Source: a virus | IMG/VR virus record: IMGVR_UViG_3300043803_000445 | Span: 1-64,000 of that record | Strand: one strand, 5' to 3' | Length of the DNA stretch: 64,000 nt | Shown here: positions 1 through 64,000 of the stretch, piece after piece | How the letters are laid out: every line of letters begins with the position of its first letter | Numbering within the stretch: the first letter of the stretch is position 1 | Program-made: the position numbers and the translations under genes | The notes under the pieces: model-generated | Database searches by the model: none | Seen by the model: the letters and a program-made list of their open reading frames with translations, nothing else | Told to the model about the DNA's origin: nothing

Positions 1-1587
1 TTGGTTTTGGTCTTGTGGACCACCCATACCCATTGGATTCATCATCATTGCTGGATCTGGAATAATTCCATCTTTAATTTCTTTCTTCATTTGTGCATTT
101 ATTTCTTTTATCTCAGAATCAGTTTGTCTGAGAATCTCTCTTCTTACATATTCTGCTGAAAAATAACGACCAAGATATGGGTCCATTGCAGCAACAACAC
201 CCAACTTATCATTCATCAATTCATTTTTCTTTAAATCAGAAAAATGATTATCATAAACATAATCAAACTGAATGTGGTCTGATAATACTTCCCAATCTTC
301 TAGTGTTACAATATTTTTAAGAATTAATTGTGTTTTTAGTAAATCAATAAAAATTTGAGAAAATCTTTTTCTCAATCTACCAACAAAACGAGTAAATTTA
401 AGTTCATCTCTTAGAATTTCTGATGAACGACCAAGATTAAATCCACCTTCTGCTGCAAGTCTTGTTGGTGGAACACCTAATGAATCATAGAGTTTCTTTT
501 GGAAATATTCAATATCAGCAAGTTCTCCAAGATTTTGTCCACCAGGTAAGGTAGTAATTTCTGTTCCTCTACCACCTTCTCTTCTAGGCAACCAAAAATC
601 CTCAAGCATTGCCATATATTTACGATCATCACGAATTTCACCAGTATTTGCATCGTAAACAAGTTTGTTTCTATAACGATTCATCACATCTCTAAGATAT
701 TGCTCTGCTTTAATCTTAGGTAGATTGCCGACATCAATGTAGAAAATTCTTCTTTCTGGAGCACGAGACAATCTATAAATTACAAGACTGTCTTCAATCA
801 TTCTTAACTGATTGAGTGCCTTAATTGCTTTATGAAGGAATGAAAGAACTGTTTGCTTATTTCTATCTACAAGACCAGAAGTAACATACACAATCGCATC
901 TTTTGCAATTTTTACGTTATTTACATCCGATACTCGATATGTAGCATTTTGTGATGACCCAACATTTGGGTCATACATATAAAATTCTTCTACCTCTTGA
1001 TTACTAAAATCAACTTGATTTTTTCCATTTACAATATTTCTATATTGAGCACCAAAAGCATCTTTATTATCTTTTTTTAATTTTCTTACGTATTTAATTT
1101 TTAATGCATCAATATATCTTACTTCTTTAATTCCATCAGAAGGTTTGTTAAAATCAATTACTTTATGGTAATAAATTCTTCCATCAATATACCAATTTCT
1201 AAAAATCTCATGGCACTTCTTATCGAAGTCCATAATTTCTTTAATATACTTAAATTCTTCTCGAATAATCTCTTTTAATTTATCAGAAGCAGGAAGATTC
1301 GAAAGATCTATTTCTACTGGAGAATCATTTAAGTCTGATACAATTGCCTCATTTACGACATCCTCAATAGCACTATCACATTCTGGATGCAAAGACATCT
1401 CACGATATCTTCGGATTAAATCTGCTTCACTCTTATAAACACCTTCAATATCTACATATTGACCGTAGAAACCACTCGAAATATAAAAGTCTGATTTGTC
1501 TTCATCATTACGAGGAATGGGAGAAACAATCTTACTGGACTGCTTCTCCCTATTATCTTCAAATTTAAAACCAAACAATTTTGCCAT
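1..1587 (-). CDS. 20: Portal protein gp20, C-terminus cut by window edge
   Basis: Dodecameric portal vertex protein through which DNA is packaged and to which the neck attaches. The frame is open from an ATG at 1587 to position 1 with no stop, giving 529 codons. T4 gp20 is 524 aa, so only a short tail is probably missing. The protein begins MAKLFGFKFED and has the portal-like stretches YYHKVIDF, IEDSLVIYRLSRAPERRIFYID and GVPPTRL. The visible end is rich in Met, Pro, Gly and Gln. It is the last gene of the neck-packaging-tail run (16-17-18-19-20), as in T4. A TCTAAATA late-promoter variant lies 26 nt upstream of the start. Seen: frame, motifs and order. Known: family role. Confidence 0.93.
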   Translation of the reverse strand, partial: MAKLFGFKFEDNREKQSSKIVSPIPRNDEDKSDFYISSGFYGQYVDIEGVYKSEADLIRRYREMSLHPECDSAIEDVVNEAIVSDLNDSPVEIDLSNLPASDKLKEIIREEFKYIKEIMDFDKKCHEIFRNWYIDGRIYYHKVIDFNKPSDGIKEVRYIDALKIKYVRKLKKDNKDAFGAQYRNIVNGKNQVDFSNQEVEEFYMYDPNVGSSQNATYRVSDVNNVKIAKDAIVYVTSGLVDRNKQTVLSFLHKAIKALNQLRMIEDSLVIYRLSRAPERRIFYIDVGNLPKIKAEQYLRDVMNRYRNKLVYDANTGEIRDDRKYMAMLEDFWLPRREGGRGTEITTLPGGQNLGELADIEYFQKKLYDSLGVPPTRLAAEGGFNLGRSSEILRDELKFTRFVGRLRKRFSQIFIDLLKTQLILKNIVTLEDWEVLSDHIQFDYVYDNHFSDLKKNELMNDKLGVVAAMDPYLGRYFSAEYVRREILRQTDSEIKEINAQMKKEIKDGIIPDPAMMMNPMGMGGPQDQNQ

Positions 1588-1612
1588 AGTAACGTTGTTG
1601 TCCTTATTCTAC

Positions 1613-1620
1613 TATTTAGA
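1613..1620 (-). promoter_or_regulatory. Late promoter variant before portal gene
   Basis: Minus strand reads TCTAAATA, a two-base variant of the T4 late promoter TATAAATA, 26 nt upstream of the portal ATG in the gap after the tail tube gene. Position fits a late -10 element; the match alone is weak. Confidence 0.4.
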
Positions 1621-1634
1621 TGCCCAATAATTCA

Positions 1635-2285
1635 TCAAAATTCTTCTTCATTACCAGAACCAAGAATAGATACATTGTTTGTATCAAGAGCATCCCACCA
1701 TTGAACTTGAAGGTCTACTGTGAATTCTTCAATAGTATCTGCTTGATCGTATGAAAGATCAATCGCACTAATGGAAGTTGGGAATGTTCCATAAAATTCA
1801 TATTGTTTGAGAACTTTTATCTGATTATTTGTTGTAAGATTACCATTAATTTCTGCTTTACCAAGTTGATAAACTTTCATATTTCTTTGATAGTTAGCAG
1901 GATCCAATTCACCAGAATTGTCTTCGTGCTTATTCATATAGTTCATCCACTTTTCAAAAGCATTTCTGATCTTGAAGTCGGTATCATTAATTACTGTAAT
2001 TGTCCAAGGATCGAATGTTCTATCACCAGCAATCTTAAGATTTCTTCCTCTAAAAGGAATATCAATTACGTTAATTGTTGAAGCAGGTAATTGTGCTGAT
2101 TTAATTAAAAATCTAGTTGTATCCTCAACATCATTTCCACCAAATCCCAAATTGAGATTATCAGGAAAAGTAATTTCACATTCAAAGAGGTTAGGTCTTG
2201 CTCCACCTCCAGAAATTCTATTCTTGAAGTCGTTTAGAGTTCTAGATCCAGGTGATACTGGACCACCAGTAAATTGATTTGCCAT
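1635..2285 (-). CDS. 19: Tail tube protein gp19
   Basis: Inner tail tube subunit, polymerised as hexameric rings inside the sheath. 216 aa, longer than T4 gp19 (163 aa) but typical of marine T4-like phages. The protein shows GGARPNLFECEITFP near the N-terminus, then LIKSAQLPAST, IPFRGRNLKIAGDR and FDPWTITVIND, which are the conserved core of T4-like tube proteins. It lies directly between sheath (18) and portal (20), the T4 order. The separation from gp18 is 18 nt, and the leader carries an AGAGG-type ribosome site. No truncation is seen. Confidence 0.93.
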   Translation of the reverse strand: MANQFTGGPVSPGSRTLNDFKNRISGGGARPNLFECEITFPDNLNLGFGGNDVEDTTRFLIKSAQLPASTINVIDIPFRGRNLKIAGDRTFDPWTITVINDTDFKIRNAFEKWMNYMNKHEDNSGELDPANYQRNMKVYQLGKAEINGNLTTNNQIKVLKQYEFYGTFPTSISAIDLSYDQADTIEEFTVDLQVQWWDALDTNNVSILGSGNEEEF

Positions 2286-2303
2286 TAGTTTTTACCTCTT
2301 TGA

Positions 2304-4712
2304 TTAAACAGTACCGATAATTTCTTCAAAACTAACTCCTGTGCGAGTAGCAACAAAAGTCAATCCAATAAAGTTGATTGATCTTGCGGGTTTGATGTAG
2401 ATATCAGCTTTGAATTGATTTCCATCAATAACATCTGGAGTGTTGTTTGACTCATCGCAGACAACAACGAAATCAGTAATACCTCTTTTTGACTTCACAT
2501 CACGGAGATAAGGATCAACGATATTAATAAAGTTTGCTCTAGTGATTGTATCATTAAACTCAAAGAGTTGTGCTCTTGCTGCTCTTTCAATCGTTGCTTC
2601 GAGTGTCAAGAACAAACGACGAACGTTAATTCTATCAAATGCTGAAGTATAAGAAAGGGCAGTCTTATCACCAAAGAGAATAATTCCAGCACCAGGAGAG
2701 AAAATAATTGGGTTAATTCTCTTAGGATAAAGAAGGTCTCTTTGACCTTGTGAAGGATTGTAGGCAAGTTTAACTGCGTTATTGAGTGCTCCTCTGTTTG
2801 CACCAGCAGGTGAGAACCAAGGAAATTGATTGATTGATGTTCTAGCCATCAATCCAGCAACGTCAGCATTGCAGGCAATGTATCTAAACTGATTGTTAAA
2901 TCTATCAAAAACGTACTTATAACCAGCATCAAATACTGCGTAAGAAGATGAAGTTAATGGGTCAAAGAAATTAACAATGTTATCGGTTTGAGTATCAGAG
3001 TTTGCTATATCAACAACACCTGCTTTATGAGGTGAAATAGTAGCAACACAGTCCTTGCGATTATCTGCAATTGAGATTAATTCATTTGCTTTTGCTTGTG
3101 ATTCATAAATTGAAGCACCACCAGAAGGACCACCAATTATAAAGTTGATTTGATATTCTGCTGGATTTGTAAAGTTTCTATATCCACTAATTACATCTGC
3201 TAAAGAAACTGAATAACCACCAACAGTTCCAATTCCAGAATAATCTGTGCCACCAGTTAAATTGTAGGTAGTTGCACCAATTACATTAAATGTATTTCCT
3301 TGTGCGGTTAGACCCCAAGTAGTATTGGATGCTGATGAAACTCCCGATACTGTTGCAAATTTTGAAGGACCACCAACTGGAGCAAATCCAGGGAAAATAT
3401 ATTGTGAATTTGCAGCAATAATATCTTTATAGTAATTTGGTTCTGATGGTGTAATCTTCGCATCGGATGCTTTAGAAAGATTTGTATATTTTTCTACAAT
3501 ATTTCCAGCAGTACCAGTTACTACTCCAGTATCATCAACAACAACGACGTGAAGTTCATCATTTCTTCCACTTCTCTCGGAAGAATATTGAGAAGTTTTT
3601 GGTCTTGGTGCGATATTTTTCCAATAAACAGTAGCATTTGATAATCCTAATGTTTGCTCGTTATACCAATCAGAAACTGATGTGGGAGTAGTTTGTCCAT
3701 TAGTATTATAAATTACAAATGTATATGATCCAGGATTGAGTATAGTTGTGCTCAATCCAATAGTATTATAAACATCTGTCGTGGTAATTCCAGTGACTGG
3801 ATTTATAGATGTGGTTCCAAATCCACTAATAGTTGTACCAGAACTCAAAGCAGAACCAGTTGTTGATTTAATTTTTTGTCCAGTAGAAAGACCAGATACA
3901 CGACTATCACCAAGTGGAAGTGTTATTAATGCTCTGCTAGTACTGGTTATGCCACTAAAAGTAGGGATTACAGAATCTTCAAGTTCAACTGAACCACTAT
4001 TATTTGTAATGTAAATAGATGAACTACTGTTAAATGCATTTACACTTCCTTCAGAATAAGAAGTTTCAGCAAATACAGTTGAACCAGCACCAGAAGATTT
4101 TGCGGTAATTTTTACATCAATAGAACCAGAATTGACTTTGGTAATAATGCCTTTGAGTAATCCTTGTTCTCTTGTTGTTGTTCCAATACCAGCAACTGTT
4201 TGATCAAATGAAGCAGTAACAGCATATCCAACCTGCACGTTAGTAGTACTAATAGCAAGTCTTTGGTCTGCTGCAGCATCAACCACACAAACCTTTAAGT
4301 TATTTGCCCAAGAACCTGGATTCTTGGAAGACCAATACCAACTAGTAGCAGTTGAATAATTATTATTATAATCTTCTGTTGATTTGATTTTTAATGTTAC
4401 TGACGTTGCATTAACTCCAGCATTTGAGTTATTTAAACTGGTTCCATTACATCTTACAACTCTTAGAATACCACCGTAAGAAAGATATGAAGAAGCACCT
4501 AACCAATATTCGTATTGCGAATCTGAAGAAATTGGTTTACCAAATACATTAAGTAAATCATTCTCAGTTTCAATTAAAATAGGAACATCAACTGGACCCT
4601 TCTGAAAAGGTCCAGCAATAGCGCCAACTTGATTATTTGCTGCTGTGATACCACCAACAGTTAAGTCAACTTCTCTTATCTTGACTCCAGGTGATACTAA
4701 ATTTACCGCCAT
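2304..4712 (-). CDS. 18: Contractile tail sheath protein gp18
   Basis: Sheath subunit that contracts on infection. 802 aa against 659 in T4; extra length in the variable outer domains is usual in cyanophage sheaths. The N-terminus (VSPGVKIREVD) and C-terminus (KPARSINFIGLTFVATRTG) are the conserved sheath ends that form the inter-subunit mesh. The middle (about residues 130-450) is Ser/Thr/Gly-rich and likely surface exposed. The near-C-terminal region has INVRRLFLTLEATIERAA and FEFNDTITRANF, matching the conserved sheath domain. A strong ribosome site, GAGGGG, precedes the ATG, and a perfect TATAAATA late promoter sits 39 nt upstream. Confidence 0.95.
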   Translation of the reverse strand: MAVNLVSPGVKIREVDLTVGGITAANNQVGAIAGPFQKGPVDVPILIETENDLLNVFGKPISSDSQYEYWLGASSYLSYGGILRVVRCNGTSLNNSNAGVNATSVTLKIKSTEDYNNNYSTATSWYWSSKNPGSWANNLKVCVVDAAADQRLAISTTNVQVGYAVTASFDQTVAGIGTTTREQGLLKGIITKVNSGSIDVKITAKSSGAGSTVFAETSYSEGSVNAFNSSSSIYITNNSGSVELEDSVIPTFSGITSTSRALITLPLGDSRVSGLSTGQKIKSTTGSALSSGTTISGFGTTSINPVTGITTTDVYNTIGLSTTILNPGSYTFVIYNTNGQTTPTSVSDWYNEQTLGLSNATVYWKNIAPRPKTSQYSSERSGRNDELHVVVVDDTGVVTGTAGNIVEKYTNLSKASDAKITPSEPNYYKDIIAANSQYIFPGFAPVGGPSKFATVSGVSSASNTTWGLTAQGNTFNVIGATTYNLTGGTDYSGIGTVGGYSVSLADVISGYRNFTNPAEYQINFIIGGPSGGASIYESQAKANELISIADNRKDCVATISPHKAGVVDIANSDTQTDNIVNFFDPLTSSSYAVFDAGYKYVFDRFNNQFRYIACNADVAGLMARTSINQFPWFSPAGANRGALNNAVKLAYNPSQGQRDLLYPKRINPIIFSPGAGIILFGDKTALSYTSAFDRINVRRLFLTLEATIERAARAQLFEFNDTITRANFINIVDPYLRDVKSKRGITDFVVVCDESNNTPDVIDGNQFKADIYIKPARSINFIGLTFVATRTGVSFEEIIGTV

Positions 4713-4750
4713 CTTTTTCCCCTCTTGAAGAAGTTCATTTTGTCTAGAAG

Positions 4751-4758
4751 TATTTATA
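4751..4758 (-). promoter_or_regulatory. Late promoter (TATAAATA) for gp18
   Basis: Exact T4 late promoter octamer on the minus strand, 39 nt upstream of the sheath ATG. High expression of sheath, tube and portal from this site is expected. It is not enclosed by any clear hairpin, unlike the three copies before the GIY-YIG genes. Confidence 0.75.
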
Positions 4759-4776
4759 AATTGCTAACTTTATGTT

Positions 4777-6426
4777 TTACTGATATTGCCACATATAAGA
4801 AACATCACCATATTCATCTAAATGCCACCTATCTCCATCCTCATCAACGAAAGAAGTTTCTTCACTTAACCCATCCGATAAAAATCCAAATGGTGCCATA
4901 TCTTGTTCTATTTGATCTTTTTGATCTTCGTAAATTCTTTTGCGAACATCATTATCAGTCATCTCCTTGAAATAATCCTGAACGACCAACCAGGCAAAAA
5001 TTACAAGACACATCGCAAGGTCATCATTGCATCCTTCTTCTGCTTCAAAGGATTGACTCTTTTGAATAAAAGTAGTTAATTCACTAATAATGTCATAATC
5101 TTTGATGACTAGTTTGTCATCTTCTATAATTGTTTTTAAATTAGAGCATCCAACTTTTTTAACTGTTTTGGACATTTTAATTCCAAGTTGAGTTTTCTTT
5201 CCAGAAAATCCCTGTCCGACCATTTGACCTGCTCTTCCTCTCATCGAACACATCAAAATGTTATCGTATTCTAAATCAAAATGAAGTATACTTGATACTT
5301 GCTCTCCAATATCATTCACTTCAGCAAGAACAAATGCTTTATTATATGCTTTTGCAACTTCGTGAATAATATTTGGGAAAAGCATAGGCTTGATTTCGTT
5401 GTTTCGATATTTTGCGACTACCTTATATGGGAATTGACTAATATCAAACACAATAAATGCCGAGTAGTCATTACTCATTCCACGAGATACGTCAACAGTC
5501 ATTAAATATGTGTGCTTTTCTATTGGATCTTCATAAACATCCATTCCTTTGCTTCTAGTGAGTGGATCATCATAAACCATCATTCTAAGTTTTGATGGAG
5601 TAATCAGAGTATCAACAGACCCCAAGAATTCACACTCAAACTCTTGTGTAAACTGTCTTTCGGATGTATTTGCAATTGTTTGTCGTTTCCACTCTGCATC
5701 TCTGCCAGGAACTGCAGACCAATGAACTTCCAATGGAACATAACCATTCTTTCCTCTTTCGGCATCATGCCAAAGTTTATAAAACATATTCATCCCATTG
5801 GGAGTTGAGATGATAATAACCTTTGTGCTTTGTCCTGAAGAAATAGTGGGATACACAGAAGAGAAAAACTGTTCTGCAATATGATTTGGAATGAACGCAA
5901 ATTCGTCCAAGAAAATAATATTAAAAGAGTTTCCTCGAACAGCAGATGATGATGTAGATGCCGCTACGATTTTAGACCCATTTTCAAGTTCTAATGAACC
6001 TTTGTTCCAAGAACCAACACCTTGCTGTAACCATTTTGGTAAATTTTCATAAGACAATTGCAATCTACCTAAAAGTTCTCTTGCTGTTTCTGCTTTGTTT
6101 GCTAGAATTGCGATTCTTATATTATCATTAAACAGAGCATAATGAAGAAGATATGATACAACAGTAGTTGATTTTCCTGTCTGTCTGGGAAGTTTTGCAA
6201 TATTAAATCTATTTTCGTGAAAGTTTGTAATCAATTCTTCTTGGAAATCATACATATCAAACGGAACTAATCCGTGATCCAAAGAAACAATTTTTACATA
6301 ATTTTTTGCAAAATGAATTGGGTCACTTTTGCATTTTAAGTATTCTTGGATTTGGTCTGTAGTAAATTCAATTTGAACGTTTTCCGCTTTTAAGTTCGGA
6401 TTACCCTTATAATGTTTATCGATCAT
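4777..6426 (-). CDS. 17: Terminase large subunit gp17
   Basis: ATP-driven DNA packaging motor and headful nuclease. 549 aa against 610 in T4. Walker A is RQTGKST (residues 81-87), Walker B with catalytic Glu is IIFLDE (170-175), and the coupling motif STPNG is near 207-211. The C-terminal RNase H-like nuclease starts with TVDVSRGMSNDYSAF near 309. The start overlaps the stop of the 58-aa gene upstream by ATGA, so the two are probably translationally coupled. Gene order 16-(two extra genes)-17-18 fits T4-like phages, with the extra genes as a marine feature. Confidence 0.96.
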   Translation of the reverse strand: MIDKHYKGNPNLKAENVQIEFTTDQIQEYLKCKSDPIHFAKNYVKIVSLDHGLVPFDMYDFQEELITNFHENRFNIAKLPRQTGKSTTVVSYLLHYALFNDNIRIAILANKAETARELLGRLQLSYENLPKWLQQGVGSWNKGSLELENGSKIVAASTSSSAVRGNSFNIIFLDEFAFIPNHIAEQFFSSVYPTISSGQSTKVIIISTPNGMNMFYKLWHDAERGKNGYVPLEVHWSAVPGRDAEWKRQTIANTSERQFTQEFECEFLGSVDTLITPSKLRMMVYDDPLTRSKGMDVYEDPIEKHTYLMTVDVSRGMSNDYSAFIVFDISQFPYKVVAKYRNNEIKPMLFPNIIHEVAKAYNKAFVLAEVNDIGEQVSSILHFDLEYDNILMCSMRGRAGQMVGQGFSGKKTQLGIKMSKTVKKVGCSNLKTIIEDDKLVIKDYDIISELTTFIQKSQSFEAEEGCNDDLAMCLVIFAWLVVQDYFKEMTDNDVRKRIYEDQKDQIEQDMAPFGFLSDGLSEETSFVDEDGDRWHLDEYGDVSYMWQYQ

Positions 6427-6599
6427 AAATTAATAGCCATATTTGCAACTGTTTCTTGTTGTTTAAAATAAAGTTTTACATAGCATTTTGCTATATTTTT
6501 TAGAAGTTCTATATTATCACAAGTATCAAGTTCCCTAGAAATTCTTTCGTATTCAAAAATCTTAGAAAGATTTTCCAGTTCAATATCGTCTGGATTCAT
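6423..6599 (-). CDS. Small conserved protein upstream of gp17
   Basis: 58 aa, starting MNPDDIELENLSKIFEYERI. An ATG occurs at 6605, but its ribosome site AGGAG would abut it. From the ATG at 6599 the spacing is about 6 nt, so 6599 is the better start. It overlaps the 363-aa gene upstream by 20 nt and gp17 by 4 nt (ATGA). I recall short proteins with this N-terminus immediately before terminase genes of cyanophages. Function is unknown. Helical, charged, with no membrane segment. A role linked to gp17 is inferred only from coupling. Confidence 0.75.
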   Translation of the reverse strand: MNPDDIELENLSKIFEYERISRELDTCDNIELLKNIAKCYVKLYFKQQETVANMAINL

Positions 6600-7671
6600 T
6601 TTCATCTCCTGTAAACAATAATGGTTTTGTTGGGTCTTTTGTCGATGGATTAAACGATAATACAATCGCACCAGGATATATCTTTCTTACTTCATAAGTG
6701 ACCTGATCTTTTGGTGGTCTAGCAAATTGTGGGAAAAACATTTGAACTGAAAGATATTTACCTCTCCAATTTAACAGAATACTATAAGTAGATCCACGAG
6801 ACTGTATCCTTGTATATCCTTCATCTACATTATCTTTTTTTGTTTTATTTCCCCAATTTGCTGCACCAACTTTACGGCATTTGACTAATGCTCCAGATGC
6901 ATAAGCACTAGGCCAAATTTTATATCTAGATTTTACTTTTTCTTTGCAAGCATCTTCATTTACAAATTCTTCAGTCTTAACATTTTTTGCTTGTCCTGAT
7001 CTATTTGGATTTGGATCTTCTTTTCTTTTTCTTCTTGCTGCTGCATCTTCTTCCTCATCTGACATATTTGCAGCCATTTTTGATGAACCGCATTTTGGTT
7101 TTGTGGTTTGTCCTGGTTGTTTCGCACAAGGAGCACCTGCAAACTTACCTCCTATTTGACGCCATCCTGGTACTTTTTTTCCTGTTTTTGGATTTGTTCC
7201 ACTTGATTTTGTAAACCAATCATGAAGAGATGAATCACCAGATTTTGTTTCTTCACTAACACCTTTCATTTTTTTTGGTTTAATTAAATCAACAATTTCC
7301 AAAAATGTATTTCCATTTGCGTCTTCAATCGTAACTGTTTCCTTTACGTCTTTGAACTTCTTATGTTCTTTTTTTGCACTTGCTTCCATTTTTTTGAGAC
7401 GAGTATAATAATCTGGAATTTCTTCAAGATGCTGAAGTGCAATATCAGTTGCTAGTGTTTTGTTTTTTGTATGTTCGTGTTCGATGGGCACACCCATCTT
7501 AAGTTGATTTTCAATAAAAGATACATCTAAACGATGCTTTGCCGCAATTGCTTCAACTGTTTTATGTGATTTTACTTTAGGGCACTTTGCAGTTCCGTGA
7601 GTGGGGCATTCCATTCCCTTTGGACTTCCATTGCAACTTGCTTCTAAAATAAATTCCTGAAAAGTTTTCAT
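6580..7671 (-). CDS. Multi-domain DUF5661/DUF5872-like protein between gp16 and gp17
   Basis: 363 aa. It begins MKTFQEFILEA, an N-terminal signature seen in several marine T4-like virion-associated proteins. It continues with a Cys-rich stretch and a DUF5661-like unit (IEHEHTKNKTLATDIALQHL, then PDYYTRLKKMEA, about residues 60-95). Near 150-195 is a DUF5872-like unit with WF, GGKFAGAPCAKQPGQ and PKCGS. Near 240-275 is the phage motif YKIWPSAYASGALVKCRK. The C-terminal 80 residues (YSILLNWRGKYLSVQMFFPQ) look like a separate small domain. T4 has no gene here. Domain names are from memory of the families; the job is unknown. Confidence 0.75.
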   Translation of the reverse strand: MKTFQEFILEASCNGSPKGMECPTHGTAKCPKVKSHKTVEAIAAKHRLDVSFIENQLKMGVPIEHEHTKNKTLATDIALQHLEEIPDYYTRLKKMEASAKKEHKKFKDVKETVTIEDANGNTFLEIVDLIKPKKMKGVSEETKSGDSSLHDWFTKSSGTNPKTGKKVPGWRQIGGKFAGAPCAKQPGQTTKPKCGSSKMAANMSDEEEDAAARRKRKEDPNPNRSGQAKNVKTEEFVNEDACKEKVKSRYKIWPSAYASGALVKCRKVGAANWGNKTKKDNVDEGYTRIQSRGSTYSILLNWRGKYLSVQMFFPQFARPPKDQVTYEVRKIYPGAIVLSFNPSTKDPTKPLLFTGDENESRRY

Positions 7672-7685
7672 TAGAAATTTTTTAA

Positions 7686-8108
7686 CTATTTAGAATCCAT
7701 TAAACCTTGCTTCAATAATTTTTGAAGATCTGCGGTTGAACCAATAAAGACAGAGTTATTAACAGTGGAAGGACCTTTTATATCTTCTTCTTTAAGTTTC
7801 TTCATTTTGTGTTGCAAATCAATCAATTTATCTGTCACATCACCAACACTTTTAATTAATTGTCCTGCAACTTCATATGCTCTTGGACTATCACTTTGCT
7901 GTGCTAAATCCATAATATTATCAATTGCTTCTTGTCCTTTTTCAATTAATGAATATAGATTTCCTCTTGTATATTCGTAATCTTTATCACTCTCCTCACC
8001 AAAAGTTGGTCTTGCTATTGCTTCTTTTGATTTTTTTACAATTTCTTTTGATACAGAAGTTGCTTCTATTTCTAATGCTTCGTCTATATTTTCAAATTTG
8101 CTTTTCAT
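7686..8108 (-). CDS. 16: Terminase small subunit gp16
   Basis: Regulatory packaging subunit that recognises DNA and stimulates gp17. 140 aa against 164 in T4. The protein is mostly helical and charged, with a central coiled-coil region typical of the ring-forming small terminase (YTRGNLYSLIEKGQEAIDNI, then a Leu/Lys-rich helix). The C-terminal tail VFIGSTADLQKLLKQ is conserved in cyanophage gp16. It overlaps gp15 upstream by 4 nt (ATGA). Identification rests on order and the tail motif. Confidence 0.85.
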   Translation of the reverse strand: MKSKFENIDEALEIEATSVSKEIVKKSKEAIARPTFGEESDKDYEYTRGNLYSLIEKGQEAIDNIMDLAQQSDSPRAYEVAGQLIKSVGDVTDKLIDLQHKMKKLKEEDIKGPSTVNNSVFIGSTADLQKLLKQGLMDSK

Positions 8109-9163
8109 AATGATACGTCAATTCCCTTTGTTGTACTATAAATCTTACCATCACCAAAATCAAAACGAGATTCACTAAATCCAAAATCATCATCCATTTC
8201 AACTAATTCATTATCTTCAACTGTAATCGCATCAATTGAATCCCCTTCATTGTGAGATTCAATTGATGTACCATCTTGCCCTCTTAATACAGTAAGAATA
8301 TTTTCAGAAATATTTTTAATATACATTTCTTCATTACCAATCATAATATAGGAACCCTCAACTAATGAGACAGCACTGGAAACATTAAATACAGTTACTT
8401 TATCATCAATGTTTTGGGAAAGTGTTGTTGTATTGTCATTATTATAATCCTTAATTGCTCTTGGAGTAGCAGTATATCTTAATTGTCTTGATGCATTCTT
8501 AGTATCTGTATTTGTATAATAATCAACTTGAACTTTTTTGATTAATCCATCTGTACTATCAGCAATTGGACCAAATAGATATGTTTTTGCCGTAAAGTTC
8601 AATGTGTATACTAAAGCTCTCCTTTCTGTATAATTCCCTTCATAATTATCTTCCATATTAATTCCTTCAAGAGTTATTGGAATATCTTTTTTCTCACCTA
8701 TTGATGAAATCAAATTAATTGTTAATGTGAAATTTGGTTGAAATGCTGGAAGAATTTGTTCTACAATTTGTAGCATATCATCATTCAACTTAGTCATGAT
8801 ACTAAGTTGGAATCCAATATTATATGGAACAGGCATAAAAACTTTAACTTGTTCTGTTCTATCAGTAGTTTTTATTGCCTTAAATGTTTGCAAGGCAGAA
8901 ATTTTTCTGCTACTATCATATTTTAAACTCGTCATCTCAAAAGACATTCGAGGAAGAGTCATTGCAACTCTTTTCCTTAAATCTGGTTTTTGTTCTACTC
9001 TTGCTAAAAACTTTTGAATTGGTCCATAAGCAATAGGAACTTTCATAAAACTATAATCAGTACCATCCTTTTCTTCGTGTTTGATATACACTTCATTAAA
9101 AAGTGTACCAAAAGCAATAATGGTTTTCCTGATTATTTCATTGTAACTATAAGTTCCTAACAT
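8105..9163 (-). CDS. 15: Tail sheath terminator/completion protein gp15
   Basis: Caps the tail and joins it to the neck. 352 aa against 272 in T4. The diagnostic stretch DDMLQIVEQILPAFQPNF matches T4 gp15 (DDMFQIVEQILPYFQPHF), as do VPIAYGPIQKFLAR and RRALVYTLNF. The added C-terminus (about 270-330) has an IGNEEMYI...LTVLRGQDGT...H..GD module that recurs in other virion proteins of this phage and is absent from T4 gp15. An ACTAAATA late-type octamer lies about 20 nt upstream, across the gp14 stop. Downstream overlap with gp16 suggests coupling. Confidence 0.93.
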   Translation of the reverse strand: MLGTYSYNEIIRKTIIAFGTLFNEVYIKHEEKDGTDYSFMKVPIAYGPIQKFLARVEQKPDLRKRVAMTLPRMSFEMTSLKYDSSRKISALQTFKAIKTTDRTEQVKVFMPVPYNIGFQLSIMTKLNDDMLQIVEQILPAFQPNFTLTINLISSIGEKKDIPITLEGINMEDNYEGNYTERRALVYTLNFTAKTYLFGPIADSTDGLIKKVQVDYYTNTDTKNASRQLRYTATPRAIKDYNNDNTTTLSQNIDDKVTVFNVSSAVSLVEGSYIMIGNEEMYIKNISENILTVLRGQDGTSIESHNEGDSIDAITVEDNELVEMDDDFGFSESRFDFGDGKIYSTTKGIDVSL

Positions 9164-9185
9164 AACAATAGAGTTTATTAATTAT

Positions 9186-10565
9186 TTAGTAATCACCGAA
9201 AGGATTCTTTTGCGAAAAGTCAAGAATATCATCTGCTTCATCTTCAATTTCAATATTTTCTGCATAGGGGTCATACTCATCAAATGTATTAATTGAATAC
9301 ACTTTATGTGTTGCTGCTGCACCAACTATCAATTCGCCATTAGCAAAGTTTCCACCAACTATTGAAACTTTAAGCACCCTTGTATCTGCATCCCAATCTT
9401 TCACATATCCAGTGGTTCCAGTAGAAACTCCTCTAATCATTTCATTAAACTCAAAGTTACCAGTAGAAATTCCAATTGGACTTGCAAGTGTAATTGTTGG
9501 AGTAACAGTATAACCAGCACCAGCATTCGTATAACGAATTGCTGTTACGATTCCAGTGACTGTTAAGACTGCTTCTGCTGTTGCGTTTACTCCACCAGGA
9601 GGAGCAGTGGATATAGAAACAACAGGAGCAGAGGAATACTGACTTCCACCAGAAGTAATAGTTACAATTCCCAAAGTTCTAGAAGCAAGAACAGCAGTAG
9701 CAATTGCACCAGAACCAGATTGTCCCACAATTGTAACTGATGGTATTTGTGTATAACCAGCACCAGGATTAACTATAAGAATTCTATCAATCGAATCTCC
9801 TGTTCTTCCTGTTTTGCTAGTCATAATGGCAACAGCAGTTGCATCAATTCCATCTTCTGGTGCTTTCGAGATTTGAATTATTGGAGTAGATAAATAACCA
9901 GTTCCATCATTAATTAAATCAATATATTGAACTGATCTATTCAATGTAGAAGCAATCGAAACAGTCGCAGTTGCTCTGGATGCAGTATCCCCAACCATCG
10001 TGATAGTTTGAATATAACCAAAATCTTGAATCGATTTATCAACTTCATCTATGCTTGTATCGATAAGTTCATCTTCATATCTAAAGATTTCACATCTTAA
10101 TTCATAAACATAAAGATTGTTTAGTTGATAAAATGGAACTTTTCCTTCCACATACTTGATCTCAAAAAGACCATTATCGATTGGAAGATAAATTAAATCT
10201 CCTTCTTGTGGTCTTGTTGCAACTTTAATATCTGGGTCATCTAATAAAAATGGAGATATAAAATCTTCATACCTTTCTTTTGAAATAATAAGAGTTAATT
10301 CATCACTAGTTTTTACACCAAATTTTGATAAAATATCTCCTTGTCCTCCAAATCCATTAAAATTTGAAATATATGCTTCAATTCTAAAACTATCATCAAA
10401 TTTTGATACTAAAACTTCTTTGATAATCGTTTTTTCATTAATCAACTGTCTGGGCATATATACAACATCTTGCCCATACATTTTCAATTGTTCATTGATT
10501 AAATCTTGAACAAGTCTTTGTTCACTTGAGGCACCTTGTAAAAAATAGGGATTTAGTGGAGACAT
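9186..10565 (-). CDS. 14: Neck protein gp14 with inserted GxGY repeats
   Basis: Head-tail connector (neck) protein. 459 aa against 256 in T4. The family core is clear: YMPRQLI, AYISNFNGFGGQGDILSKFG and EGDLIYLPIDNGLFEIKYVE, plus the C-terminal DFSQKNPFGDY. Between about residues 200 and 370 sit four tandem units of a GxGYxxxPxIxI type, rich in Ala, Thr, Ile and Gly. These account for most of the extra length and resemble repeats in the giant fibre and baseplate proteins of this genome. The start abuts the gp13 stop with one shared base. Confidence 0.93.
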   Translation of the reverse strand: MSPLNPYFLQGASSEQRLVQDLINEQLKMYGQDVVYMPRQLINEKTIIKEVLVSKFDDSFRIEAYISNFNGFGGQGDILSKFGVKTSDELTLIISKERYEDFISPFLLDDPDIKVATRPQEGDLIYLPIDNGLFEIKYVEGKVPFYQLNNLYVYELRCEIFRYEDELIDTSIDEVDKSIQDFGYIQTITMVGDTASRATATVSIASTLNRSVQYIDLINDGTGYLSTPIIQISKAPEDGIDATAVAIMTSKTGRTGDSIDRILIVNPGAGYTQIPSVTIVGQSGSGAIATAVLASRTLGIVTITSGGSQYSSAPVVSISTAPPGGVNATAEAVLTVTGIVTAIRYTNAGAGYTVTPTITLASPIGISTGNFEFNEMIRGVSTGTTGYVKDWDADTRVLKVSIVGGNFANGELIVGAAATHKVYSINTFDEYDPYAENIEIEDEADDILDFSQKNPFGDY

Positions 10566-11380
10566 TATCCTATCATATCCATTGGAGGTAATTCGTAATC
10601 TGTCTTGAGTTCTCTTTCAAGTTCTTCAATTTCTCTAATCGCATCGTTTAATATTCTTTCACCGTTCATCGTAATTCCACCAGGAAGTTGAACTCCATTA
10701 AATTTGATTAAATTTTGTCCCCATTGTCTTTTAATGATTGCTGTTAAATATCTTTTCAGCCACCAATCGTTATATATTGCTGAAAAGTCCGATGGGTCTA
10801 CAATTCGAATACAATCAACAATAATATAACTATTTTCATTTACCATTGCCCAATCAATATCCAAATATAATCTATGTTGTTTTTTATTAAATCTCAATTG
10901 AACATCTGGAGTTATAATTCTACTAATATCTTCTAAATGTGTCTTTACCATTGCATAATTTAATAAATCAAGAGCACCATAGTAATATAAGTCATTTAAA
11001 AATATTTGATACTTAATATTAAACAAACCAGATGATATAGTATTTGCATCTGATTTGAATACGTTATTTACTCCAATAATTGTATCTGGAAGTTGAATAA
11101 AATTATTTGTTTCTTCATATACAACTGTTGTAATTCCAACTGGAGAATTTGCAGTTGAACTTGTGATACCTGTTCTTACTGTAGTTTTCTCATCTGGAAG
11201 AAGTTTGTGCTTTAAATATACTCTTGCCGCACCATCATAATGCCTTTCGTTAAAATATTGAATAGCATCATCCACCAAATCATCAATTTGGTCATCATCG
11301 ACATTGATTTCCAAAACAGGATATCCAAGTTTTCTTAAACAGTAATCAATTAATCCCTGACGAGTTGATGGTTGAGCCAT
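10565..11380 (-). CDS. 13: Neck protein gp13
   Basis: Neck protein that with gp14 closes the portal after packaging. 271 aa against 309 in T4. It has the N-terminal CLRKLGYPVLEINVDDDQIDD and FNERHYDG, and the C-terminal QLPGGITMNGERIL followed by a Glu-rich helix, which match T4 gp13. It is preceded by GATAAATA, a one-base late promoter variant. It is coupled to gp14 by a one-base overlap. Confidence 0.93.
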   Translation of the reverse strand: MAQPSTRQGLIDYCLRKLGYPVLEINVDDDQIDDLVDDAIQYFNERHYDGAARVYLKHKLLPDEKTTVRTGITSSTANSPVGITTVVYEETNNFIQLPDTIIGVNNVFKSDANTISSGLFNIKYQIFLNDLYYYGALDLLNYAMVKTHLEDISRIITPDVQLRFNKKQHRLYLDIDWAMVNENSYIIVDCIRIVDPSDFSAIYNDWWLKRYLTAIIKRQWGQNLIKFNGVQLPGGITMNGERILNDAIREIEELERELKTDYELPPMDMIG

Positions 11381-11401
11381 TATTTAATTGAAAACTCTAA
11401 T

Positions 11402-11409
11402 TATTTATC
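11402..11409 (-). promoter_or_regulatory. Late promoter variant (GATAAATA) for gp13-gp14
   Basis: One-base variant of TATAAATA, 22 nt upstream of the gp13 ATG and overlapping the stop codon of the preceding gene. Location fits the late promoter pattern of this block. Confidence 0.5.
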
Positions 11410-11635
11410 AATATGTACCGCCATCAATAAATGGATATGGGTTCCATTGTTCTGTTGATGAATTATAGACAAGTACAGAGTTATTTGGTATTTCCGAAGA
11501 ATCGTTAACATCATCCAAATCGGAAAGTTTCATTTTTAAATTTGCAACAGCAGAAACTACTCTGTTTGCGTTATCCGCACCAAGTCTTACTTTTATTAAA
11601 TTGTCTGAATTGGTTCTTACTCTAATGTCTGACAT
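11408..11635 (-). CDS. Small virion-associated protein, fibre-like motif
   Basis: 75 aa. The C-terminal half has LSDLDDVNDSS...NSVLVYNSSTEQWNP, a motif common in phage fibre and baseplate proteins (LsDL-DV ... LvYds..W.p). The N-terminal half is short beta-like, with repeated V-R-x-N pairs. It lies between the large fibre-type gene and the neck genes, where T4 has gp11, gp12 and fibritin. A minor structural role is inferred. Gap to the upstream gene is 6 nt. Confidence 0.7.
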   Translation of the reverse strand: MSDIRVRTNSDNLIKVRLGADNANRVVSAVANLKMKLSDLDDVNDSSEIPNNSVLVYNSSTEQWNPYPFIDGGTY

Positions 11636-11641
11636 AGTTTT

Positions 11642-11980
11642 TTATGCAGTGGTAATTCCAGCAGTAACTAATGCACTTCCTTCAACAACTCTTGTTTTTG
11701 CTGTTCCACTATCTAATAATACATCATAACAATATCTTCCTGGTTTTAAAGATGATGTAATAGTTGAACCTAAAGAAATTTTAACTCTCCCATCAGTTCT
11801 ATTGGGGAAAGAAACTATAAAAGTAGCAGAAGTTTTTAATGATGCTGGTGATTTCTTCAATTTTGCATATCCAGTATATCCAGTCAAATTCAGTGGAGTA
11901 TTTGCTGTTGATTCAAGAAAAAATGTTTGCTGAAAATCAGCACCTCCTGGAATTGTTATATTAGCTACATATATTGCCAT
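11642..11980 (-). CDS. Small Ig-like virion protein
   Basis: 112 aa, predicted almost all beta strand. It has the pattern ITIPGGADFQQTFFL ... TGYTGYAKLKKSP ... VKISLGSTITSSLKPGRYCYDVLL, like short beta-sandwich baseplate or fibre accessory proteins in cyanophages. A CCTAAATA late-type octamer lies 31 nt upstream (12011-12018). No signal peptide or membrane segment. Role in the virion is inferred from neighbours; the exact family is not certain. Confidence 0.7.
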   Translation of the reverse strand: MAIYVANITIPGGADFQQTFFLESTANTPLNLTGYTGYAKLKKSPASLKTSATFIVSFPNRTDGRVKISLGSTITSSLKPGRYCYDVLLDSGTAKTRVVEGSALVTAGITTA

Positions 11981-12013
11981 TATGATAACTAGATAAAATC
12001 TTTCCTAATATAT

Positions 12014-12214
12014 TTAGGATTTGTTTTCTAATAGTTTTGTTAGTAATAATTTTATCTCCGTCAATTCAGTCTTTAAATTTTCAATTTCAGTTTTTTCATC
12101 CAACGATGAATTTTTAACTTTCAAGTATTCTTGATATTCGTAATCATTGCAATTTATGATTGCATTTGATTTTTCATCACGATATAATCCTTTATGTCCT
12201 TCTACTGGTATCAT
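12014..12214 (-). CDS. Small coiled-coil protein
   Basis: 66 aa. Residues 1-30 contain GLYRDEKSNAIINC, and residues 35-64 form a heptad-like coiled coil (TEIENLKTELTEIKLLLTKL). It overlaps the DUF4815 gene upstream by 4 nt (ATGA), so it is probably made in step with that giant protein. I recall similar short proteins after this gene in cyanophages. A chaperone or attachment role is possible but unproven. Confidence 0.7.
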   Translation of the reverse strand: MIPVEGHKGLYRDEKSNAIINCNDYEYQEYLKVKNSSLDEKTEIENLKTELTEIKLLLTKLLENKS

Positions 12215-15200
12215 ACTGTTGCAATTGCTCTCAAATCTCTAATTAAAGGAACATATGATTGATTTGTTCCTGTCATAATAATTTTGATTTGGAATCCATT
12301 AAACGGAGAAAGATTTTTTCCAGTAAATTCATAATTACCAAAATCATTTAATGTATTTGATGCTTGAACGAATCTATCAGATCTTCCATTATTTTTTGAA
12401 GAATTGATTACATTTCCATTCTCGTCAAGATTATCATATCCTGGAAAAAACTCATATAATTGTTGTGAATCTGGTGTATCATTTCTAAGCAATCTATACA
12501 TAACTCTAATATCATTTGTTGAATGTCTATAAGCATCAAAGAGAACTTTTAAACTATCTGCGGATTTTTGTAATTTTACAAGTTTTGAAACATAAATTGC
12601 GGAATTTGGATCACCACTCAGTTGATTGACTCTTGGTTCTAAAGTAAAATCAGAAACAGGGTTGTTGATTCTATTCATTGTTGTGATTATATTTACTCTA
12701 TGCAAATCAATCATTGGAGATACTTTTCTATCACCTGTTGATAATGTGAGTTCCATAGTAAATGATCTATTTCCTGGTAAATCAGTTAAATTTGAAAGTT
12801 CATTCACTTTGGAATAAATTGCAGAAGTTTCACTTAGTTGATTGGTGGAAGTTAAAGATATATCTTCAAATCCTCTATCTGCAAATGAAATTTCAGTTCC
12901 ATTTACACTTGTTCCAGTTATTGTTCTAATTTTTGCCCCAACTGATGTTGTTTCTGGTAATAATGTTTGTATATTTGGTCTAATACTATTAAATGTAATA
13001 TTTTGTGTTGCCTTTGGTCCATTGAACGAACCAAGAGTTGGAGTTGATAAATATGTTCCACCAGATTTTGATTGATTGAAGAATAGTTCTGGATAACCAT
13101 TAGTATTTCCAGTGCTTCTATCAGTTCCTGATCTTGTTTGATCTATTTTTATATGATAAGAATCAAGTTCAATTGGATATGTTACCAAATCAACATCTGT
13201 GAATTTGTGTGTTTTATTGATTCTTCTAAGTGAAATACCGTTAAATTCATATTTAAATACAGGTGCATTTGCTACATGTCCTAACGGAATCGTACCATCA
13301 ACCCCTCTTCCACCACTAATGCCAGTTAAAGTATTTCCATTAGTTCCTGTATATCTAATAATTTCACTATCAATAATAACATATCCTGGATTATTTGGAC
13401 CAACACTGACATTTTCAAATGTTGCTAAAGTGCCAATTGAATTTAATGTAATGTCACTAGTGGAATTAAAAGAATAATCAGCAGACAATCTAACTGGGGC
13501 AATATCAGATTCAATTCCACTTAAATTAACTTGATTGATTGGTGAATACATTCCATGATTTTGATGATTGACTTTAAGATGCAATCCATCAGTAACACTA
13601 TTGGTACTAGTTACTGTTGCTCCAGATATAGCAGATCCATTATTTGTAATTGTTTTTGTTCCTGTTGTGTCTACTTTTCCCTGTATATTTTCAACAACAA
13701 TAGAGTTAACTGCTGAAATGATCCCAACATTATTTGGAATAGTTAAAATAAGATTTTTTCCAAGATTGTCTGTATTTGTGGAACTTACAGTCAATGTATC
13801 ACCAGCAGCATATCCAGAACCACCATCAGTAATAGTTGCAGCAACTGCTACACCAGAAGAAACTGAAAGATTTACCTTTGCATTTCTGCCAAATCCTGTT
13901 AATGACACTAAACTTATATTGGAATATACTTTTGCTCCACTTGTAAATCCAGAACCAACATTTGACAAGGTTAATGTTGATCCAATTCCAACTGCACCAA
14001 CAAGAGAATTAAGATTTGAAGTAAAATTAGTATTAGTTGATTGGCTAATTGTATTTCCAACGACCAATGAGTTTTGTTCTGATGTAGATAAACTCTTTCC
14101 TAAACCAATTAATGCTGAATTTGAATAGGCATTTAGTGAATTTTTTCTCAATGCTACAATTTGATTATTACCAATAGATAAATCTGGATTATAAAATCTA
14201 AATGATGCTGGTGAAGTCACAAAATCTGCTCTATATAAGGTAAACTTCAAATCTTCTAAATCTGATGGAGTCCAAGTTGCTCCGTTTTGTGATTTGAATA
14301 ATGCTCCAAGAGTTGGTTGTTGAGAAACAACTCTTCTTGGATTTGCTTTATCTGCTTCTCCCATTCTCGAAATCCATACATTATATGCATTAGAAGAAGA
14401 AACTAATACAATTGAATATCCAGAACCATTTTTTTCCAAATAAACTGGAGATGGGAAAGTAAATGTAGTTGCGATAGTGCCATCTTCAGAAGTTCTAATG
14501 TCTTTTGAATCTAGTGTAACTTCTCCAAATGGTAAAATTGTTTGAGTTGGGAGGCCAGTTTGCATCGTTCTAATTTGGAGTGTTACTGGAACTCCTCTTG
14601 TATCTTTTGTTCTAAAGAAAATATCACATTTTGTAATATAAACCCCATTATTATCCGCAACTTCAAATGATTGGGCTAATGGATCTACCCATCTGGTGGA
14701 TGTCGATGTTGTTGTTGTTGACGTATTTGATGCAACTAACCTAGTGTCAATATCGGTAAGTGTTCGTGCATCTGTTTGTGGAATTCTTTCAACATTTGCA
14801 TTTCTAATTCTAAGTGTAGAATTTTCAACATTATCCAAAGATCCAGCAGAAGTAAAATTAGTTTCTGCTGTAGTTTCATCTGAAGTAATTACTAAAGAAT
14901 TTGTTGAACTTGATGTCAAGACAAAAGTTTTTGTTCCAGTTCTAAAAGATGGAGTTGATGGAATTGTTGGATCTGGAACAAACAATGAACCAATAAAAAC
15001 TCCAGTTTCATCCGCAACCAATCTCACCTCCGAAACAATTGCAATTGCTCCACTGGTTTGTCCTACCAATCTCATATTTTTTGCGATACTTCCATAAAAA
15101 CCAGACGATGCCTGCATTTCCAAACTTGCAGTATCAACATTTAATAATGTAGTTGTCGATGAATATGAACTAGATAAAGAATTTTCTGGTAAATATGGAT

Positions 15201-18200
15201 TTGTTAAAAATGTTTCTGTTGGTGAATTATATGGACCATATTTATGATTTTGTGTCGAAAGTCTAAATCTAATAGATTTTGAACCTAGAGATCCAACTAC
15301 TGTTTCACCAGCAGTAAAAGTTCCATTGGACATTGAAACTTCAATTAATTTTGGTATGACATATGATGTCATATCAACATTATCAAAAAATGCATAAACT
15401 CTTGATGATGGTTTTAATCTTTTAGCAATAATTTCAATATTTCTAGATCTCATTGTTGTTATGATTTCTCTAGAAATTACTTTATCTCCAAGATTTGTGG
15501 AATCAAATCTTTCAGTAACACCAAATTGAATTCCTTGTCTGGATTGATTTGTTGTTGTAGTTACTGTTTGATTGCTAAATTCTATAAAATCTGTTACAGT
15601 GGTAAAAGTATCAGTCACTATTCTTCTACCGCCACCTGGATCATTGTGATTAGATAACCAAGTGTTACTTCCAGTTTGTATTCTATTCAAAGATGGTCCA
15701 TTAGAAGTATTAGTTCCAGTCCAAGTAGTTTCCCATGCACCCCAATCTATAGGAGAAAGTCCAGTATTACTATCTACACCAAGTTGCTGTACTGTTGTTC
15801 TATAGTCACCTTCAATATCATAAGTTCTTTCTGTTTTTCTAGTATCAATCCAAGTATCACTTGATGGATTTAATTGAATTGATCCAATCCAGTTAATCAC
15901 ATTAAAAGGATTTACATTTTCACTATCTGTAGCAAATTCATTTTTTACATATTCAACTTCTGAATAATTTAAACAAACAACGTCTCCAACTCTTTTTATG
16001 TTTGGAGAACCCAAATCACTAACAAAACGTAAATCGGCATTTGGATTTGATGTCTGCCCAATTCCAATAACTGCCTCAGAACCCAAAAGTAAATCTATAG
16101 AAGTTGTATAATGGGTTGGTCTTAATAATCCACTAGCAGTATCAATACTTGCTTTATAATTTAGATTTGTTATTTCACCACCGTTATAAGATTTAAAATT
16201 ATCAACAAAGAATCCACATTTAAATCTATCCAATCTCGTTGTAGAATCTCTTATAGTTAAATTTTGAGTATCTGTTTCCAGTAAAGATAGTGACGTATAA
16301 TATTCAACATTTGAAAGTCTATCTTCCAATCTAGAGATATCTTTCATTGTATATCGTTTGTGCTGTACTAAAGTTGTTGATGCATCTTCTGAATTATTTA
16401 AATACGCAGGTAAACGAATTGATGCAATTTCCAAACAAGAATCTAAATTATTTGGAATTCTTGGTTGAAGTGATGGAACACCTTTATTTACGATAAATGA
16501 CCCTTCTTTTGTTAAAAACAATCTATCAATTCTTGGTAAGTAATAATCATAAGATAAATTTATTGCTTTATTTTGTGCGAAAATATTTCTAGATGAATTT
16601 TCCCCACTAAACAATCTCGATTCATACTCAAATGGAGATTTTGTACCAGAATATGGAGCAACTCTTGGTCTTAAATCAATAACATCACTTAGAGATATTC
16701 CGTCAACTGATGATATGTCATCTCCATATCTGTCTTTATCATAAGAATTTACTCCGACAAAATCACCACTATCCGATGAATCTATTGTATAATTATTGTA
16801 GATAATTGTAATTTTTTTCGTTGGAGCTGAAACTTGTGGTTTTCTAATAAGTCTTGAAAAATCAAGATATTCCGATCTTTGCCCTTCATCTAAAATAAAG
16901 TTATTTCTAATATTTTTATCACCGACTTCAACTGAATCTACAATTCCTGAAATCTGAGATTCCTCAAAAGTAACAGTTTCACCGACAGAAAAAATATTCT
17001 CATTCAAATAAACAATTTTTATTTCATTTGTTCCATTATTTGATGCTAAAATTGCAACTGCTCCAGTATCTTTTCCAACTATTCTTTCACCTTTAATTGA
17101 ATTTAAAATATTTGAATTCAATCCAATCAATGTAATGGAAGGCAATGTTGGAGCCGATGAAGATGATGATTCAAAAATTCCAATAACTGATTCTACGTCT
17201 GGAACATTTAATGAAATCTCTTCATCTTCAACTCTCAAACCATAAACAGTGCTAGTTGTCAGACCATTTATAGAGGTAGAAATTCCAGAAGAAGTTTTGT
17301 CGATGGTTAAACTAGAGCATCTATTATATACTTTTTTGCGAGTTTTTGTATTTATTTTTTTAAGAGTTGCAGTCAATATAGCTTCACCTGAATTCACAGT
17401 AATATTTTGAATAGATATAGTTCTTCCATTCGGAACTAGTTTTTGATTGTCTAGTATTGCTACAGTTCCATCAGCAAAAGTTAAATTATAATCTTCTTCA
17501 TCAAATGGTTCAAATGTTAATGAGGTGTCTGTTTCCAATGTCGAACTCCAAGCACCATCACTAAATTCACCAGCAGTAATACTATAAGATTTTTTGAATG
17601 TAATATCAGAACCAGTTAAATCTAAATTTGAAACTTTTGAGTTATTTAAACGTGCGTATAAAAAGGCATTTCGTGTATTTAAAACGTCCAAAGATACTAT
17701 TTTGAAATCATTCACAGTAATCGTTGAACCTGGAAGAGCACCAGAACAAACACCAGAAACAGAAGTAGTTGCTACAACAGTTAAAGATCTTGAAGATCCA
17801 CTAACAACAGAAACTTTATTGTAAGTAGGTATACTTTCTCCTTGTTTTGTATATGAAACAATATCACCTACATTAATTCCAACATAAAAGTTCTGATTTG
17901 AAGTTGTTACTGTTCCACCAGATGTAATGGTAAATTGAGTTCCTGGTTCTGCAACAGATAATGTTTTTGATAAAATTGGATCAGCAGTAAACCCAGGAGA
18001 ATATAACTGATGAACATCAGACAAAGAATAATCTTTTACTGATGTGATTGATCGAGAAACATCCAAACCATTAATTTTAATCTGTTCGTTTGCTATAAAT
18101 GAACCAGAAACTTGGTATAATGTTAAAGAAGTGGATGATGATACATTACTAACCAAATAACCTTTAGCTCCACTATTTTTTCCTTGAATATATGCTGGAG

Positions 18201-19635
18201 CAGTTTGCGTTAACGCAGTATTGATTGTTAATGATGTATAAGTTTGAATGTCATAAAGAGAACTTTCGAACTGAGTTGATGCATTTGAATATGCTGTATT
18301 TTTTAATTTTAAATCATATAATCTAGCAACTCCAATTTTTGTTCCAGAAGAAGAACCTGGAGTTGCTGTTCTGGTATCATAAAGACTTACTTGCGTTGTT
18401 AATCCAACTGCAATAGAACCAAAGACATTATTTAATAATATTTGTCTTCCAACATTAAATGGAATTGATGCATTTTCTGCTCTTTCTGTTGTTCTTGGTT
18501 TTTCTATATCTATAATAGTATTACTAATTGTTTCAATTTCATATCCACGAACATATGCTTTTCCTGGACTTATTGAAATGCAAACAAGATCTTTTGATGG
18601 AGTATTTCCTTGCTTAGTTTTTTGACTTGAATAATAAACCCCATTATTTCCAATTCTATCATTTAATGATTCTTTTATTTGAATATCAAAAGGTCTTACA
18701 TAATAATCGCCAGATTCATCATAAGTTCTTCTTGCTAATTCGTCTCTAATTAAATTATAGTCAGTCTTATTTACAAATTTAGTCAATCCACCATTCTCAA
18801 CTCGCATCAATTCTACAAAATCTTGATCGTTAAAATCATCAATTTCTTTTTTAATCAAAGTTGTAGATATTTTAAATCTGTCTGCACCAGGTGCAGCATA
18901 ATTTGAAAATCCTTGAGCATTATCAAATAAATCATTATAGTTGTTTGATGCTACTGCAATTTCTTCATCGATCAAAAGACCAACACGATATGTTGGAGTG
19001 TTTGTATATTGGTCTAAAATTACTACTTGCCTTGGAACAGTAATAAAGAATCCACGAATAAAATATACACCTTTTTCAATTTTTGCAGCAGATCCTGTAC
19101 CAACAGAACTAGAAATAATGGAAGTTGCAAAGGATGTATTTGCTCTAATTGAAGAAATGGTATAATCAACATCTTCTAATGAAATAAGATTTTCACCATC
19201 AACAAAAGTTTTATTTGTAAAATTTGTATCACCAGAACTCTTATATTTTACATATAATGTATAATTATTTTTTTCTGATTCTATATTTGTAATATAATTT
19301 TCTACTACCGCAGTAACACCACTTGTTTCCCCTTTTATGCTTTTGCCTACAAATTTATCAATATATGCTGATACTGGAACCCCCGAATGGGTGTCATCAA
19401 TCTGAACACAATTATATTCCGAGTCATATCCAATTTGACCTGGAATGACCATAGAACCTTCTTTAAAGAAATGGTTTCCAAACTTTTCAACTTGATTTTG
19501 TAAAATCGATTGAAGAGTCGTTAATTCTCTTGCTTGAATTGGAGTACCAGGTTTAAATAAAACTTTTTGATAACCTTTTGTCTCGTCAAAGTCATCAAAG
19601 TATGGAGATACGTTTAAATTTGTATTTTGAGGCAT
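12211..19635 (-). CDS. Giant DUF4815 virion protein (baseplate/fibre)
   Basis: 2474 aa. The N-terminus (NLNVSPYFDDFDETKGYQKVLF, then PGTPIQARELTTLQSILQNQ) is the DUF4815 signature found in T4-like marine phages. The rest is Ser/Thr/Asn/Gly-rich beta structure with scattered GxGY units and one ITGTNGNTLTGISGGRGVDGT...GH module near 2080-2130. It has no T4 counterpart of this size. It occupies the gp9-gp12 interval between gp8 and the neck genes, so a peripheral baseplate or fibre-network role is likely. It begins 6 nt downstream of the gp8 stop. The frame is intact throughout. Confidence 0.85.
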   Translation of the reverse strand: MPQNTNLNVSPYFDDFDETKGYQKVLFKPGTPIQARELTTLQSILQNQVEKFGNHFFKEGSMVIPGQIGYDSEYNCVQIDDTHSGVPVSAYIDKFVGKSIKGETSGVTAVVENYITNIESEKNNYTLYVKYKSSGDTNFTNKTFVDGENLISLEDVDYTISSIRANTSFATSIISSSVGTGSAAKIEKGVYFIRGFFITVPRQVVILDQYTNTPTYRVGLLIDEEIAVASNNYNDLFDNAQGFSNYAAPGADRFKISTTLIKKEIDDFNDQDFVELMRVENGGLTKFVNKTDYNLIRDELARRTYDESGDYYVRPFDIQIKESLNDRIGNNGVYYSSQKTKQGNTPSKDLVCISISPGKAYVRGYEIETISNTIIDIEKPRTTERAENASIPFNVGRQILLNNVFGSIAVGLTTQVSLYDTRTATPGSSSGTKIGVARLYDLKLKNTAYSNASTQFESSLYDIQTYTSLTINTALTQTAPAYIQGKNSGAKGYLVSNVSSSTSLTLYQVSGSFIANEQIKINGLDVSRSITSVKDYSLSDVHQLYSPGFTADPILSKTLSVAEPGTQFTITSGGTVTTSNQNFYVGINVGDIVSYTKQGESIPTYNKVSVVSGSSRSLTVVATTSVSGVCSGALPGSTITVNDFKIVSLDVLNTRNAFLYARLNNSKVSNLDLTGSDITFKKSYSITAGEFSDGAWSSTLETDTSLTFEPFDEEDYNLTFADGTVAILDNQKLVPNGRTISIQNITVNSGEAILTATLKKINTKTRKKVYNRCSSLTIDKTSSGISTSINGLTTSTVYGLRVEDEEISLNVPDVESVIGIFESSSSSAPTLPSITLIGLNSNILNSIKGERIVGKDTGAVAILASNNGTNEIKIVYLNENIFSVGETVTFEESQISGIVDSVEVGDKNIRNNFILDEGQRSEYLDFSRLIRKPQVSAPTKKITIIYNNYTIDSSDSGDFVGVNSYDKDRYGDDISSVDGISLSDVIDLRPRVAPYSGTKSPFEYESRLFSGENSSRNIFAQNKAINLSYDYYLPRIDRLFLTKEGSFIVNKGVPSLQPRIPNNLDSCLEIASIRLPAYLNNSEDASTTLVQHKRYTMKDISRLEDRLSNVEYYTSLSLLETDTQNLTIRDSTTRLDRFKCGFFVDNFKSYNGGEITNLNYKASIDTASGLLRPTHYTTSIDLLLGSEAVIGIGQTSNPNADLRFVSDLGSPNIKRVGDVVCLNYSEVEYVKNEFATDSENVNPFNVINWIGSIQLNPSSDTWIDTRKTERTYDIEGDYRTTVQQLGVDSNTGLSPIDWGAWETTWTGTNTSNGPSLNRIQTGSNTWLSNHNDPGGGRRIVTDTFTTVTDFIEFSNQTVTTTTNQSRQGIQFGVTERFDSTNLGDKVISREIITTMRSRNIEIIAKRLKPSSRVYAFFDNVDMTSYVIPKLIEVSMSNGTFTAGETVVGSLGSKSIRFRLSTQNHKYGPYNSPTETFLTNPYLPENSLSSSYSSTTTLLNVDTASLEMQASSGFYGSIAKNMRLVGQTSGAIAIVSEVRLVADETGVFIGSLFVPDPTIPSTPSFRTGTKTFVLTSSSTNSLVITSDETTAETNFTSAGSLDNVENSTLRIRNANVERIPQTDARTLTDIDTRLVASNTSTTTTSTSTRWVDPLAQSFEVADNNGVYITKCDIFFRTKDTRGVPVTLQIRTMQTGLPTQTILPFGEVTLDSKDIRTSEDGTIATTFTFPSPVYLEKNGSGYSIVLVSSSNAYNVWISRMGEADKANPRRVVSQQPTLGALFKSQNGATWTPSDLEDLKFTLYRADFVTSPASFRFYNPDLSIGNNQIVALRKNSLNAYSNSALIGLGKSLSTSEQNSLVVGNTISQSTNTNFTSNLNSLVGAVGIGSTLTLSNVGSGFTSGAKVYSNISLVSLTGFGRNAKVNLSVSSGVAVAATITDGGSGYAAGDTLTVSSTNTDNLGKNLILTIPNNVGIISAVNSIVVENIQGKVDTTGTKTITNNGSAISGATVTSTNSVTDGLHLKVNHQNHGMYSPINQVNLSGIESDIAPVRLSADYSFNSTSDITLNSIGTLATFENVSVGPNNPGYVIIDSEIIRYTGTNGNTLTGISGGRGVDGTIPLGHVANAPVFKYEFNGISLRRINKTHKFTDVDLVTYPIELDSYHIKIDQTRSGTDRSTGNTNGYPELFFNQSKSGGTYLSTPTLGSFNGPKATQNITFNSIRPNIQTLLPETTSVGAKIRTITGTSVNGTEISFADRGFEDISLTSTNQLSETSAIYSKVNELSNLTDLPGNRSFTMELTLSTGDRKVSPMIDLHRVNIITTMNRINNPVSDFTLEPRVNQLSGDPNSAIYVSKLVKLQKSADSLKVLFDAYRHSTNDIRVMYRLLRNDTPDSQQLYEFFPGYDNLDENGNVINSSKNNGRSDRFVQASNTLNDFGNYEFTGKNLSPFNGFQIKIIMTGTNQSYVPLIRDLRAIATV

Positions 19636-19641
19636 TTTTCT

Positions 19642-21213
19642 TTAGAACTCCAAAACGATTTTGATATCTTCTTTTTGACTTGCTGATCTTGGTATCGGTG
19701 GTCTGTTATCAATATAAATGATTTCACCAGACTTTTTATTATATTCTGCAGATGCAATACCAGCAACAAAGTTGCTTCCCAGTTGATATGTCCTATTATT
19801 TATTACGGTACTAATACCAGGATTGGTAGATGTTCCAAAAGAAGTATCAATACTCAATGATGTTCCAGAAGCGGCACCATTTATTACTAAAGATGAACCA
19901 GTAGAACTAAAATCATTAATTTTATATCCAACACCAACTGTTGCCAATCCAACTGGTTGATAATACTTTAGGACTCCTGTTACATTGTCCCACGAAGCAA
20001 CAAATCCAATCGCAACAGTTCCAGCACTGATCGTTTGAGTAATTGTTGAATCTACTGCATAAGTTGTTAATGTAGTAGCAGCACCAATTAATTTTAATGC
20101 CTTTAATCCACTTACTTCTGCAATATCTAATGGTTCAGTGGTACTAGTCACTTTTGTTGGGTTTTTAATAATTCCAATTCTAGCAAAATCATTTCCTATA
20201 ATAGTATCAGGATTTGTTTCATCTGTATTATATCGAGAATAAACTAAAACTCTATATGCTCCAAGTTCTCTATAAATGTCATACCCATGTCCTCCCTTTG
20301 GTGGAATAATCACATCAAAACTGGCAATAGTTCCACCATTTGCCAATTCATCTGGAATTCCTGGTGCTCCTGGTTCAAATTGAATAATTCCTTTAGTGTA
20401 ACCAGTTCCACCATCAGTCACATAAGCTTCTGAAACTTTTCCAAAAGAATCAATTATAACCGTTGCCTTTCCTCCAGATCCATCACCAAGGATTGGAATA
20501 TTCGTAAATGTCTTTGAAATCGGAGAATATCCAGAACCTCTATTTGTTATAGTTATGATTTGAATTTTTCCATCAATTGCATTATTTTTTGTTGAAATAC
20601 TTTCACCAACTGTTCCCCAATCTTCTGGAACTGGAATGAATTCAATAGAATCAAATTTTACAATTTCTGATGGTTTGATAGTATAAAGATATTTCCAAAT
20701 ATAACCATCACCACTTGTTCCAGCAGGTCTTGGTTCCAAATCTACAAATTCTGGTTTATCCACAGAGGGTCTTCCTCTTGAATTTTCTGGATTTGCACCA
20801 TTTTGCAAACAAATATAAACTCTTAAATCATCATTAATTACATAATAATTTGCATCATATAAAGAGGAAGAATTTGTAACTGGTGATAAGTTATAAATTG
20901 TATAATCGTGTCTATACATTTCATAAGTATATCCACTTTGCCAAGTATTTTTTCTAACCATTCTTCTCACATCACTTTGAGTGACTTTTTTCATAGAAAT
21001 GATGGTTTCTTTTATTTCATTTTCTTCTTTAAATCCATCCAATGGAGGCAATCCATTACCCCAGGATGCAGAACCATTTGCCTGAGAATTTAACGCATTT
21101 GGTTGCCCGATAAAAGTATAATAAGTATTTGCTGTATTCCCAACACCAATAAGACTTTTTATGAAAGTCTCAGCATTCATTATCCTAAATTGATCTGATA
21201 TAATTGCAGACAT
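19642..21213 (-). CDS. 8: Baseplate wedge protein gp8
   Basis: Wedge protein of the baseplate. 523 aa against 334 in T4. The C-terminal stretch GEIIYIDNRPPIPRSASQKE closely parallels T4 gp8 (GEMIYMENRPPI...), and GDGYIWKYLYTI with FIPVPEDWG also match. N-terminal FIKSLIGVGNTANTYYTFIG corresponds to the T4 start region. The extra length is a middle insertion with GxGY-type repeats (ITNRGSGYSP, VTDGGTGYTK). An AATAAATA late-type promoter lies 21 nt upstream. Confidence 0.92.
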   Translation of the reverse strand: MSAIISDQFRIMNAETFIKSLIGVGNTANTYYTFIGQPNALNSQANGSASWGNGLPPLDGFKEENEIKETIISMKKVTQSDVRRMVRKNTWQSGYTYEMYRHDYTIYNLSPVTNSSSLYDANYYVINDDLRVYICLQNGANPENSRGRPSVDKPEFVDLEPRPAGTSGDGYIWKYLYTIKPSEIVKFDSIEFIPVPEDWGTVGESISTKNNAIDGKIQIITITNRGSGYSPISKTFTNIPILGDGSGGKATVIIDSFGKVSEAYVTDGGTGYTKGIIQFEPGAPGIPDELANGGTIASFDVIIPPKGGHGYDIYRELGAYRVLVYSRYNTDETNPDTIIGNDFARIGIIKNPTKVTSTTEPLDIAEVSGLKALKLIGAATTLTTYAVDSTITQTISAGTVAIGFVASWDNVTGVLKYYQPVGLATVGVGYKINDFSSTGSSLVINGAASGTSLSIDTSFGTSTNPGISTVINNRTYQLGSNFVAGIASAEYNKKSGEIIYIDNRPPIPRSASQKEDIKIVLEF

Positions 21214-21234
21214 TTTAATCGTATACTTTTTTTC

Positions 21235-21242
21235 TATTTATT
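21235..21242 (-). promoter_or_regulatory. Late promoter variant (AATAAATA) for gp8
   Basis: One-base variant of TATAAATA, 21 nt before the gp8 ATG, in the short gap after the 1675-aa gene. Confidence 0.5.
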
Positions 21243-21243
21243 A

Positions 21244-24200
21244 CTAAATTAAACCACGAGTTCTATAAACTTCTGCTGCTGTAGATAATCCAGTTAATCC
21301 ATTGTTAGTATTTACAATAAAATCTTTTGGATTTTCTCTTGCTCTATTTTGATAGTCATATATTTTACTCCAAGTGTATCTTCCATAGAATCCAGTTGTA
21401 TTAATTCCAAGATTTATTGATTTATTTACACCATCTGGAACAGGAACAAAATCACATCTTACAGTCACTATACCAGACGATGAATTCGAAACAACGTTTT
21501 CTACTCTATAAAGACCATCAATAAATGAACTTGCTGTTCCAACTCTAATTCCAGTAGTAGTTGTTATTCCTGTCAAAGCATATCCAGAAGTTACGTTGCT
21601 ATCATAAATCACAAAATAATCACCTTGTTCCAACTGACTATATGTTACACCAAATGAATTAAGTGCAGAATAACCAATGCCAAGAGTGGTATTATCATAA
21701 GTTTCCGACTTTAATTTAAATTCTAAAGAAGATAATCCAATTCCTATGGTGTTAATACCAATTATTGTTCCAAAATCACCTTTTGCTTTTATTGAGTATA
21801 CTTTTTCTCTATTTGGTTTTTCACTTTCAAAAATAACAGGAGGAATATTTGTTTGTATATAACCAAATCCACCATTTGTAACTGTTACTGATGTTACAAT
21901 ACCATTAGTAGTTGAGGAAGTTGCTGTTGCCCCATTGTAAACTGGCTCTGAATACATAATTGTTGCAGCAGAACCAACTACAACATATCTTCCTTCATAA
22001 CTTAATGATGGAACAAAAATTAAATCTTTAATTGCATTTGATTGATTCGTTGTTCTTTTTTCCCAATTTGATAAATCTAATGAATAATATAAATCTCCAC
22101 CATCATCTAATGCAGCATAAACACCATCATAATAGTTTATATTTGTAAAATTATTTGTAATATTTGTATTCTGTAACCCCCAAGTTGTTCCATTTTCAGA
22201 TGTTATAATTGTTGCGTTATTTCCAACCGCAACAAATTTTGTACCATCCCATATAACTTTATTTAAATTTTGTGTAGTTGGTTTTGATGAATCACCAACA
22301 ATGGACCAAATTTCCGTATCAGATGAATAATAGATTGTTCCACTGTCACCAACTGTAACAAAAATACTATCATTATTTGTTATTGAATTTAGATTTATTG
22401 TGTTTGTTTTATTTTTTTCAAAAAATTCTGTGGTTCCAATTCCAACAGCTGTAAAAATTGGAATCGATGTTCCTGTGCCAACTGCACCAACAGCAACAAA
22501 AGTATTTTTAGTTGATGAATAAACAATATCTTTAAATTCACCTGTATATGTGCTGGGAATATTAGTAGCAACATTACTTATAAAGTTAATAGTTTGATTA
22601 ATTAATTTGCACTCCGTCCAAGAAGATGTCAATGTTGTTACAATACCAGTTGCTGTTACAATTTTTCCAGTTTGACCTACAGCAACATAACTATTTGTTC
22701 CTGCAAATGCAACAGAATTAAATGATATTGTATTTCCATATCCAATACTACTATTCGACCAAGAAATTCCATCTACACTTTTAACCAAAAGACTACTTGA
22801 TCCAACACCAACAAAAATATTTCCATAAGTTATTGACTTTATTTCATAATTCGTAGTTATACCAGAAGTTCCTTTCCAATTATAAATTGGATCTTTTTTT
22901 GTCACAAATGAAGAAGAAATTGCAATTGTTGGATTTGCTACCTTATATCCAGAACCAGAATTTGTAATTGTAATACTTGAAACAGTTGACGCAGCAGAAA
23001 CATTTGCAATCCCAGATGCAGAATCAACTATATTATTATCAAGAACAATAATATCTCTTAATTCCTCAATCAATCCTCTTCCAATATCTTCTACAAATAA
23101 TGGAAAAGCATTATTTACATATATCGTTGTATCATTTTTTGATACTGATTTGATTATTCTTGTTGTTGGTACATTTCTTGATTTTAAATCTGGTCTTCCT
23201 TTTGTATATAAAACTCCATTTATAATTTTATCTCTTGTTTGTTTAGTCCAACTAATAGGTCTTGCTTTATTTGGATCAGTATTGATACCAAGACTATCGT
23301 AAGGAAATGTATCAAATGCATCTTCAGAAACAATTTTTTTAACAACACGTTCAAATTGTTCTCTATCATATAAATCTAATATATTTTCTCCAATTTGAAT
23401 TGAATCACCCTCTTTAATTGTTCTTGGTGGATCTATTTGCTCTACATCTAAATCTGACCCTCTATAATATAAAATTAAACATTTTGAATTTGCTTTTGGT
23501 GCTTCACTAAAAATTATTTGCGATCCAATTATATTATAGGATTCTCCTGGTTTTTGCAAAACATCATTTATAAAGATAAAAAAGTTATTATTTTTATTTA
23601 AATCCGAACCTGGAATTGTTCTTACTGAAAATGTATCTGTTACACCAAGAGTTGTAACAGTCAATAAGAATTTACGTTTTTTTCCAGTAAAAAATGGGGC
23701 AAGACTGTTGATTCTAACAAATTGTCCTGGATAAAAACCACCAAATTTATCTGTAAATGTTTCCAGTACTGTCATTCTAAATTCACTAAATCCCACCCCG
23801 ACTAATGGATTTGTAGTAATACCAACAACTTTTAATATTTCTCCAACTTTATAACCATATCCAGGATCATCTAGATTAAATCCAGTAATACTAGAACCAT
23901 TACTTACAATCACAGAAACCTTTGCTCCTTCACCAACACCACTAGAACCACCAGTGTAAGCAACACCAAGATTGCTATAATTTGGAGGAATTGGTATGTT
24001 AATTGTTGGTTTTGCTGCAGTTGTATATCCAGTTCCTGCATTTATTATAGTCAGTGAAGTTACTGTTCCCCCAGAACCGATTGAAGCAGTAATTGTAGCT
24101 CCACTACCAATTGTAGAAGCAACACTAATTATTGGAGCAGTTCTATAACCACTTCCAGCACCAGTTAAGTGAATATTTGATATTGTACCAGCAGCAGAAA

Positions 24201-26271
24201 CAGAAACCGTTGCGGAGGCACCTACGAGTGGTTGATACCCATATCCAGTCGTAATCGCAACTCTAACAATTTTTCCAGCATTTGGAACACCACTCACAAA
24301 TTTAATAGTATTATTTCCTTCAGTATCAATAATAAAATCACTATCTGATATTTGAGAAACATTATTTAATAGAATAACTGGATTGTTGTTTATGCTTGAA
24401 GAGCTATTAGTGTCAGAATATAATCCAGATATATTTTCACCATTTGATTTTAACAAAAAATTTAATCTTGTAATATTGAATGTTGTTGTGGCAATTCCAG
24501 TATTTACATTATGATTTGGAGCAATAGTAATTGACCCAACACCTATAGATTGAACGACTGTATTTCTTACAATATACTCATTTTCTGTATATTCTAAATT
24601 TAAAACATCTCCCAAACTTAAAGATGATGTGTTAATTCCACTGATTATATTTTTATTTGAAGAATTTAGAGTTCCTGTTCTAATTCCTACTGTTTCTGCC
24701 TTTCCAGTAAAATCTTTAGAAATGTCATCAATAATTAAATTTTTATCTGACGTGTTTCCTGGATCAAATCTTCTTGAAAAAATTCTTCCTTGAAAATATG
24801 AACTTGTTGATATTCCTTCTGGTCCTATTTGACCATATGGTGGATCAGTAAAATAAATTGTATCCTTAACAATATTAAAATCACCTCTCATTACAGTAAC
24901 TGCTGATCCAACAGAATGTGATGCAGCAACTGTTCCATAATATGCTCTATCTACAATAACACTATTTGTGGAACCAATTCCAATAGATCTTATTTTCATT
25001 AATTCGGAATTAACCATCAAAACATCTAAAGATGTCAATGAAGAAATTCCAGAGTTTAAATAAATTGTATTTCCAATTCCAATCGGAGTGTTTAAAGATA
25101 ACGTAATTCCTCTTCTGTATAATGGTGATTGAATAATATTATCAATTGTAATTATAGCACTCGAATTTGGTTCAGGATAAGTAAATGAATTAGAACCAAT
25201 ACCATAACTTACAAAATTCAAATAAGAAGAAGTTGATAGTCCAGATACTTTAAAATTATTATCATCTATTTTATCAACATACAAAATATTTGGGAGAATG
25301 TCAGTTCCAAGAACTGTTGGGGAAACAAATAAATTGTCTTCTGGAGTAGAACCACCAATATATGTTCCAGCAATACTTATAATATCAGTAGGAGTTGAAG
25401 ACGTGAATGATGTACCAACACCAACAACTCCTATTGAATAATTTCTTCCACCACTCGCAACTTCAACTGAACTAATTTTTCCTGCGGAATCTCTTGATAT
25501 ATTAAATGTTGCACCAGAACCAACACCAACTATTGTAGTGCCAGCGATACCAGTATATGATGAATTTGCTGCTGATACTATTGCTGTACTAGAAACTTTA
25601 GATACATTAAATGATAACGTATTGGTTGGATTTGTTCCACCAAGATAAGTTCCAGCAATTGAAACTGTATTTCCTATTCCATATCCTCTTCCACCATCTT
25701 TTAAAATAATTGATGTTGAAATTGGGTTACCAGTTGCTGAACCATCATAAGTAATCCAAACTTCAAATTTTGCACCAGTTCCAATGCCAGAAACTGTATC
25801 TGCAGGAATTGGATTTCCAAATCCATAAATGCGACTTGATGCATATGGGATTAAAGTTGAAATTCCAGTGATTGTTGTGCTAATTGCTACATTATAACCA
25901 TTTTCAAATATTGCACTTCCAATACCACCACTAACATCCATTATAATTCCGCCATTATATTCCTTAGTCACAAATTGCGGTTCAACTAAAGATGATGTTT
26001 CAATGCCAATTTTTGTTTGCGATTCAGTTGTTATTGGATAATAACCAGATCCAGCATTAATTATTTTTACACTTTGAATGGAACCACCAGATATTACAGG
26101 ATAAAAAACTCCTTCTACTACTGGTGTTTGTGTATCTTGTATGGTGATTTTTGGTGGGTCAGTTGAAGCATATCCAGAACCACCATTAACCACAACAATA
26201 TTTGAGACAGAATAAAACTCTGTTTCAAATTCTGGTTGAAGAATTGCACCTGACCCTGGAACTGTTCGCAT
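21244..26271 (-). CDS. Large fibre-like virion protein with beta-propeller segment
   Basis: 1675 aa. The first 1000 residues hold many GGSGYxxxxPPxIxI-type repeats (NGGSGYASTDPPKIT, NAGSGYYPITT, DGGRGYGIGN). A VNSELMKIRSI...DRAYYGTVAASH module lies near 415-450. From about 1130 to 1440 there are repeated FVAVG...GTIYYSSDTEIW and FVAVGNNATIITSENG units, with a GRYVVVGSAATIMYSEP end, resembling BNR/HCF136-like beta-propeller blades. The C-terminus is YTWSKIYDYQNRARENPKDF. It has no T4 homologue I can name. Position between the Gly-rich fibre and gp8 suggests a baseplate-attached adhesin or spacer. A late-type promoter is 30 nt upstream. Confidence 0.8.
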   Translation of the reverse strand: MRTVPGSGAILQPEFETEFYSVSNIVVVNGGSGYASTDPPKITIQDTQTPVVEGVFYPVISGGSIQSVKIINAGSGYYPITTESQTKIGIETSSLVEPQFVTKEYNGGIIMDVSGGIGSAIFENGYNVAISTTITGISTLIPYASSRIYGFGNPIPADTVSGIGTGAKFEVWITYDGSATGNPISTSIILKDGGRGYGIGNTVSIAGTYLGGTNPTNTLSFNVSKVSSTAIVSAANSSYTGIAGTTIVGVGSGATFNISRDSAGKISSVEVASGGRNYSIGVVGVGTSFTSSTPTDIISIAGTYIGGSTPEDNLFVSPTVLGTDILPNILYVDKIDDNNFKVSGLSTSSYLNFVSYGIGSNSFTYPEPNSSAIITIDNIIQSPLYRRGITLSLNTPIGIGNTIYLNSGISSLTSLDVLMVNSELMKIRSIGIGSTNSVIVDRAYYGTVAASHSVGSAVTVMRGDFNIVKDTIYFTDPPYGQIGPEGISTSSYFQGRIFSRRFDPGNTSDKNLIIDDISKDFTGKAETVGIRTGTLNSSNKNIISGINTSSLSLGDVLNLEYTENEYIVRNTVVQSIGVGSITIAPNHNVNTGIATTTFNITRLNFLLKSNGENISGLYSDTNSSSSINNNPVILLNNVSQISDSDFIIDTEGNNTIKFVSGVPNAGKIVRVAITTGYGYQPLVGASATVSVSAAGTISNIHLTGAGSGYRTAPIISVASTIGSGATITASIGSGGTVTSLTIINAGTGYTTAAKPTINIPIPPNYSNLGVAYTGGSSGVGEGAKVSVIVSNGSSITGFNLDDPGYGYKVGEILKVVGITTNPLVGVGFSEFRMTVLETFTDKFGGFYPGQFVRINSLAPFFTGKKRKFLLTVTTLGVTDTFSVRTIPGSDLNKNNNFFIFINDVLQKPGESYNIIGSQIIFSEAPKANSKCLILYYRGSDLDVEQIDPPRTIKEGDSIQIGENILDLYDREQFERVVKKIVSEDAFDTFPYDSLGINTDPNKARPISWTKQTRDKIINGVLYTKGRPDLKSRNVPTTRIIKSVSKNDTTIYVNNAFPLFVEDIGRGLIEELRDIIVLDNNIVDSASGIANVSAASTVSSITITNSGSGYKVANPTIAISSSFVTKKDPIYNWKGTSGITTNYEIKSITYGNIFVGVGSSSLLVKSVDGISWSNSSIGYGNTISFNSVAFAGTNSYVAVGQTGKIVTATGIVTTLTSSWTECKLINQTINFISNVATNIPSTYTGEFKDIVYSSTKNTFVAVGAVGTGTSIPIFTAVGIGTTEFFEKNKTNTINLNSITNNDSIFVTVGDSGTIYYSSDTEIWSIVGDSSKPTTQNLNKVIWDGTKFVAVGNNATIITSENGTTWGLQNTNITNNFTNINYYDGVYAALDDGGDLYYSLDLSNWEKRTTNQSNAIKDLIFVPSLSYEGRYVVVGSAATIMYSEPVYNGATATSSTTNGIVTSVTVTNGGFGYIQTNIPPVIFESEKPNREKVYSIKAKGDFGTIIGINTIGIGLSSLEFKLKSETYDNTTLGIGYSALNSFGVTYSQLEQGDYFVIYDSNVTSGYALTGITTTTGIRVGTASSFIDGLYRVENVVSNSSSGIVTVRCDFVPVPDGVNKSINLGINTTGFYGRYTWSKIYDYQNRARENPKDFIVNTNNGLTGLSTAAEVYRTRGLI

Positions 26272-26300
26272 TATTACGAAAAACTACTCTTTTCTTTTTA

Positions 26301-26308
26301 TATTTATT
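26301..26308 (-). promoter_or_regulatory. Late promoter variant (AATAAATA) for 1675-aa fibre gene
   Basis: One-base variant of TATAAATA, 30 nt upstream of the ATG at 26271. Confidence 0.5.
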
Positions 26309-26330
26309 GGGTATTAAAAAATAGAAAATA

Positions 26331-26687
26331 TTATGGAACTAAAACTGTACTTAAAGTGCCAGCATCACTTACTATCAATCTATATTTGGTTCCATTTGCT
26401 GAAGTCAAAATAATACCTTGAGATGTATTAATGCCAACTCTTATATCTCCACCAACAACTTGAAGTTTTGATGATGGATTTGTGGTTCCTATTCCAACAC
26501 TATCGGAAACATAAGCACCACCAGTAACTTGAAGTGGTTGTGATGGGGTTCCTGTCACGGATGTCGAACCAATCAAACAATTTCCATAAAGGTGATTAAT
26601 CATCACTTTGCCATCAGTAGAAACACCAACTAAAGGTATTCCATCATTATCATTAACGTTAAAAAATGTTCCTGTGTTGTTTGCCAT
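26331..26687 (-). CDS. Short tail-fibre-like protein
   Basis: 118 aa with TGTFFNVNDNDGIPLVGVSTDG and SVGIGTTNPSSKLQVVGGDI. The IGTTxPxxKLxV unit is typical of phage fibre shafts and is also repeated in the 752-aa fibre upstream. It may be a small fibre or an adaptor carrying one shaft repeat. A TATAAATC octamer (26708-26715), one base from the late consensus, lies about 21 nt upstream. No chaperone-like features are seen. Confidence 0.75.
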   Translation of the reverse strand: MANNTGTFFNVNDNDGIPLVGVSTDGKVMINHLYGNCLIGSTSVTGTPSQPLQVTGGAYVSDSVGIGTTNPSSKLQVVGGDIRVGINTSQGIILTSANGTKYRLIVSDAGTLSTVLVP

Positions 26688-26702
26688 TTTTCTTTAATAC
26701 CT

Positions 26703-28961
26703 TTATTGATTTATATTGTTTCCAACTTGGTTCGTTGGGAATAATCTTGAAAACTTAGAACTTGGAGACCATATAATTCTCACAATTCCTTGTGCTCCAT
26801 TGCCACCACTAGAAACCGAACCAACAGCACCATCAGCACCACCTCCACCACCTCCATACAATCCACCAGCAGCACCATTATTTGTATTTCCAGTTGATCC
26901 GTTTGATCCACCAGAACCAGCATTTCCTGCACCATTTGATAATGAACCAGAAGATCCTTGACCTAATACTCCAACTCCACCACCACCAGATCCAGATGCA
27001 GTAGGGGCACCACCACCACCTGCTCCACCACCAGATCCAGCAACTCCACCATTAGTTATTGAACCATTTCCACCAGATCCACCATTGCCACTATATCCAG
27101 CAGAACCTCCACCTCCAGCACCAGTTGTTAATGTTGCAGTACCACCATTACCACCAGATGATCCACCAATATTTCCAGCAATAATACTTCCAGTGCCACC
27201 AGCTCCAACTGTTCCTGTATAATCTGCAGCACCACCTGTTCCTCCAAATGCGGTAGCAACTCCTACTATTTCACTATTACCACCATTTCCACCAGCACCA
27301 GTTCCTCCATTTCCACCAGCACCAACAATAATAGTCAGAGTTTGTCCTGGAGTTACGGGAAAATCATTAACATATCTTAATCCTCCTCCACCACCACCTT
27401 GACCTCCAGATCCACCACCACCAGCAGATCCACCACCACCTGCTCCACCACCACCAATTAATACAGCAGAAATCTTTGTTACACCAGAAGGAACAGTAAA
27501 AGTATTACTCCCAACAGTTGTAAATGTGCTGGATAAACCAGTCATATTTAATATTTCTGTTCCAATCACCGTTGAACCATTTACAGATAATGAAGATGTT
27601 GGAGTTGTGATTCCAATTCCTAAATTATTTTGTATATAAGCACTACTTTGAACTTGAAACTGTTGATTTGCGGTTCCTGTTGGAAATAAAGCACCAGCAC
27701 CATCACCAATTATAAATTCACCAATAGTAGTAATTCCAACATATACTCTACCACCAGCACCTGCTGTTGAATTATCTTCTTTGAAAATTCTAAACAAATT
27801 GGTAGTAACACCAACAGAATAATTATCAATATTCCAACGAATAGGAGTTCCAGTTTTTCCTCTTAAAATAAACTGCCCACCTTCACCAACAGTATCATAT
27901 AATGATTCTACAGCACCATATACTGATAATTTTTCTGATGGATTTGTGGTTCCTATACCAATAGAACCATTAAAATAAGCACCACTTTCTACTTGAAGTG
28001 CTTGATTTGCTGTTCCCGTTGTTGTTGCTCTTCCTACTAATACTGGTCCATTTGTGAATGTAGAAAGTCCAGTAACTTGAAGTTGAGATGCTGTTGCTAT
28101 TCCAAGAGTTGTGATGCCAGATACTGTTAGGTTAGTAACAGAAGCAATACCACCAATTACATTTGTTGCTGTCGTTGCAACAGATATAGATCCAGATACA
28201 TTTCCATAAATTGTTCCAGTCGAACGAATATCACCAGAAACATCAAGAGTATACAATGGAATTGTTGATCCAATTCCAACATTCATTCCAGGATTGATCA
28301 CAAAAGTACCGATTCCAGTGGTTGCTGCAGAACCTACGTTAATTCTAGTAATTCCACTACTACCAGTACCAATGTTTATTGTCTTTGTGGTTTGAGATAA
28401 CCCAATACCAGTTGCAATATTAACTGTTTGGGAATTGGTAGATATACCAAGAGTTACTGAACCAGTTTGATTAGTTCCACCAGCAGTCCAAGTTCCTGTT
28501 GTTTGGGTACTTCCCAAATCAATATTTTGAGTAGTTTGAGATAATGTAAATGCAGCACTGCCAAATGTTTTAGCACCAGTAAAAGTTTGAGTAACACCTA
28601 AAGTTGCAAATGTGTCTGACTCAGTGATTAATGGTAATGTGATGGTTCTATTTGCAGTAATTGCAGATGCCGTAATAGAATACTCAAAAGTATTTGCTGG
28701 ATTTCTAATCTTAAGATTACTTGAGAATACTGTGGAAACACCAGAAGCACTAAAAGTAGTAACAGAAGCAATTCCACCAATTACATTAGTTGCAATTCCA
28801 GCAGTACTTGCATATCCAATACTATTTGTTATATTTGTTCCATCTCCAATGGCACTATAAATTTCATTAAAGTTACTATTAATTTTTACAGCACCTTGGG
28901 ATAGAGTGTCTCCCGTAGTATCATTTGGTGAGGTTCCAGTAAATATTCCTAGTTTCGACAT
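26703..28961 (-). CDS. Gly-rich tail fibre with gp10-like N-terminus
   Basis: 752 aa. The first 45 residues (GTSPNDTTGDTLSQGAVKIN, then SNFNEIYSAIGDG) parallel the N-terminus of T4 baseplate gp10 (DDGTGDYLRKGGIKINENF). Residues 50-490 hold IGTTNPSEKL-type shaft repeats. Residues about 495-735 are a polyglycine region (GGGGAGGGGSAGGGGSGG and similar) ending in GAQGIVRIIWSP, a glycine-rich tip seen in many fibre adhesins. It therefore probably docks to the baseplate by the N-terminus and contacts the host with the Gly-rich end. A CATAAATA promoter lies 25 nt upstream. Confidence 0.85.
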   Translation of the reverse strand: MSKLGIFTGTSPNDTTGDTLSQGAVKINSNFNEIYSAIGDGTNITNSIGYASTAGIATNVIGGIASVTTFSASGVSTVFSSNLKIRNPANTFEYSITASAITANRTITLPLITESDTFATLGVTQTFTGAKTFGSAAFTLSQTTQNIDLGSTQTTGTWTAGGTNQTGSVTLGISTNSQTVNIATGIGLSQTTKTINIGTGSSGITRINVGSAATTGIGTFVINPGMNVGIGSTIPLYTLDVSGDIRSTGTIYGNVSGSISVATTATNVIGGIASVTNLTVSGITTLGIATASQLQVTGLSTFTNGPVLVGRATTTGTANQALQVESGAYFNGSIGIGTTNPSEKLSVYGAVESLYDTVGEGGQFILRGKTGTPIRWNIDNYSVGVTTNLFRIFKEDNSTAGAGGRVYVGITTIGEFIIGDGAGALFPTGTANQQFQVQSSAYIQNNLGIGITTPTSSLSVNGSTVIGTEILNMTGLSSTFTTVGSNTFTVPSGVTKISAVLIGGGGAGGGGSAGGGGSGGQGGGGGGLRYVNDFPVTPGQTLTIIVGAGGNGGTGAGGNGGNSEIVGVATAFGGTGGAADYTGTVGAGGTGSIIAGNIGGSSGGNGGTATLTTGAGGGGSAGYSGNGGSGGNGSITNGGVAGSGGGAGGGGAPTASGSGGGGVGVLGQGSSGSLSNGAGNAGSGGSNGSTGNTNNGAAGGLYGGGGGGADGAVGSVSSGGNGAQGIVRIIWSPSSKFSRLFPTNQVGNNINQ

Positions 28962-28985
28962 TATTTAATAGACTGCCTTTTTGTT

Positions 28986-28993
28986 TATTTATG
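28986..28993 (-). promoter_or_regulatory. Late promoter variant (CATAAATA) for Gly-rich fibre
   Basis: One-base variant of TATAAATA, 25 nt upstream of the fibre ATG at 28961, in the gap after the 2784-aa gene. Confidence 0.5.
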
Positions 28994-28995
28994 TT

Positions 28996-31900
28996 TTAAT
29001 TTGAGTCGAATGTAAATGTAGTCATATCAAATGAAGCCCAGATAGTATCATCAAATTTTTTGTTTATACCATAAGCAAATGTATTTTCCACAGATGTATT
29101 TGCTATTCCAGCTGGGTTAAACTCCGAAATTGTTCCAGAATATAATATTTTTTGACCTGTTTGGAAATTATGATTTGGAAGATTAATTATATCATTGTCA
29201 ATATTAACAACACTATTGGAAGAACTATTAAATTCACGATAAAATAAAGGTGTTCCTTTACTAGTCAAACTAAAAGATTTAATTCCAACAACAGAATTTC
29301 CAGGAAGTCTTCTTCTAATTTTTACATTAGAAGTTTGGGTTCCGTGATTTAATTTATGTGGAAGATTCAATCTTACACTTCCAACACCAATTTCAGTAAT
29401 AACAGTATTATCTGGAATAAGTAAAGTGGAAAATCCAACATAATCACCAACATTTAAATTATCAGTAGTAAGATTTATATAATATGGATAAAAACTATCA
29501 AACAATGCAGATGTTGATGCAATTGAAATGTATTCATTCGAACCATTAAATTTATCACTTATATCATCTATCAACAAAACTTTATTTGTTTTACTTGAAA
29601 TATAAGGTTTAAGTGCTCGTCCAAAAATAGGTCCAATTACACCAACACCAGCAACGTTTGCTTCTGCTGCTCCAATATTTACCCTTTCGATAGACCCATC
29701 TTCAAATAAACTTTCTTCATCTTCTGTGATTAATGAGAAATTATTTCGGTTATAAAATGATGACAAATTATCAATATTTACAACTAAATCTAATGTGGAA
29801 TTTGCAATTCCAACTTTCAAATTTTTTGTAGAAGTAGATGAAATAAAACTAATTACATCCAAATCAGAAAATTCTTTAAATCCTGCTGGATGAATAGTAG
29901 AACGAACTGGTTCTTTCCATACATCATAAGCAATTTCACCCTTAATTGAATATGAGAATTTCTGATAATAAGAATTATCAGAAATTCTTTGTTGGTAATT
30001 ATTTAAAAATCCAATCTCATTACCAACATCATTAACTTTATCTCTTGACACTCCAAGTGATGAGTTCAAGTTAAATTTGTTGGTAAATTCAACTGTTCCA
30101 TTTAAAAGTGATTTTTCACCCTTTAATTTATTTCCAACTTCCAATTCACCTTTTGCATCAATTAATCGTAATTGATTAATATCATTATCCCATCCGTTTT
30201 CCATAACAGTTGCTGAAAATACTGAATTTCCAACATTGTCAAATCCAGTAACTTTTTCTCCAGAAATGTAACTTAAATCATCAATGAGAACCATCTCAAA
30301 TTCAGGCATATCTTTTTTATTGATGACAACTCCATATCCATAAGTATTAATATAATTACCCTCAAGATTATCTTGATTGAGATTTAAATTATCCTTTACC
30401 CCAGTCATACTAAAAGTTACAGTAAAGTTTTCTGAACTTATTCCAGTTACAGTAAAAAACTTATACCCATAATCTTTTGAGTTAAAATTATCTTTTGTCC
30501 TATCTTGCTGCCTACATTTTTCTATAAAAATTTCATCTCCAACAGCGAATGGGAATATAGTTTCAGTTTTTCCATATCCTGTTGTGATTAATGGATATAA
30601 TTGAGTATCATTTAATAATTCTAAAGTAACTGTAGAACCATCATTTGTTGCTACAATATCATCAATCTCATATCCATTAGAATTGTTTATAGGTACAATT
30701 CTCAATGGTGTTGTCAAATCATTAGTATTTTCAATAACTCTTACACCAACAATACTTCCACTTTGTAATTCTGCAGATAACTTTATCTTATCATTACCAA
30801 TAACTTTTAGTGATGGTGCAGTATTATATCCCCTTCCTCCTGTTGTTATGCCAATATAATCAATTCTTAAAATATCTTTAATTTGAACGATTGCTGGAGC
30901 ACTTAAAAATGGTGTTAATGTGATATCAGTTGGGTAATTAAAACCGTCTTTAACTCTTTCCAAATAATCAACTTTTCCTATTGTAGAAGATGATGATTTT
31001 AGAATTGCATTTTTGCCAGAAATAGTTTCGATTGAAGATATTTTTGGTAATTTTGTATATCTTTTTCCTCCAAAATTAACTTTTATTTTTGATATTGAAC
31101 CAGTTGTATTCGTGGAATTTGTATCATAAAAAATAGTAGATACTCCACTCGAAGTTGTATATAATGTATTCTCTGGTTTTGTATTTAAATTAAACTTAAA
31201 TGCGGTACTTCCAATTCCTATGATTGAATATTCATTATTAAATATGCTGGAAACAATTTTAATCCTATTATTCCCAACAACTTCTTTATCAGAAGAAATC
31301 TGGAATAATTCAGAAAAAGAACTTTCTGATGGTATTAAATTGTAATATATTTCATTTGGAACATCAGTCGTTTGAGTATTTAATTTTCTATTACCATTGT
31401 CAATATATTTAAAACTTTCAATTTCTTTAACAAAATTTGGATCTTTATACAATCTCAAATCCATCCCAGAAGCATCACTCAGATCAAAAGTTAATGAATC
31501 ACCTTTAGTTAAACTAATTGGTGGGTTTATAAGTGCTATACTGTGAATAGATGCACCAACACTTGTAAAACTAATGCAAGTTCCAACAGTTGCATCATAC
31601 AGATAATTTGACAATTTTATTTTATCTGGGTCTTGCTTTAGGATATAATAAGTTTTATTATCATCCAATCCACCAATAACAGTATTACCATTAGTATAAT
31701 AAACAACTTTATCACCAGTTTTTAATTTATTGTCAATTATAGTAATTTCATTTGTTTGTGTATTTACACCAACCGAAGAAGCATTAAAGTTAATTTTGTC
31801 TGTTGTAATTTTTCTAAGTTTAGGATCATATCTTAATTTTATTGTATTGGAAAAACTTGGATATACATTAAATTTTATTTTATCGTCTGTTTCTAATCCG

Positions 31901-34900
31901 TGAGTTTGTGCTGTTGAAACAGTTACAGAGTAATTTTCAAAAGTTCCAGTAATTTTTGAATATTGTGTTGTTAATGAATGTGCTAATCCAATATTTGTTA
32001 TTGGTGAAAAGAAATACAATGAATTATTTGTTGTTCCAATCCCTATAGTTGTTGTAAATCCTAAAGTAGATAAACCAATATAATCATTTCCTAAATTAAC
32101 TGCATATACTGTTTGATTTTGATTTATTCTAAATGTAGAACCTGCACCAGTATTTGATACTACGATTCCATTTCCACCCAATCCAACATTATAAGTTAAA
32201 GATTGTCCCGTATAATATTTGTGATTTGGTATATAAATCGAACGAGATGGAACGAATTTATCATATACTGATCTATTGAAGGTAATTAAAGAAGTAGAAA
32301 TTCCTCCACCAAGAGTATGATTTGGTGATATTTGAATACTTCCAATTCCAACACTTACAATAGTTGTTCCAGCAGAAACATTAGTTCCAGAAACATAATC
32401 ACCAATTTGTAATGCAGTAGTATTAATTCCAATATAACTTGTTATTCCAGCATTAAATGTTCCAAAATCAGTTTTAATGCCAACAAGTTTATAATAATTT
32501 GTTCCATTAGTACCTATTCCTATCGTATTGGTGGGATTAAAATAAGTAGTTTTATTTTCGATAATAGTATCATCATACTGTGGGGCATTAAATGTAAATG
32601 TATTAGGAAGCAATACCACAGAAACAATACCTACAGTATGAATTCCAGCATAATTTTCATATCGATTTACAAATAATTTTGACTCAGAAGATGATATATC
32701 AATGACCCTTAAAGTTTCTGTACCAATTTTAATTAAGTTATCAACTTCAAACCCAGAAATATCATTTACAGTAATATAAGTTGTTACACCAGTTGTTGAT
32801 TGATTTGGGATATCATTCAATAAAGAAACAGATTTTTGATTTACTGATATTTTATTAAATCCTTGAATATAATTATATGGACTAGAAGAAATTGAAGTAA
32901 CTAAAATTTCATCATTTGTAATTAAATTGTGTGGTATCCCTGTAATTCCTTTGATTTTTGTTCCTTTTGTAATAAAAGTCACCCCAGAAAAAGTAGAAAC
33001 CCCAATTTGAATATTGGAAACTTCTTTTCCTGTAACTCTTGATACTGCAGCAGATGCCCCAGTTCCCCCAGAAGCAAAATCGTCAAAAACAAGATTATCT
33101 CCCGTTTTATAATCTTGTCCTGGATCATAAATTGATATGGAATTTATACCAGAAGATTGTATTTGCTTTACTATAAATTCTTGTTTATATTTTGATTCAA
33201 TTTTATTGATTAAATCGTAAGATGCATAGGAAGAATTTAAATAATATGGACCAGTATTTCTTACTATATTTAAATCATTAAAATCCAATTCTTGATTGAA
33301 TGAGGATTCAAAATTTTCTTGTGTTGGAATATCTTTAAATTCTGAACCGATTACGTATGGATATTGTGGATTATTTTCATCATCAAGACTAAGAAAATAT
33401 CCATAATTAATATTTGGCAAATCACCATTATCTATAAACATCCCATTATATTTGTCCAAATCACCACTAGATTTTGCTTTATCATAATAAAAATCTTGAA
33501 CAAAGAACCCAGAATTAAAATCTGGCCTTAAATTTAAATTAATTAAATTTGATATTTCAGACTCAGTAAGTTTATTATAACTTGATTTTAATTTTTTAAT
33601 TTGCCCATTTATTTTACCATAAGGACCAAAAATAGGATTTCCATCATATGCCCATCCTAAAATTTGATATGGATTTATTGATCCTTTTGGTGGATTTTCT
33701 GTGCCATTTATGTTAATAAAATTATTTAAATTTTTTCTTAATTTTTTAGATGGATAATAATTTACAAATTGTAATCCAAAATCATCATTATCACTTGGTA
33801 CAACAACACCTTCATCTTCAGAATTTATAATTGACTTATTTTTTTCAATTTGATTTATTTCCCATTCAAAAACATTACCTATAAATCTAGCACCAGAACC
33901 TCTTTTTTTTATGGTTAATGATGTATTTGTTTTGTCATAATTTAATCCAGAATTAATAACTAAAACTTGAGTTATTTTTCCATTTACTACAGTTGGGTGC
34001 AATTCAGCATATTTGCCACTTTCACTAGTAACAACTATATCAATATCATTTGCATATCCATTTCCAGCATTTAATATTTGGACATCAACAATTAAACCAT
34101 TAGAAATAATAGGTTTCAATAACGCTTCAGATGTATAGTTACTTACAGTAACCAGTGGTTTTCTGTGAAAATTAATAATATCTGGTGTTCCATAATTTTC
34201 CCCATAATTTTCTATAAAAATATTATCAAAAGAACCAAGAACAATTGGGTTTAAAGATGGTTCTATGATTGTGGTAGTAATTCCACTAGTTGTTTCAACA
34301 TTAATTTGAATTGGTGGATATGAAAATTTATGAGTTCCTACTCCAACAGAACTAAAATTTACATATTTTTTATTAATATAATTTTCTCTAGAAATATTTG
34401 TGGAAATTCCAGCAATTGATAGTTTAAATTTATTTTCATCAATTACAGTTACATGATAGTTAATTTGAGTGGATAAACCAGATATTGTAGTACCTGATGA
34501 TGTGTATAATACTAAATCTTCATTTTTAAAATTGTGATTTTTTGCAAAAATATAATTATCAAAAGTATTAATACCAACAGTAGTATTATCTGCAGATAAT
34601 ATTGATGGAACTGCTATAAATCTATTTGAATATCCAGATCCACCATTCTTCACATATATTTTTGTTATTGTATTTTTTGATTTTAATGTTTTTAAACTAT
34701 GAACTCCAGAGTAACCAATTCCACTAATAGAAATTGTATTTATTCCAGATATAGAATCATTTTTTGAATTATATAATTTAATTTGTGTTGTGCTAGTTAC
34801 TCCAACAAAATATGAAGCACTGTCAATAAGAGGAGATATGGAAGTATTTGAATTATTATTATAAAAAACTTCTTCAAAATTATCAAAATTATGATTTTGT

Positions 34901-37350
34901 GAAAAATTAATACTATTGTTGTATATACTGGTTGCTTTAAAGTTTGAAGTAATTTTAGTTTTTACTAAATTTGATTCCAATACTGCCCCAGAACCGTTAC
35001 CACCAGTTAAAGTGATTTTTGGTTTTGATTGATAACCAACTCCTGGTGATAGTAATTTTACTTCTTTCAGACTTCCTGTTATACATCCATTTGCAATTGC
35101 ACCAAATCCAGAATTATCTTTAATACTTATTCCAGAAAAATTAATTACATCATATCCTTCCCCTTTACCATCAATGAATACAGAATCTAATTTTCCATAG
35201 TAAATATTATCTTGAAAAATAGTTGTCGAAAATAATTCAACTCCGTCTGCCAAAATACCTATTTTTTTATTAATTGTTTTTCTTTTTTCAGGGTCATCAA
35301 AAAATTGATTTTTCTTAGTTAAATTAAACTTTTTAAATAATTTTTGATGTTCTAATGTTTTATTTTGATAATTTAATTTTACAAAAGAATCTGCAATTCC
35401 TACATTCGAAAATTCAATATAATTTTTGGTGTATAAATCAGTATTACTATAAGAAAGTTTAATATTATTCTCATCGTATTTCGTTAAAAAATAGATAGAA
35501 GTTTTAATTCCAGAATTAGAAGATGGGATATAATAAATTTTTTCTCCAGTATAAAAATTATGATTGGGACAATTTAATACACTTGTAATCCCTACACTAT
35601 CAATCCAATTTGGATTTGTAGTTTTAGTGACTTTTGTTTTTCTATCTGTTGCATAAATTGTATCATGTGGTAAACCAGAAGAAGTAACATAAAAATTATC
35701 AAAATTATAATCAATATAAGTATTCTGTACCCCTGTTGGTAAAATCGAAATTGTTGAAAAATAATTTAAAGCACTACTTGCCTTTTTAATTATTTTTTTA
35801 ATTTCAGTTTTTGATGCTATATTTAAATTTGTTTCATTAATATCAATATAATATCCATTATCATTAACCCCATAATCCTTTACACTTGCCGATAAAATAT
35901 TATCATTTTTGTCATCTGGGTTTAATAAGTTAAATCTATCTCCAGTAATAAAAGTCAATTTATCATACAAATATATTCTATTTCCGACAATAAATTTTAT
36001 TTTGTGAGTTGTTGGTATATTATAATTCCAAAAATTAAATTCTTTTCTATCATTCAAATCAATTCCGAATGAAGAAAGTTGTATTTTATCCCCAACTCTT
36101 AAACTAGATGTTTGTGAATAATCAATGGTATCAATAATATTGATTAATCTAAATTCAACTTTAGTTCCATCATCTAGATATGAATATAAAAAGTTTTCCT
36201 CTACCAGTTCTTCATTAAAGTTTAAATCTGCAACAATTCCAGAAACTCCAAGAAATTCAGTTAAAGTCTTATCTGTATAAGTTAAAGTTATTGGATTTGT
36301 TAAATTTGATGTCTTTATAAACAAAGAACCACTTTTATTAAATCCAACTGTAGAATCTACTATAATAAACGAAGATTCTTTAACAACAGATTCTGAAATA
36401 TTTGTTTTTTTGGTTGGTTCAAAATTAAATACAAATGAAGTGGAATCCAAAGAAATTTCATATAAATCTCGGTCATCCACTGGTCTATACTCTACATTAT
36501 AAACAGCAGCACTAGCAGTTTTGCCATTACTTAAAGTTTCAAATATAGTTTTTCCTTTTAATTGTTTTCTTAAAACAGAATCATTAATTCTGAATGTTTC
36601 ATCTCTAACTATCTGCTCGACCAAAATATTCTTAGTAACCAAATAATTATTATCAGAAGGTCTCAACAAATAATCTTGTGGTTTGATAACTTGAATGTCT
36701 TTACCAAAAAGAACATTAAATAAAATTTTATAAGAAGTATCAGTCCCCTTTGAAATATAAAAATCCTTTGCTCTAGATAAAATATTTTTTAAATTCAATC
36801 CTGTTATAAACTGTCTATCCTCAAATCCAGGTAAAAATTGAGTTTTAAATTTTTTAAATATTTCATTAAAGAATAATAAATTTAAATTTGTTACTATTCC
36901 CTCAGCACTATGTGATGTAGAATTGGTGGATGAAAATACAAAAGAATTATTATTTGAATGTTTGTCTATCCCACTAAATCCACGAATACATCCAGTAAAA
37001 CTATTTGTAGTAATACCAGTATATGTAATAATTTCATCATCAATTTTCAATAAACCATATTTTTGTGGAAATCCAATTGTATGATTGACTATAATTACAT
37101 CATCAAAAGATGTCACATCTTCTACTAAGGTACAAGGAATTACCTGTGTATAAAATGTTTCATTGTTAAAATTATCAATGCTCTTATATTGTTGTAAATT
37201 AACTGCTAAATCTACAACACCAGTTTGATGTTCTTGTGAAATATAATACTGCTCTAAAAATTCTTTAAACAGTGGTGAATCATCATTCAAAAATTCTGGA
37301 ATTTGTGATTCAACAATAGATTGAATTTTTACTCTTTTGATTTCAGACAT
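28996..37350 (-). CDS. Giant baseplate wedge protein in gp7 position, YHYH-like domain
   Basis: 2784 aa, the largest gene here. It directly follows gp6, where T4 has gp7 (1032 aa). N-terminus (ESQIPEFLNDDSPLFKEFLE, then QYY) is the conserved start of this cyanophage protein type. Near 1235-1335 there is GWAYDGNPIFGPYG, a DKYNGMFIDNGDLP stretch and YGYFLSLD, which match the YHYH domain layout (here YGYF in place of YHYH). Two modules with GRxxGI/GT-H character occur near 105-135 and 1565-1590. It probably forms the outer wedge arm and may bind a small molecule or metal at the YHYH-like site; that is inference. The start lies one base after the gp6 stop. Confidence 0.82.
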   Translation of the reverse strand: MSEIKRVKIQSIVESQIPEFLNDDSPLFKEFLEQYYISQEHQTGVVDLAVNLQQYKSIDNFNNETFYTQVIPCTLVEDVTSFDDVIIVNHTIGFPQKYGLLKIDDEIITYTGITTNSFTGCIRGFSGIDKHSNNNSFVFSSTNSTSHSAEGIVTNLNLLFFNEIFKKFKTQFLPGFEDRQFITGLNLKNILSRAKDFYISKGTDTSYKILFNVLFGKDIQVIKPQDYLLRPSDNNYLVTKNILVEQIVRDETFRINDSVLRKQLKGKTIFETLSNGKTASAAVYNVEYRPVDDRDLYEISLDSTSFVFNFEPTKKTNISESVVKESSFIIVDSTVGFNKSGSLFIKTSNLTNPITLTYTDKTLTEFLGVSGIVADLNFNEELVEENFLYSYLDDGTKVEFRLINIIDTIDYSQTSSLRVGDKIQLSSFGIDLNDRKEFNFWNYNIPTTHKIKFIVGNRIYLYDKLTFITGDRFNLLNPDDKNDNILSASVKDYGVNDNGYYIDINETNLNIASKTEIKKIIKKASSALNYFSTISILPTGVQNTYIDYNFDNFYVTSSGLPHDTIYATDRKTKVTKTTNPNWIDSVGITSVLNCPNHNFYTGEKIYYIPSSNSGIKTSIYFLTKYDENNIKLSYSNTDLYTKNYIEFSNVGIADSFVKLNYQNKTLEHQKLFKKFNLTKKNQFFDDPEKRKTINKKIGILADGVELFSTTIFQDNIYYGKLDSVFIDGKGEGYDVINFSGISIKDNSGFGAIANGCITGSLKEVKLLSPGVGYQSKPKITLTGGNGSGAVLESNLVKTKITSNFKATSIYNNSINFSQNHNFDNFEEVFYNNNSNTSISPLIDSASYFVGVTSTTQIKLYNSKNDSISGINTISISGIGYSGVHSLKTLKSKNTITKIYVKNGGSGYSNRFIAVPSILSADNTTVGINTFDNYIFAKNHNFKNEDLVLYTSSGTTISGLSTQINYHVTVIDENKFKLSIAGISTNISRENYINKKYVNFSSVGVGTHKFSYPPIQINVETTSGITTTIIEPSLNPIVLGSFDNIFIENYGENYGTPDIINFHRKPLVTVSNYTSEALLKPIISNGLIVDVQILNAGNGYANDIDIVVTSESGKYAELHPTVVNGKITQVLVINSGLNYDKTNTSLTIKKRGSGARFIGNVFEWEINQIEKNKSIINSEDEGVVVPSDNDDFGLQFVNYYPSKKLRKNLNNFININGTENPPKGSINPYQILGWAYDGNPIFGPYGKINGQIKKLKSSYNKLTESEISNLINLNLRPDFNSGFFVQDFYYDKAKSSGDLDKYNGMFIDNGDLPNINYGYFLSLDDENNPQYPYVIGSEFKDIPTQENFESSFNQELDFNDLNIVRNTGPYYLNSSYASYDLINKIESKYKQEFIVKQIQSSGINSISIYDPGQDYKTGDNLVFDDFASGGTGASAAVSRVTGKEVSNIQIGVSTFSGVTFITKGTKIKGITGIPHNLITNDEILVTSISSSPYNYIQGFNKISVNQKSVSLLNDIPNQSTTGVTTYITVNDISGFEVDNLIKIGTETLRVIDISSSESKLFVNRYENYAGIHTVGIVSVVLLPNTFTFNAPQYDDTIIENKTTYFNPTNTIGIGTNGTNYYKLVGIKTDFGTFNAGITSYIGINTTALQIGDYVSGTNVSAGTTIVSVGIGSIQISPNHTLGGGISTSLITFNRSVYDKFVPSRSIYIPNHKYYTGQSLTYNVGLGGNGIVVSNTGAGSTFRINQNQTVYAVNLGNDYIGLSTLGFTTTIGIGTTNNSLYFFSPITNIGLAHSLTTQYSKITGTFENYSVTVSTAQTHGLETDDKIKFNVYPSFSNTIKLRYDPKLRKITTDKINFNASSVGVNTQTNEITIIDNKLKTGDKVVYYTNGNTVIGGLDDNKTYYILKQDPDKIKLSNYLYDATVGTCISFTSVGASIHSIALINPPISLTKGDSLTFDLSDASGMDLRLYKDPNFVKEIESFKYIDNGNRKLNTQTTDVPNEIYYNLIPSESSFSELFQISSDKEVVGNNRIKIVSSIFNNEYSIIGIGSTAFKFNLNTKPENTLYTTSSGVSTIFYDTNSTNTTGSISKIKVNFGGKRYTKLPKISSIETISGKNAILKSSSSTIGKVDYLERVKDGFNYPTDITLTPFLSAPAIVQIKDILRIDYIGITTGGRGYNTAPSLKVIGNDKIKLSAELQSGSIVGVRVIENTNDLTTPLRIVPINNSNGYEIDDIVATNDGSTVTLELLNDTQLYPLITTGYGKTETIFPFAVGDEIFIEKCRQQDRTKDNFNSKDYGYKFFTVTGISSENFTVTFSMTGVKDNLNLNQDNLEGNYINTYGYGVVINKKDMPEFEMVLIDDLSYISGEKVTGFDNVGNSVFSATVMENGWDNDINQLRLIDAKGELEVGNKLKGEKSLLNGTVEFTNKFNLNSSLGVSRDKVNDVGNEIGFLNNYQQRISDNSYYQKFSYSIKGEIAYDVWKEPVRSTIHPAGFKEFSDLDVISFISSTSTKNLKVGIANSTLDLVVNIDNLSSFYNRNNFSLITEDEESLFEDGSIERVNIGAAEANVAGVGVIGPIFGRALKPYISSKTNKVLLIDDISDKFNGSNEYISIASTSALFDSFYPYYINLTTDNLNVGDYVGFSTLLIPDNTVITEIGVGSVRLNLPHKLNHGTQTSNVKIRRRLPGNSVVGIKSFSLTSKGTPLFYREFNSSSNSVVNIDNDIINLPNHNFQTGQKILYSGTISEFNPAGIANTSVENTFAYGINKKFDDTIWASFDMTTFTFDSN

Positions 37351-37351
37351 C

Positions 37352-39232
37352 TTATCTTGTATAATTTCCGTTTACGTAACTTGATGTGACCGCATATTGT
37401 GTTGCTGAAGTATTTTCACCAGACGTAATCACATCTTCCAGCACACTTACATTAAGTTTAGTTATATCTAGTTCCAAGTATATATCCTTCAACGCAAGGA
37501 CATCATTTGACTCTGGTATTGCTTCAATTTCAATACCAGCAATACTTGTGGATGATGTGAATGTGATTGTAGTTAATCTAATTTCACCTTTCATATAATC
37601 CACAGTTCCAGCATTATTGTTTACAATTACAGGGATATCATCAACCAGTTTAAAGAAAAATATAGTTCCAGTTTGATCAGTTTTTGGAATATCACTCATA
37701 TACAAAGTTCCACTTACATCTTGCACTGTAAATCCAGTTGATTTTATATTATAACCTCTGCCATCAGAATTTAATTTTTTGATATGAAATTGATTTCCAA
37801 AACAAATTTCATATGTTGCTAATTTATTAAACTCAGGTTGCAAATCCCTTCTGATTTTGATTTTAGTAATATTAGAAGTAATAGATGTACTTGTATTATC
37901 AATCAAAGAAGAAACTTTACTATATTTAAATCTACCACCAAAACTATTCAACTCAGTTGATTTACTATAGGATTCTAAAGTATTTACAACTCTCAGTTGT
38001 AAATTATTTGGATCTATTGTAGTACTTTTATCATAATAAACTGTTGTGTCTAATTCAACATACATATATTTCAAATCAATAATTTCTGGTTTAATTCCAG
38101 CAATTGAATATTGTCTTAAATCTTTTTTAATACTATCTTTTGTAATTTGTGAAAGATATTTACCATTTCTTGGTTTAATTGAAATAAAAACTTTACCGTA
38201 CTCTGGTGGATCTAATTCATCCCCACCATATGCCGTTACAGTATCTACATTTGGAAATATATATGGAATTAGACCTTTATAGTCATTTGCCGTTACTGCA
38301 CGGTATTGTGATGCATATACTCTAGGACCAAGATACTTAATGGAATCAATGGTTTCAATATCATCACCATTTTCTGACGGTTGTGTAGTAGTTAATAGAG
38401 AAATATTGTTTGTAATTGAAGTGCTATTATTATCAGTTAAAATTCCAGAAAAAGTAAAGTTTGCTGCACCATTCGCATCTTTTCCATTGGTAATGATATA
38501 ACTGATGAAAATAGTACTTCCACTAATTGGTTTTTTCCCTATAATATCATCACCAAATAAAATCTCATATTTTTCATCATCTATTTCTTGTGTTAAAAAA
38601 AGTTTTGAATCTTTATTTACTTGGAAAATATTCGAATATGATACATATTTTTCAGTAATCACACCAGTAACTTTTACACGAATTGTAGATGAATCCACAC
38701 CAGTGTTTGGAATTGTAAATCTTTGATTTACTTGTGATGCATCTACTGTATATGTTTTTGTTAAATATGAACCTTCATAGATATCAATTCCAGTAAAATT
38801 CGCATATCCATTATTATCAACTACTACTGTGATATCCTCTGGAATTGAAAAGATATAATTACCATTTTCGACAGCACCTAAAGCAACGATTCCTGCCTTT
38901 AGAGTAACTGTTTTTGAATTTAACCCTGTTGTATTAACTGTAAAACTAACTTTTGCTTTTGATGCTCTTTTGGATCTGGGAACATATCCAATATTACGTG
39001 CAAGAGAGACTACATTTTCTCGAAGAGTTGCACTATCAATAAAGGATTCGTTCACTGCCATATTTGTATTGAAGGCAGTGATATAAGAGTTATATGCTAG
39101 TATATCAATTAAACTTGAAAAATTAGAACCTTCAAAATCAAAATCCGTGAAATTACTATTCGATCTCAGATAGTCCTTTATCTGAGTACGTAAATCATTA
39201 AAATCTAGATTTGTAAAATTATTGAAGGACAT
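37352..39232 (-). CDS. 6: Baseplate wedge protein gp6
   Basis: Core wedge protein that dimerises to form the inner baseplate ring. 626 aa against 660 in T4. N-terminal NFTNLDFNDLRTQIKDYLRS, then FEGSNFSSLIDILAYNSYIT and AVNESFIDSATLRENVVSLA, are hallmark gp6/baseplate J sequences. KRASKAKVSFTV and a central GDDIIGKKPISGS follow. It overlaps gp25 by one base and is followed one base later by the giant gp7-position gene. The gp25-gp6 pairing is conserved across contractile systems. Confidence 0.95.
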   Translation of the reverse strand: MSFNNFTNLDFNDLRTQIKDYLRSNSNFTDFDFEGSNFSSLIDILAYNSYITAFNTNMAVNESFIDSATLRENVVSLARNIGYVPRSKRASKAKVSFTVNTTGLNSKTVTLKAGIVALGAVENGNYIFSIPEDITVVVDNNGYANFTGIDIYEGSYLTKTYTVDASQVNQRFTIPNTGVDSSTIRVKVTGVITEKYVSYSNIFQVNKDSKLFLTQEIDDEKYEILFGDDIIGKKPISGSTIFISYIITNGKDANGAANFTFSGILTDNNSTSITNNISLLTTTQPSENGDDIETIDSIKYLGPRVYASQYRAVTANDYKGLIPYIFPNVDTVTAYGGDELDPPEYGKVFISIKPRNGKYLSQITKDSIKKDLRQYSIAGIKPEIIDLKYMYVELDTTVYYDKSTTIDPNNLQLRVVNTLESYSKSTELNSFGGRFKYSKVSSLIDNTSTSITSNITKIKIRRDLQPEFNKLATYEICFGNQFHIKKLNSDGRGYNIKSTGFTVQDVSGTLYMSDIPKTDQTGTIFFFKLVDDIPVIVNNNAGTVDYMKGEIRLTTITFTSSTSIAGIEIEAIPESNDVLALKDIYLELDITKLNVSVLEDVITSGENTSATQYAVTSSYVNGNYTR

Positions 39233-39630
39233 TATATTCTAGTTGGTTGTAAAAGAAACTCTATATTTTGAGGAGGAAATGGAATTCCAACAATATCATA
39301 AGAAATTTTTACATTTAATTCATTTGAATCTTCTATAGATTCAACAATTACATCTCTTACTACAATTCTTGGTTCAAAGTTACTTAATACTGTTTTAATT
39401 TCTTCATCAAGTATTGTCGAAACTTCTGGTCCATTTAGTTCAAATAAAGAATTATCAACAGAGGTTCCCAATAAATTATTGAAGAACCTCTCACCAATAC
39501 GAGTTCTGACTAAGTTAATAACCGATTTTTTAATTGCATCCTCATTTTTTAAGATAAGAATATCATTCGTCACTGGATGTCTAGAAAAAGACAAACTAAT
39601 GTCCTTAAAACTTCTAGAAATACTAAGCAT
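39232..39630 (-). CDS. 25: Baseplate wedge protein gp25
   Basis: Wedge subunit that nucleates sheath assembly, of the Gp25/IraD-like family. 132 aa, the same length as T4 gp25. It has the expected NLVRTRIGERFFNNLLGTSV core, with RIGERFFNN holding the conserved Arg and Glu of the family, and a late Ile-Pro-Phe-Pro-rich end (IVGIPFPPQNIEFLL). It overlaps gp6 by one base. An ATTAAATA octamer lies 15 nt upstream. First gene of the late structural run. Confidence 0.95.
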   Translation of the reverse strand: MLSISRSFKDISLSFSRHPVTNDILILKNEDAIKKSVINLVRTRIGERFFNNLLGTSVDNSLFELNGPEVSTILDEEIKTVLSNFEPRIVVRDVIVESIEDSNELNVKISYDIVGIPFPPQNIEFLLQPTRI

Positions 39631-39668
39631 TTAAACAATGAGTATATTTAATATATCTATAATACTTT

Positions 39669-39908
39669 TTAAATCATTTTTCCGTATGTTGGTTCAGTTC
39701 CATAATCCCAATCATCATAATCTTCATCATTTCTAATTCTTTCGTGCAATTCAGTTTGTTTTTTTAGATTATGCTTTGGAGCATTATCGTGCATAATCTC
39801 TTGAATTACTCTCTTTGGTTTTTCTGTATCAATATCAGTGATGAGTCTTGTAGTCCCCCACATTTCTCTCATATAATTTTTGTCTCGATCGACTTGGTAA
39901 AATGACAT
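39669..39908 (-). CDS. Small hydrophilic protein of unknown function
   Basis: 79 aa, rich in Asp, Glu, Lys and Arg, with no hydrophobic segment. The start MSFYQVDRDKNYMREMWGTT is preceded by AGAGGATC at a good ribosome-site spacing. The C-terminus is acidic (RNDEDYDDWDYGTE). It lies between speD and gp25. I do not recognise a family. A virion or assembly role is possible from position only. Confidence 0.65.
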   Translation of the reverse strand: MSFYQVDRDKNYMREMWGTTRLITDIDTEKPKRVIQEIMHDNAPKHNLKKQTELHERIRNDEDYDDWDYGTEPTYGKMI

Positions 39909-39918
39909 TTTAGATCCT

Positions 39919-39940
39919 CTGTTTTTAAATTTAAAAACAG
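39919..39940. repeat. Perfect 22-bp palindrome after speD
   Basis: Perfect inverted repeat with arms CTGTTTTTAAA and TTTAAAAACAG and no loop, immediately upstream of the 79-aa gene's ribosome site. It can form a cruciform, or an AT-rich hairpin in RNA. Possible regulator binding site or part of a double terminator with the next hairpin. Confidence 0.6.
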
Positions 39941-39944
39941 AACT

Positions 39945-39970
39945 TTTAAGGAGGTTTCTATCTCCTTAAA
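39945..39970 (-). terminator. Hairpin after speD
   Basis: Nine-base-pair stem TTTAAGGAG/CTCCTTAAA with an 8-nt loop, starting just after the speD stop. It is not followed by a long T run on the minus strand, so termination may be partial or it may act as an RNA stabiliser. Confidence 0.5.
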
Positions 39971-39974
39971 CTAT

Positions 39975-40316
39975 TTAACGATCTAACTGACGAAGTTTAT
40001 AATTTTTGGAATTAAAATACTTCAACAATTCTAGTGCAACTAATTTTGGATTTCCTTCACCACAAGTATAAACATCTATTGCAATACAACCTTCCTCAGG
40101 CCAAGTATGACAAGAAACATGACTTTCTGAGAGTGCAATCACAATTGTAAGACCTTGAGGATGAAAACAGTGCTGAAAAATATTCAAAATTGTCATTCCA
40201 GCACGTTGAATGCCACGTTCCATCACCTTCTGAAGAGCAATACCATCATTCAGAAGATTGTGTTCTACATCATAAACCTCCAAAAGAAGGTGATTGCCCA
40301 TCGAAAACTGTTTCAA
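39975..40316 (-). CDS. speD: S-adenosylmethionine decarboxylase proenzyme
   Basis: Converts S-adenosylmethionine to the aminopropyl donor used for spermidine synthesis; pyruvoyl enzyme matured by self-cleavage. 113 aa if counted from TTG at 40316, or 108 aa from ATG at 40301; no clear ribosome site decides. Cleavage pair Glu64-Ser65 lies in LSESHVSCHTWPE, followed by AIDVYTCG, the invariant AdoMetDC core (numbering from the TTG). speD is a known auxiliary gene of T4-like cyanophages, possibly serving polyamine needs for DNA packing. An AATAAATA late-type octamer is 22 nt upstream. Confidence 0.93.
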   Translation of the reverse strand: MKQFSMGNHLLLEVYDVEHNLLNDGIALQKVMERGIQRAGMTILNIFQHCFHPQGLTIVIALSESHVSCHTWPEEGCIAIDVYTCGEGNPKLVALELLKYFNSKNYKLRQLDR

Positions 40317-40338
40317 TTCAATATCTTTGGTAAAAATT

Positions 40339-40346
40339 TATTTATT
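40339..40346 (-). promoter_or_regulatory. Late promoter variant (AATAAATA) for speD
   Basis: One-base variant of TATAAATA in the 30-nt gap between the 209-aa gene and speD. Confidence 0.45.
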
Positions 40347-40976
40347 TTAATTTAAATTTTTAATTTCGTACATATAATGATCGGATGTTTCGATTTTTCT
40401 TTTATTTTCAACCGAATACACAGTTAAGTCAATTTCATATCCTGGATTTTTGTCGATTCTATTAAATGTCCAGGCATTATCATACCAAATAATACGATTA
40501 TTTGGATATGCATAGTAATTTCCAGTTTCTACCTTGAATAAATGAGCACATTTATGTTCAGGAGTCTCTGAAAAATTAAGATCAGTGACTCCTTTATTTT
40601 CCCATGACCAATCAAGAGTAAACATATAACTTCCAATCACCCTTTTTCCATCAGGACGAATTAATTCTGCTTGTAATCCAGCGAGACGAGCACGTTTTTG
40701 AACATCAACATACGGAGAAAAGCAGTCCCAGTACATAATATCCTCTAGAGGTTCTATTTCTGCATCTGATTTCCAACAAAAGGCGTGAAGAGGTCTACGA
40801 GTCCAATTCACGCCATTTTCAAGGAATGCTTCAAATAAAGGGACTCTTTTTTCAATACTGGCAACACAATGTACATCACATTTAGTTACTTCACCGTGAC
40901 CCTTTTTGTGATTAAAAAGAAATTCATTACGAATATAACAGGACCAATCTGGAAGACTGTGATTTAGATAAGCCAT
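40347..40976 (-). CDS. Conserved cyanophage-type protein, function unknown
   Basis: 209 aa, soluble. It contains many aromatic and polar residues (LPDWSCYIRNEFLFNHKKG, PLHAFCWKSDAEIEPLED, FTLDWSWENKG, HKCAHLF). I recognise it as a type found next to speD and structural genes in T4-like cyanophages but know no function. It has several Cys and His (CDVHC, HKCAH) that could bind metal; that is speculation. The gene upstream ends 4 nt before this start. Confidence 0.75.
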   Translation of the reverse strand: MAYLNHSLPDWSCYIRNEFLFNHKKGHGEVTKCDVHCVASIEKRVPLFEAFLENGVNWTRRPLHAFCWKSDAEIEPLEDIMYWDCFSPYVDVQKRARLAGLQAELIRPDGKRVIGSYMFTLDWSWENKGVTDLNFSETPEHKCAHLFKVETGNYYAYPNNRIIWYDNAWTFNRIDKNPGYEIDLTVYSVENKRKIETSDHYMYEIKNLN

Positions 40977-40979
40977 TAT

Positions 40980-41117
40980 TTACCGTCCTTGACCTCGATA
41001 CTTTTTACGTGCTACATTGCGACTCGTAGCAGCATATTTAGTATTTCTACTAGCACCTTGTCGAGTATTTTTTGGAACACTCGCAATCTGCATATCCTTT
41101 CGACTCTTTTGCGCCAT
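40980..41117 (-). CDS. Small very basic protein
   Basis: 45 aa, MAQKSRKDMQIASVPKNTRQ at the start and KKYRGQGR at the end, with about one third Lys, Arg or Gln. A GGAG ribosome site lies 9 nt upstream. It is likely nucleic-acid or acidic-partner binding, by composition only. It is packed 3 nt upstream of the 209-aa gene. The YRGQGR end resembles small proteins I recall from cyanophages. Confidence 0.7.
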   Translation of the reverse strand: MAQKSRKDMQIASVPKNTRQGASRNTKYAATSRNVARKKYRGQGR

Positions 41118-41236
41118 TTTTAATTCTCCAACTAACGGTTTTATAAGGGGGTTTTTATAAAGTCTCTCAAGCCAATAAAAATGCCTCTATAAGACAATAA
41201 AAACCTCATAGAGACATTCTATCATAACGTTTTAAA

Positions 41237-41256
41237 GAAGGTCAAGAAAGACCTTC
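41237..41256 (-). terminator. Terminator after glycosyltransferase gene
   Basis: Stem GAAGGTC/GACCTTC with a 6-nt loop, 10 nt after the stop of the 249-aa gene, followed on the minus strand by TTTAAAA. Plausible intrinsic terminator. Confidence 0.6.
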
Positions 41257-41266
41257 CAGACACTTA

Positions 41267-42016
41267 TCAGATGATTCGTGTCTTTTCGTGTCCAACACGA
41301 ATCAAAGGATCACACCAAATCTCATATCCTTGTTCTTTTGCATCCAGACAGAATGAAACATCCTCTCCACACATATCTTGAACCTCTCCAGATTCAAAAA
41401 CTTGCATCTTCGGTGCAAACCAAGGATACTCAAGACTTTCAAATACTCCTTTCTTAATCAATACCCATCCAAATCCAGTATAATCAACTGTAAATGGTTT
41501 ACGACGTTTCTGAATCGTATCTAGTGTCTCGTGATTCATTACACCACCAGACTTTCGGAAATCATCTTCTTCCAACCAATGTGCAACAGACGTGGTGTGA
41601 CCATCCTCAGTGCAATACCATCCAGCAGCAATATCCTTATCCATTGCAACAAGACGATAGAACTTCTCAGTGTCGAAGACAATATCACTGTCAATCCAGA
41701 GTTGATAATCATACTGCAATTTACCATCCCAAGGAATCTGCTTGGGTCCTCTGAGTACATTCGCACCAAGTACCTTGCATCGTGCAAAGTTTACCATTGA
41801 AGAATAATCTTGACTAATCTGAATACTTGCACCACTCTGTACTAAATCAAAACAAAGTTGTACGAAGTTCTTCAAATAAATGTAAGATACTCCTCGTCCA
41901 GGAAGACAAAAAACAATTGACTTCCCACGAATCATTTCTTTTGCTGCTTCTAAATTAAACTCTCCTTCCACAGGTCCTGTGGGAAGTTTTGCTTTTACTG
42001 TAAATCCTTTAGCCAT
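41267..42016 (-). CDS. Glycosyltransferase-like protein (GT-A fold)
   Basis: 249 aa. The sugar-nucleotide/metal DXD motif is DSD at residues 109-111 in YQLWIDSDIVF. The N-terminal part has SIVFCLPGRGVSYIYLKNF (nucleotide-binding strand and loop), and the C-terminus has EDVSFCLDAKEQGYEIWCDP and a VGHEKTRII end, typical of phage glycosyltransferase-like proteins. There is no membrane anchor. It may glycosylate a virion protein or modify DNA bases; substrate is unknown. A terminator hairpin follows the gene. Fold assignment is fairly sure, activity is inferred. Confidence 0.75.
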   Translation of the reverse strand: MAKGFTVKAKLPTGPVEGEFNLEAAKEMIRGKSIVFCLPGRGVSYIYLKNFVQLCFDLVQSGASIQISQDYSSMVNFARCKVLGANVLRGPKQIPWDGKLQYDYQLWIDSDIVFDTEKFYRLVAMDKDIAAGWYCTEDGHTTSVAHWLEEDDFRKSGGVMNHETLDTIQKRRKPFTVDYTGFGWVLIKKGVFESLEYPWFAPKMQVFESGEVQDMCGEDVSFCLDAKEQGYEIWCDPLIRVGHEKTRII

Positions 42017-42059
42017 AAAATAATTTTTTCTCGATACTACATGATTTTACCACAGCAAC

Positions 42060-42230
42060 TCATTCATTGCAATGGTCTTCGTTTTTATTTAGATGTACTT
42101 CAATATCCTTATCATTCCCCCCAGAAGTCCATACAAGTCCTCTGATCATTTTCAGATTTTCCTGTAAATCACTCTGTGGCACCTGACTTAATATTTCATT
42201 GCCCTTAACTGAAATATTATACGTATTCAT
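42060..42230 (-). CDS. Small conserved protein
   Basis: 56 aa starting MNTYNISVKGNEILSQVPQS, with a later GLVWTSGGNDKDIEVHLNKN. This looks like a family of short cyanophage proteins (strand, helix, then GG-D-D-I-x-V strand). It overlaps the 50-aa gene upstream by 14 nt. An AGAGG sits directly before the ATG. Function unknown. Confidence 0.6.
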   Translation of the reverse strand: MNTYNISVKGNEILSQVPQSDLQENLKMIRGLVWTSGGNDKDIEVHLNKNEDHCNE

Positions 42231-42369
42231 CCTCTTCTATCTTTCGGAGTAAATCTTCAATCTCTTCTCTTAAACTATCATTGATCACCAATATTTTATC
42301 AGTATCTAAACGATGCTGTATCGTATCAATCAATAAGTCTTTCTCATAATCATCAAAATCTAATTTCAT
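42217..42369 (-). CDS. Small acidic helical protein
   Basis: 50 aa from the ATG at 42369 (MKLDFDDYEKDLLIDTIQHR ...), ending LLRKIEEDEYV. An in-frame ATG at 42402 would add 11 residues and lies 2 nt after the HNH stop. The shorter form matches the pattern I recall for this family (MxLxFxDxEKxLL ... KIEEDE). Function unknown. The HNH homing gene sits directly upstream, so its original promoter region may have been displaced. Confidence 0.65.
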   Translation of the reverse strand: MKLDFDDYEKDLLIDTIQHRLDTDKILVINDSLREEIEDLLRKIEEDEYV

Positions 42370-42404
42370 TGTACTTTCAGGGCATTTTTTATTATATATC
42401 ATTC

Positions 42405-43145
42405 TTAATATTCAACAACAAGTCCCCAAATCTTTATATTATTACTTCTTGCATTAGAAAGATTCCTAGCAAGATCATTTATTGTTTGATTTTTATTTTT
42501 TGTTTTACTATAAACTAAGTTATAATTTTCATTTACCCATTCTCTCAAATTTTTTCCCTTCCATATTTTTCCAGTTAATGTATCCGTAATTGTATATGTC
42601 TTGCAATTTGGTTCAGATGCATTCTCAAATCTACTAATCCATCTCAAATTTGTATAATGATTGTTAAGTTTATTTCTATCAATATGATCTATCTCATTAT
42701 ATTCACAAGGATTGTCTACAAATGCTTTGGCAACTAATTGATGTATTGACCTTATAATTTGTTGATAGTTTCCATCACTATCCCAAATTGAAATATTCAC
42801 GCATTGATATTGATGCTCTGGATATCTTGGGTTGCCCCTAAAAGAAGGTTTTAAATATATTAATCCATTTTCATCAATCTCTCCGTATTTTCCAGTTCTA
42901 TCATATTTTCCAGGTCTGCGATATGCTCTTCCATCCTCAGTAATATAATATCCAGGATATTCAGTTTCTTTCATCCCTTTTGGTATTTTTACCTGGGGAT
43001 AATTATAAACTACTTTTTGTTTTGGAACTGCAATTGGCATATTCCATTGCTCTCTGGGTTTTTTCATATAAACCCACTTCCCATCCTTTTTTATATACTT
43101 AAAACCTTTCGCATTTGTCCTAATTGTTCCTTCTGAGTAATTCAT
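42405..43145 (-). CDS. HNH homing endonuclease (NUMOD4-like)
   Basis: 246 aa from the ATG at 43145. Frame is open 276 nt further upstream, but that part lies in repeat-rich intergenic DNA and codes for no domain. A NUMOD4-like segment is at about 60-120 (YPGYYITEDGRAYRRPGKY). The HNH domain is at 134-180: IHQLVAKAF, EIDHIDRNKLNN (DH at 153-154) and TNLRWISRFEN. The C-terminal part (LREWVNENYN ... SNARSN) resembles a NUMOD1-like DNA-binding helix. Likely a free-standing mobile gene. Its leader can pair with an upstream arm (see findings). Confidence 0.85.
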   Translation of the reverse strand: MNYSEGTIRTNAKGFKYIKKDGKWVYMKKPREQWNMPIAVPKQKVVYNYPQVKIPKGMKETEYPGYYITEDGRAYRRPGKYDRTGKYGEIDENGLIYLKPSFRGNPRYPEHQYQCVNISIWDSDGNYQQIIRSIHQLVAKAFVDNPCEYNEIDHIDRNKLNNHYTNLRWISRFENASEPNCKTYTITDTLTGKIWKGKNLREWVNENYNLVYSKTKNKNQTINDLARNLSNARSNNIKIWGLVVEY

Positions 43146-43373
43146 AATTTTATGTGGACCTTTTTGGAGAAATTTTTTTGCTGGAAATTTTTTTATATTT
43201 AAGTGTATTTGACTGCCAAAAGCAAGACTGTGTAGACTACAGGGACCCATTAAAATTATATACGGGGGCAACGGTTTATAATAAGAATAACAAACAACAT
43301 AAAATAACTGTCTATTATAATAAACGAACAATAACGAATACTTTATATTCATTACTGTGTTATTAGAATAACA

Positions 43374-43586
43374 AACTATATGGGGGGTGTTGCTATAACG
43401 AACGGGCACGATATAAGTCATTATACAACACTGTCAGATTCAAATACGAAACTGTATGGGGGGTGGTATAAATGACGAAGTGCTTCTAAAGTATAAGATA
43501 TGGAGACTACAAGTTTGTACACAGTTCTGTGTACAACGAATAGTATAGCACAGGACTGAAAGAATTACAAACTATATGGGGGGTGT
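43374..43586 (+). repeat. Three copies of a G6-containing word
   Basis: AACT(A/G)TATGGGGGGTG occurs at 43374, 43450 and 43570, each followed by T or G and a T/A-rich stretch. A weaker ATATACGGGGGC is at 43258-43269. Same orientation in all cases. Possible protein-binding iteron; a single G run per copy argues against an intramolecular quadruplex. Confidence 0.6.
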
Positions 43587-43758
43587 CATATAACACTACT
43601 GTTGTATTGTTATACTATAAGACGAGCATATACTTATACTGTGAGTACAACGAAGTGCTATAACGAACTGTTATGTATAACGAACTCATAGGACGAAGGA
43701 GTTTATAACACGAATAGTTTTCCACAGGGTATAACGAACTCTGTGGAATATAACGAAT
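43394..43758 (+). repeat. TATAACGAA iteron-like words
   Basis: TATAACGAAC is exact at 43394, 43659, 43676 and 43730, TATAACGAAT at 43749, and close forms (ATAACGAATA, ACAACGAATA) at 43331 and 43533. All are on the plus strand, and the last ones interleave with the TTTTCCACA boxes. Confidence 0.6.
43515..43536. repeat. 10-bp inverted repeat
   Basis: TTGTACACAG / CTGTGTACAA with a 2-nt centre. Strong cruciform or dimeric-protein site in the gene-free region; no T run follows on either strand. Confidence 0.65.
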
Positions 43759-43927
43759 AGTTTTCCACAAGTTTTCCACAGGTTTTGAATAGTTTTCCAC
43801 AGGGCAATTCTTATAAACCCTTGCAAACACTACAAATCATTATAAACCTGTGGAAAACTATTCTGTGAAAATCATTACTTTCCCCTATAGGAAATGAATG
43901 AAACCTGTGGAAAACTATTTTTCCACA
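43718..43927. repeat. Cluster of seven TTTTCCACA (DnaA-box) motifs
   Basis: Exact TTTTCCACA on the plus strand at 43718, 43761, 43772, 43793 and 43919, and on the minus strand at 43849-43857 and 43906-43914; TGTGGAATA at 43742 is one base off. Several are embedded in GAATAGTTTTCCACAGG. TTTTCCACA is the DnaA box form reported for cyanobacterial oriC. The cluster is seen directly; DnaA binding is inferred. Confidence 0.75.
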
Positions 43928-43929
43928 GG
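43904..43929. repeat. Hairpin made of two head-to-head boxes
   Basis: CCTGTGGAAAA / TTTTCCACAGG, 11-bp perfect stem with a 4-nt loop, placed at the predicted transcription start of the minus-strand promoter at 43937-43964. Confidence 0.7.
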
Positions 43930-43936
43930 CACGAGA

Positions 43937-43964
43937 CTTATAAGAATTGTCGAGATTCTGTCAA
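43937..43964 (-). promoter_or_regulatory. Sigma70-type promoter reading into the box cluster
   Basis: TTGACA at 43964-43959, 16-nt spacer, TATAAG at 43942-43937. It would transcribe leftwards through all TTTTCCACA boxes towards the HNH gene; such RNA could prime replication or remodel the region. Confidence 0.6.
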
Positions 43965-44001
43965 TATGTGTTGTGCCAGTCCTAGGAGTGTCTGTGTGCC
44001 C

Positions 44002-44030
44002 TTGACTTTTTTTGCGGTTTATGGTATAAT
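44002..44030 (+). promoter_or_regulatory. Strong plus-strand sigma70 promoter
   Basis: TTGACT, 17-nt spacer, TATAAT, with TGG before the -10 (extended -10). It is one of the closest matches to the consensus in the window and points onto a strand with no protein genes. Confidence 0.7.
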
Positions 44031-44036
44031 GCGGGC

Positions 44037-44230
44037 TTAGACAACAAGAACTAGAGGGGTTTAGAGAAGCATAAGAACAAGAACTAGAGGCATTTACATC
44101 ACATAATATAACACTATCATTATAACACAACAAAACACTCAACTATGTTTTTTAATACATTTAATTTAATTATCAATTAAAACATTCTTACATATCAAAT
44201 GATAATTATCTCTTATGCTTGAGTGTTAAT
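44037..44230 (+). ncRNA. Candidate non-coding RNA from the plus-strand promoter
   Basis: The region after the plus promoter has no open frame longer than 11 codons from an ATG. It carries two copies of AACAAGAACTAGAGG (44043-44057 and 44076-44090), a 9-bp outer inverted repeat AACACTCAA/TTGAGTGTT (44134-44142 with 44219-44227), an inner TTAATT/AATTAA hairpin (44166-44180) and a GATAATTATC palindrome (44201-44210). The 3' end is a guess. It could be a regulatory RNA, a replication primer, or antisense RNA for genes to the right. Confidence 0.35.
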
Positions 44231-44246
44231 CTCTTCCATCTGATCT

Positions 44247-44438
44247 TCATTGATTCAATGTAATCAGTTGTGATTGAATATCTTCAATCTCATTCACATC
44301 ATCATACTCTGCTAAATCTACTGGATGAAACTCATTCAAATTGATTGTATTATCAGTATAGATCGGAGCATAGAATAGTTCATACTCTTCACCTAACTTA
44401 TAAACACAACCGTGATCTTCTTTGTGTAGGATAATCAT
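44247..44438 (-). CDS. Small acidic protein
   Basis: 63 aa from ATG 44438 (MIILHKEDHGCVYKLGEEYE). The stop of the 42-aa gene upstream is followed by one base and then this ATG (TGA-A-ATG), so they are coupled; the frame extends to 44468 but inside the upstream gene. Acidic, with no recognised domain. Confidence 0.6.
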   Translation of the reverse strand: MIILHKEDHGCVYKLGEEYELFYAPIYTDNTINLNEFHPVDLAEYDDVNEIEDIQSQLITLNQ

Positions 44439-44439
44439 T

Positions 44440-44568
44440 TCAGTTTTGTTGGCAGAGTTTAATAGCATCAGTAATCGAAGTAGTCAAATACTTACAATCA
44501 CCATTGGTGTTACATACGGCATAAACTTTTTGTTGAGTGTTAATGTCGTAAGTGAAACGGATAGTCAT
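44440..44568 (-). CDS. Small protein coupled to the next gene
   Basis: 42 aa, MTIRFTYDINTQQKVYAVCN at the start, TDAIKLCQQN at the end; mixed strand-helix with three Cys. No strong ribosome site is seen. Its stop is one base from the following ATG. Function unknown. Confidence 0.5.
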   Translation of the reverse strand: MTIRFTYDINTQQKVYAVCNTNGDCKYLTTSITDAIKLCQQN

Positions 44569-44610
44569 TAGATCAGTTAATGAATTGATAAAAATCAGGC
44601 ACCGAGAGAA

Positions 44611-44865
44611 TTAAACTCGTGACAGTGCGTCAGTTTTTTGCTTCGGATTCTGTGTTTGTTTAATCCAGGTGGAAGTTCTGCGAGAATAAACTTGTGAAGG
44701 AAGTTTAGATTTGCCCTGAACTTCATTGATGAGTTCAATGAAGTGAATAAAGAATTGCCTCTCCATTCGTTGCTCGGTGGTCATTGCTTGACTCTGAACT
44801 TCGTTCATCATAGCACGGATCTGGGGGTTTGTCAAGGGGTCTACGGTTCTTCTACCTATCAGCAT
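44611..44865 (-). CDS. Small helical protein of unknown function
   Basis: 84 aa, MLIGRRTVDPLTNPQIRAMM at the start, then a Glu/Gln-rich helix (EQRMERQFFIHFIELINEVQ) and a basic tail (PKQKTDALSRV). Its ATG lies within an imperfect hairpin (GCATCCC/GGGTATGC). It follows the 75-aa gene by 20 nt. I recognise no family. Confidence 0.6.
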   Translation of the reverse strand: MLIGRRTVDPLTNPQIRAMMNEVQSQAMTTEQRMERQFFIHFIELINEVQGKSKLPSQVYSRRTSTWIKQTQNPKQKTDALSRV

Positions 44866-44885
44866 CCCTGATGGGTATGCTGGAC

Positions 44886-45113
44886 TCAGATGAGTTCGAG
44901 ATTATCTACAATCTCAACCCAATAACATTTTTTATTTTCTTCATCTTGTGTAGATTTTACAAGATTCTTTTTGACAAGAGAACTCAATACACCAGCACAA
45001 ACTCTTGGATTATTAAATGGATCAAGTTCATGTAACCATCCACATTTGGGTTGGTCCATTCCTTGTGAAATGGAATTGTAAAGAAGTTGTTCTTTGTCAG
45101 TGAGTTTCATCAT
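44886..45113 (-). CDS. Small protein, possible winged-helix-like
   Basis: 75 aa, MMKLTDKEQLLYNSISQGMD at the start, then NNPRVCAGVLSSLVKKNLVK and KKCYWVEIV. The helix-helix-helix-strand layout with SSLVKKNLVKS resembles a small winged-helix DNA-binding unit of the kind seen in phage hypothetical proteins. That is a fold guess; no partner is known. It lies 9 nt after the 84-aa gene upstream. Confidence 0.6.
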   Translation of the reverse strand: MMKLTDKEQLLYNSISQGMDQPKCGWLHELDPFNNPRVCAGVLSSLVKKNLVKSTQDEENKKCYWVEIVDNLELI

Positions 45114-45122
45114 TAAATCAAA

Positions 45123-45377
45123 TCAGAGTTGAGACAGTACCCACATCATCGCAGATACTTCCTGTTTAGTATTCCAAGGACAAACGTCTTCAGTCATATT
45201 TCCATTCGGTCGGAAGATTGCAACTTCATAAGTGTTCTCATTGATATTACCATACAATCCACAATTCGGTGGACCAGCAACTACACTAATCTCCCAACCA
45301 TTCTCAAACTTATACCTTGCACCAATCGCACCAGGAATACCATTCAGATGCGGTTGAAATTGAAGAAGATCAAACAT
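45123..45377 (-). CDS. Conserved small phage protein
   Basis: 84 aa: GARYKFENGWEISVVAGPPN, then YEVAIFRPNGNMTEDVCPWN and a C-terminal VSAMMWVLSQL. I recall this pattern in many phage proteins of unknown function. Ribosome site AAGGAAC lies 8 nt upstream, and a TGATATAAT extended -10 is 26 nt upstream of the ATG. First gene of a short operon with the following 75-, 84-, 42- and 63-aa genes. Confidence 0.7.
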   Translation of the reverse strand: MFDLLQFQPHLNGIPGAIGARYKFENGWEISVVAGPPNCGLYGNINENTYEVAIFRPNGNMTEDVCPWNTKQEVSAMMWVLSQL

Positions 45378-45402
45378 TTGGAGTTCCTTTATGTGTGAGA
45401 GT

Positions 45403-45408
45403 ATTATA
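45403..45408 (-). promoter_or_regulatory. Extended -10 promoter
   Basis: TGATATAAT on the minus strand, 26 nt upstream of the ATG at 45377; the leader shares the AAAGGAACTCCAAATG ribosome site with the gene upstream. No family hairpin is next to it. Confidence 0.5.
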
Positions 45409-45693
45409 TCAAATAGAATGAGGAAAACTCACTTCAGTCCAAGGAAGAGTTTTCAGTTCTTCATCGGTAAATTGAATACCATCATCAAGTCGTGCTTCAT
45501 TCTTATAGAGATAGAACTGCTTAAAATTAACAACAGTCCCTCTCAAATCCCCATCTTCATCTACTTGATAGACAAGCACATCACAAAACTTATTGCGGTC
45601 CCAGGTGAGAATAGTACATTTGCGAATAGGTGCTTTTTTTCCCTCAACATCACCATAAGATGGAATGGGATAATCAGTAAAGGCATCAAGCAT
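45409..45693 (-). CDS. Small acidic protein of unknown function
   Basis: 94 aa: MLDAFTDYPIPSYGDVEGKK at the start, CTILTWDRNKFCDVLVYQVD in the middle and FTDEELKTLPWTEVSFPHSI at the end. Soluble, mixed strands. It is preceded by AAAGGAAC and its own cassette promoter (45717) with hairpin (45753). No family recognised. Confidence 0.65.
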   Translation of the reverse strand: MLDAFTDYPIPSYGDVEGKKAPIRKCTILTWDRNKFCDVLVYQVDEDGDLRGTVVNFKQFYLYKNEARLDDGIQFTDEELKTLPWTEVSFPHSI

Positions 45694-45716
45694 TTGGAGT
45701 TCCTTTGTGTCTCTGT

Positions 45717-45722
45717 ATTATA
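45717..45722 (-). promoter_or_regulatory. Cassette promoter, TGCCCTATAAT
   Basis: -10 TATAAT in GGATGCCCTATAAT, 24 nt before the ATG at 45693. No -35 consensus is seen. The hairpin at 45753 is 30 nt further upstream. Confidence 0.6.
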
Positions 45723-45752
45723 GGGCATCCAGTGCCCCATTGGGGAGTGTAG

Positions 45753-45776
45753 TGTGCCACTAAAACAAGTGGCACA
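45753..45776 (-). terminator. Cassette hairpin TGTGCCACT/AGTGGCACA
   Basis: 9-bp perfect stem, 6-nt loop, between the 109-aa and 94-aa genes. Member of the repeated intergenic family; probably ends the upstream transcript. Lacks a long T run. Confidence 0.6.
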
Positions 45777-45790
45777 TCCCAACCTTAGAC

Positions 45791-46120
45791 TCACACAGTT
45801 TGATGAGACAATGCATATTTCACAATCTCAGTGCGATTGTTCTTATACTCAAGAATCAAATCTACAACATTTCGCAAATCATCAGGTTCAACTTCTTCAT
45901 CATTCTCAATTGCTGCAAGTTCATTGAAAATAGAGGCAACCTCAAAATCACTATTAAACAAAATATCTCGGTGATTATCAATTTCCAGATAATCATCCAC
46001 TGCATCAGAACTCAAACGACAAGGAATATCAGGTGATAGCATACCCAACGTTGCAAGACGTTCAGCAGCACCAACTACCCACAGAACTTTGCACTCATCA
46101 ATTGAAAGATTGCGATTCAT
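45791..46120 (-). CDS. Small helical protein of unknown function
   Basis: 109 aa: MNRNLSIDECKVLWVVGAAE at the start, then SPDIPCRLSSDAVDDYLEID and a long acidic C-terminal half. All helical by composition. It ends with the conserved TGAGTC tail that precedes cassette hairpins. It lies 44 nt downstream of the DUF2786 gene and is likely co-transcribed with it. Function unknown. Confidence 0.65.
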   Translation of the reverse strand: MNRNLSIDECKVLWVVGAAERLATLGMLSPDIPCRLSSDAVDDYLEIDNHRDILFNSDFEVASIFNELAAIENDEEVEPDDLRNVVDLILEYKNNRTEIVKYALSHQTV

Positions 46121-46164
46121 TGTATTAGGAATAAAGAAGAAAAAAAGAGAAAGGGATGTTTAAC

Positions 46165-46839
46165 TCACACCCCACAGAGTTGTTTTGCCACAGAACCAGA
46201 TGCTTGACGGTTCAAAGAAACACCAGCACCTACGTTTGCACCAGAATAAGCACCAGCACCACTAGCACCATTCATCTTCTTGGAACGTCCGAATCGCATC
46301 GTGGAGAGTTTATTCTTCACTGCATCGGCATCATCGTGAACTCGATTCTCTGCGAGTTTCATTTCCTTCAGACGTTCCGCAACTTTATCTGCAAATGCCT
46401 TACGGAAATTAAGTTTGAAACTACGAGAGATCACAGTTCCTTTGATGTCGCACATAATCTTTTCTGCTTTATGTGCAACTTCTGCCTCTTTCTCCATCAC
46501 CTGAACAAGGTAATCATAATAGAGTCGCACTTGGATTTGTTGTGCTTCACTACCGATGATTTGCAGAGACTTGGAATCACCATTCTTCATATATGCTTTT
46601 GCATCATAGAAGTTAGCAATCGCATTAGCAAGAGTGGTCAGTGCAACATTGATTCTCTTGAAAGAAACAAACTCTTCATCAAGAACTTGAGTTTCAGTTG
46701 CTTCGATGATCGTAACACCATACTGCTTGCACAGTTTATCAATCATCTTAGCAGCAGCATCTGCCTCACCCTCAAAAGAAGTTCCATTCTGAAGTTTCAG
46801 GATGGATTGAATCTTTGCGATGACTTGCTGACGATCCAT
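46165..46839 (-). CDS. DUF2786-like protein
   Basis: 224 aa. Residues about 5-45 (VIAKIQSILKLQ, then FEGEADAAAKMIDKLCKQYG) fit DUF2786, a short helical domain of unknown function found in phages and actinobacteria. The middle is helical (FYDAKAYMKNGDSKSLQIIG, then EAQQIQVRLYYDYLVQ). A Gly/Ala/Ser-rich tail is at 195-215. Ribosome site AAAGGAAC. Cassette promoter at 46865. Proteins of this type are sometimes linked to DNA metabolism; here that is only a guess. Confidence 0.75.
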   Translation of the reverse strand: MDRQQVIAKIQSILKLQNGTSFEGEADAAAKMIDKLCKQYGVTIIEATETQVLDEEFVSFKRINVALTTLANAIANFYDAKAYMKNGDSKSLQIIGSEAQQIQVRLYYDYLVQVMEKEAEVAHKAEKIMCDIKGTVISRSFKLNFRKAFADKVAERLKEMKLAENRVHDDADAVKNKLSTMRFGRSKKMNGASGAGAYSGANVGAGVSLNRQASGSVAKQLCGV

Positions 46840-46864
46840 TAGGTTCCTTTGCTTGTGTCTCTGT

Positions 46865-46870
46865 ATTATA
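46865..46870 (-). promoter_or_regulatory. Cassette promoter, TGCCCTATAAT
   Basis: GGATGCCCTATAATACAGAG is identical over 20 bases to the 45717 copy; 26 nt before the DUF2786 ATG. Confidence 0.6.
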
Positions 46871-46899
46871 GGGCATCCAGTGCCCCAGTGGGGGACATT

Positions 46900-46923
46900 A
46901 GGGACAGTTCAGAAACCGTCCCT
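46900..46923 (-). terminator. Degenerate cassette hairpin
   Basis: AGGGAC/GTCCCT 6-bp stem with a 12-nt loop at the same offset from the -10 (35 nt) as the intact family members. Confidence 0.4.
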
Positions 46924-46936
46924 CTCAACACTGGAC

Positions 46937-47125
46937 TCAGGCAGAGATAGCATAGAGTTTGTTGAACTCATAAGCACCATCTTCACTCTCAAGTGCCTGA
47001 TAAACAATCACATTCTCACCAGACAATTCAACACTCCAATCAAGTGCATCTTCTCTTGCATTATCAAGATCATCATACCATTCGGCATCAATCAGATCAA
47101 AAGAAACAGGGCAGGAAAGAAACAT
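46937..47125 (-). CDS. Small acidic protein
   Basis: 62 aa: LIDAEWYDDLDNAREDALDW and VIVYQALESEDGAYEFNKLY. The strongly acidic composition resembles DNA-mimic or antitoxin-like small phage proteins. No ribosome site is obvious. Function unknown. It lies 33 nt after the 50-aa gene. Confidence 0.6.
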   Translation of the reverse strand: MFLSCPVSFDLIDAEWYDDLDNAREDALDWSVELSGENVIVYQALESEDGAYEFNKLYAISA

Positions 47126-47158
47126 TGGAATTAAAGAGTAAATGAACTAGAATTAAAC

Positions 47159-47311
47159 TCAGGCAGCAACTTGTTCGGTCACTTCCTCATTCTGAACTTC
47201 GGTGTTGCTCTCATCAGGAACAATCACATTCAGAATATCCAGAATATCATTTCCAGTCTGACCCTTGCGGAGCATACCGAGCATCACATCACGAGAGAAA
47301 TCAACAGTCAT
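47159..47311 (-). CDS. Small conserved phage protein
   Basis: 50 aa starting MTVDFSRDVMLGMLRKGQTG, then NDILDILNVIVPDES. The frame could extend to a TTG at 47380, but the ATG at 47311 fits the family pattern I recall (MTxDFxRDxMLGMLRxG...ILxILDxI). Long leader (about 120 nt) from the TATATT promoter at 47434. Function unknown. Confidence 0.65.
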   Translation of the reverse strand: MTVDFSRDVMLGMLRKGQTGNDILDILNVIVPDESNTEVQNEEVTEQVAA

Positions 47312-47433
47312 TTTAAGAATAATAAAGTAAGTTGGACGTTTGTGAGAAGTGATGAGGTTTGATAACAGCATACTTGCCAAGATGTCAGTTGACGTTATCG
47401 AGGTGGTCTTATTGCCTCCCTCACCACCCCTTT

Positions 47434-47439
47434 AATATA
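47434..47439 (-). promoter_or_regulatory. Cassette promoter, TGCTATATT
   Basis: Extended -10 form TGC-TATATT, with the CACAGACCCC element shared by other cassettes about 12 nt upstream. Confidence 0.5.
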
Positions 47440-47467
47440 GCACTTTTTGGGGTCTGTGCTCTTTTAG

Positions 47468-47491
47468 TGTGCCACCAGAACAAGTGGCACA
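47468..47491 (-). terminator. Cassette hairpin TGTGCCAC/GTGGCACA
   Basis: 8-bp perfect stem with an 8-nt loop, after the 70-aa gene; 34 nt from the -10 of the next operon. Confidence 0.6.
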
Positions 47492-47527
47492 TGGTATCAT
47501 TGGACTCATGTGGGACAGATGTAAGAA

Positions 47528-47740
47528 TCAGGCAGATTCGGAGATTTCAACATAATCAAGGGATTTTACACACCAACCAGTGTCATCAGAAATGACATCA
47601 GCAAGTTCATCTTCATCATAAACTTCCCAAACATCATCAAGAACTGATTGAACAACTGCAACTTGTTCATCATAAGGAAGTTCTCCAGAAGAATCCTCAA
47701 AATCAAATTCAATATCAGTCAGTTTGAGTAGCATTGTCAT
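47528..47740 (-). CDS. Small acidic protein
   Basis: 70 aa: LTDIEFDFEDSSGELPYDEQ and VYDEDELADVISDDTGWCVK. Very acidic. The ATG overlaps the upstream stop by ATGA; an ATG two codons later (47734) is also possible. The D/E-rich pattern with one Trp-Cys resembles small phage proteins of unknown function. Confidence 0.65.
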   Translation of the reverse strand: MTMLLKLTDIEFDFEDSSGELPYDEQVAVVQSVLDDVWEVYDEDELADVISDDTGWCVKSLDYVEISESA

Positions 47741-47985
47741 ACAGTAGCAAATGGATTGGCAAGTTGTGGAATCGTGTTGAAGTCTACAACCTCATAAGGA
47801 ATTGTGTGATTGAGATATTCTTGAATCTCAAGGTGCATCTCAACCCGATTGAGAAACTTCTTAGATTGAGTCTTACCCATAAAGGTAAGAGTTTTCAAAC
47901 ACCACTCTTTTGATACATCACCAAAAGGTGTTTTGATGGGGTAGAAATCTACCACCATTGAACCGTCTTTAGATTGAAGTCTCAT
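47737..47985 (-). CDS. Small protein of unknown function
   Basis: 82 aa: MRLQSKDGSMVVDFYPIKTP at the start, GDVSKEWCLKTLTFMGKTQS in the middle, PYEVVDFNTIPQLANPF at the end. Strand-rich N-terminus followed by a basic helix. It begins 3 nt after the ArdA-like gene's stop and overlaps the next gene by 4 nt, so it shares an operon with both. Confidence 0.65.
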   Translation of the reverse strand: MRLQSKDGSMVVDFYPIKTPFGDVSKEWCLKTLTFMGKTQSKKFLNRVEMHLEIQEYLNHTIPYEVVDFNTIPQLANPFATV

Positions 47986-47988
47986 AGT

Positions 47989-48387
47989 TCAGAATTGAGT
48001 GTCAAAAACAAAACCATCAACATAAACACAATCGAGATTGTCAAAGGTAGTTTCCCAGTCAATCTCAATAAAAGCAGGGAAATCAACAGAATAACAATCA
48101 GTTACGAATTGTTCTGCATAATCTCCTTTAGATACATATCCACCACCACGGAAAGCATCTTCAAACTTCTCTACATTGTCAATGCCAAACTCTTCAATGA
48201 AGATGTCTGCTGCCCTATATGATTGAGATTCACCAATCTCAACATATTTTACATAATACTGCACAAGGTTATCTTCACCATACTCAGCAATGAAATCATA
48301 GATGTCATCTTGAGCATAATTTTCAGATACAAGTCCATTGATGAACTCTACAGTGGATTCTTTGAGTTGAACTTGTGTTTCGGTCAT
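47989..48387 (-). CDS. ArdA-like antirestriction protein
   Basis: 132 aa from ATG 48387 (MTETQVQLKESTVEFINGLV). An upstream ATG at 48414 lies inside the -10 of the promoter at 48413, so it cannot be used by that transcript. The C-terminal half (NVEKFEDAFRGGGYVSKGDY, then AEQFVTDCYSVDFPAFIEID and WETTFDNL) has the layout of ArdA: an acidic region, then P..i..iDwe. ArdA proteins mimic DNA and block type I restriction. It is shorter than classical ArdA (about 165 aa). Family call is moderate and function inferred. Confidence 0.55.
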   Translation of the reverse strand: MTETQVQLKESTVEFINGLVSENYAQDDIYDFIAEYGEDNLVQYYVKYVEIGESQSYRAADIFIEEFGIDNVEKFEDAFRGGGYVSKGDYAEQFVTDCYSVDFPAFIEIDWETTFDNLDCVYVDGFVFDTQF

Positions 48388-48412
48388 TGGTTTCTCAACC
48401 TTCAATGCAATC

Positions 48413-48418
48413 ATTGTA
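48413..48418 (-). promoter_or_regulatory. Cassette promoter, TGCTACAAT
   Basis: Extended -10 form TGC-TACAAT, 26 nt before the chosen ATG at 48387; hairpin at 48449. Confidence 0.55.
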
Positions 48419-48448
48419 GCACCTCAGCAGGGGGTTTGGGGGATGTAG

Positions 48449-48472
48449 TGTGCCACTAGAAGAAGTGGCACA
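48449..48472 (-). terminator. Cassette hairpin TGTGCCACT/AGTGGCACA
   Basis: 9-bp perfect stem with a 6-nt loop, 36 nt from the -10 at 48413 and just after the 135-aa gene. Confidence 0.6.
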
Positions 48473-48489
48473 TCTTAACATTGGACTCA

Positions 48490-48897
48490 TCAAAATTGTT
48501 CTTTGATTAGTTTAGAAAGTTCTTCAAAAGTAGAACCTGAATCGTTCAGATTGGCAATCTCATCGTGATAGAACCAATCATCTTCATCATCCTCAGGTGA
48601 GACATCAACTCGCACTTGAGGATTCTTGAATGTCATTCCTGCCCATTCTCTTACAGAGTCTGGCAGAAACTCACTCTCTCCATCAAAATACCAATAGTCC
48701 ATTCTATCTGGAGATTCCTCATCAGAGTTTTCTGAATAACCCTTGAAGTCCCATTCTTTATTTTGTTCTTGTGCATACAAATCACAGAGAACACCAAGGC
48801 AACAATAACCTTCGGCACCTCGGAGTTTCTCACTACCTTGTTCGTATTTGCCAGAAAGCAGTGCGTCAATCCACTTTTCTTTGACTTGGGGATTCAT
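48490..48897 (-). CDS. Widespread small phage protein of unknown function
   Basis: 135 aa from the ATG at 48897 (MNPQVKEKWIDALLSGKYEQ); earlier in-frame ATGs exist up to 48936 inside the preceding gene. The preceding stop is one base before the chosen ATG (TAA-A-ATG). The motif KLRGAEGYCCLGVLCDLYAQ is well known in phage hypothetical proteins. The rest is acidic (DVSPEDDEDDWFYHDEIANL). Two adjacent Cys may bind metal. Function not known. Confidence 0.8.
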   Translation of the reverse strand: MNPQVKEKWIDALLSGKYEQGSEKLRGAEGYCCLGVLCDLYAQEQNKEWDFKGYSENSDEESPDRMDYWYFDGESEFLPDSVREWAGMTFKNPQVRVDVSPEDDEDDWFYHDEIANLNDSGSTFEELSKLIKEQF

Positions 48898-48898
48898 T

Positions 48899-49081
48899 TT
48901 ATTCATTAGAGTCTTCATTGAAGTCAAACCATTCATAAAGAGAGTTAGTTACACCATCTATGATATTATCTACAACAGCATCCTCGTGAGGATTCTCAAC
49001 GTGTTTGTGGGCACGATTGTATCCATACCTCACACCTTCTTCAATTGCTAATTCTAATACTTTGCGAAAGTTAGGTTTCAT
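48899..49081 (-). CDS. Small helical acidic protein
   Basis: 60 aa: MKPNFRKVLELAIEEGVRYG, then NRAHKHVENPHEDAVVDNII. Starts by TAATG overlap with the gene upstream and is followed one base later by the next ATG. A phage family of unknown function with this N-terminal helix is familiar to me, without a role. Confidence 0.65.
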   Translation of the reverse strand: MKPNFRKVLELAIEEGVRYGYNRAHKHVENPHEDAVVDNIIDGVTNSLYEWFDFNEDSNE

Positions 49082-49290
49082 TAGTTTACAGCAAGGACAA
49101 GATTGGCAACTCTGTTTTCTGGTTGAAACTCTTGCAGTTTATCATAAATCCGTTGAAATTGATTCTGCATACTCAGATAATAACTAGCAAGATGTGCGTT
49201 ATTTTGATTAAAGTAAGCATCATTCTCATAGTATTCAAGAGCACTGATAACATCAAGCAACTCACCAGAAGTGAAAGAAATAGAAGTCAT
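49081..49290 (-). CDS. Small helical protein
   Basis: 69 aa: SISFTSGELLDVISALEYYE, then QNNAHLASYYLSMQNQFQRI. Predicted helical hairpin. It overlaps both neighbours by 1-4 nt. Function unknown. Confidence 0.65.
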   Translation of the reverse strand: MTSISFTSGELLDVISALEYYENDAYFNQNNAHLASYYLSMQNQFQRIYDKLQEFQPENRVANLVLAVN

Positions 49291-49463
49291 TTGATGTCAA
49301 AGATGTCGAACAGTTCTCGTTGAGTCTGAGTGAATAGTGTATCCTCTTGGGGATACTCATACAATTCCAACTGAAACTCTTTGTAATGATAAAGAATGTC
49401 TCGCAGAGCAAGCAGTTGTTTCTCAGTCAAAACTTCTTCAATAGTCAAAACAGTGTCAATCAT
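49287..49463 (-). CDS. Small helical protein
   Basis: 58 aa from the ATG at 49463 (MIDTVLTIEEVLTEKQLLAL), which follows the stop of the 54-aa gene by 4 nt; the frame extends to 49487 but inside that gene. Helical, with YEYPQEDTLFTQTQRELFDI at the end. Unknown. Confidence 0.65.
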   Translation of the reverse strand: MIDTVLTIEEVLTEKQLLALRDILYHYKEFQLELYEYPQEDTLFTQTQRELFDIFDIK

Positions 49464-49467
49464 AGTT

Positions 49468-49632
49468 TCAGTAATCACTCCCATCATTTGTACATTGTTG
49501 AATCCAATAAGAATAGCACGGAAAGTTCAGTGGATGATCTTTCTGCCGTTGATACCAATTAAATGCAAGATTCAATCGGTTTTCAGGAACCTTCAAGTAA
49601 GGAATACTTGATTGAATCGGGACGTAAGTCAT
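49468..49632 (-). CDS. Small protein, first gene of operon
   Basis: 54 aa: MTYVPIQSSIPYLKVPENRL at the start, then NLAFNWYQRQKDHPLNFPCY. A strong GAGGAA ribosome site lies 7 nt upstream, and an extended -10 (TGGTATTAT, 49656) precedes it. Function unknown. Confidence 0.65.
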   Translation of the reverse strand: MTYVPIQSSIPYLKVPENRLNLAFNWYQRQKDHPLNFPCYSYWIQQCTNDGSDY

Positions 49633-49655
49633 CGGACTTCCTCAACCATAATACT

Positions 49656-49661
49656 ATAATA
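49656..49661 (-). promoter_or_regulatory. Cassette promoter, TGGTATTAT
   Basis: Extended -10 24 nt before the ATG at 49632, with CACAGACCC about 11 nt upstream as in other copies. Confidence 0.5.
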
Positions 49662-49689
49662 CCACAACCACGGGTCTGTGCTCATTTAC

Positions 49690-49713
49690 TGTGCCAGTGC
49701 TACAAGTGGCACA
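49690..49713 (-). terminator. Cassette hairpin TGTGCCA/TGGCACA
   Basis: 7-bp stem with a 10-nt loop, 15 nt after the 54-aa gene that follows the helicase. Confidence 0.55.
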
Positions 49714-49727
49714 TCGTATCATTGGAC

Positions 49728-49892
49728 TCACGTTAAATTGTGTATAAACTTTTTTAACAGGTGTTTGCCCTTATCTATATCAAAACGATTATCCATTGTA
49801 ACCATCAGTTCCAAAATTAAATCTGCATAACATTTTGGAACTCGTATGTGTGTTGTTTCTCCTGACTGTGGAAATTTCTTTGTGAATGGCAT
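49728..49892 (-). CDS. Small conserved protein after the helicase
   Basis: 54 aa: MPFTKKFPQSGETTHIRVPK, then CYADLILELMVTMDNRFDID. The pattern R-x-P-x-x-Y-x-D-L-I-L-E-L-M is shared with short proteins of cyanobacteria and their mobile elements that I recall without a known role. It begins 28 nt after the helicase stop. It may serve the helicase; unproven. Confidence 0.6.
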   Translation of the reverse strand: MPFTKKFPQSGETTHIRVPKCYADLILELMVTMDNRFDIDKGKHLLKKFIHNLT

Positions 49893-49919
49893 AATTCTAT
49901 GTGGGACACATAATATAAT

Positions 49920-51155
49920 TTATACACCAAGAACTTCACCTTTCACAAAGATAGTATCCACAACATTTTGAAGTTGCTTTGCAATCTTATCACCATAGTT
50001 ATTATTGACAGGAATCGTGATAGTTCCAAAGGGTTTCTTATAGAAAGCAAACTCTCCTGCTTTCATCTTACCATCTGCGATTGCTTGTCTGTCATCACGG
50101 TGCATACGAATCACACGACCAACAGTCTGTGCCATTTCAATCAATGGAAGATTGCGAAGCATAATGCAATGAGTCAAACCTTGAACGTTAATGCCTTCAC
50201 TCAAAATAGAGTAATGAAACACAATAAACTTCTTGTTTGGGTCTGCACCAAACTCACTCATCTTCTCAAAGAATACTTCACGAGACACTTTATGCTTGTC
50301 AATATAAGCACCGTGCTTGGAAGTGATGTGCATAATCGTATAACCCATATCATTGAGTTGTTGAAGCAAATCACTTTCAGTAAACATAGACCAAATGTCT
50401 TTGGTGCTTGGAGCAGCAACAAGAACTTTAGGAGCATCACAATCAGAAATCTCTGAGAGAATACCTACAACGTTTTCTGCATCTACAAATGCAGCATTTT
50501 CTTTAGTGCGAATGGTTTGTGCTTCATAAGGCACAACTTTGGGAGGAATGATGCTACCAGCATCAATCAGTTCTTGTGCAGGAATACTGATGATGTTATT
50601 TCCATAAACATCAGTATTATTCATAGACTCAGTGCTATTATTGAACTTGGGGGTTGCAGTGAAGAAATAAGCATTATCTGCAACTGATGAAGTATGTGCA
50701 ATACCAACAAAGTTGGATGGTTTCACACAATGATGTGCTTCATCAAAATACACAACATCAATTTCAATATCTGATTCATTCACCCGACCAATCGAATTAT
50801 AAGTGGTGAAGATAAACTGATGCTTACCACTTCCGATTGCAGTGTCATTGTATTCTGCAATGTCTGCTGGACGTGTAGAGGATTGATGATGAGTTTCTCC
50901 ACTATGAACGTGCATATAAGCAACATTCTGGTCTTTGAGATATGCTTCAAACTCAGAACAAAGTTGATTCGCAAGCAGAATACGAGGAGCAACAACAACA
51001 AATGTCATTGGTTCCAATGCGTTAAGAATCCTCTGACGGGCATCTTCCATCATAACAACAGTTTTACCACCACCAGTAGGAAGATAGCAAGTGCCTTTGA
51101 TAGAGTTCTGGACTGCCTTCAAAGCACGTTGTTGATAAGAAAGAAGAGTCAGCAT
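49920..51155 (-). CDS. SF2 DNA/RNA helicase (DEAH)
   Basis: 411 aa from the ATG at 51155; a TTG lies one codon earlier. Numbering here is from that TTG. Walker A LPTGGGKT is at 26-33, DEAH at 139-142 (DVVYFDEAHHC), motif III FFTATP follows, and motif VI is QTVGRVIRMHR. This is a two-RecA-domain SF2 enzyme of the type-III restriction/UvsW-like class. In T4-like phages, UvsW-type helicases act in recombination-dependent replication and origin shut-off. It is shorter than T4 UvsW (587 aa) and lacks its N-terminal part, so a direct equivalence is not claimed. Preceded by the extended -10 at 51186. Confidence 0.9.
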   Translation of the reverse strand: MLTLLSYQQRALKAVQNSIKGTCYLPTGGGKTVVMMEDARQRILNALEPMTFVVVAPRILLANQLCSEFEAYLKDQNVAYMHVHSGETHHQSSTRPADIAEYNDTAIGSGKHQFIFTTYNSIGRVNESDIEIDVVYFDEAHHCVKPSNFVGIAHTSSVADNAYFFTATPKFNNSTESMNNTDVYGNNIISIPAQELIDAGSIIPPKVVPYEAQTIRTKENAAFVDAENVVGILSEISDCDAPKVLVAAPSTKDIWSMFTESDLLQQLNDMGYTIMHITSKHGAYIDKHKVSREVFFEKMSEFGADPNKKFIVFHYSILSEGINVQGLTHCIMLRNLPLIEMAQTVGRVIRMHRDDRQAIADGKMKAGEFAFYKKPFGTITIPVNNNYGDKIAKQLQNVVDTIFVKGEVLGV

Positions 51156-51185
51156 CAATAAGTCAAATAACGTTTGTATTCATAC

Positions 51186-51191
51186 ATTATA
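51186..51191 (-). promoter_or_regulatory. Cassette promoter, TGCTATAAT
   Basis: GGGGTGCTATAATG, extended -10, 31 nt before the helicase ATG. Just upstream is a CCCG/CGGG hairpin and a decayed copy of the family hairpin near 51222-51244. Confidence 0.6.
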
Positions 51192-51248
51192 GCACCCCTC
51201 CCGTTGGTTCGGGAAGAGTGCTGGACAGTTGCAGAAGTGGCACAGAGG

Positions 51249-51425
51249 TTACATAAACTCTGCCATATAATAGTCAACCGTTACTTCAAGTTCTGCTGCT
51301 TTACGTTCAATTTCTGTTGCATATTCATCTGCATACTTTATATCTTCGTGTTCGCAGAACAGGTCAAGAGTAGAATCGTGCATTTGTTGTTGTTCAGTTA
51401 ATAGATGAAGAATAAACTTAAACAT
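51249..51425 (-). CDS. Small acidic protein
   Basis: 58 aa: MFKFILHLLTEQQQMHDSTL, then a Glu-rich helix ERKAAELEVTVDYYMAEFM. It overlaps the upstream gene by TGATG. Helical and acidic, no domain recognised. Confidence 0.6.
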   Translation of the reverse strand: MFKFILHLLTEQQQMHDSTLDLFCEHEDIKYADEYATEIERKAAELEVTVDYYMAEFM

Positions 51426-51802
51426 CAGAACTCAATTGGTTCAAGAGTAGGTTCAGGGAATCCAAACTCAGTAGGAGATACTTTTACAAACTCATCAGTA
51501 CCTTCAACTTGCTTATAGCAATTCAAAGAACCCTCAATAACCTTATTAAGTTCAGGATTCACCTTATCAACCCCTACAGAGTCATTATACACAGTTTCTT
51601 GATTGTTGTCAACATCAAAGATGATAAGATTCTCAGCAGCACTCTTTGCTTCTTTGAGAGTCTTACAAACGTGCTGAGGAGTATCTACAACATCAACAAC
51701 CATCCACTTGGAAGCATTTACTCTACGAATGAATCCAACAGTGTTAGAATCCTTCTGGATCTCGTAAACACCAGCAGACAGACGGGGAAAGGTGAAAGTC
51801 AT
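51425..51802 (-). CDS. Small protein of unknown function
   Basis: 125 aa. The N-terminal half is strand-rich (FPRLSAGVYEIQKDSNTVGF, then IRRVNASKWMVVDVV), with a CKTLKEAKSAAENLI helix. The C-terminal half is acidic. The layout resembles a small DUF-type phage domain with strand-strand-helix topology. No ribosome site of note. Co-transcribed with the following 58-aa gene. Confidence 0.65.
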   Translation of the reverse strand: MTFTFPRLSAGVYEIQKDSNTVGFIRRVNASKWMVVDVVDTPQHVCKTLKEAKSAAENLIIFDVDNNQETVYNDSVGVDKVNPELNKVIEGSLNCYKQVEGTDEFVKVSPTEFGFPEPTLEPIEF

Positions 51803-51834
51803 AATGAAGTGTGATTGATTAACTTAAGTGTGAA

Positions 51835-52083
51835 TCAGTAGCAATACTCAGGAAGAATACAGAAATTACCACAATACTTACGAACCCAGTTCAAGGTGTC
51901 AGCATAGCAACGAGGTTCAGATACGATTGTGCTCACATTTTTACGAGGATTGTAAGCAACAGCAACATAACGATAACAATCAGGAGATTCTTCAATCTCT
52001 TGAATCCACATTTGATTGACATTACCTTCGTGCCAATCCCAACGGGAAGTGGTGTAGTTAAAGATAGTATCAAGGTCTGCCAA
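51835..52083 (-). CDS. Small protein with TTG start
   Basis: 82 aa; starts at TTG 52083, 6 nt after a strong AAAGGAG site, with no ATG or GTG nearby in frame that would fit. Protein: DLDTIFNYTTSRWDWHEGNV, then YRYVAVAYNPRKNVSTIVSE and five Cys. No family recognised. Expressed from the cassette promoter at 52110. Confidence 0.7.
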   Translation of the reverse strand: MADLDTIFNYTTSRWDWHEGNVNQMWIQEIEESPDCYRYVAVAYNPRKNVSTIVSEPRCYADTLNWVRKYCGNFCILPEYCY

Positions 52084-52109
52084 GTGGTCTCCTTTGCTTG
52101 TGTCCCTGT

Positions 52110-52115
52110 ATTATA
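52110..52115 (-). promoter_or_regulatory. Cassette promoter, TGCCCTATAAT
   Basis: GATGCCCTATAATACA, 27 nt before the TTG start; CAGACC lies 12 nt upstream of the -10. Confidence 0.6.
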
Positions 52116-52144
52116 GGGCATCAGAGGGGTCTGCGGGACTTTAC

Positions 52145-52168
52145 TGTGCCAGTGCTACAGGTGGCACA
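52145..52168 (-). terminator. Cassette hairpin TGTGCCA/TGGCACA
   Basis: 7-bp perfect stem with a 10-nt loop, just after the 63-aa gene, 35 nt from the -10 at 52110. Confidence 0.6.
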
Positions 52169-52173
52169 CCTTA

Positions 52174-52365
52174 TCATTTTGTGGACTCTTTTGCAAGAAT
52201 AATTTCATCATATTGACTTGGATAAACTAAAAGACAAACATTTTTTGATCTATGTTCCATTCTACGAACACAAATTGTGATGTATTTCTCACAGACAAAA
52301 TCAACCCTTCCATACATTCCACGATAGTAAACTTCAATTCCTTCTGCAAATGTTATCCTTGGCAT
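52174..52365 (-). CDS. Small conserved protein
   Basis: 63 aa from ATG 52365 (MPRITFAEGIEVYYRGMYGR), which overlaps the stop of the preceding 40-aa gene; the frame continues to an ATG at 52383. The pattern VYYRGMxGxVDFVCxxYITIC...VCLLVYPSQYD is one I recall in cyanophages and other marine phages. Small beta-barrel-like. Function unknown. Confidence 0.7.
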   Translation of the reverse strand: MPRITFAEGIEVYYRGMYGRVDFVCEKYITICVRRMEHRSKNVCLLVYPSQYDEIILAKESTK

Positions 52366-52475
52366 TTTGTAGATAAAGGGCAATTCTCTTGCATTAGTTT
52401 ATCAGCATTATGAGATACTGTAAATCCTAATGCAAGGGAAGTTAAAGCAAAACAACAGATGAGGAAACTATTCAT
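52353..52475 (-). CDS. Small membrane or secreted peptide
   Basis: 40 aa with a hydrophobic N-terminus (MNSFLICCFALTSLALGFTV) that could be a signal peptide or membrane anchor, then a short polar tail with two more Cys. The ATG overlaps the upstream stop (ATGA). Function unknown; possibly acts at the host membrane. Confidence 0.55.
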   Translation of the reverse strand: MNSFLICCFALTSLALGFTVSHNADKLMQENCPLSTKCQG

Positions 52476-52879
52476 CGTGCGTAAAGATAACCACCCGCCC
52501 AGTCTGCACGTTGATACATCTCTTCACGAGACTTATCATCCATAAGGTTATATCGAACACCTTTTGCAGGAGATTTCCAACTGGCAGACTTATACACATC
52601 ACCAGTATTCAAATCAACAAATGCGTGAGCACTTCTTTGACCACTGGGTTGAGTGATGTGAATAATACGAGCATACTTTCTACCTTTCTCGTAAGTATAC
52701 TCATCCACACCTTCACCCATTGCAAGTGCATCAATTTGTTTTTGATGCCATTCTTGAGTTTCTGGGTCGTCAAGATGCCTACGGTGAGAAGCAATAGAAT
52801 ACTCTTGATAATTAGTGCGAAGAACTCGGCAAAACTCCTCAATTCGGTCAATAACTTTTTCAGTCATCAGAGTAGTCAT
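52472..52879 (-). CDS. Widespread small phage protein
   Basis: 135 aa. C-terminal half has KYARIIHITQPSGQRSAHAF and NTGDVYKSASWKSPAKGVRY, a motif found in many phage hypothetical proteins. N-terminal half is helical with HRRHLDDPETQEWHQKQ. It overlaps both neighbours by ATGA. Function unknown; the family is broad and small. Confidence 0.75.
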   Translation of the reverse strand: MTTLMTEKVIDRIEEFCRVLRTNYQEYSIASHRRHLDDPETQEWHQKQIDALAMGEGVDEYTYEKGRKYARIIHITQPSGQRSAHAFVDLNTGDVYKSASWKSPAKGVRYNLMDDKSREEMYQRADWAGGYLYAR

Positions 52880-53001
52880 TTGAAGTTTAGTTTGTTTTTG
52901 AGATGTTGAAGTGCTTGCTTGCGGGATTTAAGTTTTCCCTTACAAGTTCCTTTAGTATTCTTTTGTTTTCCTGAGTTATGTTTCCAATTTGGGGTAGTCA
53001 T
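52876..53001 (-). CDS. Small basic peptide
   Basis: 41 aa, about 30% Lys/Arg: MTTPNWKHNSGKQKNTKGTC, then KGKLKSRKQALQHLKN. A perfect AAAGGAG site lies directly upstream. First gene of the operon from promoter 53024. Nucleic-acid binding is suggested by charge. Confidence 0.65.
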   Translation of the reverse strand: MTTPNWKHNSGKQKNTKGTCKGKLKSRKQALQHLKNKLNFK

Positions 53002-53023
53002 CTCCTTTCCTTGGTATGAACCT

Positions 53024-53029
53024 ATTGTA
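53024..53029 (-). promoter_or_regulatory. Cassette promoter, TGCCCTACAAT
   Basis: GATGCCCTACAAT, one base from the other copies in the -10; 23 nt before the ATG at 53001. Confidence 0.6.
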
Positions 53030-53058
53030 GGGCATCAGGGAGGTCTGTGGGACTTTAG

Positions 53059-53082
53059 TGTGCCACTAGAAAAAGTGGCACA
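53059..53082 (-). terminator. Cassette hairpin TGTGCCACT/AGTGGCACA
   Basis: 9-bp perfect stem with a 6-nt loop, starting directly after the HNH stop codon. Clear end of the HNH operon. Confidence 0.65.
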
Positions 53083-53559
53083 TCAATTATAACAATACTC
53101 TTTCCACTCAGTAACATTTGATCTATCCAAAGAAAATAACATTTTATTAAATGGTTTCTTTGGTATAGTTTGAAGAATCATATTAGTATCTTCAAGCAGT
53201 TTATCACCTTTTCTTGTATTGCAGGGCATACAAGCAACTACAAGATTTTCCCAAGTATCTTCACCACCACGAGAACGTGGAATGATATGGTCGATAGTTA
53301 AATCTCTTGTTGAACCACAATACTGACACTTATGCCCATCACGTTTATAAATCATAGTTCGTGATGGTTTATTTTGTGAAATCTTAGCATAAGGTATTTT
53401 AATGTAATTGATCAAACGAATAACTCTACCACTCAGTGCTTTTGCTTTATTTTTCATAAGCAATACAACTGCTCTACGCCAATTTGTAAATTGAAGTGGT
53501 TCAAAACTTGCGTTTAGAACAAGAATAGTTTGATTTGGTTCAATTTTTAAGTAATCCAT
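53083..53559 (-). CDS. HNH endonuclease, cyanobacterial type
   Basis: 158 aa. N-terminal VLNASFEPLQFTNWRRAVVL and the HNH domain with CQYCG (78-82), LTIDHIIPRSRGGEDTWENL (DH at 90-91) and a second CxxC (110-113) are the layout of the short HNH protein common in cyanobacterial genomes and their phages. It has no DNA-binding add-on as in homing enzymes, so it may act in recombination, host DNA degradation or packaging. A ribosome site is weak. Terminated by the 53059 hairpin. Confidence 0.88.
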   Translation of the reverse strand: MDYLKIEPNQTILVLNASFEPLQFTNWRRAVVLLMKNKAKALSGRVIRLINYIKIPYAKISQNKPSRTMIYKRDGHKCQYCGSTRDLTIDHIIPRSRGGEDTWENLVVACMPCNTRKGDKLLEDTNMILQTIPKKPFNKMLFSLDRSNVTEWKEYCYN

Positions 53560-53584
53560 CGACCTTTTGCGTTTTTACAGAATA

Positions 53585-53601
53585 GGGAGATTTTACCTCC
53601 C
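53585..53601 (-). terminator. Hairpin after metallophosphoesterase
   Basis: GGGAG/CTCCC 5-bp stem with a 7-nt loop, 8 nt after the stop. No strong T run; may be a weak terminator. Confidence 0.4.
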
Positions 53602-53608
53602 CTAGTAT

Positions 53609-54382
53609 CTAGATGTCAAAGATTTTATCTGGAAAGAATCCAGTATTTTGACCTGGATAACCTCCAGGATTACAAATTACTCTACATCCTTCGATTATAT
53701 AATCGAAGTGATTGTGAGTATGTCCGTGTACCCAGTATTTAATTTGTGGATGATTGATAATCAAGTCATCAAGGTTACTTACATAAGCACCATTTGCTTC
53801 ATTCTTAAATTGTGCAGCAACCGATTGATAACTCGGTGCGTGATGACTGATAACAAATACATTGTCATTCAGTGTTTGTAGTTGATTGAGAAGATAGTTC
53901 TTGCTTTCTTTATGAAATGCAAGAGTATCATCTGCTCTCATCTTACGAAACATACTACCAATACGAATGACTTTGTAATCATTCATATTGCACTCTGCTT
54001 CCATCATTTCCAGAGCATTTTCATTACGAAAATCAGTCCACAATGTGAAACCAATAAAGTTCCAATTGTTGATGGTTATTGTATCATTATCAAGAAGATG
54101 AAAGTTATGAGGAAGATTCTCTTTTAGTTTCTTTTTGGTTCCTTCATAATTGTATCCATAATAGCAATGATTCCCAAGAACATATAATATATGTGAAAAA
54201 TCTTTTGAACAGTTATCCACAAAACGAAGATAAATGTCTTTTAATTTTCCATTTGTTTTTAAATACTTTGCTGGAAATATATCTCCTGCCAGCACTAATA
54301 TATCAGCAGTTCCTAAGTTTGGAATTTCTTCAAAAGAGTTTAAAAATTCAAGGTGCAAATCTGATGCTACTTTAACTTTCAT
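53609..54382 (-). CDS. Metallophosphoesterase
   Basis: 257 aa, calcineurin-type phosphoesterase. Metal ligands: ASDLHLE (D8, H10), AGDIF (D34), GNHC (N71, H72), SHHAPS near 180 and HGHTHNHFDY near 220. All five blocks are present, so the enzyme should be active. Substrate is unknown; phage members include 2',3'-cyclic phosphodiesterase and DNA or nucleotide phosphatases. The start overlaps the GIY-YIG gene upstream by 11 nt. Confidence 0.9.
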   Translation of the reverse strand: MKVKVASDLHLEFLNSFEEIPNLGTADILVLAGDIFPAKYLKTNGKLKDIYLRFVDNCSKDFSHILYVLGNHCYYGYNYEGTKKKLKENLPHNFHLLDNDTITINNWNFIGFTLWTDFRNENALEMMEAECNMNDYKVIRIGSMFRKMRADDTLAFHKESKNYLLNQLQTLNDNVFVISHHAPSYQSVAAQFKNEANGAYVSNLDDLIINHPQIKYWVHGHTHNHFDYIIEGCRVICNPGGYPGQNTGFFPDKIFDI

Positions 54383-54947
54383 TTTGAATTTTAGTAATTT
54401 TTAAAATATCTTTGTGAGGTGATTTCTGGAGATTGCAAGCTAAATTAAATAAATTTTGTTTTTTGTATCCATTGTTTCTTCCCCACTCCGTCAAACAATG
54501 AACAGTTTCTTTTTTTCCATTTAAAAATTCAACTTCATAATAATTTGACCTTGGATTGTTTTTTCCTAAGACATTGTGATGATTTTTGCTTATTTTTAAT
54601 TTTGTTTCCTTTTTATGTCCTTTTCCAAACAAAGGGTGCAATTTTCCTTTCATAACTGGGAATTTTCCTCCACCTGGAGAACTATTCAGTCCTTTTTCTA
54701 AAGTATTAAATGTTTCAATATAAAAACATTCTTTTCCATTTAATTGATTAACCTCACACTGCTCAACAATCCCAATTATGAAATCATCCCATCCAGTTTT
54801 ATTTGCTTGTATGTATAATTTTGCTCTGGAACTTTTTGCAGATGCGTATTTGTGATATCTTAGTCTATCTTGTATACTTCTTCTGGTTTGCCCAATATAT
54901 TTCTCTCCAGTGGAAATACAGTGGATACAATAAATAGTACCTTTCAT
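54372..54947 (-). CDS. GIY-YIG homing endonuclease 1
   Basis: 191 aa from the ATG at 54947; the frame extends to 55040 but through the regulatory stem described below. GIY-YIG core is at 4-20 (TIYCIHC ... GEKYIGQTRRS) with downstream Arg/Glu-type residues in a typical layout, followed by a NUMOD3-like region (MKGKLHPLFGKGHKKETKLK) and a C-terminal helix-turn-like segment (TEWGRNNGYKKQNLFNL). The gene lies 118 nt downstream of a tRNA-Arg and overlaps the phosphoesterase start. It is mobile in type. Late promoter inside the leader hairpin. Confidence 0.88.
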   Translation of the reverse strand: MKGTIYCIHCISTGEKYIGQTRRSIQDRLRYHKYASAKSSRAKLYIQANKTGWDDFIIGIVEQCEVNQLNGKECFYIETFNTLEKGLNSSPGGGKFPVMKGKLHPLFGKGHKKETKLKISKNHHNVLGKNNPRSNYYEVEFLNGKKETVHCLTEWGRNNGYKKQNLFNLACNLQKSPHKDILKITKIQNES

Positions 54948-54958
54948 AACTGCTCTTT

Positions 54959-55032
54959 GTTGGGTGCAGTAGTATTTATAATAGAAGAGGAGCATCTCTG
55001 CCCCTCTCTTACCTGTGAAGATTGCACCCAAC
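54959..55032 (-). promoter_or_regulatory. Late promoter locked in a hairpin, GIY-YIG 1
   Basis: Minus-strand order: 5' arm GTTGGGTGCA (55032-55023), internal hairpin GAGGGGCA/TGCTCCTC (55006-54987), TTCTAT, TATAAATA (54980-54973), 3' arm TGCACCCAAC (54968-54959), 11 nt, ATG (54947). The outer arms are a perfect 10-bp stem. Late transcripts would lack the 5' arm. Confidence 0.75.
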
Positions 55033-55064
55033 TCAGGCACTATTATTTAGATAATAAAATATAA

Positions 55065-55137
55065 CAGGCGTATTAGGATTCGAACCTAAGATGAGGAGGT
55101 AGAAGCTCCTAGTGATAATCCACTTCACCATACGCCC
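55065..55137 (-). tRNA. tRNA-Arg(UCU)
   Basis: Full cloverleaf on the minus strand: acceptor GGGCGTA/TACGCCT (with one G-U pair), D stem GTGA/TCAC, anticodon stem AGGAG/CTCCT with loop CTTCTAC (anticodon TCT), T stem TTAGG/CCTAA with loop TTCGAAT, discriminator G; no encoded CCA. It decodes AGA, a frequent Arg codon in this AT-rich genome. A homing endonuclease gene follows directly. Confidence 0.92.
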
Positions 55138-55221
55138 AAGAGACCCTCTGGTTTGTGCATTGTAAAGAGGCATAGAGGGTGTGGGACTTACTCAAAGTTT
55201 GGACCTTTGATGCCCCTAAAC

Positions 55222-55473
55222 TCAACCGTTAAGAACTTGAGGATTAGTATCCTCTGCGTCAAGTTTATTTAGAACATACTGGATAGGTTTCAGTTCTTCC
55301 TTGAGACCATTTTCAAGTTCTTGGAACGTTTCAACCAGTGCTTCAAAGAGTTCAGAACCAGTCAGGTCTTCGTAATCATAATCATTAAAGATGTTTTCAC
55401 GGAAATACTCAGTGAGTGCATCTTTCAGAGATTCAACCATTTGTTGCGAAGCAGACTTAGAACGACGTGCCAT
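55222..55473 (-). CDS. Small helical protein of unknown function
   Basis: 83 aa: MARRSKSASQQMVESLKDAL, then LTEYFRENIFNDYDYEDLTG and a Glu-rich coiled helix. Basic N-terminus, acidic body. It ends 84 nt before the tRNA. No family recognised. Confidence 0.6.
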   Translation of the reverse strand: MARRSKSASQQMVESLKDALTEYFRENIFNDYDYEDLTGSELFEALVETFQELENGLKEELKPIQYVLNKLDAEDTNPQVLNG

Positions 55474-55555
55474 AATAAAGAATAAAGAACAGTGAGTGGG
55501 TAACTTTATCGGTCAGATATTTCCAACCCATTGGCAAACCCATTCCATTTGAGAA

Positions 55556-55699
55556 TCAAACACCCAAAGGATATTCAATTTCAATTTCATCTTCATCAGG
55601 AAGACCAAGTTGAAGACCTATGAAATCATCATAGTCAACACCGAGATACTTTTGAGCAAAGTCCTCATAATCATCGTGAAGAACACAAGTGTCAATCAT
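55556..55699 (-). CDS. Small acidic protein
   Basis: 47 aa: MIDTCVLHDDYEDFAQKYLG, then GLPDEDEIEIEYPLGV. A GGAGG ribosome site lies 8 nt upstream, and a TGCTATGAT extended -10 is at 55728. Very acidic. Function unknown. Confidence 0.65.
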   Translation of the reverse strand: MIDTCVLHDDYEDFAQKYLGVDYDDFIGLQLGLPDEDEIEIEYPLGV

Positions 55700-55727
55700 C
55701 GTGAAACCTCCTTGACTTGATGAATAC

Positions 55728-55733
55728 ATCATA
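55728..55733 (-). promoter_or_regulatory. Cassette promoter, TGCTATGAT
   Basis: Extended -10 29 nt before the ATG at 55699. Confidence 0.5.
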
Positions 55734-55762
55734 GCACGGTCAGTGCCATTTGGAAAGTGTTA

Positions 55763-55786
55763 TGTGCCACCAAAAAAAGTGTCACA
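55763..55786 (-). terminator. Cassette hairpin, one mismatch
   Basis: TGTGCCAC/GTGTCACA with one mispair and an 8-nt loop, overlapping the stop of the 77-aa gene; 35 nt from the -10 at 55728. Confidence 0.5.
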
Positions 55787-56015
55787 AGGTCTCAACATCT
55801 CCAAGCAATTCTGGATTGTATTCTGTAATTTCTGTAAGAAGATCTTCGTCAGTGTAAGATTCTAGATTTTCTTTCAGAGTATCATAAACAAAACACTCCA
55901 TTGTTTTCATATCCATTCCGTCCAGAATCTGTTGTGCGTAATTTTCAATCAGTTCTTCACGATTGGTATTTTTCATTGTTTCAAATTTGAGAATTTCAGA
56001 GTAAAGATCAACCAT
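55782..56015 (-). CDS. Small acidic helical protein
   Basis: 77 aa from ATG 56015, sharing TGATG with the gene upstream; an internal ATG at 55976 would give 64 aa (MKNTNREELIENYAQQILDG). The pattern NREELIENYAxxILDGMD...YTDEDLLxEIxEYxPELL is a phage family I recall without function. Acidic. Confidence 0.7.
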   Translation of the reverse strand: MVDLYSEILKFETMKNTNREELIENYAQQILDGMDMKTMECFVYDTLKENLESYTDEDLLTEITEYNPELLGDVETL

Positions 56016-56236
56016 CAGACAGCATCAATTTCAGCAAGTTTCTTTTGCTTTCGCAAGTCAGTAATTCTCATTTGAAGATCAGCAATGTCTTCATATAGAA
56101 CTTCTGCCTCATCAGAAAGATTTTCATATTGAAATGAAGACCTTGCTTTCTTCATTTGTTTGAGAAGTTTATCATATTTCTTCTTTGCTTCTTTGAGATC
56201 TTTTTCGTAATCTTGAATAGACTTTGAGTAGTTCAT
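56015..56236 (-). CDS. Coiled-coil protein
   Basis: 73 aa, almost entirely coiled coil: YEKDLKEAKKKYDKLLKQMK, then EVLYEDIADLQMRITDLRKQ. Overlaps its upstream membrane-peptide gene by ATGA. May oligomerise with its neighbours; function unknown. Confidence 0.65.
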   Translation of the reverse strand: MNYSKSIQDYEKDLKEAKKKYDKLLKQMKKARSSFQYENLSDEAEVLYEDIADLQMRITDLRKQKKLAEIDAV

Positions 56237-56361
56237 TTTTTGAGAGGACTAGACCAATAAGAACGGAAAACAGTGATAACAATAACAGCAGTGCTAACAA
56301 CACCAACCAAACCAAGGAAGGTAACGGCATCACCAGTAAAATTGAACGTGTCGGGCATCAT
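56233..56361 (-). CDS. Small single-span membrane protein
   Basis: 42 aa from ATG 56361 (or 56358): DAVTFLGLVGVVSTAVIVIT forms one membrane helix, followed by a basic tail WSSPLKK. ATGA overlap with the coiled-coil gene suggests a joint unit. Could act on the host membrane; unproven. Confidence 0.55.
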   Translation of the reverse strand: MMPDTFNFTGDAVTFLGLVGVVSTAVIVITVFRSYWSSPLKK

Positions 56362-56449
56362 TTGAGTCGTTTACTTCGTAATCATAACACAAAAATTAGG
56401 AACTCGCAACTATCGGTGGACAGTTCAGCAAGTGTCCCAAAACTATTTA

Positions 56450-56638
56450 CTATGGAGAAGGATCATAATAAACAATTTCTTCCAGCATTGGAAGAATCTC
56501 ATACTCTATATCATCAAGATGCTGTTGCATAATTGTCATATCCATCATATGTAATTTATTTTCTCTTTCTACAAGTTCTTTAAGAATCTTGTATGCTTTT
56601 TCAACTTCACCGTATGCGTAAATTGTATGACTCACCAT
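56450..56638 (-). CDS. Small helical protein
   Basis: 62 aa: YAYGEVEKAYKILKELVERE, then IMQQHLDDIEYEILPMLEEI. GAGGTG ribosome site directly upstream; overlaps the 87-aa gene by 7 nt. Acidic, unknown. Confidence 0.65.
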   Translation of the reverse strand: MVSHTIYAYGEVEKAYKILKELVERENKLHMMDMTIMQQHLDDIEYEILPMLEEIVYYDPSP

Positions 56639-56895
56639 TCACCTCGTTGAATCATAATCTTTTTAATTTCTGTGTAGATGAACTTCTTTAGATTCTCATC
56701 ATTTGTATTTTCAAAAGCAACATACAATCTCTTTAGATAGTCTTCTTGTTTTGTGATATTCACAACTTTAGCATTTGTGACACCAATATCACGCAAAGAA
56801 GAACCTGCTTTTGTTTTTGCCCTTCCAAAATTGCCAGTTACATTACCTTGAGTACGAAGTTTAGGTTTGATTTTAGAAAGATTGGAAGTCGTCAT
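56632..56895 (-). CDS. Small basic protein
   Basis: 87 aa from ATG 56895 (MTTSNLSKIKPKLRTQGNVT); a longer frame to 56928 would start upstream of the promoter at 56917. AAAGGAAC ribosome site. The N-terminal half is basic and low-complexity (FGRAKTKAGSSLRDIG); the C-terminal half is helical. Unknown. Confidence 0.65.
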   Translation of the reverse strand: MTTSNLSKIKPKLRTQGNVTGNFGRAKTKAGSSLRDIGVTNAKVVNITKQEDYLKRLYVAFENTNDENLKKFIYTEIKKIMIQRGEW

Positions 56896-56916
56896 CGTTC
56901 CTTTGAGGATGTACTC

Positions 56917-56922
56917 ATTATA
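56917..56922 (-). promoter_or_regulatory. Cassette promoter, TGCCCTATAAT
   Basis: GGATGCCCTATAAT, preceded by a strong stem GGGCA-TCCAGA/TCTGGA-TGCCC; 22 nt before the ATG at 56895. A decayed family hairpin is near 56951-56972. Confidence 0.6.
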
Positions 56923-56963
56923 GGGCATCCAGAGGAGTCTGGAGTGCCCTGTGTGCCAGTTGG

Positions 56964-57332
56964 TCAGGTGTCCTTGTCAATCATATCACCAACAAGGTCA
57001 TTAAGTCTGTCAAACATATTGTTATCAAAAGGAACTGTTTTTACCTTACCAGTTTCCACATCATCTGCCATTTGCATCAAACTTTCTAGAAACTCCTTTG
57101 GGTAAATGTCATCTTCCAAACTATCCCAGAAATAAAGAGCACACTGCTCTAATGGGTCATCACTTACAAGAAGAGCATATTCTTGATAATTGTTTCCCAT
57201 CAGGTCTCCCCAATTCTTAAAAGCATACCAACAATTATACCATCCTTGAATAATACAAGAATGCCAGATATACTCAACCCAAGAGAGTTTGGTTTGATTC
57301 TTATTAGTTCCTAGAAGTGCTTTTGAAAACAT
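56964..57332 (-). CDS. Small acidic protein of unknown function
   Basis: 122 aa, Trp-rich N-terminus (LSWVEYIWHSCIIQGWYNCW, then YAFKNWGDLMG) and acidic C-terminus (DDDIYPKEFLESL-type, then DVETGKVKTVPFDNN). Soluble. It may be the first gene of a short operon with the following gene 68 nt downstream. Function unknown. Confidence 0.65.
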   Translation of the reverse strand: MFSKALLGTNKNQTKLSWVEYIWHSCIIQGWYNCWYAFKNWGDLMGNNYQEYALLVSDDPLEQCALYFWDSLEDDIYPKEFLESLMQMADDVETGKVKTVPFDNNMFDRLNDLVGDMIDKDT

Positions 57333-57355
57333 TTACTTTATTTGATATTGAAAAA

Positions 57356-57685
57356 TTAGTCATCCCAAGGTGCTTTACGTTGAAGTAATTTAGCAATCTT
57401 TTCGTTGTATTGTGGTGGTTCATTCAGTCGTTCTACAAGAGCATCAAAATCTTTTGCTGGTAGGACAATCTTTTCTGGTTCCACTCCTTTACCCCAGAAC
57501 TTCTCAAACTCCCACTTATACTCCATATCACACCAACCAGAGTTGATAGAATACCAAAACTCTTTCCAAACATAATAGTCATCAAAACGAAATCCTTCGT
57601 GGTTGATAAGACGATACCACCACCAGAAACTTGAGTATTTTATGTATCTGTTGCTGATTATAAGTTTGTTAATAAGTATCATCAT
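57356..57685 (-). CDS. Small protein with DUF1778-like (TacA-type) C-terminus
   Basis: 109 aa from ATG 57685 (the next ATG is at 57682). The C-terminal 38 residues, KIVLPAKDFDALVERLNEPP, QYNEKIAKLLQRKAP, W, match the toxin-neutralising tail of DUF1778 (TacA-type) antitoxins. The N-terminal part is Trp/Tyr-rich (WWWYRLINHEG, DDYYVWKEFWYSI) and is not a ribbon-helix-helix. So it lacks the usual DNA-binding half. It may bind or neutralise a GNAT toxin, or use the motif for another purpose. Family call is moderate. Confidence 0.6.
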   Translation of the reverse strand: MMILINKLIISNRYIKYSSFWWWYRLINHEGFRFDDYYVWKEFWYSINSGWCDMEYKWEFEKFWGKGVEPEKIVLPAKDFDALVERLNEPPQYNEKIAKLLQRKAPWDD

Positions 57686-58007
57686 AAAATTCGTAGATAA
57701 TCTCTGCGGTTTCATCAATCAGTTCTGATGTAATTATACCACAATCACATTCTTTTGGAATAAAGACATTATATTTCTCACCAAATGGCAACCAACCACG
57801 ATTAAACTTCTGTTCCAGATATGCTACGTGTTTCTCACCTTCTTCTGTGAATGGTTGTTGAAAAAGATAATGTAAAGCATCGTGCTCTGCATATGCCCTA
57901 AGTGCTCTTTCTGTTTTGTATGGAAACTTATTTTGATGAATAACTGTCACAACCCAACGACGATGAATTTTTTGTGGAATAGTATCCAAGAATTGTTGAA
58001 TGTCCAT
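57669..58007 (-). CDS. Small protein of unknown function
   Basis: 112 aa from ATG 58007 (two codons after an ATG at 58013): MDIQQFLDTIPQKIHRRWVV. It contains ALRAYAEHDALHYLFQQPFT and a NVFIPKECDCG stretch with two Cys. The frame overlaps the DUF1778-like gene by 17 nt. Phage-specific, function unknown. Confidence 0.65.
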   Translation of the reverse strand: MDIQQFLDTIPQKIHRRWVVTVIHQNKFPYKTERALRAYAEHDALHYLFQQPFTEEGEKHVAYLEQKFNRGWLPFGEKYNVFIPKECDCGIITSELIDETAEIIYEFYDDTY

Positions 58008-58231
58008 TACCATCTTCCCAACCGCAGTTTGCGTTCAGGTGAAATATAGGGGTTATATGGGTCATCATAAGGATAAATGTATTCACAACACCAACCCCAC
58101 GACAATGCCTCCCAGAAGTCATCAGGAAAGTGCTCAACAGTCTCATGACAATCCATAATGTATGGAATGTTGCGAAAACCTTCAATAAACCATTCCCATT
58201 TAGTCATTTGCCAGTATTCTTTAGGGGTCAT
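58007..58231 (-). CDS. Small Trp-rich protein
   Basis: 74 aa from ATG 58231 (MTPKEYWQMTKWEWFIEGFR), 4 nt after the stop of the upstream gene; a longer frame runs inside that gene. Contains FWEALSWGWCCEYIYPYDDP. Trp- and Tyr-rich, like its two neighbours, which may form a small related group. Unknown. Confidence 0.65.
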   Translation of the reverse strand: MTPKEYWQMTKWEWFIEGFRNIPYIMDCHETVEHFPDDFWEALSWGWCCEYIYPYDDPYNPYISPERKLRLGRW

Positions 58232-58235
58232 AATG

Positions 58236-58418
58236 TTATCCGCAGTTGGGCATCCAGATGGTAGAGAGTTTGTTTTTCTTTGCAGTGATATTGAAGTGGT
58301 CAATTTGACCATTCTTATGATAGATTCCGCACCAGAGGAATCCATCATCCATCATCTCAAAGTGTATCATATCAATGTCCCTGACGACAATCTCATCAGG
58401 ATTCTTTTCATCTTTCAT
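58236..58418 (-). CDS. Small protein of unknown function
   Basis: 60 aa from ATG 58418, which overlaps the upstream stop by ATGA (MKDEKNPDEIVVRDIDMIHF); the frame reaches 58433. Strands FLWCGIYHKNGQIDHFNITA. Unknown. Confidence 0.65.
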   Translation of the reverse strand: MKDEKNPDEIVVRDIDMIHFEMMDDGFLWCGIYHKNGQIDHFNITAKKNKLSTIWMPNCG

Positions 58419-58585
58419 TTCTTCCATTTCCATTCACTCTTGATACTCCACTCTGTTCTAATGTAAGAGTAGTTTAGATAATCCCAAAAAATACCTTGAT
58501 AATCTTCAAAGTCCCATTCAGGGTCACGACCATCATAAGTCATCAGTTGTTTCCACAACTCAAAACATATTTTAAATGCTTTCAT
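58415..58585 (-). CDS. Small Trp-rich protein
   Basis: 56 aa: MKAFKICFELWKQLMTYDGR, then WDFEDYQGIFWDYLNYSYIR and a WSIKSEWKWKK tail. It overlaps the 103-aa gene by 14 nt and the next by ATGA. Composition is like the other Trp-rich genes in this stretch. Unknown. Confidence 0.6.
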   Translation of the reverse strand: MKAFKICFELWKQLMTYDGRDPEWDFEDYQGIFWDYLNYSYIRTEWSIKSEWKWKK

Positions 58586-58883
58586 TGTTCTTTCTCACTC
58601 GTTCAAGAAATGCAGTTGCTTGTTCATCCAATCGTGCAATCAAATCTTCAATATCACTAATTTCAATCTCATTATACTCACGATTGAGGTTCTCACAACG
58701 AAGTGCGTCAATTGCGGACTGTAGGGTGATGATTTGCATATGTTCCATCGTTATAGGCATACCTTGAGGCATACCAGAGGTTTCAAGATTATAAAAGTCA
58801 TTATATCGTTGAATAACACGATTACTTTTTTCCCTCCTCTCTGCCTCTTCAAAAAATTCGTCAGGATAAGGTTCGCAGTCCAT
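58572..58883 (-). CDS. Small acidic helical protein
   Basis: 103 aa: MDCEPYPDEFFEEAERREKS at the start, then MPITMEHMQIITLQSAIDAL and ISDIEDLIARLDEQATAF. Helical. First gene after a consensus-like promoter (58906-58934) that sits within the terminator of the GIY-YIG 2 gene. Unknown. Confidence 0.65.
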   Translation of the reverse strand: MDCEPYPDEFFEEAERREKSNRVIQRYNDFYNLETSGMPQGMPITMEHMQIITLQSAIDALRCENLNREYNEIEISDIEDLIARLDEQATAFLERVRKNNESI

Positions 58884-58905
58884 AATGGTTCTTTTGATTT
58901 CCCTT

Positions 58906-58934
58906 ATTATACAACAAAAAAGGTGCCCTGTAAA
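58906..58934 (-). promoter_or_regulatory. Sigma70 promoter overlapping a terminator
   Basis: TTTACA (58934-58929), 17-nt spacer, TATAAT (58911-58906), 23 nt before the ATG at 58883. The -35 lies in the terminator loop and start of the right arm. Confidence 0.7.
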
Positions 58935-58942
58935 GGCACCTT
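58920..58942 (-). terminator. Intrinsic terminator after GIY-YIG 2
   Basis: AAGGTGCC/GGCACCTT 8-bp stem with a 7-nt loop, followed on the minus strand by TTTTG. It is shared with the promoter of the next operon. Confidence 0.75.
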
Positions 58943-58964
58943 GTTCCAGTTCGTCAAGTGTCTT

Positions 58965-59753
58965 TTATGATACTCTAACTCTTTGAGAAGTGTCTATACC
59001 CTTATGTTTTTGGTATCTTGAAAGTCCTCCTGGTGTAGAAATATGACCTGTTTCTAAACACATCCATCTTTGAGAACTTGTAGATTTTCCTCCAATTTTT
59101 CCAGATTTTTTACCAATTTCACTTCTCTGTTCTTTGGATAATCCACAAATACCAACACCCAATTCTTTTGTTTTATTTCCTCCAATTTTTCCTCCAACTT
59201 TACCTGCTTTACTCCTTACTTTTTGCTGTTCTTCTTCCGTCATAGCAAAAAATCCCAACCCAAGTTCTTTATTTTTCAATCCACCTTTACTTCTTTGCTC
59301 ATTTGTTAGAGTAAATAAACCAGTTTTAGTTTTTCTATGCTTTTCAATCATTTTTTTAGAATTTTCACTTAATTGTTCTTTTGTAAGTGAATGAAATCCC
59401 AAACCAAATTCTTTTGCTTTTTCTCCACCAATTTTGCCGTTTAGAACTCTTTGTTCTGGTGGTGTAACATAATAAAACTTTGTAGAAGTTTGATAAGACT
59501 TATTCGCAAAATGAGGATTTTCAACTACCTTATAATGTTCTTGTAAAATAATCTCATCAGCATATGCTTCTTCTCGTGTAGCATAAGTTTTTAAAATTAT
59601 TTTTTGTGTTGGTTTAAAACTTTTATCCTTAAAGGAACCAAAATACTTTACATCTTCTTCTGGAAGACATCTACAAGTTCTACTACCAAAATATCCTCTA
59701 CCATATTCCTCATAAGAATAATAGACATAGTGATACTCTCTTGGAGTTTCCAT
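58965..59753 (-). CDS. GIY-YIG homing endonuclease 2 with NUMOD3 repeats
   Basis: 262 aa. N-terminal domain: VYYSYEEYGRGYFGSRTCRC (YYS at 11-13, YFGSR at 21-25), then EEDVKYFGSFKDKSFKPTQK and ATREEAYADEIILQ, a typical GIY-YIG-like phage family. Residues about 105-215 have NUMOD3-like repeats with GLGF, LTKEQ and GKIGG units. The C-terminal 35 residues (SQRWMCLETGHISTPGGLSR, then YQKHKGIDTSQR) are nearly the same as in GIY-YIG 3. Followed by a shared 3' flank and a terminator. Confidence 0.88.
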   Translation of the reverse strand: METPREYHYVYYSYEEYGRGYFGSRTCRCLPEEDVKYFGSFKDKSFKPTQKIILKTYATREEAYADEIILQEHYKVVENPHFANKSYQTSTKFYYVTPPEQRVLNGKIGGEKAKEFGLGFHSLTKEQLSENSKKMIEKHRKTKTGLFTLTNEQRSKGGLKNKELGLGFFAMTEEEQQKVRSKAGKVGGKIGGNKTKELGVGICGLSKEQRSEIGKKSGKIGGKSTSSQRWMCLETGHISTPGGLSRYQKHKGIDTSQRVRVS

Positions 59754-59759
59754 AGTTCT

Positions 59760-59845
59760 GCTTTATGTTGTGCCGCAATAGTATTTATACAAGAAAGGGT
59801 GCCCGAAGACACCCAATCTCTGCTATGGTTGCGACACACATAAGC
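59760..59845 (-). promoter_or_regulatory. Late promoter locked in a hairpin, GIY-YIG 2
   Basis: Minus-strand order: 5' arm GCTTATGTGTGTCGCAA (59845-59829), hairpin GGGTGTC-TTCG-GGCACCC (59814-59797), TTTCTTG, TATAAATA (59789-59782), 3' arm TTGCGGCACAACATAAAGC (59778-59760), 6 nt, ATG. Outer arms pair over about 16 bp with small irregularities. The inner hairpin has a UUCG loop, very stable. Confidence 0.75.
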
Positions 59846-59849
59846 ATCT

Positions 59850-60005
59850 TTATTTATCAGTATCCTCTTTCTTTTGCTTTTCAATAAGTTCTTTCAGTTT
59901 CTCTCTACCATAATCCGTCAATTCCTTTTTAGCATTTCTCAAATTCTCAATTTCACTTTGAGAAAGAAAGAAAGCATCAGGAAGATGCCCGTATTCTTCA
60001 CTCAT
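59850..60005 (-). CDS. Small charged protein
   Basis: 51 aa: MSEEYGHLPDAFFLSQSEIE, then a Lys/Glu helix (LKELIEKQKKED). ATGA overlap with the 66-aa gene upstream. It ends just before the locked promoter of GIY-YIG 2, so early transcripts of this operon would run into that structure. Unknown. Confidence 0.6.
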   Translation of the reverse strand: MSEEYGHLPDAFFLSQSEIENLRNAKKELTDYGREKLKELIEKQKKEDTDK

Positions 60006-60202
60006 CTCAAATCTCTCTCTAAAATATCAATACAATCTGCCCATCCACTGAAATAGTCAAAATCGTATTTGTTGTTGTCTTCTTTATGATAGTTTTTCAA
60101 CCATTCCTTCACAACATTCACAATCTCATTTGCGATTACATCACCAGATTGAACGGCATCGTGAGTATAATACCATTCCGTAAGTCGTTCGTGAAGTTTC
60201 AT
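60002..60202 (-). CDS. Small acidic protein
   Basis: 66 aa: MKLHERLTEWYYTHDAVQSG, then ANEIVNVVKEWLKNYH and FDYFSGWADCIDILERDLR. Overlaps both neighbours by 4 nt. Resembles a group of small phage proteins ending in -W-x-D-x-I/L. Unknown. Confidence 0.65.
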   Translation of the reverse strand: MKLHERLTEWYYTHDAVQSGDVIANEIVNVVKEWLKNYHKEDNNKYDFDYFSGWADCIDILERDLR

Positions 60203-60933
60203 CGCAACATCTCCTTGATTTTACGCAAACAATCATTAAATCCATCCACAAGCAATTCAGTATCTACATTTTGACTTCCTGCTGCTGATTGTTCTTTCGG
60301 CAACCATCTCTCCACCAAATCTACAAACTCATCACAACAATTAAAAGAATATCCAAGTTCATCTCTTACCATATTGTAGAGTTTTTGAGATTTATGTTTC
60401 TCCACCAACCTATTCACAACCTCATCGGTAATGTATGAAGCAGGATTATCTTTCTTATCCCAATATGCTCTCACATTTTTATAAGGTTCTGTTGTCGTTA
60501 CATCATCATACTTTCCCTTCTTCACATCGTTGAACCACACACCTTCAAGAAGACGACGAGTTTCACCATCCATAATAACAGCAAGCATCATACCATCAAC
60601 AGTATGCTTTTTCTTAAACCAATTATGACTTTCATCATTAAATTGAAGACGAAGATATTCTTCATCATTATAAGAGACAATCTCAAACTTTCCACCATAA
60701 TCAAAAGTCATTTTGGGTTGAGATTTATGTGTTTCAATCTCTTTGAGGAGTTCAAGTTTCTTTTGAAGCACTTTGATTTCTGCTTCTGTTTTTTCAATAT
60801 CGGTGTTAAAAGTCATTTGTTTAAGATAAGGAGTAGCATCCATCACACCATCTTTGATTGCTTGTCTAAAAGCATTACGCAATCCTTCATCAACTTCTTC
60901 GTTTGTCTGTGGTTTTGGTTGAAATTCAGTCAT
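60199..60933 (-). CDS. 244-aa protein of unknown function
   Basis: 244 aa. Residues 1-75 are helical and acidic with a coiled-coil part (DIEKTEAEIKVLQKKLELLK); the middle is strand-rich (MTFDYGGKFEIVSYNDEEYL, then DGMMLAVIMDGETRRLLEGV and WFNDVKKGKYDD). The C-terminal part has EFVDLVERWLPKEQ. No catalytic motif is visible. It overlaps both neighbours. Largest gene of this operon; unknown. Confidence 0.7.
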   Translation of the reverse strand: MTEFQPKPQTNEEVDEGLRNAFRQAIKDGVMDATPYLKQMTFNTDIEKTEAEIKVLQKKLELLKEIETHKSQPKMTFDYGGKFEIVSYNDEEYLRLQFNDESHNWFKKKHTVDGMMLAVIMDGETRRLLEGVWFNDVKKGKYDDVTTTEPYKNVRAYWDKKDNPASYITDEVVNRLVEKHKSQKLYNMVRDELGYSFNCCDEFVDLVERWLPKEQSAAGSQNVDTELLVDGFNDCLRKIKEMLR

Positions 60934-61168
60934 TGTTCGTCAGTCCTACTTCAAGTCCTTCCATTCTTCCCATATTATAACCCATAACAAACGCAGAATG
61001 CAACCACTTATACATCAAATCCTGACGGGTCTTCACATCACCAATTTCCGCATCACCATAGAACCACTCGGATCGTAAGGAAAAACCACCATCAAGGTCG
61101 TGAAACCACTCTACAAATTTGTCTTCAATTGTATCATCAAAGTCCCAATCGTTTGTAGGATGAGTCAT
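60926..61168 (-). CDS. Small acidic protein
   Basis: 80 aa from ATG 61168, overlapping the upstream stop by ATGA (MTHPTNDWDFDDTIEDKFVE). Trp-rich: WFHDLDGGFSLRSEWFYGDA. C-terminal helix MGYNMGRMEGLEVG. Unknown. Confidence 0.65.
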   Translation of the reverse strand: MTHPTNDWDFDDTIEDKFVEWFHDLDGGFSLRSEWFYGDAEIGDVKTRQDLMYKWLHSAFVMGYNMGRMEGLEVGLTNND

Positions 61169-61350
61169 AAGTCCAAAGGTTGCTGTCGGTTGGCACTCCA
61201 AGGTTTGGTAAAAACTAACCATTTTTCAATATTAGGAGACATTTCAGCAGAGTAATGAATCCCATTTTCACTGATTGCGTCCAAAAAATGAACACCAGTC
61301 TTGGGGCAGATGACTCTGGATACTTGTGTGAATTTTACTCGTTCAGTCAT
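61165..61350 (-). CDS. Small protein of unknown function
   Basis: 61 aa from ATG 61350 (MTERVKFTQVSRVICPKTGV); an ATG at 61353 is adjacent. Contains HFLDAISENGIHYSAEMSPN and KWLVFTKPW. The strand-rich N-terminus could be a small beta domain. It overlaps both neighbours. Unknown. Confidence 0.6.
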   Translation of the reverse strand: MTERVKFTQVSRVICPKTGVHFLDAISENGIHYSAEMSPNIEKWLVFTKPWSANRQQPLDL

Positions 61351-61552
61351 CATCAGAACTCCAAGTATTCATTTTGGTGCTTACATTACTACTTTCCCAA
61401 CCTTCATCGTATCCTACTTTGAAACCTTCTGTGTAGATTAATGCAGAAAATTTCAAGAGTTGTTTTTTGGTTGATGTAATATTATCTGGAAATTCATCAA
61501 ACCCACAGGTTTTAGCAAGTTTTAGGATTTGTTCGTCAGTTGGTTCAGTCAT
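61343..61552 (-). CDS. Small protein, possible helical domain
   Basis: 69 aa from ATG 61552, 2 nt after the stop of the 77-aa gene (MTEPTDEQILKLAKTCGFDE). EGFKVGYDEGWESS follows. I recall phage proteins with the MTEPTDEQILxLAxxxGF start, without a known role. Confidence 0.65.
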   Translation of the reverse strand: MTEPTDEQILKLAKTCGFDEFPDNITSTKKQLLKFSALIYTEGFKVGYDEGWESSNVSTKMNTWSSDDD

Positions 61553-61554
61553 AA

Positions 61555-61788
61555 TCAATAATCAACTCCTTCTACTCTATTATCCCAATTTGGTCTCATT
61601 ACACCTTTTTTATCCCAATGTGCTCTCACATCTTTAAACCTAAACTTATAAAGTCGTTGAACAGCACCATTGCGATTTATGATTTCGTTTTCCAACTGAC
61701 GAATGTAGATATAAACTGGGTCGGGCACTTCAAAGTTTTGAAGGTCTTTATAGGGCATATTGTAACACGAAATGTAGGATTTAGTCAT
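61555..61788 (-). CDS. Small protein of unknown function
   Basis: 77 aa: MTKSYISCYNMPYKDLQNFE, then VPDPVYIYIRQLENEIINRN and RAHWDKKGVMRPNWDNR. One base separates it from the stop upstream (TGA-A-ATG). The NRxxAVQRLYKFRFKD part is basic. Unknown. Confidence 0.65.
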   Translation of the reverse strand: MTKSYISCYNMPYKDLQNFEVPDPVYIYIRQLENEIINRNGAVQRLYKFRFKDVRAHWDKKGVMRPNWDNRVEGVDY

Positions 61789-61789
61789 T

Positions 61790-62008
61790 TCACTTCACCT
61801 CATTATAAAATACAGGAACTTCACCACAAATAGAATTTGCTGAATGACCTACGGTATAAGATTTCCTACATTCTATCACAATCTCATAAGATTTCAAGAA
61901 CATCTCCCTGTCCTTTTGAGTATTGTAAGTGTTTAGTAGTTCCATAGAAAGGAAATAACCAGTGACGATGAGAAGTGGAATGATGAGAGTAAAGATAAAG
62001 AGTTTCAT
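61790..62008 (-). CDS. Small single-span membrane protein
   Basis: 72 aa. Residues 3-24 (LFIFTLIIPLLIVTGYFLSM) form a membrane helix or uncleaved signal; the rest is a short extracytoplasmic domain with two Cys (IECRKSY and NSICGEVP). Overlaps the gene upstream by ATGA. May reside in the inner membrane; role unknown. Confidence 0.65.
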   Translation of the reverse strand: MKLFIFTLIIPLLIVTGYFLSMELLNTYNTQKDREMFLKSYEIVIECRKSYTVGHSANSICGEVPVFYNEVK

Positions 62009-62301
62009 AGTTTTTCCAGTTCCTCACACAATTCTAACACATCAGCACACATAATCACACCAGGACTTTGTTGGAGTTGGTTGATTGTCTCACGAAGAAC
62101 AGAAGCAATAATTTTTCTACTATCATTATCCAAATAAGTAGAAAAGTTCTCCACAGGGGTCATTAGTGCTTCTGAATATCCGTTGATGTAAGTATTCCAG
62201 ATTTTTTGTGCTCTTTCAGTCATATTAGTAATTTTAGTTTTTTTGAGAGGACCATAAACTTGTTCCATTAGATTTTGAAAATCCTTTTCAATACCAAACA
62301 T
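62005..62301 (-). CDS. Tandem paralogue A
   Basis: 98 aa. Residues 27-98 start NMTERAQKIWNTYINGYSEA and end ADVLELCEELEKL, similar to the next two genes upstream, with a 25-residue extra N-terminus. Shares TAATG with its neighbour. Function unknown. Members of this group are acidic, helical and tandem. Confidence 0.7.
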   Translation of the reverse strand: MFGIEKDFQNLMEQVYGPLKKTKITNMTERAQKIWNTYINGYSEALMTPVENFSTYLDNDSRKIIASVLRETINQLQQSPGVIMCADVLELCEELEKL

Positions 62302-62528
62302 TAGAGTGCCTCCAATTCATCAGCAAGGTCATAAAGCAAACGAGCATCAACTACCATATCTTCTACACTTTCATCTTTACAACACTGATAGTATTGAAAC
62401 TCATTCACAATAGCACGAATAGCAGCAGCAACACCATCATTGTTAAGTTTTTGAACAATGAAATCTTGTCTTTTATCTACGAAAGTAAGGTAAAATGCTT
62501 CCATAATCCTTTGTGCTCGTTCAGTCAT
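62301..62528 (-). CDS. Tandem paralogue B
   Basis: 75 aa: MTERAQRIMEAFYLTFVDKR at the start, VAAAIRAIVNEFQYYQC in the middle, LLYDLADELEAL at the end. Same layout as paralogue A and C. ATGA overlap with C. Confidence 0.7.
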   Translation of the reverse strand: MTERAQRIMEAFYLTFVDKRQDFIVQKLNNDGVAAAIRAIVNEFQYYQCCKDESVEDMVVDARLLYDLADELEAL

Positions 62529-62731
62529 AGTGCCTCCACATCATCAGCAATCTCATTCAGTTCATCAGCAATATGAAGATGCCAAGGTTCATTTTCAAGA
62601 ACTCCATCTCTATGAATGATAGAAGAAATCACACGAATAGAAGATGCTAATGCTTCTTTCATATCATCTGTTGCTGGTTGTGTAAGTTCTGCTTTGAATG
62701 TTTCCCAGATTTGATATGCGGTGTTATTCAT
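62525..62731 (-). CDS. Tandem paralogue C, first of the operon
   Basis: 68 aa from ATG 62731 (MNNTAYQIWETFKAELTQPA); the frame extends to 62764 but upstream of the promoter's -10. AAAGGAC ribosome site 6-7 nt upstream. Ends in LNEIADDVEAL like B and A. Start of the operon from the promoter at 62753. Confidence 0.7.
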   Translation of the reverse strand: MNNTAYQIWETFKAELTQPATDDMKEALASSIRVISSIIHRDGVLENEPWHLHIADELNEIADDVEAL

Positions 62732-62752
62732 AAGTCCTTTGTGTATGAGGTC

Positions 62753-62781
62753 ATTATACGACAAAGGACACCTGTTTTCAA
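62753..62781 (-). promoter_or_regulatory. Sigma70 promoter inside a terminator
   Basis: TTGAAA (62781-62776), 17-nt spacer, TATAAT (62758-62753), 22 nt before the ATG at 62731. The -35 lies in the loop of the hairpin at 62764-62789. Confidence 0.7.
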
Positions 62782-62789
62782 GTGTCCTT
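62764..62789 (-). terminator. Terminator after GIY-YIG 3
   Basis: AAGGACAC/GTGTCCTT 8-bp stem with a 10-nt loop; on the minus strand followed by TGTCG, so the T run is short. Nested with the next promoter, like the copy at 58920. Confidence 0.6.
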
Positions 62790-62810
62790 ATGCCAGTTCG
62801 TCAAGTGTCC

Positions 62811-63494
62811 TTATGATATTCGTTTTCTTTTGGAAGTATCTATTCCTCTTGCTTTTTGATAACGAGTAAGTGGTCCAGAAGTAGATACATAACCAGTTTC
62901 AAGACACATCCATCTTTGTGAGTTGGTCTTTTCAACAACTTTTAACCTTTCTTCTAATGTTAATGAAAAGCACCCAGTTTTATTCTGAAAATGGTTTTTT
63001 CCAGATATACTTCCACCTATTTTACCATTTTCAGTCATTTGTTTTTTAGTTCTTCCGTGAACTCCAAGTTTTAATTGATATATTATTTTTCCTCCCTTTT
63101 TACCATCTTCACTCATTTTTTCTGGACTTCTACCACATACTCCTGTTTTATTTTGTTTGGATTTTAAACCAACCTTTTTACCAGTTTCTCTATTAATGTT
63201 TAAAGAAACAATACCACCACAACTTTCATTCAAGCACCATTTGTCTATATTATAAAATGGTCTAATCAATCTTGTTTCAATTTCTTGTGCTTCAATCCAC
63301 CCTTCATCTGTGTAAGGAAAAACTTGAAGTATTTGTTTCTTTGGAGTATAAAGTTCCCAGCACCACTTATGAGTTATAGGTGTTCCCCAATATTCTTGAT
63401 TGAAGTATTTTTCTCTTTTTACTCCATAGTAATAATAAGGAACTTCTTCAAAAGTAATTTTGTATATGTAAATTCTTGGACTATGTTTAGTCAT
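62811..63494 (-). CDS. GIY-YIG-type homing endonuclease 3
   Basis: 227 aa. N-terminal nuclease: IYIYKITFEEVPYYYYGVKR, then NQEYWGTPITHKW, a GIY-YIG variant with YYYYG in place of YxG. NUMOD3-like repeats follow at about 105-185 (KVGLKSKQNKTGVCG, GKKGGKIIYQLK, GKIGGSISG). The C-terminal 35 residues (SQRWMCLETGYVSTSGPLTR, then YQKARGIDTSKR) match GIY-YIG 2. The N-terminal nucleases of the two are not alike, so they share only the DNA-binding end. Confidence 0.85.
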   Translation of the reverse strand: MTKHSPRIYIYKITFEEVPYYYYGVKREKYFNQEYWGTPITHKWCWELYTPKKQILQVFPYTDEGWIEAQEIETRLIRPFYNIDKWCLNESCGGIVSLNINRETGKKVGLKSKQNKTGVCGRSPEKMSEDGKKGGKIIYQLKLGVHGRTKKQMTENGKIGGSISGKNHFQNKTGCFSLTLEERLKVVEKTNSQRWMCLETGYVSTSGPLTRYQKARGIDTSKRKRIS

Positions 63495-63501
63495 CGTTAT
63501 T

Positions 63502-63586
63502 CTACAGAAACCGCATTACTATTTATAATAGAAAAGGTGCCCATAAGAGCACCTAATCTGTCCGTAGAGAATTGCGGTTCCTATAG
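63502..63586 (-). promoter_or_regulatory. Late promoter locked in a hairpin, GIY-YIG 3
   Basis: Minus-strand order: 5' arm CTATAGGAACCGCA (63586-63573), hairpin GGTGCTC/GGGCACC with loop TTAT (63553-63536), TTTTCTAT, TATAAATA (63527-63520), 3' arm TGCGGTTTCTGTAG (63515-63502), 7 nt, ATG (63494). Outer stem has 14 positions with two wobble pairs. Confidence 0.75.
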
Positions 63587-63596
63587 ACATTTTTAT

Positions 63597-63821
63597 TTAT
63601 AGCAGTTCAAGTTCATCAATAATACCATCAATCTCTTTGAGACATTCATCCCATCCAGCATTAAACATCACATTTAGTTCATCCTTAAAATCAACAGGAT
63701 TTTGCCCTGATAGTTGCTTACGAAGATGTTGAAGAACCTCTTGAAGCATCCAAGCAGTATTGTGTGCTTCACTTTTACAAATAACTTTTAGGAGTTCTTC
63801 TGCTCTTTCTTGGTTAGTCAT
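63597..63821 (-). CDS. Small acidic helical protein
   Basis: 74 aa: MTNQERAEELLKVICKSEAH, then NVMFNAGWDECLKEIDGIID ending ELELL. Its ending and acidity are like paralogues A-C, but similarity is weak. ATGA overlap with the 43-aa gene upstream. Unknown. Confidence 0.65.
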   Translation of the reverse strand: MTNQERAEELLKVICKSEAHNTAWMLQEVLQHLRKQLSGQNPVDFKDELNVMFNAGWDECLKEIDGIIDELELL

Positions 63822-63949
63822 AATACTGCTGCGATTACTGCTGGTAGAGTGTTTGTGGTTTTGTCTGTTGGTTCTTGTGATTTTTTCTCTTTGTATTCTT
63901 CAAGTGCTTTGAGAAAGATTTCCTCTTCTCTTTGAAGGTCGTCAGGCAT
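63818..63949 (-). CDS. Small charged protein
   Basis: 43 aa: MPDDLQREEEIFLKALEEYK, then a Lys/Thr/Pro-rich tail ending LPAVIAAVL. Helical first half. Overlaps the upstream gene by 8 nt and the downstream gene by 4. Unknown. Confidence 0.55.
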   Translation of the reverse strand: MPDDLQREEEIFLKALEEYKEKKSQEPTDKTTNTLPAVIAAVL

Positions 63950-64000
63950 TTTCTTTTACCTCTGGTTCTGGTGTTCCCCAACGATTTAGTGCCTCACGGA
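63942..64000 (-). CDS. C-terminus of a gene cut by the window edge
   Basis: Only the last 18 codons and the stop are in the window: REALNRWGTPEPEVKENA. The ALNRWG-type end is familiar from short phage proteins. Nothing more can be said. Confidence 0.5.
   Translation of the reverse strand, partial: REALNRWGTPEPEVKENA

Follow-up and report, generated by a model that had tools for sequence, protein, structure and literature searches.

The gene-free locus and its features

The window analyzed here is a stretch of 64,000 nucleotides, forming part of a T4-like cyanophage genome (virus record of 64,497 bases). The preliminary description had assigned it to a T4-like phage, and homologues of gp17 (terminase), gp18 (sheath), gp6, gp25 and UvsW in the window bear this out. 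The nearest relatives of the phage are Synechococcus phages.

All positions given are those of the window. The whole locus is contained in an interval that open reading frame (ORF) lists show to be free of genes, flanked by an HNH endonuclease gene on one side and small minus-strand ORFs on the other. The gene-free kilobase noted earlier is thus confirmed, its length of ~1.1 kb depending on the inferred start of the HNH gene at ATG 43145. Genes for gp25 and a UvsW-type helicase, the latter with relatives in 418 cyanophage records, mark the ends of a larger syntenic interval. The features are listed below; flank scores refer to a position weight matrix (PWM) for the bases beside cyanobacterial boxes, described in the next section.

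39232-39630, minus strand: gp25 baseplate wedge gene (phrog_261), left landmark of the syntenic interval
43146-44246, no strand: gene-free interval
43718-43726, plus strand: putative DnaA box 1, exact TTTTCCACA, flank score 5.5
43761-43769, plus strand: putative DnaA box 2, exact, flank score 3.6
43772-43780, plus strand: putative DnaA box 3, exact, spaced 11 bp from box 2, as is also common in cyanobacterial clusters
43793-43801, plus strand: putative DnaA box 4, exact, positive flank score
43804-43848, no strand: central spacer CAATTCTTATAAACCCTTGCAAACACTACAAATCATTATAAACC, separating plus and minus boxes
43849-43857, minus strand: putative DnaA box 5, exact, positive flank score
43906-43914, minus strand: putative DnaA box 6, exact, positive flank score
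43919-43927, plus strand: putative DnaA box 7, exact, positive flank score
44001-44070, plus strand: conserved promoter and leader module (model R1), 54.9 bits, E = 1.9e-15
44002-44030, plus strand: predicted sigma-70-type extended -10 promoter, TTGACT-N17-TATAAT, the -10 preceded by TG, 11 of 12 consensus positions, aligned across 31 loci
44043-44063 and 44076-44096 (span 44043-44096), plus strand: two leader repeats AACAAGAACTAGAGGNNTTTA
44114-44213, no strand: candidate DNA-unwinding element, AT-rich, with the lowest stability of any 100-mer near the promoter (0.12% of the window)
44148-44162, plus strand: conserved element TTTTTTAATACATTT within the unwinding region, occurring once in the window
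44247-44468, minus strand: small phage ORF (phrog_4138); the promoter is directed into its 3′ end
49920-51158, minus strand: UvsW-type helicase gene (phrog_16), right landmark of the syntenic interval

The HNH endonuclease gene (42405-43145) directly adjoins the candidate origin, and no HNH gene is found at this place in the annotated isolates S-SCSM2R, S-CREM1 and P-SSM7. Adjoining gp25 are genes for an S-adenosylmethionine decarboxylase and for a protein that matches a phage family labelled as ferredoxin (39975-40316 and 40347-40976).

An exact search of the window finds seven copies of TTTTCCACA within the 210 bp from 43718 to 43927, five on the plus and two on the minus strand, just as had been described. 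The single further copy in the 64 kb lies at position 29084. Dinucleotide shuffles of the window give an expectation of 2.0 copies per 64 kb, or ~0.007 per 210 bp. The chance figure of 0.002 offered previously was therefore somewhat low, but the conclusion that the cluster is non-random stands, with a Poisson tail for seven copies in 210 bp of ~1e-19. A near-box with one mismatch, TGTGGAATA, is present at ~43741. By inspection, the central spacer resembles those of related clusters, for example L010, L014, L017, L031, L050 and L052.

The surrounding DNA contains other repeats. ACGAA occurs 13 times on the plus strand and not at all on the minus strand between 43250 and 43950, with nine copies of AACGAA; the run (43324-43757) lies to the left of and inside the box cluster, and related loci have comparable ACGAA-rich stretches. 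A 44-nt repeat that ends in TATGGGGGGTG is present three times at 43346-43585, left of the boxes.

The promoter points rightward, antisense to every flanking gene, all of which run left. Thirty-one loci can be aligned across promoter and leader; the window supplied one training row of the module model, which also recovered the module in unselected loci. A related leader repeat, GAGACATTTA, reaches five copies in one locus (L415). Downstream, the 60-mer at 44149-44208 falls within the top 0.06% of the window for duplex instability. The AT-rich flank of the preliminary description is consequently real, but only local. The TTTTTTAATACATTT element, beginning at 44148, overlaps this unstable stretch. 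Of 64 related loci, 42 carry it, and wherever positions were obtained for element and module alike, the element lies 58-193 bp downstream.

Resemblance of the boxes to cyanobacterial DnaA boxes

In most cyanobacteria, the DnaA box is reported to be TTTTCCACA (PMC4674748). Clusters of at least three copies in a short span occur in 46 of 77 cyanobacterial genomes (the class of Calothrix), and the reversed pattern, used as a control, formed no clusters in the same 77 genomes. We trained the flank PWM on the bases beside 111 clustered boxes of 25 cyanobacterial contigs; these clusters were chosen by pattern, and hence are oriC-like rather than individually confirmed as oriC. All seven boxes of the window score positively on it, with a mean of 4.8. 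For the isolates, boxes at the locus score 2.0 compared with -1.3 for boxes elsewhere in the same phages (p = 7e-4), and clusters from other bacteria score 0.1. Because the preferences in flanking bases agree, the boxes look like sites of the same protein as the cyanobacterial clusters. As judged from their sequence, the boxes of the window are very probably cyanobacterial DnaA boxes.

The phage locus shares with cyanobacterial chromosomal oriC its clusters of exact TTTTCCACA, the same flank preferences and the 11-bp tandem spacing. Unlike oriC, it has neither dnaN nor dnaA as a neighbour; moreover it has a promoter module and leader repeats, and its boxes are optional.

Could the boxes serve instead as a DNA-structure or injection signal, the inverted copies forming hairpins? 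The predicted single-strand fold is strong (z = -8.3) and several marine isolates have inverted box pairs. There is also a precedent in the injection stop signal of phage T5, described as having repeats, palindromes and DnaA boxes (PMC13250531). However, the box orientations are near random with many direct repeats, and the host clusters show the same flank preferences. Two-step injection is not known for T4-like phages. We therefore consider a structural signal highly improbable.

Conservation of the locus among relatives

Is the same arrangement found in related phages? A 2.9-kb DNA query spanning the locus gave zero matches in the phage collection, while short queries gave partial matches. 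To avoid selecting on the boxes themselves, we fetched contigs via a neighbouring protein, 58 of which had enough sequence. At least three boxes in 400 bp were found in 28 of the 58, at 1.2-4.8 kb from the neighbouring gene, the others having two, one or none. About a third of the contigs have one box or none, and the promoter module is retained in most of that third. The module model was run on 27 of these contigs, mostly box-poor or box-free ones; it matched 25 at E < 1e-5 and the other two at ~0.015, always antisense to the genes.

Among isolates, 12 of 19 carry groups of TTTTCCACA inside the uvsW-gp25 interval, many with just two to four boxes at the locus. Lack of clustering in relatives had been named beforehand as grounds for rejecting the origin reading; clustering is clearly seen in these isolates and in the contigs. 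The module is present at this locus, as a single occurrence, in 10 of the 19 isolates. Five of the ten had been fed to the model and two were found by similarity to it; the independent recoveries, held out and unselected, are Syn9, ACG-2014d and S-RIM14. In Syn9 the module occurs once with two boxes adjoining, at 52.57-52.71 kb. P-SSM2, P-SSM3 and ACG-2014f have neither clustered boxes nor a convincing module in the uvsW-gp25 interval.

Where boxes are clustered they are markedly exact. Across 85 distinct cluster regions there are 462 exact copies of TTTTCCACA against two expected, with few one-mismatch variants; the regions were picked for exact boxes, so that this comparison shows exactness and not frequency. 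The position of the boxes relative to the promoter varies: in the window they lie upstream of it, in marine isolates ~90 bp downstream of its -35. Thirty-three boxes lie near modules, a total that is partly circular, several module positions having been set from boxes; our reading relies instead on the flank scores, the box counts of the contigs and the module matches in isolates and contigs.

The E. coli datA locus is a cluster of DnaA boxes, and the phage boxes might likewise act as a sponge that titrates host DnaA and stops host initiation, lying near an origin by convenience. The count of exact boxes in 400 bp reaches 12 in one contig (L103), orientation is near random, as titration permits, and the boxes are optional among relatives. 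Yet the two to four boxes of many isolates are few at low phage copy number, and a sponge could sit anywhere, whereas the clusters recur in one interval. It also leaves the fixed neighbourhood with promoter and unwinding element unexplained; datA, by contrast, is chromosomal and not tied to such elements. Titration as the main function is in our view quite unlikely.

The locus as a candidate replication origin

The box cluster, the promoter and the easily melted DNA recur at the same genomic place in many relatives, and for this reason we favor an origin of replication. We put the probability that this T4-like cyanophage has its main replication origin here at roughly 0.6, and the locus is probably where related viruses begin copying their genomes, helped by a host protein. 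The comparative anatomy that supports an origin comprises the conserved antisense promoter, leader repeats, unwinding element, synteny, occurrence once per genome and host-type box flanks. We read the locus as a T4-type transcription-primed origin (promoter plus unwinding element) that many lineages supplement with host DnaA boxes. Since the module persists in the absence of boxes, we infer that it forms the core of the origin, and that the boxes are an added layer for opening or timing. Equally, the optional nature of the boxes indicates that DnaA is an accessory and not a universal initiator. The earlier suggestion of a phage origin recruiting DnaA holds up as regards the origin; the recruitment, with boxes that are not universal, is reduced to an accessory role in many lineages.

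The minimal origins oriF and oriG of T4 combine a promoter with an AT-rich unwinding element within ~100 bp and work via an R-loop (PMC3016281). The cyanophage locus resembles oriF (uvsY) and oriG (gene 34) in having AT-rich DNA just downstream of a predicted promoter, and we propose R-loop priming by analogy. Replication genes are also of T4 type, with a match to the C-terminal part of gp59 in 15 of 19 cyanophage relatives. The promoters differ. Those of T4 are middle promoters dependent on phage MotA, with a MotA box in the -30 region, whereas the cyanophage has a host-type extended -10 promoter with a sigma-70-type -35 at that place. The leader repeats and host DnaA boxes are a further difference, the T4 review making no mention of DnaA (PMC3016281).

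DnaA binding, transcription, R-loop formation and initiation at the locus may be envisaged as follows. Host RNA polymerase would start at the antisense promoter (44002-44030), and the transcript would extend rightward across the leader repeats into the unstable DNA at 44114-44213. As at T4 oriF and oriG, the transcript could form an R-loop there, giving the phage replisome a primer for leading-strand synthesis. Host DnaA would bind the seven boxes just upstream of the promoter, and the DnaA oligomer might help to open the adjacent DNA or hold it open, or might time the firing of the promoter. A role for DnaA as stand-in for a missing gp59 helicase loader was considered and rejected, the gp59 matches in 15 of 19 isolates arguing that these phages have a loader of their own.

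The preliminary description had predicted a GC-skew switch. No clean switch is seen at the locus in six complete genomes, the detrended extremum falling 2.5-26 kb from it, with gene content as a confounder. A clean signature of a bidirectional theta origin is thus absent from these six, which is compatible with recombination-driven T4-type replication but lends the origin reading no support. For cyanophage Syn9, of the same phage family, Weigele et al. (2007, cited in PMC2984593) are reported to have predicted a single theta origin.

The lack of a clean skew switch would also suit a regulated noncoding RNA gene, making a strong early antisense RNA from a promoter controlled by DnaA as a transcription factor, with replication beginning elsewhere. 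Promoter and leader, rather than boxes, are indeed the most universal element. The predicted leader RNA, however, is unremarkable in structure (z = -1.3) and matches no Rfam family above chance level, the distance between boxes and promoter varies, and the conserved unstable DNA just downstream fits an origin better. We regard such a gene as unlikely.

Returning to the origin, a broader proposal is that T4-like cyanophages use a single hybrid, in which a T4-style transcription-primed promoter and unwinding element are joined to a host DnaA-box array. Phage DNA synthesis would then depend on or respond to the host initiator, and hence to host growth or light state. We advance this tentatively, at somewhat less than even odds. 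The data suggest that a lytic phage of the T4-like kind may draw on its host's initiator, DnaA. In the literature searched, many subscription papers being outside its reach, DnaA boxes are not reported for T4-like cyanophages. These phages are abundant, and in the same literature no origin has been mapped beyond the Syn9 prediction. The locus is a concrete candidate, conserved and present in single copy, whose coordinates are given for cultivable isolates; this makes it directly testable where and how T4-like cyanophages start replication.

A tandem array of the same box occurs in a different kind of phage. The gut microvirus L134 (MZ089777) has 12 copies of TTTTCCACA, eleven of them as an 11-bp tandem array (record positions 1917-2074) between the pilot and capsid genes, and further microviruses were matched too. 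This is possibly an independent use of DnaA boxes.
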